Shown piece after piece: positions 1 through 23,477 of a stretch of 23,477 bases of DNA; the first letter of the stretch is position 1, and each line of letters begins with the position of its first letter. Below the pieces are notes generated by a model. The model searched no databases. It was given only the letters and a program-made list of their open reading frames with translations, and had not been told where the DNA came from. Position numbers and translations under genes: made by a program. Source of the stretch: a virus; IMG/VR virus record IMGVR_UViG_3300025128_000343, positions 1 through 23,477 of that record; one strand, written 5' to 3'.

Positions 1-286
1 CTTCGAATCTAGGTTGTACAAAACCATTATCCCCATCAAGTATGTCACCTGAATCTTCTGTAGTTACAGTAGTTGTCGTTGTTGTTGTGGTAGTTTCTGT
101 TATGACTGTGTATCCATCAGCACCATGTTCTGTGGTTTCTATTATATCTTCTACTATTGTTTCTTCTACACCTGGCGTACATACTCCTGTTGCTGTAACA
201 GGACACTCAGCTCTAAGGGACGAAGGCAACAATGCCAGAATGCATAACCATGCCAGCAAGAATAAATTTGAGAAATTTTTGTCCAT
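1..286 (-). CDS. Threonine-rich secreted protein, partial (C-terminus beyond window)
   Basis: I did not recognise the family. Reading the minus strand from the ATG at 284-286 gives 95 residues open to the window edge. Residues 1-26 look like a signal peptide: a short polar start (MDKNFSN), a leucine-rich core, then SSLRA before EC. After it come CPVTATGVC, an acidic stretch and a run of nine threonines near residues 64-73, followed by an acidic, glycine-containing stretch (EDSGDILDGDNG). The start lies 74 bases inside the preceding gene in another frame, so the two hydrophobic segments are encoded by the same DNA. A secreted or envelope-exposed protein is inferred. The upstream ribosome site is weak, so the start is the least certain part. 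Confidence 0.6.
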   Translation of the reverse strand, partial: MDKNFSNLFLLAWLCILALLPSSLRAECPVTATGVCTPGVEETIVEDIIETTEHGADGYTVITETTTTTTTTTVTTEDSGDILDGDNGFVQPRFE

Positions 287-782
287 CCGTCAATCCAGTT
301 GTTTTGTTTTCTTCTTTTTTTACCATTTCTACTTTCTTATATACTTCTGATCCTTCAGGTATCATGTCAGGGTTCTCTTCCCATTTAGCACGTGCACTAT
401 CACCTATATCACCCATGTAAGGACATACTGTGCCTGCCATATACATCGCATCCCACACACGAGGGTCAGCACATAATGTAGATACTGCAGCAACTTTCAT
501 GCCCATTGAGTATAAAGATCTAGATAATTTTATACGTTCACAATTTTCATCGGTGATTGTAATACCGCTGCTAATACCAAGGATCTGGGTTTGTACTGCA
601 CCTGCAGCTGCTGTCTTACACACGTCAGAGTTGTTTACTACAACACTAGGTGAGCTAGCAGTTGGTGGTGCCTTGTCCGTTACCACGGTCGAAGACACCG
701 TTGTATTTGTATCAGCGCCCTTTGCGCTAGTTATAGCGGCAACGACTAATATAAAAGTTAAAATAAAAAATAATAATTTCAT
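213..782 (-). CDS. Secreted hypothetical protein with four cysteines
   Basis: Unrecognised 189-residue protein. The N-terminus (MKLLFFILTFILVVAA, then SAKGAD) is a typical signal peptide with probable cleavage near residue 22. A threonine/serine-rich linker follows to about residue 50, then a compact region with cysteines at 55, 81, 104 and 120, which could form disulfides outside the cytoplasm. The last twenty residues are hydrophobic and may form a C-terminal anchor. The start overlaps the stop of the gene before it by four bases (ATGA type), indicating translational coupling. The 3' end overlaps the next gene by 74 bases. An extracytoplasmic phage accessory protein is inferred; the molecular role is unknown. 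Confidence 0.75.
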   Translation of the reverse strand: MKLLFFILTFILVVAAITSAKGADTNTTVSSTVVTDKAPPTASSPSVVVNNSDVCKTAAAGAVQTQILGISSGITITDENCERIKLSRSLYSMGMKVAAVSTLCADPRVWDAMYMAGTVCPYMGDIGDSARAKWEENPDMIPEGSEVYKKVEMVKKEENKTTGLTDGQKFLKFILAGMVMHSGIVAFVP

Positions 783-1012
783 AAACTTAGCTTATGCATA
801 CCTTGTATAGGAAAAGCCTCGAAAGGTAAACAATACCCTGTTGTCTTTAAATTCTCTTTATATTCCAAGGGTTTAGACTCGTAAATGTTTAAATAAGTTG
901 TCAGTGCTTGCATGCATTCTTCCTCGTTAGGATACAAAAAAGAATTGTTCTTTACTGAGGGCATACCAGGCATTGAGATTAATAAATATAGTAACCAAAT
1001 TTTAACTGTCAT
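779..1012 (-). CDS. Small secreted or membrane-anchored hypothetical protein
   Basis: This 77-residue protein begins with a hydrophobic N-terminus (KIWLLYLLISMPGMPS) that reads as a signal peptide or signal anchor. Two cysteines (33 and 61) remain in the exported part and could pair. It overlaps both neighbours by four bases at start and stop, so it is clearly embedded in a minus-strand operon. I do not recognise a family. The position between two other genes, one with a signal peptide, suggests a shared extracytoplasmic function. A spanin-type lysis protein was considered, but no lipobox or coiled coil is visible. Confidence 0.7.
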   Translation of the reverse strand: MTVKIWLLYLLISMPGMPSVKNNSFLYPNEEECMQALTTYLNIYESKPLEYKENLKTTGYCLPFEAFPIQGMHKLSL

Positions 1013-1650
1013 TCTTGTTGTTTTAAATCATAAAAATAGTTTGTGTCATCACCAGCTGTCCATTTACTTTTGTTTTCAACGGAGTAATATTTACTTGACA
1101 CTTTAAAATCAGGTTGCAATGTTTTAGCAGGCGTTAAGGATTTGTCGTAGAATATAACTCTATTATTAGGTTGGGCAGCGTAATGCCCATTATCTAATTC
1201 TATTATATTAAACGATTTGTGCTCCTCTGGGACCTCTGAGTAATTTACGTTAAGGATGTTTGTATCCGCATGGCAACTATCAATCGTAAATAAGTATTCA
1301 CCATAGTACCATTTCTTTGATGGTGCAAGATATTTACAACGTGTTCCAGCAAGCGAGGATTTTTCTACAATAGTTATGTGGTAGCTAAATGCATCCCACA
1401 GTTCTAATTCTTCTAGTTCAAGACTATCTTTAATATCAGGGGAATTAACAAAAGCACTAATAGGGAGCTTATCATATAGAGCACCATATTCCGGCAGATA
1501 CGTTTCAAAGTAGAGCGCTCTGCCTTGGATAGACTTACAAGTAACCCAAACACCTTCTACAAATTCTCCATGACCCTTTTGATGATCATATAGATATTCT
1601 TTTTTTATATATACTTTTGTTGGTGGTAGATTTGCTACTAGAAATGACAT
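1009..1650 (-). CDS. Conserved-looking hypothetical phage protein, first gene of the minus operon
   Basis: Unrecognised 213-residue soluble protein without a signal peptide or membrane segment. It is rich in aromatic residues (for example KWYYGEYLF near the middle and NYFYDLKQQE at the end) and has alternating beta-strand-like stretches, consistent with an all-beta fold. The start is preceded on the minus strand by GAGGGG about five bases away, a good ribosome site. Downstream genes are coupled by four-base overlaps. Its partners look exported, so it may act with them, or it may be a virion protein; neither can be decided here. Confidence 0.75.
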   Translation of the reverse strand: MSFLVANLPPTKVYIKKEYLYDHQKGHGEFVEGVWVTCKSIQGRALYFETYLPEYGALYDKLPISAFVNSPDIKDSLELEELELWDAFSYHITIVEKSSLAGTRCKYLAPSKKWYYGEYLFTIDSCHADTNILNVNYSEVPEEHKSFNIIELDNGHYAAQPNNRVIFYDKSLTPAKTLQPDFKVSSKYYSVENKSKWTAGDDTNYFYDLKQQE

Positions 1651-1734
1651 GGCCCCTCATATAATATTTATGTGGTTCGTATTTTAACCATTTTATAAAT
1701 TTTTTCCAGTAATTTAACATAGTCCTTTAATTGG

Positions 1735-1766
1735 GGACCAAGGCACTACTTGAGTGCGCTTAGTCC
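1735..1766. other. Stable imperfect hairpin
   Basis: GGAC at 1735-1738 pairs with GTCC at 1763-1766, AAG at 1740-1742 with CTT at 1759-1761, and GCACT at 1743-1747 with AGTGC at 1753-1757. The loop is ACTTG, with one mismatch and one bulge. There is no adjacent T-run, so it is not a classic intrinsic terminator. It could be a structured untranslated RNA element of the minus operon or a DNA cruciform near the DnaA-box match. Confidence 0.4.
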
Positions 1767-1847
1767 ACCGAGATGAAATGAAGTTGAGAACTTTATGTGT
1801 ACATTATGTGTCAGTTTTGTGCAAGAAAAAAATGCTTGACATGTTTT

Positions 1848-1856
1848 TTATCCACA
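1848..1856 (+). promoter_or_regulatory. DnaA-box match
   Basis: TTATCCACA is an exact match to the high-affinity bacterial DnaA box. It is isolated from the 5.0-7.3 kb cluster of identical boxes but shares a nearby GTTTTCTGC motif with it. DnaA binding is inferred. Confidence 0.5.
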
Positions 1857-1917
1857 GTGTCAATAAAATAATTTTACTTGACATTTAAAAATGGCTGTTT
1901 TCTGCTAAATAAAATGC

Positions 1918-1946
1918 TTGTTTTGTTCACGTGAACATGGTATAAG
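1918..1946 (+). promoter_or_regulatory. Sigma70-type promoter with palindromic operator in its spacer
   Basis: A -35 element TTGTTT (1918-1923) and a -10 element TATAAG (1941-1946) are separated by exactly 17 bases. Within that spacer, 1924-1937 is a perfect 14-base palindrome, TGTTCACGTGAACA. A palindrome filling a promoter spacer is the usual position for a dimeric repressor site. It would drive the small-gene operon starting at 2172. The -35 box is poor (three of six), so promoter strength is uncertain or activator-dependent. Candidate regulators encoded here are the winged-helix-like protein at 2172 and the LexA-type protein at 3588. Confidence 0.6.
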
Positions 1947-2171
1947 CATCTATACGAAAGAGAAGGCCAACACAATTGCAATGGGTTGGTACTCTCTGGC
2001 TGAACAACAATCACAAAGTTGTAAAGCACATTTTTAGGGAAGTACGGACAAGTGTCTGAGGTAACTAAGGGTGGTACTGAAGTAGCGTTATTATGTAGAA
2101 CATGATTTGTCGTGAAAAGGTTGTAGGTGCGGTCATGCAAATCCTGCGAGAGCTTTCGTATTAATAGAATT

Positions 2172-2411
2172 ATGATTAGTATAAAAAAATTTGAAGAGTG
2201 GTTAAATAAATCTGATAAAGGTAATAAGATTACTTATTACCGTGGATATATTATGGCACCACAGCTACAGAAGTTTTCTCCTACTACTGATGAGCGTAGG
2301 GTTAATAGTCTAAAGCGGCACGTTCAAAAAATATACGATAAGGGTCTTATTACTTTGGTTCAAAAGAAACATGGTGATTTAGATTACGAATACATAGCAG
2401 TGAGGAAATGA
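2172..2411 (+). CDS. Small putative winged-helix DNA-binding protein
   Basis: This 79-residue protein is the first gene of the plus-strand operon. The opening (MISIKKFEEWLNKSDKG, then KITYYRGYIM) resembles small phage proteins found in early regions. The second half (RRVNSLKRHVQKIYDKGLI, then TLVQKKHGDLDYEYIAVR) reads as a helix followed by a beta-hairpin wing, as in winged-helix domains. The ATG at 2172 was preferred to an in-frame GTG at 2127, which would add a cysteine-rich tail not typical of such a domain, although neither has a strong ribosome site. It may act as a transcription regulator, perhaps on the upstream palindromic promoter. The function is inferred from fold resemblance only. 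Confidence 0.65.
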   Translation: MISIKKFEEWLNKSDKGNKITYYRGYIMAPQLQKFSPTTDERRVNSLKRHVQKIYDKGLITLVQKKHGDLDYEYIAVRK

Positions 2412-2509
2412 TGTGGGATATATTTTGGTTTTTTATGGTACCGATTAAAATTATTATTGGATTTTATTTGGCGTATCATGCGTCAATGTTTTTGTTAGGA
2501 TTATTATGA
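2408..2509 (+). CDS. Tiny membrane protein (33 residues)
   Basis: ATG at 2408 overlaps the previous stop, and its own TGA at 2507-2509 overlaps the next ATG, so it sits in a chain of coupled genes. The product is almost entirely hydrophobic and aromatic (DIFWFFMVPIKIIIGFYLAY, then SMFLLGLL), enough for one or two membrane passes. I do not recognise a family. Coupling on both sides is the main argument that it is real; a role as a small inner-membrane effector is a guess. Confidence 0.5.
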   Translation: MMWDIFWFFMVPIKIIIGFYLAYHASMFLLGLL

Positions 2510-2676
2510 GTGTGATTAAAGAGGTTAGTGTTCATGATGAATTAAAACGTGCACGTGATGAATTTTACGATGCGATGTTTGAAGGTGATGAAGAGCGTAT
2601 GTGTGCAGCTAATAATGCTGTAGGTTATTATGAATCAATGGGTGGTATCTCGTGCCCCGAGTACCCAGGCTTTTAA
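2506..2676 (+). CDS. Small hypothetical protein
   Basis: This 56-residue protein starts at an ATG that overlaps the preceding stop (ATGA) and ends just before the ribosome site AAGGAG of the next gene. The sequence is a charged helix (SVIKEVSVHDELKRARDEFY) with a short tail that includes two cysteines and ends in EYPGF. It is soluble with no visible catalytic motif. The operon position supports it being expressed with the regulator-like genes around it. Function unknown. Confidence 0.6.
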   Translation: MSVIKEVSVHDELKRARDEFYDAMFEGDEERMCAANNAVGYYESMGGISCPEYPGF

Positions 2677-2686
2677 GGAGAAATAT

Positions 2687-2962
2687 ATGGTAGATAGTTT
2701 AAAGCAGGCAGGCGTTGAGATTCGTAAGATATTATATGAGTGTGAACGTGATGGTGATAACTTTGATGTGACTCTTAATAAGGTGAGTGATGTGAAAGTT
2801 TTGGGTGAATCATTTTCTACGTTGATGCTGATGAAGATTATAGATAAGTTTGCTGAGGAATATGAAACGCGGAACAAGGCCCAGGCATCAGTACACACAG
2901 AGGAAGATTTAAGGGACCAGTACAATACGTCGGCTTCACGATGGAACCAAAATCTAAATTAA
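2687..2962 (+). CDS. Small acidic helical hypothetical protein
   Basis: The 91-residue reading starts at ATG 2687, chosen because AAGGAG lies about seven bases upstream; an earlier in-frame start at 2630 would lie inside the previous gene and lacks a site. The product is mostly charged helices (EIRKILYECERDGDNFDV; LMLMKIIDKFAEEYETRN). No known domain is evident. Its stop is shared with the ATG of the next gene in a TAATG arrangement, so translation is likely coupled. Confidence 0.65.
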   Translation: MVDSLKQAGVEIRKILYECERDGDNFDVTLNKVSDVKVLGESFSTLMLMKIIDKFAEEYETRNKAQASVHTEEDLRDQYNTSASRWNQNLN

Positions 2963-3240
2963 TGGATATCAATTCAGTACCTATGGTACGTGTGACGTGG
3001 GTTGATGCTCGTGACACTGAAACAGGTTGGCTTGATATAAAAGATGTAATGAATGCACCTTTAGCTATTTGCCAGGAAGTTGGTTGGATGGCTGTTAATA
3101 ATGATGAGAAAATAGTCATTATGCGTTCATATAGTAAAGATAAGGATGATACATCTGGTGGTGGCGCGATTGCTATTCCACAGGGGTGGATTAAAAAAAT
3201 AGAATACTTACAGGTGGGACATGCAGACGTACGAAATTAA
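2962..3240 (+). CDS. Small conserved-looking phage protein (beta-rich)
   Basis: The 92-residue product (MDINSVPMVRVTWVDARDTE onward) has a beta-rich pattern: VRVTWVDA, GWLDIKDV, EVGWMAVNNDEKIVIMRS, then AIAIPQGWIKKIEYL. Similar small proteins occur in early regions of many phages, but I cannot name an established family. The ATG at 2962 overlaps the preceding stop (TAATG) and was preferred; an in-frame ATG at 2941 would add seven residues. The repeated tryptophans and short strands suggest an SH3-like or OB-like small barrel. No catalytic residues stand out. Confidence 0.65.
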   Translation: MDINSVPMVRVTWVDARDTETGWLDIKDVMNAPLAICQEVGWMAVNNDEKIVIMRSYSKDKDDTSGGGAIAIPQGWIKKIEYLQVGHADVRN

Positions 3241-3616
3241 TTTATGGTTAGATAAGAAGGTTATAGAGAAGGTTATTAAGCAATTTGAAAATGATGAGGA
3301 AGTACAGGAGTATATTAAGAACAATTTTGATACTACCCCAGACCCAGAATATCCATCATTAGATCCTACACGTGGTTATGTTAGACCTAAAGCATCCAAG
3401 TATATTATTACGTGGGCCAAGGTACACACATATGTAAGGAAGAAAGCACCAAATAGGATTGAGTTAACTGAAGACGAAAAAGAGATACAAAAGACTCTTG
3501 AGGCATCTATTACTAAAGAAGCTATTGATGAGTGGGGTCAAAATGAAATGTTAAGAGAAGTAAGCAAAGAATATTGGAGTCACCCAGATGCAAAAGGCCT
3601 TGAAGAAAAAAGATAA
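3221..3616 (+). CDS. Hypothetical protein, lysine/glutamate-rich
   Basis: Unrecognised 131-residue soluble protein. It overlaps the preceding gene by 20 bases and the next by 29, and its ATG follows GGTGGG. The first part is helical (KKVIEKVIKQFENDEEVQEY), the middle contains a proline-rich turn (TTPDPEYPSLDPTRGYV), and the rest is basic and acidic helix. No enzymatic motif is visible. Its position just before a LexA-like gene and the terminase suggests an early or middle gene with a regulatory or DNA-associated role. Confidence 0.65.
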   Translation: MQTYEINLWLDKKVIEKVIKQFENDEEVQEYIKNNFDTTPDPEYPSLDPTRGYVRPKASKYIITWAKVHTYVRKKAPNRIELTEDEKEIQKTLEASITKEAIDEWGQNEMLREVSKEYWSHPDAKGLEEKR

Positions 3617-3824
3617 AGAAGGGTTAACACCCAAACAAAAGAAGTTTTATGATGTGATAAAAGACTTCGTAAAAGCTAATGGGTATGCTCCATCGTATGA
3701 AGAAATGAAACAATTGAATAATATGAATTCAAAGAGTCAAGTTCATGGATATGTGCACAGGCTTATAGCTCGTGGTTGGCTTAAAAATGGGAATGGCAGA
3801 AATCGGTCAATTTCTATTGTATGA
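3588..3824 (+). CDS. Stand-alone LexA-type winged-helix DNA-binding protein
   Basis: The 78-residue protein aligns by eye with the N-terminal DNA-binding domain of LexA: LTPKQKKFYDVIKDFVKANG, then YAPSYEEM, SKSQVHGYVHRLIARGWL and a final RSISIV. In LexA this domain recognises operator DNA, and a serine protease domain follows. Here the chain stops after the winged helix, so it has no self-cleavage domain and should not respond to RecA. GGAG lies about eight bases upstream of the ATG. The gene sits directly upstream of the repeated GTGACAC sites in front of the terminase genes, so it is a natural candidate to bind them. The fold is fairly sure; the target is inferred. Confidence 0.8.
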   Translation: MQKALKKKDKEGLTPKQKKFYDVIKDFVKANGYAPSYEEMKQLNNMNSKSQVHGYVHRLIARGWLKNGNGRNRSISIV

Positions 3825-3885
3825 GTCACATGTATAGTGTATATTTTGCTCAAAAGTTTTTTTTATTTTTAAATACCGGGATATT

Positions 3886-3957
3886 GGTGACACAGTGACA
3901 CATTTGGTCAATTATCTATATAATTCAATTAGTTATGTTGTGTCACCTATGTGTCAC
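3886..3957 (+). promoter_or_regulatory. Terminase promoter flanked by repeated GTGACAC sites
   Basis: A perfect -10 box TATAAT (3919-3924) lies 18 bases after GTGACA (3895-3900), a five-of-six -35 match. GTGACAC occurs at 3887-3893 and 3895-3901, and its reverse complement GTGTCAC at 3940-3946 and 3951-3957, so paired sites flank the -10 box in opposite orientations. A fifth copy lies inside the downstream gene at 4072-4078. This looks like a multi-site operator able to loop or occlude the promoter. Alternatively the repeats could be recognised by the small terminase subunit at packaging. Confidence 0.65.
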
Positions 3958-4037
3958 TACTCTAAACAACGCAAGGCACTTTTTTGTTTTTTAAGAACTA
4001 AAATGAGTAAAAACTTAACTATACAGCGGGTTAGCGG

Positions 4038-4649
4038 ATGGTAGATAAAAGATTGGTTGCCGACACAAGTGGTGACACAAAAGATATGTCTCTTAAACAC
4101 CCTAAAGGAAGAGATGGGTTGACTGATAGGCAGAGGATATTTGTTAAAATTTATACTGATAATGAAGGTAGGTTGACTCCAACAGAATGTGCAAGACAAG
4201 CAGGTTACAAAGAAGAGAGAGCAGCTATCACTGCATCAGAACTATTAAATGGAAAACAACATCCAAAAGTAGTAGAAGCTGTTTTGGCAAGACGTGCGGA
4301 ACTAGAAAAAACACATGAAGTTAAATTAAGTAAGCATGTACAAGAATTGGCTAGACTTCGTGATCGTTCTCTTTCAGAGAAGTCTTATAGTGCTGCTGTT
4401 AATGCTGAGCGGTTGCGTGGACAAGCTGCAGGATTGTACATCGATAGAAAAGAAATCAGAACAGGTTCAATTGACAGTATGTCTAGAGAAGAAGTTTTAG
4501 CTAAGTTAAAGGAAATAGGATTAGATGGAAAATTTAAAAAAGAAGGTAATCAAACTATTATTCAAGTCGAAGAGGAATCCAATAGCGAAGGACTTAAAGA
4601 CATCACCCCAGTACAAACAAAAGATAGTAAAAAACAGAAAAAAGTATGA
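4038..4649 (+). CDS. terS: Terminase small subunit
   Basis: The small terminase subunit recognises phage DNA and feeds it to the large subunit for packaging. The 203-residue product has the expected helix-turn-helix near residues 30-80: LTDRQRIFVKIYTDN, TPTECARQAGYK, ITASELLNGKQHPKVVEAV. This pattern is that of the Terminase_2 family. A helical central part (residues 85-140) would form the oligomerisation core, and the tail is charged and lysine-rich. The start follows the repeated GTGACAC promoter region. It overlaps the nuclease gene by four bases. The large subunit is not adjacent but 2.8 kb away, with the repeat-rich segment between. Confidence 0.8.
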   Translation: MVDKRLVADTSGDTKDMSLKHPKGRDGLTDRQRIFVKIYTDNEGRLTPTECARQAGYKEERAAITASELLNGKQHPKVVEAVLARRAELEKTHEVKLSKHVQELARLRDRSLSEKSYSAAVNAERLRGQAAGLYIDRKEIRTGSIDSMSREEVLAKLKEIGLDGKFKKEGNQTIIQVEEESNSEGLKDITPVQTKDSKKQKKV

Positions 4650-5053
4650 CCGTAAAAGGGGAGACAAATTTTTGGAAGACTTTAAAGACATCATTAGAAG
4701 GTGGTGAATATATTGTTTCACGCCTTGAATCATACGTTACGCCAGGATTCCCGGATTGCCTTATTTATAACAAGGTTACAGGTTTCTTTACAATTGAATT
4801 AAAGGTTATTAATAGTAATAATAAGGTAACCGTTTCACCCTTCCAAATCGCATGGAATATGCGTCATAGTTTAGCAGGAGCAAAGTCATATATCTTGGTT
4901 GGGGGGCTTCCCAACCACCATGTTAAATTGTTTCATGGGTGCAAAACCAAGGAACTAGGCCAAAGCACCGTGGACCAAGTACCTGGGCTCTATGAAGGGA
5001 GGCTCGTGGACCTTGACCTAAGCAAAATCGTGTCAAACTCCGAAACTCCCTAA
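4646..5053 (+). CDS. PD-(D/E)XK nuclease (VRR-NUC-like)
   Basis: A 135-residue protein with the pattern of small phage PD-(D/E)XK nucleases: GFPD at residues 34-37, ELK at 51-53, and a conserved glutamine downstream (SPFQIAW, Q67). A glutamate near residue 28 may complete the metal site. Such proteins cut DNA with magnesium and in phages may resolve branched DNA or assist terminase during packaging. The start overlaps the small terminase stop (ATGA), supporting joint expression and a packaging-related role. The 3' end is odd: its last codons already contain two AAACTCC repeats of the following spacer. A GG-rich hairpin with eight-base arms lies in the coding DNA at 4896-4917. Confidence 0.8.
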   Translation: MTVKGETNFWKTLKTSLEGGEYIVSRLESYVTPGFPDCLIYNKVTGFFTIELKVINSNNKVTVSPFQIAWNMRHSLAGAKSYILVGGLPNHHVKLFHGCKTKELGQSTVDQVPGLYEGRLVDLDLSKIVSNSETP

Positions 5054-5434
5054 TAATAATTTCTTGTGGACAAGCTGTGGATAAGTCGCAGCTACGCACC
5101 GGGCGCGCCCGCTGCCCAAACTCCCCAAACTCCCCTTAGTTTTTCCCAGTTTTCTGCGGATTCGTTTCACGCATCTCTGCAGCCCGGGCCAGGAAGCAGC
5201 GTAGCTTCAGTCCTGAAACTCCCAAACTCCCCAATGTTTCTCCCGTTTTTTTGTGGATCCTATCCTGCATCCCCAGCTGCCGGGCGCGCCGGGAGTTCTG
5301 TGGTTCATACCATTCAGGTAATGGTCGAAGTTCCGTGAAGCTCGGAAAGTTATCCACAACTAATTTGCGTGGGTGGTTGCATGTGATGTCATTAGGTGTT
5401 ATATTATAGTTAGAAATATAACAAAGGAGTTAAT
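5054..5434. other. Gene-less spacer with repeats and GC-rich palindromes
   Basis: No gene is supported here. In order the spacer has TGTGGACAA (5065-5073, one base off a DnaA box), TGTGGATAA (5076-5084), the palindrome CGGGCGCGCCCG (5100-5111), two AAACTCCCC, GTTTTCTGC (5149-5157), GCCCGGGC (5182-5189), two more AAACTCC, CCGGGCGCGCCGGG (5280-5293), TTATCCACA (5350-5358) and the promoter of the next gene. The last GC-rich 14-mer recurs exactly at 5837-5850. Open frames through it on both strands are low-complexity consequences of the GC-rich repeats. Confidence 0.65.
5377..5422 (+). promoter_or_regulatory. Promoter with inverted repeat over the -10 box
   Basis: TTGCAT (5377-5382) and TATATT (5400-5405) are 17 bases apart. 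GTTATATT at 5398-5405 pairs with AATATAAC at 5415-5422, an eight-base inverted repeat covering the -10 box and the likely start site. The ribosome site AAAGGAG follows at 5424-5429. This is a good self-contained promoter for the gene at 5435, probably under repressor control. Confidence 0.6.
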
Positions 5435-5659
5435 ATGGTTTTACCAGAAGATAGTAGCAATCCAATAGTGGAAGTGCTCAAAGAAATAGCTGAGTCTTTA
5501 GATAAGAACACAGATATACTAAATAGAATATGTAATCATTATGATTCGGTTGTTCCTGTAATGAAGAAGAATCAAGAAGTGGTCGCATTAGCAAACGAAG
5601 ATAACCGAAGTACACTCGATAAGATGTATGACGGAATCTTCAGTACTAACGAGAGTTAG
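5435..5659 (+). CDS. Small acidic helical hypothetical protein
   Basis: This 74-residue protein has its own promoter and a strong ribosome site (AAAGGAG, five bases before ATG). The sequence is acidic and helical (NPIVEVLKEIAESLDKN, then TDILNRICNHYDSVVPVM), suggesting a short coiled coil or a small protein-binding adaptor. I do not recognise a family. It stands alone between two copies of the repeat-rich spacer, like the other small genes here. A host-interaction role is only a guess from size and context. Confidence 0.65.
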   Translation: MVLPEDSSNPIVEVLKEIAESLDKNTDILNRICNHYDSVVPVMKKNQEVVALANEDNRSTLDKMYDGIFSTNES

Positions 5660-5987
5660 GCACATTTAGGGGGGGTTGTCAAACTCCCAAACTCCCCCTA
5701 ACAAATTAACTGTGGATAACCTGTGGATAAGTCCCGCTGGGGCACCGGGCCCGCAGCGTACAAACTCCCTGAAACTCCCAAACTCCCCAATAATAAATCC
5801 AGGTTTTCTGCCGTTTTTTCCAAGCTGGTTTGTACACCGGGCGCGCCGGGGAACTAACGGAGGTGGGTAAAAATTTTGTGGCTGTTTTCTGCCATTTTAT
5901 TTAGCCCGGGTCTTGACTTCAGGCTGGTGCTGCGTTATATAACCAGGAGCTGCAGGAGCTGCAGCGTTAGAATTAGAAAGGAATACA
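5660..5987. other. Second repeat-rich spacer
   Basis: No gene is supported. In order: two AAACTCC, two tandem TGTGGATAA boxes, the palindrome CGGGCCCG (5746-5753), three AAACTCC, GTTTTCTGC (5803-5811), the 14-mer CCGGGCGCGCCGGG (5837-5850, identical to 5280-5293), a second GTTTTCTGC inside a 13-mer (5880-5892) that also occurs at 1893-1905, and GCCCGGGT (5904-5911). Then come the next promoter and two tandem AGGAGCTGC units (5945-5962) at the likely start of transcription. The order of parts closely parallels 5034-5434. Confidence 0.65.
5913..5941 (+). promoter_or_regulatory. Sigma70-type promoter
   Basis: TTGACT (5913-5918) and TATATA (5936-5941) are separated by exactly 17 bases, a close match to the bacterial consensus. 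It lies at the end of a repeat spacer and 47 bases before the ATG of the tiny membrane protein gene. Confidence 0.65.
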
Positions 5988-6077
5988 ATGTTTGATTTTA
6001 TAATAGGAATAATTTTGCCACTGAAATGGATCTTCCTGGCAGTGCTGGTATACTACATAATTACGAAGCTCGCTTAA
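5988..6077 (+). CDS. Tiny single-pass membrane protein (29 residues)
   Basis: Short but well supported: a promoter with a 17-base spacer upstream and AAAGGA about five bases before ATG. The product (MFDFIIGIILPL, then WIFLAVLVYYIITKLA) is one hydrophobic helix, with lysine near the C-terminus. Its TAA stop is the beginning of the AAACTCC cluster at 6076. Small phage membrane peptides of this kind can disturb host membranes or inhibit a host membrane protein, but nothing here proves such a role. No family recognised. Confidence 0.6.
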   Translation: MFDFIIGIILPLKWIFLAVLVYYIITKLA

Positions 6078-6107
6078 ACTCCCAAACTCCATTAATATTT
6101 ATCCACA
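6076..6107 (+). repeat. 32-base direct repeat, copy 1
   Basis: These 32 bases recur exactly at 6452-6483. The unit consists of AAACTCC, C, AAACTCC, an ATTAATAT stretch and the DnaA box TTATCCACA. The two copies enclose the promoter and gene at 6159-6383 in a 376-base period, as a cassette between direct repeats would. Confidence 0.8.
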
Positions 6108-6120
6108 GGTTTCTGGTCCA

Positions 6121-6150
6121 TGCGACATGTTGTCGCCCGGCCCGGGCGCG
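6121..6150. repeat. GCGACA inverted repeat joined to a GC-rich palindrome
   Basis: GCGACA (6122-6127) and TGTCGC (6131-6136) form arms around a three-base loop and run into GCCCGGCCCGGGCGCG (6135-6150). The same arrangement, with the same loop size, is found at 7322-7338, where the arms are seven bases. It is likely a protein-binding site or a DNA hairpin shared by the two spacers. Confidence 0.5.
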
Positions 6151-6158
6151 GTAGCGAG

Positions 6159-6187
6159 TTGACACGAATTACATTTCGTGTTATGCA
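6159..6187 (+). promoter_or_regulatory. Promoter with perfect inverted repeat in the spacer
   Basis: A consensus -35 TTGACA (6159-6164) is followed after 17 bases by TATGCA (6182-6187), a weak -10. ACACGAA (6162-6168) and TTCGTGT (6175-6181) form a perfect seven-base inverted repeat spanning the end of the -35 box and the spacer. As at 1924-1937, a palindrome sits in the spacer, which suggests repressor control. The downstream gene starts at 6213. Confidence 0.55.
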
Positions 6188-6212
6188 GAAGATAGAAAGA
6201 GAAAGGATTACT

Positions 6213-6383
6213 ATGATTCGTTGGAACAAATGGACTAGAGATTATACATATACTTATGAATGGCATGATGGGGCTTGGCGACTTATCCACAAGAAAAGTA
6301 ATAGACCTGTTGTACATTGGGTGAAGTCATGGTATACTAAACCTAGTTATTTAACAGAGTGTGGTCAGCAACTAAGACGCTAA
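6213..6383 (+). CDS. Small basic aromatic protein
   Basis: ATG at 6213 was chosen because AAAGGA lies about six bases upstream and a promoter lies at 6159. An in-frame reading from 6120 would translate the GC-rich repeat and is rejected. The 56-residue product is very rich in tryptophan and tyrosine (MIRWNKWTRDYTYTYEWHDG, then AWRLIHKK; VVHWVKSWYTKPSYL) and basic. This suggests a compact beta-hairpin protein that binds nucleic acid or another protein. A DnaA-box match at 6283 lies inside the gene. The gene is bracketed by the 32-base direct repeat. No family recognised. Confidence 0.65.
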   Translation: MIRWNKWTRDYTYTYEWHDGAWRLIHKKSNRPVVHWVKSWYTKPSYLTECGQQLRR

Positions 6384-6451
6384 CAGTAGATACAAGCACT
6401 CGAAGAGGCATGGTAGTTATATCTGTAAGTCCTCAAACTCCTAAACTCCCC

Positions 6452-6483
6452 AAACTCCCAAACTCCATTAATATTTATCCACA
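6452..6483 (+). repeat. 32-base direct repeat, copy 2
   Basis: Exact copy of 6076-6107. It is preceded by two extra AAACTCC units (6434 and 6443) and followed by a near DnaA box (6486-6494) and the GC-rich stretch CCGGGCCGCCCGGGC (6499-6513). Confidence 0.8.
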
Positions 6484-6543
6484 AGATATCCACAGGCACC
6501 GGGCCGCCCGGGCACGCAGGTGCTGATGCTGAAGTTCGGACAT

Positions 6544-6569
6544 AAAAAAAGGGGATATAAAATCCCCTT
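6544..6569 (-). terminator. Rho-independent terminator for the minus-strand gene pair
   Basis: AAGGGGAT (6549-6556) and ATCCCCTT (6562-6569) form a perfect eight-base stem with a five-base loop. On the minus strand the stem is followed by a T-run (A-run 6544-6550 on the plus strand). It lies 28 bases after the stop of the gene ending at 6597, as expected for its terminator. Confidence 0.85.
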
Positions 6570-6596
6570 GATAAGATTGAGTATAGTGAATTGAGG

Positions 6597-6884
6597 CTAA
6601 CTCAATCCTAACCTTTTTAAGATATAACCTATATCTGATTGCATGTGCTGTATTAAATCCATTGAATTAACATCTCTGTCTTTATTCATTGATGCCCATT
6701 CAACTACTGAATTACACAATACACCAGAAATAAGTTTCCAGTCTGGACTATCTTTTGCAGGAAGGGTGCAGTTCTGAAAGTCTGCTAATTCTCCTGTTGC
6801 GTCTTTGTCTTTGACTAACTCCACTAAGCTCTCGATTAGTGGGGTTATGTTTACATTGTTCTTAGTAATTAAATCATTTGGCAT
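6597..6884 (-). CDS. Hypothetical protein, second gene of a minus-strand pair
   Basis: Unrecognised 95-residue acidic protein with helical stretches (ITPLIESLVELVKDKDATG; LIQHMQSDIGYILKRLGLS). It shares a TAATG junction with the upstream gene, so the two are translationally coupled, and it is followed by a clear terminator. The pair is transcribed against all surrounding genes and forms a self-contained unit between the two terminase subunit genes, which is typical of an accessory insertion. No catalytic residues are evident. Confidence 0.65.
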   Translation of the reverse strand: MPNDLITKNNVNITPLIESLVELVKDKDATGELADFQNCTLPAKDSPDWKLISGVLCNSVVEWASMNKDRDVNSMDLIQHMQSDIGYILKRLGLS

Positions 6885-7153
6885 TATACTGTCCTTCCAT
6901 TTATTTCTAATATAGTTTCTGGGTTAATGTTAGCCCAACGTCTATGATTAGGGTTTAAGCCATTACCTACACGATAGGCTAAGACATAATTAGGTAGTTC
7001 GTTAATACTATCTCTAGTACCAAGTTCAGTATTACGCCAAGCATGAGTACCTAAGATACCTCTTTTAATCTTAGATATATCACCCTTATTGTTTATCCAT
7101 TTGCAAGAGAAGAAACCATTTCCTACTATTGCTTTGAAGTCTTGTTTAGTCAT
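6884..7153 (-). CDS. Small putative SH3-like beta-barrel protein
   Basis: The 89-residue product has the pattern FFSCKWINNKGDISKIKRG, then ILGTHAWRNTELGTRDSINE and a final LEINGRTV. This resembles small phage proteins annotated as SH3 beta-barrel fold, in which a basic RKxxGRLG-like turn is followed by strands and a terminal NG turn. Such proteins are of unknown function and may bind nucleic acid. On the minus strand TGAGGT precedes the ATG by about five bases, and an AT-rich stretch with a TATAAT-type box lies near 7205-7215. The fold is a resemblance, not an alignment. Confidence 0.6.
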   Translation of the reverse strand: MTKQDFKAIVGNGFFSCKWINNKGDISKIKRGILGTHAWRNTELGTRDSINELPNYVLAYRVGNGLNPNHRRWANINPETILEINGRTV

Positions 7154-7495
7154 GTTTACCTCAATTCTATTTCTATCTATTGTGTATCATAGCTTACTAA
7201 TTAATTATATAGCTAATTAAATTAGTTGTGGATAAGTCGGCACTATATGTAGTGGTGCGACAAAATGCCGCGGCCCGGGATGTAGTATGCTCGGCGCACT
7301 ATTACCTACTAGATCTAGCGGTGCGACACAATGTCGCAGGCGGCGCCCGGGAACTCCACACGGACCTACCAAATCTGCGAGGGGGCGCCCCCCCCTTTAT
7401 AGCTAAAGCATGCTTTTATTTTTTAAGGGTAAGATTGAGGGTGACAATGATCACCAAAAACGTTATATATCGAAGTTCGAAAAAATTTTTAAAAA
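7154..7495. other. Repeat-rich spacer before the large terminase
   Basis: The left part carries the promoter of the minus-strand pair and a TGTGGATAA box (7227-7235). Then come two copies of a roughly 30-35 base element at 7250-7280 and 7316-7353, and the palindrome GGGGGCGCCCCC (7381-7392). A short frame at 7447-7569 (ATG after GAGG, 40 residues) overlaps the start of the large terminase gene and has a better ribosome site than terminase itself; I consider it unproven. A long open frame from 7228 crosses the GC-rich repeats and is not credible. Confidence 0.6.
7250..7353 (+). repeat. Imperfect direct repeat with TGCGACA inverted repeat
   Basis: Copy 1 (7250-7280) and copy 2 (7316-7353) both run TAG, GGTGCGACA, AATG, CGC and then a CCCGGGA end. 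In copy 2 TGCGACA (7322-7328) and TGTCGCA (7332-7338) are perfect inverted arms with a three-base loop; copy 1 has lost one base of symmetry. A third related element is at 6121-6150. The repeats sit just upstream of the large terminase gene. Confidence 0.6.
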
Positions 7496-8956
7496 ATGGA
7501 AAATGTTTCGCAACTAGAAAAGCTAGATACTCAAACCCTCAAATATCTTTTAAAGAATGCGGTTGTTGAAAAACAAGAAGAAACGCAGTCAGATTTTTTA
7601 AAATTTGTAAAAACAGTTTGGCCTGAATTTGTTGAGGGAAAGCATCATAAAATTTACGCGGAAAAATTAAACCGCATTGCCAATGGTGAGCTCAAACGCC
7701 TTATTGTAAATATGCCTCCAAGACACACTAAATCAGAATTTGCGTCGCATTTATTTCCGGCGTTTTTTATGGGAAGGCATCCTAAATCTAAACTAATACA
7801 AACTACACACACTGGTGAACTAGCAATTCGATTTGGACGTAAAGCAAAAAATTTGATAGAGTCAGATGAATATGAATCCGTCTTTCCCGAAGTTACTTTG
7901 GCTGCAGATTCAAAAGCTGCAGGACGTTGGGAATCTAATCATAAAGGTGAGTATTTTGCTGCTGGTGTGGGTGGTGCTATTACTGGTCGTGGTGCCGATT
8001 TGCTTATTATTGACGATCCGCATTCCGAGCAAGATGCTTTATCTCCTTCTGTTCTTGATGGTCATTACGAGTGGTATACTTCTGGTCCACGTCAACGTTT
8101 ACAACCTGGCGGCGCGATTGTTTTAGTCATGACCCGTTGGTCCATTAAGGATCTAACAGGACGCTTGCTCCAAGCACAAAGTAAAGACCCAGCTGCTGAC
8201 CAATGGGAAGTAGTCGAGTTTCCAGCAGTTATTAATGATAAACCTATGTGGGGCAATTTCTGGTCCATGGACGGTCTGAATTCTGTTAAAGCATCAATTC
8301 CCATTACCAAATGGAATGCACAGTGGATGCAGAATCCCGTGGCCGAGGAGGGTGCACTTATAAAACGTGAGTGGTGGAAAGAATGGGAACCAGAAAAAAT
8401 ACCAGAGTTACAGTATATTATACAATCGTATGATACAGCTTTTACCAAAAAAGAAACAGCCGATTATTCAGCAATTACGACGTGGGGTATATTTACTCCA
8501 GAAGATGGGGGTAGACAGAACATTATCCTTTTAGACGCCAAGAAAGGACGGTGGAACTTTCCTGAGTTAAAAGAGAAAGCACAAGAAGAATATAAGTATT
8601 GGGAACCAGAGGTTGTATTGGTCGAGGCCAAAGCGTCCGGGTTACCACTTACACATGAATTACAAAAGGTTGGCATACCTGTAATTAACTTTACACCGTC
8701 AAAAGGAAATGATAAACATGCAAGAGTGAACAGCGTAGCACCGCTGTTTGAATCAGGGGCAGTATGGGCTCCTAAAGATAGACGTTGGGCCGAAGAAGTC
8801 ATTGAAGAATGCGCAGCATTCCCATTTGGCGATTATGATGATTACGTGGATAGCATGACGCAGGCATTAATGCGCTACCGTCAAGGTTATTACGTAGAAC
8901 TAAAGGACGATTTTGCGGATGAACCAACAGATAAACGAAGACAAGAATACTATTGA
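7496..8956 (+). CDS. terL: Terminase large subunit (ATPase-nuclease)
   Basis: The large terminase drives DNA into the prohead using ATP and cuts the concatemer. The 486-residue product has an ATPase domain with a Walker A variant MPPRHTKS (residues 73-80), Walker B LLIIDD (169-174) and a coupling-motif-like LVMTRW (about 210-215). An RNase H-like nuclease domain follows, with acidic residues in SYDTAF (D313), VLVEAKASG (E377) and DDYVDS (D449/D452). Length is normal for the family. No good ribosome site precedes the ATG; the region is A/T homopolymeric. It starts the long structural operon, and the next gene overlaps its end. Confidence 0.93.
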   Translation: MENVSQLEKLDTQTLKYLLKNAVVEKQEETQSDFLKFVKTVWPEFVEGKHHKIYAEKLNRIANGELKRLIVNMPPRHTKSEFASHLFPAFFMGRHPKSKLIQTTHTGELAIRFGRKAKNLIESDEYESVFPEVTLAADSKAAGRWESNHKGEYFAAGVGGAITGRGADLLIIDDPHSEQDALSPSVLDGHYEWYTSGPRQRLQPGGAIVLVMTRWSIKDLTGRLLQAQSKDPAADQWEVVEFPAVINDKPMWGNFWSMDGLNSVKASIPITKWNAQWMQNPVAEEGALIKREWWKEWEPEKIPELQYIIQSYDTAFTKKETADYSAITTWGIFTPEDGGRQNIILLDAKKGRWNFPELKEKAQEEYKYWEPEVVLVEAKASGLPLTHELQKVGIPVINFTPSKGNDKHARVNSVAPLFESGAVWAPKDRRWAEEVIEECAAFPFGDYDDYVDSMTQALMRYRQGYYVELKDDFADEPTDKRRQEYY

Positions 8957-10010
8957 TAGAGGTGTAAGTGACTTTACGTCATTTGATCTATTGGAACAAC
9001 CTTCCGAATTTAAAACACAAATAGACGAGCAGTACAAAGTAGAAGATGATTTAGCAGAAGATCCTAAATTTTTAAAATCTGCAGTACCAGGAGCTGTAAG
9101 TGCAGTTGTCACAGATACATTAGGTGCAGTTAATGTTTTAAATCCATTATATTTAGGAGAAGGGGATTCGGAAGATTACGGAGCTATTGATTATTTCTCC
9201 AGTGTATTTGATGGTGCTATTAGTGGTAAAACCCGTGAAGGCGAAATGTTTATTTCTCAAGAAGATCTTGCTGCTAATCCTAATTTAAGGGAATGGATTA
9301 ATAATACACAACAAATAATGAAAAGTAATGCTCAAGATAGTATAACAGCTTTTTCAAAATCAAAAAATCTTATGGATGATGAAGCTTTTCAACAATATTA
9401 TAATAATGCTTTTGTTTTGGATCCTAATATGGAATTAGAAGAAACTAAATTTTTATTTAAAACAGTAAATCAATTTCATAATTCACAACCATTTGAAGCG
9501 GTTCCTACAGGAGGTATTATTATTAATCAAAATATGCTTCCTGAAATGCCAATGGATGCAGATCCTAAATTTACTAAAGATGGCGATTTATCTTTACCTT
9601 ATGCAGGTTTATATGGATATAATGATGAAGGGGAGTTTGTAATGAAACGACCTTCCATGTTTAGGTTTACTGATGAGTTAACACGCGGAAAAGAAGGGCC
9701 AGCTTTCTTAGAAGCAGCTGAGGATTATTTATACCCTAACATTAATGCAAGTTTTTCTTATGGAGACACACCTGAAGAAACTTATGGTTACATGGCAGGA
9801 CAAATTACACCTAGTGTGGCTGGATTAGCCAGCTTAGCTAAAAGTGGAGTTAAAACAGCTGTTCGAGGTGGACAAGGAATTATGAATTTAATAAGAGGAA
9901 ATAAAGGGACTCCTAATATAAATCTTTCTAAAATAGAGCCTTATATAGCATCAAACATGGACCAAGGACTTGGTAGCGTAGAAAATCAAATGAACTTATT
10001 TGATAAATAA
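8919..10010 (+). CDS. Putative virion-associated or injected protein
   Basis: Unrecognised 363-residue protein. I use the ATG at 8919; an in-frame TTG six bases earlier is less likely. It overlaps the end of the large terminase gene by 38 bases. The middle is acidic, asparagine-rich and helical; an alanine/glycine-rich stretch near residues 295-325 (GYMAGQITPSVAGLASLAKS) could associate with membranes. Near the C-terminus is GTPNINLSKIEPY, which recurs near the N-terminus of the next protein with a 20-base exact DNA match. Position between terminase and portal, and pairing with the large gene that follows, suggest an internal or ejected virion protein. The stop overlaps the next start (TAATG). 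Confidence 0.65.
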   Translation: MNQQINEDKNTIDRGVSDFTSFDLLEQPSEFKTQIDEQYKVEDDLAEDPKFLKSAVPGAVSAVVTDTLGAVNVLNPLYLGEGDSEDYGAIDYFSSVFDGAISGKTREGEMFISQEDLAANPNLREWINNTQQIMKSNAQDSITAFSKSKNLMDDEAFQQYYNNAFVLDPNMELEETKFLFKTVNQFHNSQPFEAVPTGGIIINQNMLPEMPMDADPKFTKDGDLSLPYAGLYGYNDEGEFVMKRPSMFRFTDELTRGKEGPAFLEAAEDYLYPNINASFSYGDTPEETYGYMAGQITPSVAGLASLAKSGVKTAVRGGQGIMNLIRGNKGTPNINLSKIEPYIASNMDQGLGSVENQMNLFDK

Positions 10011-13000
10011 TGGGATCTAGAGATAAAATAATAACAGCTCCTGTTGAAGCTGTTAAAACAGCTTTAAATATAGGAAAAACAGGTACACCTAATATAAATC
10101 TTTCTAATATTAAACCTTATAATCCTGTTACAAACCCTACTACTAACTTTAACGTAAACTCACCTGCGTATCAAAACACAATGAAATATGTTGTGGATAC
10201 AATAAAAACAGGCCCATTTGAAAAAACAGAAGATGTCGATAATTTAATAACTGGATTGTTAACCCCAAAAGAAGATAGAGTTTTTTACGGAAGTAAAAAT
10301 CCACGACCTCATAACTCTTTAAGAAAATTTATTAATCATTCTAATGAATCTGATCAATTTAAAGAAAATGCTTTAAAAGTTATTAATGACCATGCTCAGC
10401 TTAAAGGAGGACAAATTACCCCTAATGTTCGTGAAGCAAAAATTCAATATTATTATAATTCCTATAAGAATCAATTAAATTCAATAAAAAAAGTAATGGA
10501 CGATGAAGGAATTAGCATGTCGCAAGCATATGATAAAGTTTTTGGTAATAAAGTACGTTCAACTAAATCTTTTTTTAGAAAAGATAAATGGAATCAACAT
10601 GCAGAACGTTTAAAAACAGAAGATAAAAATCTTTATAATTATTTTGTATCAAAAATTAAAGAACCTTCACAACCTGGAACATCTAGACAAATACCAGAGT
10701 TAACTACAAAAAAAGGATATGAAGATTACAAATATAATCCTCGTTTTGAAAAAAATTCTTTATATTCTAAAATGTTTAAAAAATTTCAAGATGAAAAAAA
10801 TTATCCAGCATTAAATCAATTAAAAAATGAAATGAATTTAGCACAATTACATTCTCTTGCCGATACGGTTGTTAGAAGTGATGCTAAAACAATTGAAATA
10901 ACAAATAGGATTAAAAAACTTGCCAGTAAATATGAAATGATTCCTAAAAAATATTTAAAAGAAGTTACATATCCAAATTATCCTGGTACATCAAAAATGA
11001 ATAGAATACAATCCGACATAGAACTAGGACCTAAAGGTGGTGGAGCCGGATTTATTGATCTTTTAGTGGAAAAATATAAAATTTTAGGACATACATTTAC
11101 TTCTGGAAAAAAAGCTGGAGGAAATTGGAAATATAAAAATCCAGGAGATTTATCCCAGAAACAAATAGATAGATTAAAACAAATTAATAACCAATTAAAT
11201 GATTACGAAAAACAAATGATGAATAATGGAATTGAAATTAAATTTTATGATCCAAGAAATGATACATTACAAACGTTTGGTAAAAGAGACGAAAATATTA
11301 TTCAATTAATAAATCAATATAAAGAAGGAAATAGGAAAGACGGTGGACTTGTTCGTCCAAACATGGCAATAGGTGGAATGGCAAGACGAATGATGGCAAT
11401 AGGAGGAGACATGTCACAGTTTACAGAAACAGAAGAAGTAGTATCCACGCCTGATGGCATGGAAGGACAGGTTGATTTAGCCATGAGCTTTAAAAATCCA
11501 TTTAAAATCAAAAAACCACCACCACTATTTGACGAATCTGCTTCTAATTTAAAAATTTCAGGAGCTGTGGACGATATAAAAGCCACAGAAACCGTAGCAG
11601 ACACGAATAAAGGTATATTTACTCTAAAATCAGAGACAGAAATCATGAATTCGCCCCAAGAAAGCATGGTCGGCGGTCAATGGCTTGGTTTTTTAAAGAA
11701 AAAAGGCGTTTCAATCACGGAATTAGACGAATTTGGCCTAGGCAACTACTTAAATGCCAATCAAAACGTTAAAATCACTAAAAATGACTTAATGAACGCG
11801 TATAAAGACTTAAAACCAATTATTACGTACGATATTCATCAAAAAGAGCCTTTTCAAAAAGGTGCTGATGATCTTTTAAGTTTTTTAACAAGACGTGATA
11901 GTGGTGGAGGTTATTACCATGGACAAAAAGGTATAGAAGAAATACGTGGATTAAATAATAAACCGCAAGATATTGCTGGTGATTCCATGCGTGTTCAACT
12001 AGCTGAAATATTTAAATCACCAGGCGGCGATGCAACATTAATGATGGACCAAGGTGCAGAGACCATTAACAAAGTCTTTAAACAATTCTACGGCATAGAT
12101 AATGTTTTAAAAAATGGTATTCCTGAGGGATCTAAGATTCCTTTTTATTCTAAAAATCTTGTAGAGAGATTTAAACGTTTGCACAGTGGTGATGGTTTTT
12201 ACATGAGTAAAAAAACACCAAAACACGAAGGTGTACAGTTCTTGGACGGAGGAACCGGGTACATAGAAATTCCTATTACTTATAACCCCAATCCTAAAGG
12301 ACCAAGGGTCAAGGAACCTGCTTATACAGAAGGATCAGGACATTTTGCTAACGTGAAAGGAAACCATCCTGTTTTCTGGATGCGTGCTTCTGAAAGAACT
12401 GATGAAGCTGGTAGACGTGTATTATTCATTGAAGAAATACAATCGGATCTACACCAAGGAGTACAACAAAAAGGTAAAAAATATTCACCGCGTTTGGATA
12501 AACCTGGAAAAGTAAATATAAGTAATTTAAACTCGCAAAGAATAAAACTTGCTGATGAGCTAAATAAAATAACAGATCAGATAGATAAAGTTAAAGGGCA
12601 CACGGATCCTTCTACACAAACAGTATTGGCGCGATTACAAACTAAACGTTATAGTATTAGAGAAGAATTAAATGCAATTAATAAACAATTAGATGAAATG
12701 GATATGACAGCTGATGGTGTTCCAGAAGCTCCGTTTAAAAAATCTGAAAATCAGGCAAAAATAGCTATTAAAATAGCACTTAATTTAGCACGCGAAAATG
12801 GATATGACGGTGTAGTAATGATTTCCGGCAAAGCTAAAAATTATGGTGCTAACGCATCTGGAACAAATGCTAAAGGTAATTTAGGATTTTATAATAACAT
12901 TGCAGCTAAAGCGATGAAGAATGCGGCAAAGAATAATGGACTTGACTTTTCGTCTACAAACATTAAAGACGGTAAAGGAAATACGTGGGCAAAATTGCCT

Positions 13001-13105
13001 TATATTAATATTAAAGGTACACCAACACAACCAGTGGACATGTATAAAAACACAGGAGGCTATATTCATTACCCCTCTTTTGTTGATGTTGTCCCAACAT
13101 TATGA
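10010..13105 (+). CDS. Large multidomain protein with polyvalent-protein-like C-terminus
   Basis: The 1031-residue product is the largest in the window. Residues 1-40 repeat the AVKTA and GTPNINLS pattern seen at the end of the previous protein. Residues 40-440 are lysine/asparagine-rich. Near 444-462 lies a glycine-rich linker (GGLVRPNMAIGGMARRMMAI). The C-terminal part has VLFIEEIQSDLHQ near 802-815 and VPEAPFKK near 904, followed by ALNLARENGYDGVVMISG. This is the arrangement found in phage polyvalent proteins, which carry several effector domains and are thought to enter the host with the DNA. A helical insertion lies between these two motifs. Enzymatic activity is unknown. The role as an injected protein follows from family resemblance only. 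Confidence 0.7.
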   Translation: MGSRDKIITAPVEAVKTALNIGKTGTPNINLSNIKPYNPVTNPTTNFNVNSPAYQNTMKYVVDTIKTGPFEKTEDVDNLITGLLTPKEDRVFYGSKNPRPHNSLRKFINHSNESDQFKENALKVINDHAQLKGGQITPNVREAKIQYYYNSYKNQLNSIKKVMDDEGISMSQAYDKVFGNKVRSTKSFFRKDKWNQHAERLKTEDKNLYNYFVSKIKEPSQPGTSRQIPELTTKKGYEDYKYNPRFEKNSLYSKMFKKFQDEKNYPALNQLKNEMNLAQLHSLADTVVRSDAKTIEITNRIKKLASKYEMIPKKYLKEVTYPNYPGTSKMNRIQSDIELGPKGGGAGFIDLLVEKYKILGHTFTSGKKAGGNWKYKNPGDLSQKQIDRLKQINNQLNDYEKQMMNNGIEIKFYDPRNDTLQTFGKRDENIIQLINQYKEGNRKDGGLVRPNMAIGGMARRMMAIGGDMSQFTETEEVVSTPDGMEGQVDLAMSFKNPFKIKKPPPLFDESASNLKISGAVDDIKATETVADTNKGIFTLKSETEIMNSPQESMVGGQWLGFLKKKGVSITELDEFGLGNYLNANQNVKITKNDLMNAYKDLKPIITYDIHQKEPFQKGADDLLSFLTRRDSGGGYYHGQKGIEEIRGLNNKPQDIAGDSMRVQLAEIFKSPGGDATLMMDQGAETINKVFKQFYGIDNVLKNGIPEGSKIPFYSKNLVERFKRLHSGDGFYMSKKTPKHEGVQFLDGGTGYIEIPITYNPNPKGPRVKEPAYTEGSGHFANVKGNHPVFWMRASERTDEAGRRVLFIEEIQSDLHQGVQQKGKKYSPRLDKPGKVNISNLNSQRIKLADELNKITDQIDKVKGHTDPSTQTVLARLQTKRYSIREELNAINKQLDEMDMTADGVPEAPFKKSENQAKIAIKIALNLARENGYDGVVMISGKAKNYGANASGTNAKGNLGFYNNIAAKAMKNAAKNNGLDFSSTNIKDGKGNTWAKLPYINIKGTPTQPVDMYKNTGGYIHYPSFVDVVPTL

Positions 13106-13117
13106 TAGGATAAAAGA

Positions 13118-15691
13118 ATGGTAACTCCTAAAACACGTCCCATCCCTATGAGCACTATTGAAAAAGCAATCGGTCAACTTGCGAGTGGTGTAGAGGTTGG
13201 AGAAAATGAAGTAGCAACAGATATAACTATACCTGATGCAAATGTCACAATGGAAGATCAAGTAGAAGTAACAGAACTCCCAGATGGTGGTGCTGAAATT
13301 AATACTGATTTAAGTGAAACAATTGACCAAACAAACATTCCTTTTGATGCTAACTTAGCTGATTATCTTTCTGAGACTCAACTAAGAGAAATATCTAGCT
13401 CTTGTGTTGCATCTTATGAATCTGATTTTGATTCCAGAAAAGATTGGCACGATACTTATGTTAAAGGTTTAGATATGCTTGGATTTAAGTATGAAGACCG
13501 TAGTCAACCATTTGAAGGTGCAAGCGGTGTTGTCCATCCATTATTATCAGAATCAGTTACACAGTTTCAAGCACAAGCATATAAAGAATTATTACCACCA
13601 GGTGGACCTGTTAATACAGAAATAGTTGGTGAGATTACCCCACAAGTAGAAGAACAAGCTAAGCGTGTAAAAGATTACATGAACTACGAAATTACACATG
13701 TCATGAAAGAATATGATCCAGACATGGATCAATTATTATTTTATCTACCTTTAGCTGGTTCAGCATTTAAAAAAGTTTATTATGATTCATTATTACAACG
13801 TGCTGTTTCTAAATTTGTTGCAGGCGAAGATTGTGTTGTAAATTACATGGCATCCTCATTAGAAGATGCACAACGTATTACACATGTTATTAAAACTTCT
13901 TCTAACGATTTACGTAAACAACAAGTACAAGGTTTTTATCGTGATGTAGAATTATCCTCAGGATCAGTTTCTACTATTAATGATATTAAAGAAAAAGTTA
14001 ACGAACTAGAAGGTTTACAAAATACTTTAAGTGAAGATGATAACGAACATATAATTTTAGAGATGCATGTTGAAGCTGACATACCAGGATTTGAAGATCC
14101 TAATGGTGTTAAACTTCCATACATCATTACTATTGATCAATTTAGTGAAGAAGTTTTATCTATTAGAAGAAACTATGCAGAAGACGACGCACTAAAAGCA
14201 AAGAAACAATACTTTGTACATTATAAATTTCTCCCGGGTCTAGGCTTTTATGGCTTTGGACTAATACACATGCTAGGTGGGTTATCGCGAACAGCAACAA
14301 GTGTTTTGCGGCAGTTAATTGATGCTGGTACACTCGCTAACCTACCGGCAGGATTTAAGGCAAGAGGAATGCGTGTACGAGATTCAGACACTCCTTTACA
14401 ACCTGGTGAGTTTAGAGATGTAGATGTAACTGGTGCTTCTATTAAAGAATCATTATTACCTCTTCCATATAAAGAACCATCACAAGTTTTATTTGCTCTA
14501 CTAGGTTATTGTGTAGATGCAGGTAAATCATTTGCAGCAATTGCAGATATGAAAATGGGTGAAGGTAATGAACAAAATCCAGTTGGTACAACACTAGCAT
14601 TGTTAGAACGTGGTACTAAAGTGATGAGTGCTATCCATAAAAGATTGCACTATGCACAAGGAACTGAATTTAATTTATTAGCTACTATATTCCAAACATC
14701 TTTACCGCCGGAGTATCCATACATGGTACGTGGTGGAAATCGTATGATTAAACAAGCTGATTTTGATCAACGTGTTGATATTCTACCTATATCTAATCCA
14801 AATATATTTTCTATGTCACAACGTGTTATGTTGGCACAGCAACAATTACAATTAGCACAAGCTAATCCTGGGTTACATAATATACGTGAAGCTTATAGAA
14901 GAGTTTATCAAGCATTAGATGTAGATAATATTGATGCTATTTTAAAACCAGATCCTAGCATTCCACAACCAAAAAGCCCTGCAATGGAAAACTCATTAGC
15001 GATGCGTGGTGAACAACCAAAAGCTTTTGCACAACAAAATCATAAAGCACATATTGACACACATGGTGAATTTATGTTTACAAGAATGGTTCAAATTAAC
15101 CCGCAGTTATACGCAATGATGGAAAGTCATGTAATGGAACATATTTCTTTAATGGCTGCATTGCAAGTTGAACAGGAAATGAAAGAGCAAGAAATGCAAC
15201 TACAACAAATGATGCAACAAGCTCAACAGAATCCACAAATGGCACAACAAGTAGAACAAGCTAAACAACAATTTATAAATGAAAAAGAATCTAAAATTGC
15301 TGAATTAGAAGCTGTGATGATTGCACAGATGGCAAAAGAAGAGCAAATTAAAGCTGGTAATGTGGAGCAAGATCCATTGGTAAGATTAAAACAACAAGAG
15401 ATTGATCTTAAAGCAGCAGAAGTTGCAGCTAAAGCAGAGACGGAAGATAATAAAATTTTAGCAGATATTGGAATTGAAGCAGAAAAAATAGATCTTGCAC
15501 GTGAGCAAATGAAAGGTAAAATGGAAGAAACAGTTGTTAAAGAAGGTATAAAAGCCATCGAAGAAACAAACAAAGAAACTATTGAGGATATTCGTCAAAA
15601 CATGGAAACTTTACGAGAAGACCGTAAAATTAAAAGTGCAGAACGAATTGCTCAAATGAATGCGAGGAAAAATGGTAAATCAGAAAGTTGA
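13118..15691 (+). CDS. Portal protein
   Basis: Portals form the twelve-subunit DNA gate at one capsid vertex. The 857-residue product has features of the long portals of podovirus-like marine phages: DWHDTYVKGLDML followed by SQPFEGASGVVHPLLSESV near residues 108-150, a central region with LPAGFKARGMRVRDSD, and DMKMGEGNEQNPVGTTLALL near 476. The C-terminal 170 residues are a long glutamine/methionine- and then lysine/glutamate-rich coiled coil (EQEMKEQEMQLQQMMQQAQQ), expected to extend into the capsid as a barrel. AGGATAAAAG lies upstream. It directly follows the polyvalent-like gene and overlaps the next small gene by 20 bases. Confidence 0.85.
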   Translation: MVTPKTRPIPMSTIEKAIGQLASGVEVGENEVATDITIPDANVTMEDQVEVTELPDGGAEINTDLSETIDQTNIPFDANLADYLSETQLREISSSCVASYESDFDSRKDWHDTYVKGLDMLGFKYEDRSQPFEGASGVVHPLLSESVTQFQAQAYKELLPPGGPVNTEIVGEITPQVEEQAKRVKDYMNYEITHVMKEYDPDMDQLLFYLPLAGSAFKKVYYDSLLQRAVSKFVAGEDCVVNYMASSLEDAQRITHVIKTSSNDLRKQQVQGFYRDVELSSGSVSTINDIKEKVNELEGLQNTLSEDDNEHIILEMHVEADIPGFEDPNGVKLPYIITIDQFSEEVLSIRRNYAEDDALKAKKQYFVHYKFLPGLGFYGFGLIHMLGGLSRTATSVLRQLIDAGTLANLPAGFKARGMRVRDSDTPLQPGEFRDVDVTGASIKESLLPLPYKEPSQVLFALLGYCVDAGKSFAAIADMKMGEGNEQNPVGTTLALLERGTKVMSAIHKRLHYAQGTEFNLLATIFQTSLPPEYPYMVRGGNRMIKQADFDQRVDILPISNPNIFSMSQRVMLAQQQLQLAQANPGLHNIREAYRRVYQALDVDNIDAILKPDPSIPQPKSPAMENSLAMRGEQPKAFAQQNHKAHIDTHGEFMFTRMVQINPQLYAMMESHVMEHISLMAALQVEQEMKEQEMQLQQMMQQAQQNPQMAQQVEQAKQQFINEKESKIAELEAVMIAQMAKEEQIKAGNVEQDPLVRLKQQEIDLKAAEVAAKAETEDNKILADIGIEAEKIDLAREQMKGKMEETVVKEGIKAIEETNKETIEDIRQNMETLREDRKIKSAERIAQMNARKNGKSES

Positions 15692-15914
15692 CAAGATTGC
15701 TGAAGCTATGATAAACTTAGAGAAATCAGCACGTGCTGAGATTAAAAGTGATGAAGAAAAATTATTGGTTGCAAGTGCGCTAATGGCTGTTACAAGGAAC
15801 CTGTATATTGAAACGATCGGTGCAGAAGATGCTGCACATGTGTTTGCTAGCGTAGCAGACAGTTTTTTATTTATAGAAGAAATCGTGGATCAACATAAAC
15901 CAACTATACATTAG
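15672..15914 (+). CDS. Small helical hypothetical protein
   Basis: This 80-residue protein begins at ATG 15672, where GAGG lies about five bases upstream, inside the portal reading; a slightly earlier in-frame ATG at 15660 lacks a site. The chain is a helical bundle (KVDKIAEAMINLEKSARAEI; EEKLLVASALMAVTRNLYIE) with no membrane segment. A perfect ribosome site (TTAGGAGGAAAG) for the next gene follows at once. Function unknown; it may associate with the portal or serve late assembly. Confidence 0.7.
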   Translation: MVNQKVDKIAEAMINLEKSARAEIKSDEEKLLVASALMAVTRNLYIETIGAEDAAHVFASVADSFLFIEEIVDQHKPTIH

Positions 15915-15922
15915 GAGGAAAG

Positions 15923-16051
15923 ATGAAATTATTAAAAGATGTTTGGGCTCACTTAAAAGAGTGGTCGGACTGGGGCATAAAGGACTGGATTAAAGCCGGT
16001 ATCGTTGCCTTGGTAGTAATTTTAATTTTAAAATCAGTGTTAGGTGCGTAA
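15923..16051 (+). CDS. Small single-pass membrane protein (42 residues)
   Basis: ATG at 15923 follows AGGAGGAAAG, one of the strongest ribosome sites in the window, so this short gene is very likely real. The product has an amphipathic tryptophan-rich N-terminus (VWAHLKEWSDWGIKDW) and one membrane helix (AGIVALVVILILKSVLG). The stop overlaps the next ATG (TAATG). Small proteins of this shape in structural operons may be holin-like or a pinholin, but a holin candidate is also present at 18146, so the role is open. Confidence 0.75.
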   Translation: MKLLKDVWAHLKEWSDWGIKDWIKAGIVALVVILILKSVLGA

Positions 16052-17016
16052 TGGTATCTGACGCTCGTGACGCTTACAGAGCTGGTATTTCGGGGGCCAG
16101 GAGTTATCCTGGCAACCCGGATTCTTTTCGAAGAGGAAGAAAATCAGCAGCCGATTTTAGACGTAATAGAAGATTTAATAAACCTAAAAGAAAAGCTCCA
16201 TCTAATCGTTGGGATAGAAAATTAGGAAGTTTTATTAAAGATAAAGCTAGTTCAGGAATTGGAGCTTTTGGTACTGCCGTAAAAGCTGCGGATGAATTGC
16301 TGTTTACTCCAATGAGAAAAGCTTCACAAAATAAAAAGTTGATGGGTGATCTTTATAAAGATAAAGAATATAGAGACAATGTAAAAAAATCTTTAATGAC
16401 TGGTTTTGGATTAAGAAAAGGTCAAGAAGGATATGAAGGATCTGATCAACAATTTTACGATAAATACACGATGCTTGCTGGACTTGCTAGTGATAATGCA
16501 GAAAAACAACGTTTACAAGGTATCGCTGACTCAGCTTTTAGAAATGCACAAATTTCAAGTAGATTAAATTATGGTTTAGGCACATTAGGATTTGACACTA
16601 TTGGTAAAGAACCTTTTGAATCTTATACAAAACCAATGTTTGGTGAATCTACTTCAAGATTTAATCAAGAAAATTTTATGTCTGGTATTGAATCTACTCC
16701 TACTGGAAAAGCATTTATGGCAGAAGCAATGAAAGCAAAAGCAAATGACGATGGCAAAAGTATGATTGGTGATGCTTTAAAAAATTATGGAAATAGAGAT
16801 GTTTTATTAGATATGAATGTTCCTGTTCAAGATAAATTTTTAGAGCAATTTGATATTGCAGAAGCATTGACTCCACTACAAAAACATCTTTTACAAAGTC
16901 AAGCTCAAGGAAGAGGTGGTTACGATGAAGATTCAGAACAAGCAATGATTAATGCTGGTTTTGATATGGACTATATTGGTCCTAGAACTAGAATGGCTAT
17001 AAGTAGATATCCATAA
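16051..17016 (+). CDS. Putative structural protein with basic N-terminus
   Basis: Unrecognised 321-residue protein. The first 55 residues are strongly basic (FRRGRKSAADFRRNRRFNKP), as in proteins that contact packaged DNA. The remainder is helical with phenylalanine-, lysine- and glutamine-rich stretches and no membrane segment. It overlaps both neighbours by one base (TAATG), showing tight coupling. By position, after the portal and before a low-complexity protein of similar size, it may be an internal head or ejection protein. No enzymatic motif seen. Confidence 0.65.
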   Translation: MVSDARDAYRAGISGARSYPGNPDSFRRGRKSAADFRRNRRFNKPKRKAPSNRWDRKLGSFIKDKASSGIGAFGTAVKAADELLFTPMRKASQNKKLMGDLYKDKEYRDNVKKSLMTGFGLRKGQEGYEGSDQQFYDKYTMLAGLASDNAEKQRLQGIADSAFRNAQISSRLNYGLGTLGFDTIGKEPFESYTKPMFGESTSRFNQENFMSGIESTPTGKAFMAEAMKAKANDDGKSMIGDALKNYGNRDVLLDMNVPVQDKFLEQFDIAEALTPLQKHLLQSQAQGRGGYDEDSEQAMINAGFDMDYIGPRTRMAISRYP

Positions 17017-18146
17017 TGGTTGATACTTGGAATATTCATCGTGATGATGACGTAAACACAGGAACATCTACAGGAACATCTACAGGAACATCTACAGGAA
17101 CCACTTGGCCCGGAGCAGGCATGGGTTCTGGAAGTGGATCTAGTGGCACAGGCACAACAACAGGAACTACTTGGCCCGGAGCAGGCATGGGTTCTGGAAA
17201 TACTACTAATAATACTACTACTACTACTAATAATACTACTAATAATCATCATCATGGAATGCCACCAGGAGGAGGAGCTGGTTTTACAATACCTACTCCT
17301 GGACCTACAGAAGAAGAAATTAAAATGGCTCGATTTAAAGAAGCACAAGCCAATTATGCTAATTATGGAGATGACCTTAATTTATGGTTGGAAGATCCAA
17401 CTGCTTATGAAGATGCTGTTGATATGGGATTTTTTACTGCTCAAAATGAAGGAGTACTTGGAGGCGTTTCAGAATACGAAAAACAAACAAATTTATTAAA
17501 AAAAGCCATTGCAAACAAAGTTGGCAAAATGAATACACAAGGGTTAACTGATGCTCAATTTGAATCAGGATTAACAGGTTTACCAGAATATGAACAACTT
17601 TTAAAATTATTCGGTGGGAATCAAAACGCTATGCTAAATACGTTATTTGATCCAGAAACTTTTGCTGTAACAGATCAAGGTTTTGCAGGAACTTTTGATC
17701 CAAATGTAAATACTGGTTTTGATCAAACTGGAATTAATACTTTCGCAGACACAGAAGGTGACCCTGAAAAATATAAAGCTTTTAATCTTTTAAACGATCC
17801 AAATGCTGATCCGTGGAGTGATGAATATTTTGATGCTTTAGAAAAAATAGGTTATAACTGGGGTCCTTCTTTTGATGAAAATTGGTACGGAGGAGATTAT
17901 TGGGATGATTATTTAGGAGAATACTACGGACCAACAGATAGATATGATAAAAATAAAAGATGGCAACAAAAATCTTTAGGTGAAATTTTACAACAAGGGC
18001 CTGCTGGATTTGGTGATCTTCAAACAATTTACGGAGAAGAATTAAGTGAAACAAGTGGAAATCCTTTTGCCGCTGTGGCACAATATAATAAACAAGGAGC
18101 ATTCTCACCAGCGTTTGGTGAAACTATAATTACGGAGTATTCATAA
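17016..18146 (+). CDS. Low-complexity putative structural protein
   Basis: Unrecognised 376-residue protein with a repetitive first quarter: a TGTS repeat, two copies of TTWPGAGMGSG, a threonine/asparagine run with HHH, then a proline/glycine turn (MPPGGGAGF). The rest (from about residue 95) is acidic and asparagine/aspartate-rich with several aromatic clusters (DENWYGGDYWDDYLGEYYG). Such a flexible N-terminus on an acidic body fits an internal or tail-associated virion protein. It is coupled to both neighbours by TAATG junctions. The repeated DNA makes it a length-variable locus. Confidence 0.65.
   Translation: MVDTWNIHRDDDVNTGTSTGTSTGTSTGTTWPGAGMGSGSGSSGTGTTTGTTWPGAGMGSGNTTNNTTTTTNNTTNNHHHGMPPGGGAGFTIPTPGPTEEEIKMARFKEAQANYANYGDDLNLWLEDPTAYEDAVDMGFFTAQNEGVLGGVSEYEKQTNLLKKAIANKVGKMNTQGLTDAQFESGLTGLPEYEQLLKLFGGNQNAMLNTLFDPETFAVTDQGFAGTFDPNVNTGFDQTGINTFADTEGDPEKYKAFNLLNDPNADPWSDEYFDALEKIGYNWGPSFDENWYGGDYWDDYLGEYYGPTDRYDKNKRWQQKSLGEILQQGPAGFGDLQTIYGEELSETSGNPFAAVAQYNKQGAFSPAFGETIITEYS
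17058..17198 (+). repeat. Tandem repeats in a coding region
   Basis: ACAGGAACATCT is repeated three times exactly (17058-17093) with a partial fourth. A 39-base unit encoding TGTTWPGAGMGSG occurs at 17094-17132 and again at 17160-17198 with one mismatch. A run of ACT and AAT triplets follows to about 17247. All repeat lengths are multiples of three, so slippage would alter protein length without changing frame. Confidence 0.85.
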
Positions 18147-18532
18147 TGTGGCAACTATTAGCTAAGCCCTTATTAGGCGTAGTAGCAGATGGAGTTAAAG
18201 GCTTCGTGGCTACGAAGAAAATGAAAGGTGAGCTAAAGCTTACTGAAATAAAAGCAGCAAAGAAATTAAAAGAAGACCAGATTGCTGGAAAAGTGAAATG
18301 GGAGCAAAGTGCCGTGGACCAAATGAAAGGGTCGTGGAAAGACGAAGTGAGTTTAATTGTGCTACTTCTTCCAGCCGTTTTAGTATTCACGCCTTTTCAA
18401 GAACATATACATAAAGGGTTTATCGCCCTCCAGGATTTGCCGTCGTATTACCACAATTTGTTGTACATTGCGATTTCAGCGAGCTTCGGCATCAAGGCAG
18501 GATCTAGTGCAATCAACATGTTTAAAAAATAA
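18146..18532 (+). CDS. Holin (GTA_holin_3TM-like)
   Basis: The 128-residue product matches by eye the holin family first seen in gene transfer agents: an N-terminal hydrophobic helix (residues 3-21), a lysine-rich helix with WKDE (residues 64-67), a hydrophobic segment SLIVLLLPAVLVFTPF (69-84), then LQDLPSYYHNLLYIAISASF (95-114). Holins open the inner membrane at lysis so that endolysin can reach the wall. No endolysin or spanin was recognised in this window. It is joined to neighbours by TAATG junctions in the structural operon. Confidence 0.75.
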   Translation: MWQLLAKPLLGVVADGVKGFVATKKMKGELKLTEIKAAKKLKEDQIAGKVKWEQSAVDQMKGSWKDEVSLIVLLLPAVLVFTPFQEHIHKGFIALQDLPSYYHNLLYIAISASFGIKAGSSAINMFKK

Positions 18533-18789
18533 TGACACTTAAAAAATATCAAAATAAAACAGGCGGATTAAACGATGCTGGAAGAAAACATTACGGTGTT
18601 AAGTCACCCGTTTCAAAAGGTACCAATCCAAGAAGAATTTCTTTTGCCGCTAGATTTGGAGGCATGAAAGGTCCTATGAAAAAACCTGATGGCAGCCCTA
18701 CCCGTAAAGCACTTGCACTTAAAAAATGGGGATTTTCTTCACCTCAAGCAGCCACTAATTTTGCAAACAAAAATAAAAAAACAGTATAA
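18532..18789 (+). CDS. Small basic protein (DUF6321-like)
   Basis: The 85-residue product is lysine/arginine-rich with the pattern GGLNDAGRKHYG, SPVSKG, PRRISFAARFGGMKGPM, then GSPTRKALALKKWGF. This pattern is shared by small basic proteins of many marine viruses that I recall under DUF6321; the family name is from memory. Function is unknown; a DNA-binding or head-internal role is plausible from charge. Start and stop overlap the neighbours by one base. Confidence 0.7.
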   Translation: MTLKKYQNKTGGLNDAGRKHYGVKSPVSKGTNPRRISFAARFGGMKGPMKKPDGSPTRKALALKKWGFSSPQAATNFANKNKKTV

Positions 18790-18980
18790 TGCCATTTAAA
18801 TCAGAAAAACAAAGAAGATATTTATGGGCTAATGAGCCTGAAATAGCAAAGGATTGGACGGAAGAGTACGGAAGTACACCAGTTAAAAAAAAGGTCGGTG
18901 GTGTAGTTCAAACAACAGTTAAGCCAAGAGGTTTTAACTTGATGTTGCCCAATAAAAGACCTATAACAAAAATATATTAG
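18789..18980 (+). CDS. Small hypothetical protein (PFKSEKQRRYLW motif)
   Basis: The 63-residue product opens with MPFKSEKQRRYLWANEPEIA, a short helical motif found at the start of many small viral proteins, followed by KDWTEEYG and a basic tail with VGG and RPITKIY. It is soluble and basic. The gene overlaps the previous one by one base and is followed by a clear ribosome site (TTAGGAG) for the next. The role is unknown; the motif may be a protein-docking element. Confidence 0.65.
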   Translation: MPFKSEKQRRYLWANEPEIAKDWTEEYGSTPVKKKVGGVVQTTVKPRGFNLMLPNKRPITKIY

Positions 18981-18989
18981 GAGATAACT

Positions 18990-19304
18990 ATGGTTGGAAA
19001 AATTATGTCAAGACCCGAAAAAAGAAAAACACCGGGCAAAAAAATGTCTACTACTACTTATAAATCTGGTGGTAGAGTTAAGAAAAATACTGGTGGATCT
19101 ATGAGTCAAGGTTACAACGCTAGATTAGATGAATCTTTAGGTGCAAGAAATGGAGCAAAATCTCAATCTTTAGCATCTAGAAGAAATGAATCTAAAGGCA
19201 TGGAAAAATCTATGGGTAAAGGTGCTTACTCTGGAGCTAAAACTATGGCTGCACGTGGCGGAAGAATTAAAAAATCAAAAGGTGGAACAGCTAGAAAGAA
19301 GTAG
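18990..19304 (+). CDS. Lysine/glycine-rich basic protein
   Basis: The 104-residue product is highly basic and low in hydrophobic residues. It has repeated GGR, GGS and KKSKGG patterns and a central NARLDESLGARNGAKSQS followed by SRRNESKGM. It is probably unstructured and likely to bind DNA or RNA, comparable to packaged basic virion proteins. AGGAG stands about seven bases upstream. It belongs to the run of three small basic proteins after the holin. Function is inferred from composition. Confidence 0.65.
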   Translation: MVGKIMSRPEKRKTPGKKMSTTTYKSGGRVKKNTGGSMSQGYNARLDESLGARNGAKSQSLASRRNESKGMEKSMGKGAYSGAKTMAARGGRIKKSKGGTARKK

Positions 19305-19307
19305 TTC

Positions 19308-19520
19308 ATGGAAGACGTAACCGCGATTTACGTGATCTTAAAAAGATTGCGTACGCGCAAAGAAGAATTAAGAGAGATTATTGCAGCAGGCTTGCCAAGT
19401 ATGGACGAGTATGCTAAAGCAGTAGGTGAGCATAAAGCTTACACAATAATGGAACAGGAGATTCAAGACCTGCAGAAAGACGAGGATAACAATGACAGAG
19501 AAGGAACTGCCCAAGCGTAG
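19308..19520 (+). CDS. Small helical hypothetical protein
   Basis: This 70-residue protein consists of a helix (IYVILKRLRTRKEELREII), a short linker (AGLPSMDEYAKAVGEHKAY) and an acidic helix ending in KDEDNNDREGTAQA. It resembles small coiled-coil proteins near phage head genes. The ribosome site is weak. Its end overlaps the GroES-like gene by 29 bases in another frame, so the acidic tail coding sequence is shared. Function unknown. Confidence 0.6.
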   Translation: MEDVTAIYVILKRLRTRKEELREIIAAGLPSMDEYAKAVGEHKAYTIMEQEIQDLQKDEDNNDREGTAQA

Positions 19521-19992
19521 ATTTGCGCTTGAAGAAAAAGATTTGGCTGTAGAAGCTGATGAAAATAATAAGATAGCGGAAGAAAAAGAAAACCGTTTTC
19601 TTAAAAAGTTACAAGAAGATGCTACTGCTGGCATAGAACATTTACCCACTGATAAAGTTTTAGATAGGTTACCAGATCCTACAGGATGGCGTTTGTTAGT
19701 TTTACCATACAAAGGTCAAGGTAAAACAAAAGGTGGTGTAATATTAACAGATGAAACTATGCAAGAACGTGGCTACACAACAGTGACTGCTTTAGTTCTT
19801 AAAATGGGTGATGATTGTTATGCTGAAGATAGGTTTCCAAAAGGACCGTGGTGCAAGAAAGGCGATTGGATTATATTTGGTCGTTATGCTGGATCAAGGT
19901 TTGGAATAGAAGGTGGAGAAGTGAGAATACTAAATGATGACGAGATAATTGCTGTGGTAAAAGACCCAGAGGATATCTTGCAATATAAATAG
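19492..19992 (+). CDS. GroES-like co-chaperonin
   Basis: The 166-residue product has an extra charged N-terminal helix of about 60 residues and then a Cpn10 fold: PTGWRLLVLPYKGQGKTKGG (64-82), a mobile-loop-like segment (ILTDETMQER, 84-93), TVTALVLKMG, CKKGDWIIFGRYAG and ILNDDEIIAVV. GroES caps the GroEL chamber; phage versions such as T4 gp31 help fold the capsid protein. Placement just before the scaffold and capsid genes fits that role. The N-terminal extension is unusual relative to the roughly 95-residue cellular GroES. No phage GroEL was seen, so it would work with host GroEL. Confidence 0.85.
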   Translation: MTEKELPKRRFALEEKDLAVEADENNKIAEEKENRFLKKLQEDATAGIEHLPTDKVLDRLPDPTGWRLLVLPYKGQGKTKGGVILTDETMQERGYTTVTALVLKMGDDCYAEDRFPKGPWCKKGDWIIFGRYAGSRFGIEGGEVRILNDDEIIAVVKDPEDILQYK

Positions 19993-20006
19993 AACAGGAG
20001 CAAAAT

Positions 20007-20948
20007 ATGCCTGCAATAGAGACGCAAGCCGAAGCCGATGAAAAAATGGTCGATCTTCCTTCTACTGGAAATTCTGTTGACGTTAAATTAGACGATACAG
20101 AAAAGAAAATTAATAAGGAAGATGATGTTGAAGTAGTCAATGAATCTAAAGAAGTTGTTATTGAAGAGAAAAAAGAAACAGCTTCTGAAGGTGAAATGGA
20201 AGATTACGGGAAGAAAGTTCAATCCCGTATAGACAAATTAACTAAAAAAGTACGTGAAGCTGAAAGACGAGAAGCTGCTGCTGTTGAATATGCTAAAGGT
20301 GTTCAAGATCAAGCGCAGTCTTTACAAAATAGAGTTGGAAATCTAGATCGTGGTTATGTATTAGAATACAGTAATAGAGTTAAAGCTCAAACTGAGGATG
20401 CTAAAACACGACTTAAAGAAGCTATGGATGCAGGAGATATTGATTCTCAAGTAACTGCACAGCAAGATCTTGCTAGATTAGCTATTGAAAGTGAACGTGT
20501 AAAAGCAACTGAGGCTAAACGTGAAAGAGCTAAAGAAGCGGCTGAAAGACAACAATATCAGCCACCTAACCCTCAACAACAATATCAACAAAGACCTCCA
20601 CCAGCACGACCAGATCCTAGAGCGGAAGAATGGGCTGAAAAGAATGAATGGTTTGGACAAGATGAACCAATGACCTTGACTTCTTTCTCAATTCATCGTA
20701 AACTAGTGGAAGAAGGATTTGACCCCAAGAGCGATTCGTACTATAATGAAATAGACAATCGAATGAGGGAAACATTTCCTCACAAGTTTGAACAACAAGT
20801 TTCGCCTTCCCAAACGGTTGCTTCTGCAAATAGAAGTACACCTGGAGTAAAGCGCAAAGGTACTGTGAGACTCACACCATCACAAGTTGCCATAGCTAAA
20901 AAGTTAGGTGTGCCACTAAGCGAATATGCGAAATACGTGAAGGAGTAA
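20007..20948 (+). CDS. Capsid scaffolding protein
   Basis: The 313-residue protein is acidic at the N-terminus, then helical and coiled-coil (YGKKVQSRIDKLTKKVREAE; DSQVTAQQDLARLAIESERV). A proline/glutamine-rich linker (about residues 180-205) follows, then DPRAEEWAEKNEWF and a C-terminal basic domain with VRLTPSQVAIAKKLGVPLSEYA. This composition and its position before the capsid gene are those of scaffolding proteins, which shape the prohead and are then lost. GGAGCAAA is the ribosome site. The C-terminal basic helix would bind the capsid protein. Confidence 0.8.
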   Translation: MPAIETQAEADEKMVDLPSTGNSVDVKLDDTEKKINKEDDVEVVNESKEVVIEEKKETASEGEMEDYGKKVQSRIDKLTKKVREAERREAAAVEYAKGVQDQAQSLQNRVGNLDRGYVLEYSNRVKAQTEDAKTRLKEAMDAGDIDSQVTAQQDLARLAIESERVKATEAKRERAKEAAERQQYQPPNPQQQYQQRPPPARPDPRAEEWAEKNEWFGQDEPMTLTSFSIHRKLVEEGFDPKSDSYYNEIDNRMRETFPHKFEQQVSPSQTVASANRSTPGVKRKGTVRLTPSQVAIAKKLGVPLSEYAKYVKE

Positions 20949-20952
20949 GCAT

Positions 20953-21423
20953 ATGAATGATAAAGTAATGAAAACTAAACTACCATCACGCGAATCCGAA
21001 ACCAGATCTCGTAATGAGAAAAGGAAACCATGGGTTCCACCATCGCAACTAGACGCACCACCTGCACCTGCTGGATTTAAACACAGATGGGTAAGGGCCG
21101 AGTCTGTAGGGCAGCAAGATCAAAAAAATGTTTCTGCTAAACTACGAGAAGGTTGGGAATTTGTTCGTGCAGACGAATATGATTCTAACATTTGGCCACA
21201 AATTGATTCAGGTAAATATGAAGGTGTTATAGCTGTCGGAGGTTTAATGCTAGCAAGGATTCCGCTAGAGACCGTTAAAGAACGCGCAGAACATTTTGCA
21301 AAAGTAACGCAAGATAAAGATGATGCGATCGCTAATGATCCTCTAAAGGACCAACATCCTAGTATGCCTGTTTCGAGAGAAAGCAGGTCGCAAGTAAGTT
21401 TTGGTGGCAAAAAATCTAGTTAG
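20953..21423 (+). CDS. Head-associated hypothetical protein
   Basis: The 156-residue protein has a basic, proline-rich start (RNEKRKPWVPPSQLD, then PPAPAGFKHRWVRAE). A folded part follows (NVSAKLREGWEFVRADEYD; VIAVGGLMLARIPLETVKER) and a polar tail. Proteins of this type lie between scaffold and capsid genes in several marine phages, but I cannot assign a named family. GGAG is upstream of the ATG. A hairpin terminator follows it at 21450. A structural or assembly role is inferred from position. Confidence 0.7.
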   Translation: MNDKVMKTKLPSRESETRSRNEKRKPWVPPSQLDAPPAPAGFKHRWVRAESVGQQDQKNVSAKLREGWEFVRADEYDSNIWPQIDSGKYEGVIAVGGLMLARIPLETVKERAEHFAKVTQDKDDAIANDPLKDQHPSMPVSRESRSQVSFGGKKSS

Positions 21424-21449
21424 ATTTTAAACCCCTAAATTACAATTTT

Positions 21450-21482
21450 ACTTTATCCATTAGGGATAAAGTATAACTTTTT
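21450..21482 (+). terminator. Hairpin with T-run upstream of the capsid genes
   Basis: ACTTTATCC (21450-21458) and GGATAAAGT (21464-21472) form a perfect nine-base stem around a five-base loop, ATTAG. After a gap of five bases comes a run of five Ts (21478-21482). It would terminate or attenuate transcription from the scaffold side, or act as an RNA-processing and stability site for the capsid mRNA. The same loop is found in the hairpin after the capsid gene. Confidence 0.7.
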
Positions 21483-21499
21483 AACTATGAGGAAAAATC

Positions 21500-22072
21500 A
21501 TGGCAAATAAAAATGCGCCATTTGGTTTTAGACCTGTAGGTGAACTTGGAAGTGGCATTCAAAATGGTGGTACTTCTAAGTATAAGATCGCTTCAGGAGA
21601 AACTGACGTTATTTATAAAGGTGATGTTGTACAATTAGAAACTACTGGTTGTATAACTGTTAGTGGTAATACTACTACTGGAAACATTGGAGTATTTAAC
21701 GGTTGTTTCTACAACGATCCAACTACACAAAAACCAACATGGAAAAACTATTACCCTGGTAGCATAACACCTACTGTGGGCGATATCGACGCGTTCGTTT
21801 ATGATGATCCAAACATGCTCTTCGAAGTTCAAGCTAATGGAACTATAGCACAAACAGCAGTTGGAGATAACTGCGATCAAGTTTATAGTGCTGGTTCTAC
21901 TATCAATGGACAGTCTAAATCTGAATTAGGTTCCGTCGCTGGCGGCACCGCTCAATTTAGAGTAGTAAGAATCTGCGAAGACCCAGATAATAGTGATATT
22001 GCAAGTGCAAATTCAAATTGGATTGTAAGATTCAATGAGCATCTGTATTACAATAACGCTGCTGGAATTTAA
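21500..22072 (+). CDS. Putative capsid decoration protein
   Basis: The 190-residue product begins MANKNAPFGFRPVG and is beta-rich, with glycine/threonine-rich strands (VVQLETTGCITVSGNTTTG; FVYDDPNMLFEVQAN; WIVRFNEHLYYNN). I recognise this opening and pattern from proteins next to the major capsid gene in marine phages, probably a head decoration or stabilising protein, but the label is tentative. GAGG lies upstream. It is followed after 20 bases by the capsid gene with its own AGGAGAT site, and the pair is bracketed by hairpins at 21450 and 23006. Confidence 0.65.
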   Translation: MANKNAPFGFRPVGELGSGIQNGGTSKYKIASGETDVIYKGDVVQLETTGCITVSGNTTTGNIGVFNGCFYNDPTTQKPTWKNYYPGSITPTVGDIDAFVYDDPNMLFEVQANGTIAQTAVGDNCDQVYSAGSTINGQSKSELGSVAGGTAQFRVVRICEDPDNSDIASANSNWIVRFNEHLYYNNAAGI

Positions 22073-22092
22073 CCTATAGGAGATATTGAACA

Positions 22093-22998
22093 ATGGTAAT
22101 TTCAAGAATGCAATTGGTCAAAGAGCTCGAACCAGGGTTAAATGCACTGTTCGGGTTGGAATACGACCGATACGAAAATCAAGACAAAGAAATATTCGAT
22201 TCAGAATCATCTGATCGTGCTTTCGAAGAAGAAGTAATGCTCGGCGGTTTCGCCAATGCAGCTGTAAAGCCGGAAGGCCAAGGAGTATCATATGAAGATG
22301 CTCAAGAAACTTACACTGCTAGGTACACTAACGAGACTATTGCTTTAGCTTTTGCACTGACAGAAGAAGCTGTAGAGGATAATCTTTACGACAAACTTAG
22401 CACTCGCTATACTAAAGCATTAGCGCGTTCTATGGCTAACACTAAACAAGTTAAAGCTGCAAACATTCTTAACAGAGCGTTTAACAGTTCTTATCTTGGA
22501 GGGGATGCAAAGGAGCTTTGTGCGACTGATCACCCAACTCTTAGTGGAAACCAAAAGAATGAGCTTACAACTGCAGCTGACTTAAACGAAACTTCGCTTG
22601 AGCAGATGTTAATTGATATTGCTGACATGAAGGACGAAAGAGGATTAAAGATTGCCCTTAGAGGTATGAAAATGATCATTCCAGTAAACCTTCAGTTTGT
22701 AGCTGAGAGACTAATGAAATCTGCTGGTAGAGTAGGCACTGCTGATAATGATATCAACGCAATCAAATCAATGGGTATGGTACCTGAAGGATATGTTGTA
22801 AACAACTTCCTTACTGATACTGATGCGTTCTTCATTAAAACAGATGCACCTAATGGACTTAAACACTTTGTGAGAGCTCCAATTAGAACTGCTATGGAAG
22901 GCGATTTTGATACTGGAAACGTTAGATACAAAGCCAGAGAAAGATACAGCTTCGGCTGGTCTGACTGGAGAGGTATCTTTGGTTCACCAGGAGCTTAA
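22093..22998 (+). CDS. Major capsid protein (Mu gpT-like, HK97 fold)
   Basis: The 301-residue product has the features of the Mu-type major head subunit: an N-terminal arm (LVKELEPGLNALFGLEYDRY), an extended loop and spine helix (ALTEEAVEDNLYDKLSTRYT), then MKMIIPVNLQFVAERLMKS near 195-213 and a C-terminal ERYSFGWSDWRGIFG. It forms the icosahedral shell; length is typical. The ribosome site AGGAGAT is strong. A stable hairpin follows at 23006-23034. The GroES-like and scaffold genes upstream would help its folding and assembly. Confidence 0.85.
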   Translation: MVISRMQLVKELEPGLNALFGLEYDRYENQDKEIFDSESSDRAFEEEVMLGGFANAAVKPEGQGVSYEDAQETYTARYTNETIALAFALTEEAVEDNLYDKLSTRYTKALARSMANTKQVKAANILNRAFNSSYLGGDAKELCATDHPTLSGNQKNELTTAADLNETSLEQMLIDIADMKDERGLKIALRGMKMIIPVNLQFVAERLMKSAGRVGTADNDINAIKSMGMVPEGYVVNNFLTDTDAFFIKTDAPNGLKHFVRAPIRTAMEGDFDTGNVRYKARERYSFGWSDWRGIFGSPGA

Positions 22999-23005
22999 TA
23001 ACTTT

Positions 23006-23034
23006 AGAAGGGGCGAAATTAGTTCGCCCCTTCT
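23006..23034. terminator. Strong hairpin after the capsid gene
   Basis: AGAAGGGGCGAA (23006-23017) and TTCGCCCCTTCT (23023-23034) form a perfect twelve-base stem with loop ATTAG. No T-run follows, so complete termination is doubtful; it may be a partial terminator or a 3'-end stabiliser of the abundant capsid mRNA. Confidence 0.7.
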
Positions 23035-23045
23035 ACCTAGTAAAC

Positions 23046-23091
23046 AGTTACCGAGGCTGGCTAGGCAGTACAGTATAGTGACGAGGTAACT
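23046..23091 (+). promoter_or_regulatory. Inverted repeat in the leader of the next gene
   Basis: AGTTACC (23046-23052) and GGTAACT (23085-23091) are exact inverted arms 32 bases apart. The interval contains a possible -10 box TATAGT (23074-23079) but no convincing -35 at the right distance. It may be a structured leader or a site for a dimeric protein. Confidence 0.35.
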
Positions 23092-23120
23092 AAAGCCCTA
23101 TACAGGCAAGGAGTATAACA

Positions 23121-23477
23121 ATGGCTACACATTTTAAAGGCCCAGTACTATTCTCAAATGCATCAGCATTTGAAAACTTAAAAATGTCTATGTGGCCTGA
23201 TCAATTCACCTATATGGATGATTTTAATCAGGGCGCGTTAGATACAACAAACGATTGGACTATTGTAAAAGATTCAGGTGCATCAGCAGCGATTGCAGCA
23301 GATGGCACAGGTGGTGAAGTAAATTTAACTTCAACAGCTACTACTGATAATGATGGTGCATCAATTCAAGCTAAACAAGAATCATTTGCTTTACCAACTA
23401 CTGCAGGTGATAAACTTTATTTTGAAACTAGAGCAAAAATATCAGATGCTACACAAACTGATTTCTTAATTGGTTTT
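23121..23477 (+). CDS. Virion structural protein, partial (start only)
   Basis: 119 residues are present before the window ends. The ATG follows AAGGAG (23108-23113) by seven bases. The product begins MATHFKGPVLFSNAS, then MWPDQFTYMDDFNQ and a beta-rich part (GGEVNLTSTATTDNDGASIQ; KLYFETRAKISDATQTDFLI). The last part resembles a jelly-roll, lectin-like fold seen in phage capsid-decoration and tail-associated proteins. Position right after the capsid gene supports a structural role. Confidence 0.7.
   Translation, partial: MATHFKGPVLFSNASAFENLKMSMWPDQFTYMDDFNQGALDTTNDWTIVKDSGASAAIAADGTGGEVNLTSTATTDNDGASIQAKQESFALPTTAGDKLYFETRAKISDATQTDFLIGF

Follow-up and report, generated by a model that had tools for sequence, protein, structure and literature searches.

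The marine phages related to Pelagibacter phage HTVC027P are abundant, and one of them raises a question about the DNA between its two terminase genes: why do the same short repeats, always in similar order, recur there between small genes that have nothing in common? The window, which is the whole 23,477-nucleotide stretch analysed (IMG/VR record IMGVR_UViG_3300025128_000343), had been given a preliminary description as a possible cassette-like system of like spacers around exchanged genes. The papers searched contained no description of the array, and searches of GenBank phages gave no match to the spacers and none to gene D. The genes of the locus and its surroundings are as follows.

3588..3824, + strand: LexA DNA-binding-domain protein (PF01726, 7e-12), upstream of terS
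4038..4649, + strand: terS, Terminase_2 family (Pfam PF03592, 7e-07; phrog_51)
4646..5053, + strand: nuc, small protein of PHROG 2165 ('DNA helicase'; phrog_2165, 1e-12), nuclease-like by eye
5435..5659, + strand: gene A, 74 aa with the conserved core HYD(G/S)VVPVM, present in most loci
5988..6077, + strand: gene B, hydrophobic peptide of 29 aa carrying an (I/L)PLK motif, homologues in many loci
6213..6383, + strand: gene C, 56 aa (MIRWNKWT...), found in a subset of relatives, exchanged as a block
6541..6569, - strand: intrinsic terminator of the D/E operon, AAGGGGATTTTATATCCCCTTTTTTT
6597..6884, - strand: gene D, 95 aa, helical; some relatives carry the D/E block inverted
6884..7153, - strand: gene E, 89 aa, predicted small beta barrel (pLDDT 86)
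7496..8956, + strand: terL (phrog_38, 5e-104)

The small proteins between the spacers are indeed unrelated to each other. A fold comparison of the predicted E barrel returned no significant match, and the predicted fold of D is of low confidence.

The repeated parts were counted against chance. Between positions 5034 and 7495 the heptad AAACTCC occurs 17 times, against a mean of 0.18 and a maximum of 2 in 500 shuffles, and it is absent from the remaining 21 kb of the window; all 17 copies lie on the + strand. Adjacent AAACTCC pairs number 10, with none in the shuffles or elsewhere in the window. The same interval holds 8 DnaA boxes (0.02 in shuffles, 1 elsewhere), and 10 G/C runs of at least 9 nt (1.08 in shuffles, 1 elsewhere). 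Within each spacer one or more AAACTCC pairs come first, an AT-rich stretch follows, in which a TTATCCACA DnaA box may or may not be present, and a GC palindrome comes last. The common parts and common order proposed for the spacers at 5034-5434, 5660-5987 and 6384-6540 thus stand far above shuffles; the remaining spacer shares the parts too, although it extends over 6076-6212 and does not end at 6160. The repeating unit is about 90 bp long, with the heptad pair first, the AT-rich stretch with its DnaA boxes next and the GC palindrome at +60; the first heptad pair sits in the 3' end of nuc.

5035..5115, + strand: unit 1, heptads at 5035/5043, DnaA box 5076-5084, GC palindrome 5099-5112
5118..5193, + strand: unit 2, heptads at 5118/5127, palindrome 5182-5190
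5216..5293, + strand: unit 3, heptads at 5216/5224, palindrome 5279-5293
5681..5754, + strand: unit 4, heptads at 5681/5689, tandem DnaA boxes at 5711 and 5722 (11 bp apart), GC run 5745-5754
5762..5851, + strand: unit 5, three heptads at 5762/5772/5780, palindrome 5837-5851
6076..6151, + strand: unit 6, heptads at 6076/6084 that overlap the stop codon of B, DnaA box 6099-6107, GC run 6134-6151
6122-6136: operator-like palindrome within unit 6
6435..6513, + strand: unit 7, four heptads in 6435-6466, DnaA box 6475-6483, GC run 6499-6513
7257..7351, no strand: operator-like palindromes before terL, GCGACA N3 TGCCGC at 7257 and GCGACA N3 TGTCGC at 7323, plus GC palindromes

The array was found again in 107 marine viral loci. 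In those with AAACTCC, the heptad clusters lie on the terS strand in 464 cases and on the opposite strand in none, and the array is limited to the terS-terL interval in records of up to 30 kb. Comparing 191 kb inside the locus with 508 kb outside it in the relatives, we counted 1102 versus 39 AAACTCC on the + strand, 440 versus 18 DnaA boxes and 483 versus 8 GC-only runs of at least 10 nt; tandem DnaA pairs 11 bp apart occurred 82 times inside and never outside. The GC palindromes of the relatives' units average 8.6 bp versus 5.5 bp in shuffled sequence, and their operator-like palindromes lie mostly 150-240 bp upstream of terL. Successive heptads are mostly 8 bp apart (361 of 541 intervals), and the 7-mer at +8 is exact in 347 cases, with one mismatch in 31 and two in 7, which makes the putative recognition sequence a strict one. 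A locus carries up to ten heptad clusters, over 1-2 kb between genes. Heptads fall within 10 nt of the stop codon in 42 of 71 A genes, and the stop codons of nuc and of many B genes also have heptads nearby.

The heptad itself is specific to the lineage. A sister lineage has an equal layout with CTCCATT heptads spaced at 7 bp (96 clusters on one strand versus 0 on the other), and cultured HTVC027P carries GCTTGNN repeats at the corresponding place. Both heptad lineages keep the nuc gene beside terS, and TerS of the other lineage is about 38-46% identical to that of the window. HTVC027P gp34 was considered as a relative of A and set aside, the similarity being weak and short. A planctomycete host was likewise discounted: it came from a single genome-scan match, and the contig, binned with a planctomycete MAG, carries the array and was treated as viral.

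The promoters reported in the spacers fared less evenly. Taken by itself, the window has no excess of sigma-70-like matches over chance (6 versus 6.4 in shuffles), but the promoter of A gains support from comparison, because relatives repeat TTGNNT-[DnaA box]-TATAAT ahead of A.

5350..5405, + strand: promoter region of A, DnaA box 5350-5358, -35 TTGCAT 5377-5382, 17 bp, -10 TATATT 5400-5405
7204..7235, - strand: E promoter, its -35 overlapped by a DnaA box (TTATCCACA, 17 bp after TCCACA, TATAAT)

A DnaA box precedes A in 67 of 73 cases (in 37 of the 73 between the -35 and the -10) and E in 37 of 52; upstream of B there is none in 57. The units follow positional rules as well: DnaA boxes are present in 71% of the units directly after A and in 43% of first units, and absent from those directly before A or B. 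The D/E operon, on the opposite strand, ends in an ordinary terminator instead of heptads.

Reading the sequence in this way, we give a probability of about 0.4 to the interval between the terS-nuc operon and terL being a conserved control array for early genes. Its units separate small swappable genes and probably control the timing of these genes or of viral DNA copying. We infer that each unit of ~90 bp is a protein-binding cis-element: a lineage-specific phage protein would bind the heptads, many of which lie where the gene before them stops, and act as a block or insulator, and A, B and C, so insulated, would run from their own promoters and not from terS-nuc read-through. Host DnaA would occupy sites within or next to the A and E promoters as well as the tandem sites in the unit after A; early expression would then track free DnaA and shift as multiplying phage copies titrate it. 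The strict orientation, the confinement to the locus, the heptads at stops and the DnaA boxes at A and E but not at B count for this control model, as does the fact that the oppositely oriented D/E operon ends in an ordinary terminator. Tandem units without an intervening gene, superfluous for simple insulation, count against it, and so do the genomes with E and D on the + strand, where no heptads follow D. Moreover, the sister lineage has 0-1 DnaA boxes in the scanned stretches upstream of terL and no comparable set, and DnaA therefore cannot be the core of the design. Expression in HTVC027P again counts for the model: gp33 and gp34 form a separate temporal class with a peak at 6-9 h, and gp30 too has an unusual expression profile (PMC12753301). 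By position, gp33 and gp34 lie inside the terS-terL interval, and gp30 neighbours terS just beyond its edge.

Lineage-specific heptads suggest a binder that co-evolves with them. The LexA-domain protein, encoded in 75 of 77 AAACTCC loci and in 0 of 42 loci of the other lineage, is a candidate binder of the heptads or of the operator; as the heptad reader it was rejected, since it is missing from two fragments (L161 and L205) that retain heptads. The operators of ribbon-helix-helix proteins, such as the omega heptads of pSM19035 and the met boxes, are contiguous direct repeats of 7-8 bp, and the heptads of the array are direct repeats at the same spacing; however, ten records, possibly all fragments, contained no such protein (PF01402). 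Among phage systems, the stoperators of Cluster A mycobacteriophages are short, asymmetric repressor sites, predominantly in one orientation, that block elongation and whose sequence is specific to each phage group and tracks its binder (PMC6550527). The array resembles them in its asymmetric short sites of one orientation (464:0 and 96:0), but stoperators occur singly, as 13-bp sites distributed over a temperate genome, whereas the array has paired 7-bp sites at one locus, adds DnaA boxes and palindromes in a composite unit, and offers, in the LexA-domain protein, only a candidate repressor. The SAS/ESAS of Cluster K mycobacteriophages are also well-conserved intergenic repeats, mostly in one orientation, some beside an inverted repeat (PMC3203893). 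The likeness to the array lies in that conservation and orientation; SAS stand immediately before start codons genome-wide, whereas the heptads are often at stop codons and within one locus.

The main rival to the control array is a replication origin region, a possible but doubtful account in which the heptads are iteron-like or one-strand primase-recognition sites and the small early genes lie among several origin units. Tandem DnaA boxes would recruit DnaA, the AT-rich stretch would open and the GC palindromes would aid helicase or primase loading, a mechanism that we regard as equally tentative. Plasmid origins of the iteron/DnaA type (P1 oriR, RK2 oriV) combine direct repeats, DnaA boxes and AT-rich and GC-rich parts, as the array does, and its DnaA boxes are nearly confined to the locus, partly in tandem pairs, beside AT-rich DNA and short direct repeats. 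The relatives also encode their own PolA, helicases and AEP primase. AEP prim-pols can start at a short specific one-strand template, 5'-TTTGGTTA in NrS-1 (PMC8718748), and a start of this kind would explain both the strict orientation and the lineage-specific heptads. The heptads, however, are 7-8 bp apart and not about two helical turns (~21 bp) as in classic iterons, up to ten clusters are distributed over 1-2 kb between genes, no initiator gene was identified, and the sister lineage lacks the DnaA boxes. No consistent flip of strand composition was seen at the locus.

It is unlikely that the locus is the packaging start site, with TerS binding the heptads just downstream of terS and cutting near the GC palindromes. 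The order terS-nuc followed by the first heptads holds in both heptad lineages (for nuc also in HTVC027P), and heptads and TerS diverge together; yet all proteins diverge between the lineages, and the co-divergence of TerS is therefore not specific. One site would be enough for packaging, whereas there are 3-10 units, flanking each small gene, and DnaA boxes inside promoters have no packaging role.

The cassette proposal, that the spacers exist for gene swapping, came out as quite improbable when relatives were compared, although part of it stood. Genes are swapped between spacers: the A genes of L152 and L195 are 99% identical and their nuc genes 57%, and the identity correlations are 0.05 for terS-A and 0.15 for nuc-A against 0.76 for terS-nuc. 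The C block of L106 is 92.8% identical to that of the window, in an alignment that reaches C from the left at 78%, and its edges fall just past the unit 6 palindrome and at the unit 7 heptads; some swap breakpoints thus lie in spacers. Many loci lack C, gene A and its spacer occur twice in L174, and about one complete locus in three has the D/E block in inverted orientation. In L111, L133 and L152 an apparent gene C ahead of A proved to be a false match, the shared part being only a leader DNA segment. The gene order nuc-A-B-C-D/E-terL never changes in the relatives, so there is no free reshuffling, nor are the spacers interchangeable between positions (likeness 0.650 at matching positions across genomes versus 0.628 at different positions within a genome). 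Swapping across the units does not exceed the mosaicism in the rest of the genome: one small gene ahead of terS, with no such spacer, is decoupled about equally (0.16), and ordinary phage mosaicism may therefore suffice, swapping looking like a by-product. The reported absence of a recombinase is consistent with what the analysis saw of the window, a 23.5-kb fragment. In T4-type phages, PeSL (promoter early stem-loop) elements reportedly place a likely stop and a promoter between small genes that are swapped (Arbiol 2010; Comeau 2014). The array spacers similarly lie between small genes, would join a likely stop to a promoter and coincide with swapping, but they lack a stem-loop terminator with a T-run, have heptads and DnaA boxes in addition, and form position-specific units in a fixed gene order. 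Free cassette shuffling was thus rejected as the main account, and a fixed specialised control array holding early genes that are sometimes swapped across units is the better description.

Integron attC arrays were rejected, with no recombinase seen, heptads that are direct repeats and palindromes that are short and apart from them, as was an RNA element or terminator, given ordinary folding of the units (z -1.3 to +0.9 against shuffles), no strong terminator at their palindromes in a terminator scan and no Rfam family match up to E = 1.

For HTVC027P, the published transcriptome reported only early genes of unknown function (PMC12753301). The locus defines a small gene set, A to E, with one clade-wide control design, and the array points to host DnaA as part of its control. 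The fixed architecture, set against lineage-specific heptads, offers a route to the phage protein that reads them. It is conceivable, though rather doubtful, that throughout an ocean-wide clade a repeated one-strand unit is read by a fast-diverging phage factor and joined to host DnaA sites; if so, the replication initiator of the host would directly set both the early expression of the phage and the start of its replication.

Between terS, with the small gene nuc beside it, and terL, the window carries seven composite units of about 90 bp, each consisting of one or more pairs of the AAACTCC heptad, an AT-rich stretch with or without DnaA boxes, and a GC palindrome. The repeat-built spacers described from this stretch are confirmed, their repeat content being far above chance. 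The window comes from IMG/VR and represents a virus fragment of 23.5 kb. Its TerL protein is 64% identical to that of Pelagibacter phage HTVC027P. The elements of the locus in the window are the following.

3588-3824: LexA DNA-binding domain as a stand-alone protein, encoded before terS, present in the AAACTCC lineage only
within 5034-7495, + strand: small genes A, B and C of the interval
within 5034-7495, - strand: small genes D and E of the interval
6122-6136 and 7257-7337: operator-like palindrome GCGACANNNTGTCGC

Related loci were gathered by a scan with AAACTCCCAAACTCC and through TerL relatives. This yielded at least 107 distinct loci of the AAACTCC clade, many of them partial, with at least 464 heptad clusters; the loci include the window itself and several close relatives, and the counts are therefore not numbers of independent events. 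Every one of these clusters is on the same strand as terS, with no cluster on the opposite strand. The heptads are spaced by 8 bp in at least 361 cases and by 9 bp in at least 86. From one unit to the next the distance is mostly 80-110 bp, and G+C content reaches a maximum of 92% at 61 nt past the last heptad. We compared 191 kb of interval with 508 kb beyond it, and found at least 1102 AAACTCC copies inside versus 39 outside, at least 440 DnaA boxes versus 18, at least 82 tandem DnaA boxes versus 0, and at least 483 GC-only runs versus 8. In each of twelve records of greater length, up to 30 kb, heptad pairs were limited to one region; confinement to the terS-terL locus applies to the sequence examined, in which every record is possibly a fragment. 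One array-bearing contig, which also carries gene D, has been binned with a planctomycete MAG (TMED10), and is probably viral.

In the sister lineage, which has CTCCATT heptads, a scan with CTCCATTCTCCATTG recovered at least 40 loci with at least 96 clusters, all on one strand. The heptad spacing is 7 bp there, the units are again mostly 80-110 bp apart, and in each of them a GC-rich stretch comes after an AT-rich one. More distant relatives have different short repeats at the same location. In HTVC027P, GCTTGNN repeats start at the end of nuc; this gene, unannotated and beside terS, lies at 1617-1892 of L086, the HTVC027P locus, with the heptad repeats directly after it. Two of the more distant loci, L059 (79-1139) and L031 (137-1032), contain in the same interval units of ~70-100 nt bearing terminal inverted repeats (CTTGACCCC...GGGCTCAAG and GGATCAGGGATCAG...CTGATCCCAGATCC, respectively). 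Upstream of terS, the LexA-domain protein is encoded in 75 of 77 AAACTCC loci, versus none of 42 loci from other lineages. The palindrome GCGACANNNTGTCGC recurs in relatives, usually 150-240 bp upstream of terL, and occurs also in L076, a locus without AAACTCC heptads.

In 47 complete loci, nuc comes first, followed by A, B and C in that order, D/E, and finally terL; A, B or C is absent from some of these loci, the calls of B and C being based on short similarity. Some complete loci have a membrane peptide between D and E, and in some the D/E block, which bears an intrinsic terminator, is inverted, at times with two further genes inserted. Two A alleles that differ from each other occur in locus L174, where each has a separate spacer. 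The units are specialised according to position. Sequence identities are correlated between terS and nuc (0.76) and between terS and the LexA-like gene (0.58), and hardly between terS and A (0.05), nuc and A (0.15) or A and D (0.11). Together with the exchanged blocks detected by Blast in close pairs, some of which have spacers as edges, these low correlations show that gene swapping is real. The preliminary description had proposed a cassette-like system, since the spacers were alike and the genes unrelated; the exchange of genes stands, but may not be caused by the spacers, as the correlation is also low (0.16) between terS and an upstream gene without spacers. Separately, a phrog_3704 gene (213 aa) lies far to the left of terS in the window (1009-1650, - strand) and, in some of the relatives, directly before terL (e.g. 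L179 4520-5158, + strand, in terL orientation), which indicates that it has moved.

This feature was not described in the open-access literature searched, an absence that is weak evidence of novelty; the word 'intergenic' does not occur in a survey of HTVC023P-type genomes (PMC9599517).

As to the function of the array, transcription control ranks first among the readings suggested by sequence, because the units punctuate individual genes in a strict orientation, are often located at stop codons, and are neighbours of promoters that contain DnaA boxes; a further reason is that the sister lineage has heptads but lacks the DnaA boxes. A replication origin, also envisaged in the preliminary description as a large origin or packaging region, ranks second. 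PolA, helicases and an AEP primase are encoded by relatives. One of them, L207, encodes PolA, an AEP-type primase (PF22548, 7505-8998) and, judged by eye, a protein resembling a DNA cytosine methyltransferase (3321-4307).

Gene A has an upstream DnaA box in 67 of 73 cases, and in 37 of the 73 the box falls within the -35/-10 spacer. Gene E has such an upstream box in 37 of 52 cases, and gene B in none of 57. The usual form of the A promoter is TTGCAT-TGTGGATAA-N8-TATAAT, and in the E promoter of the window the -35 element overlaps a DnaA box. These promoter boxes are the strongest functional clue, and point to regulation by the host initiator or to a nearby origin.
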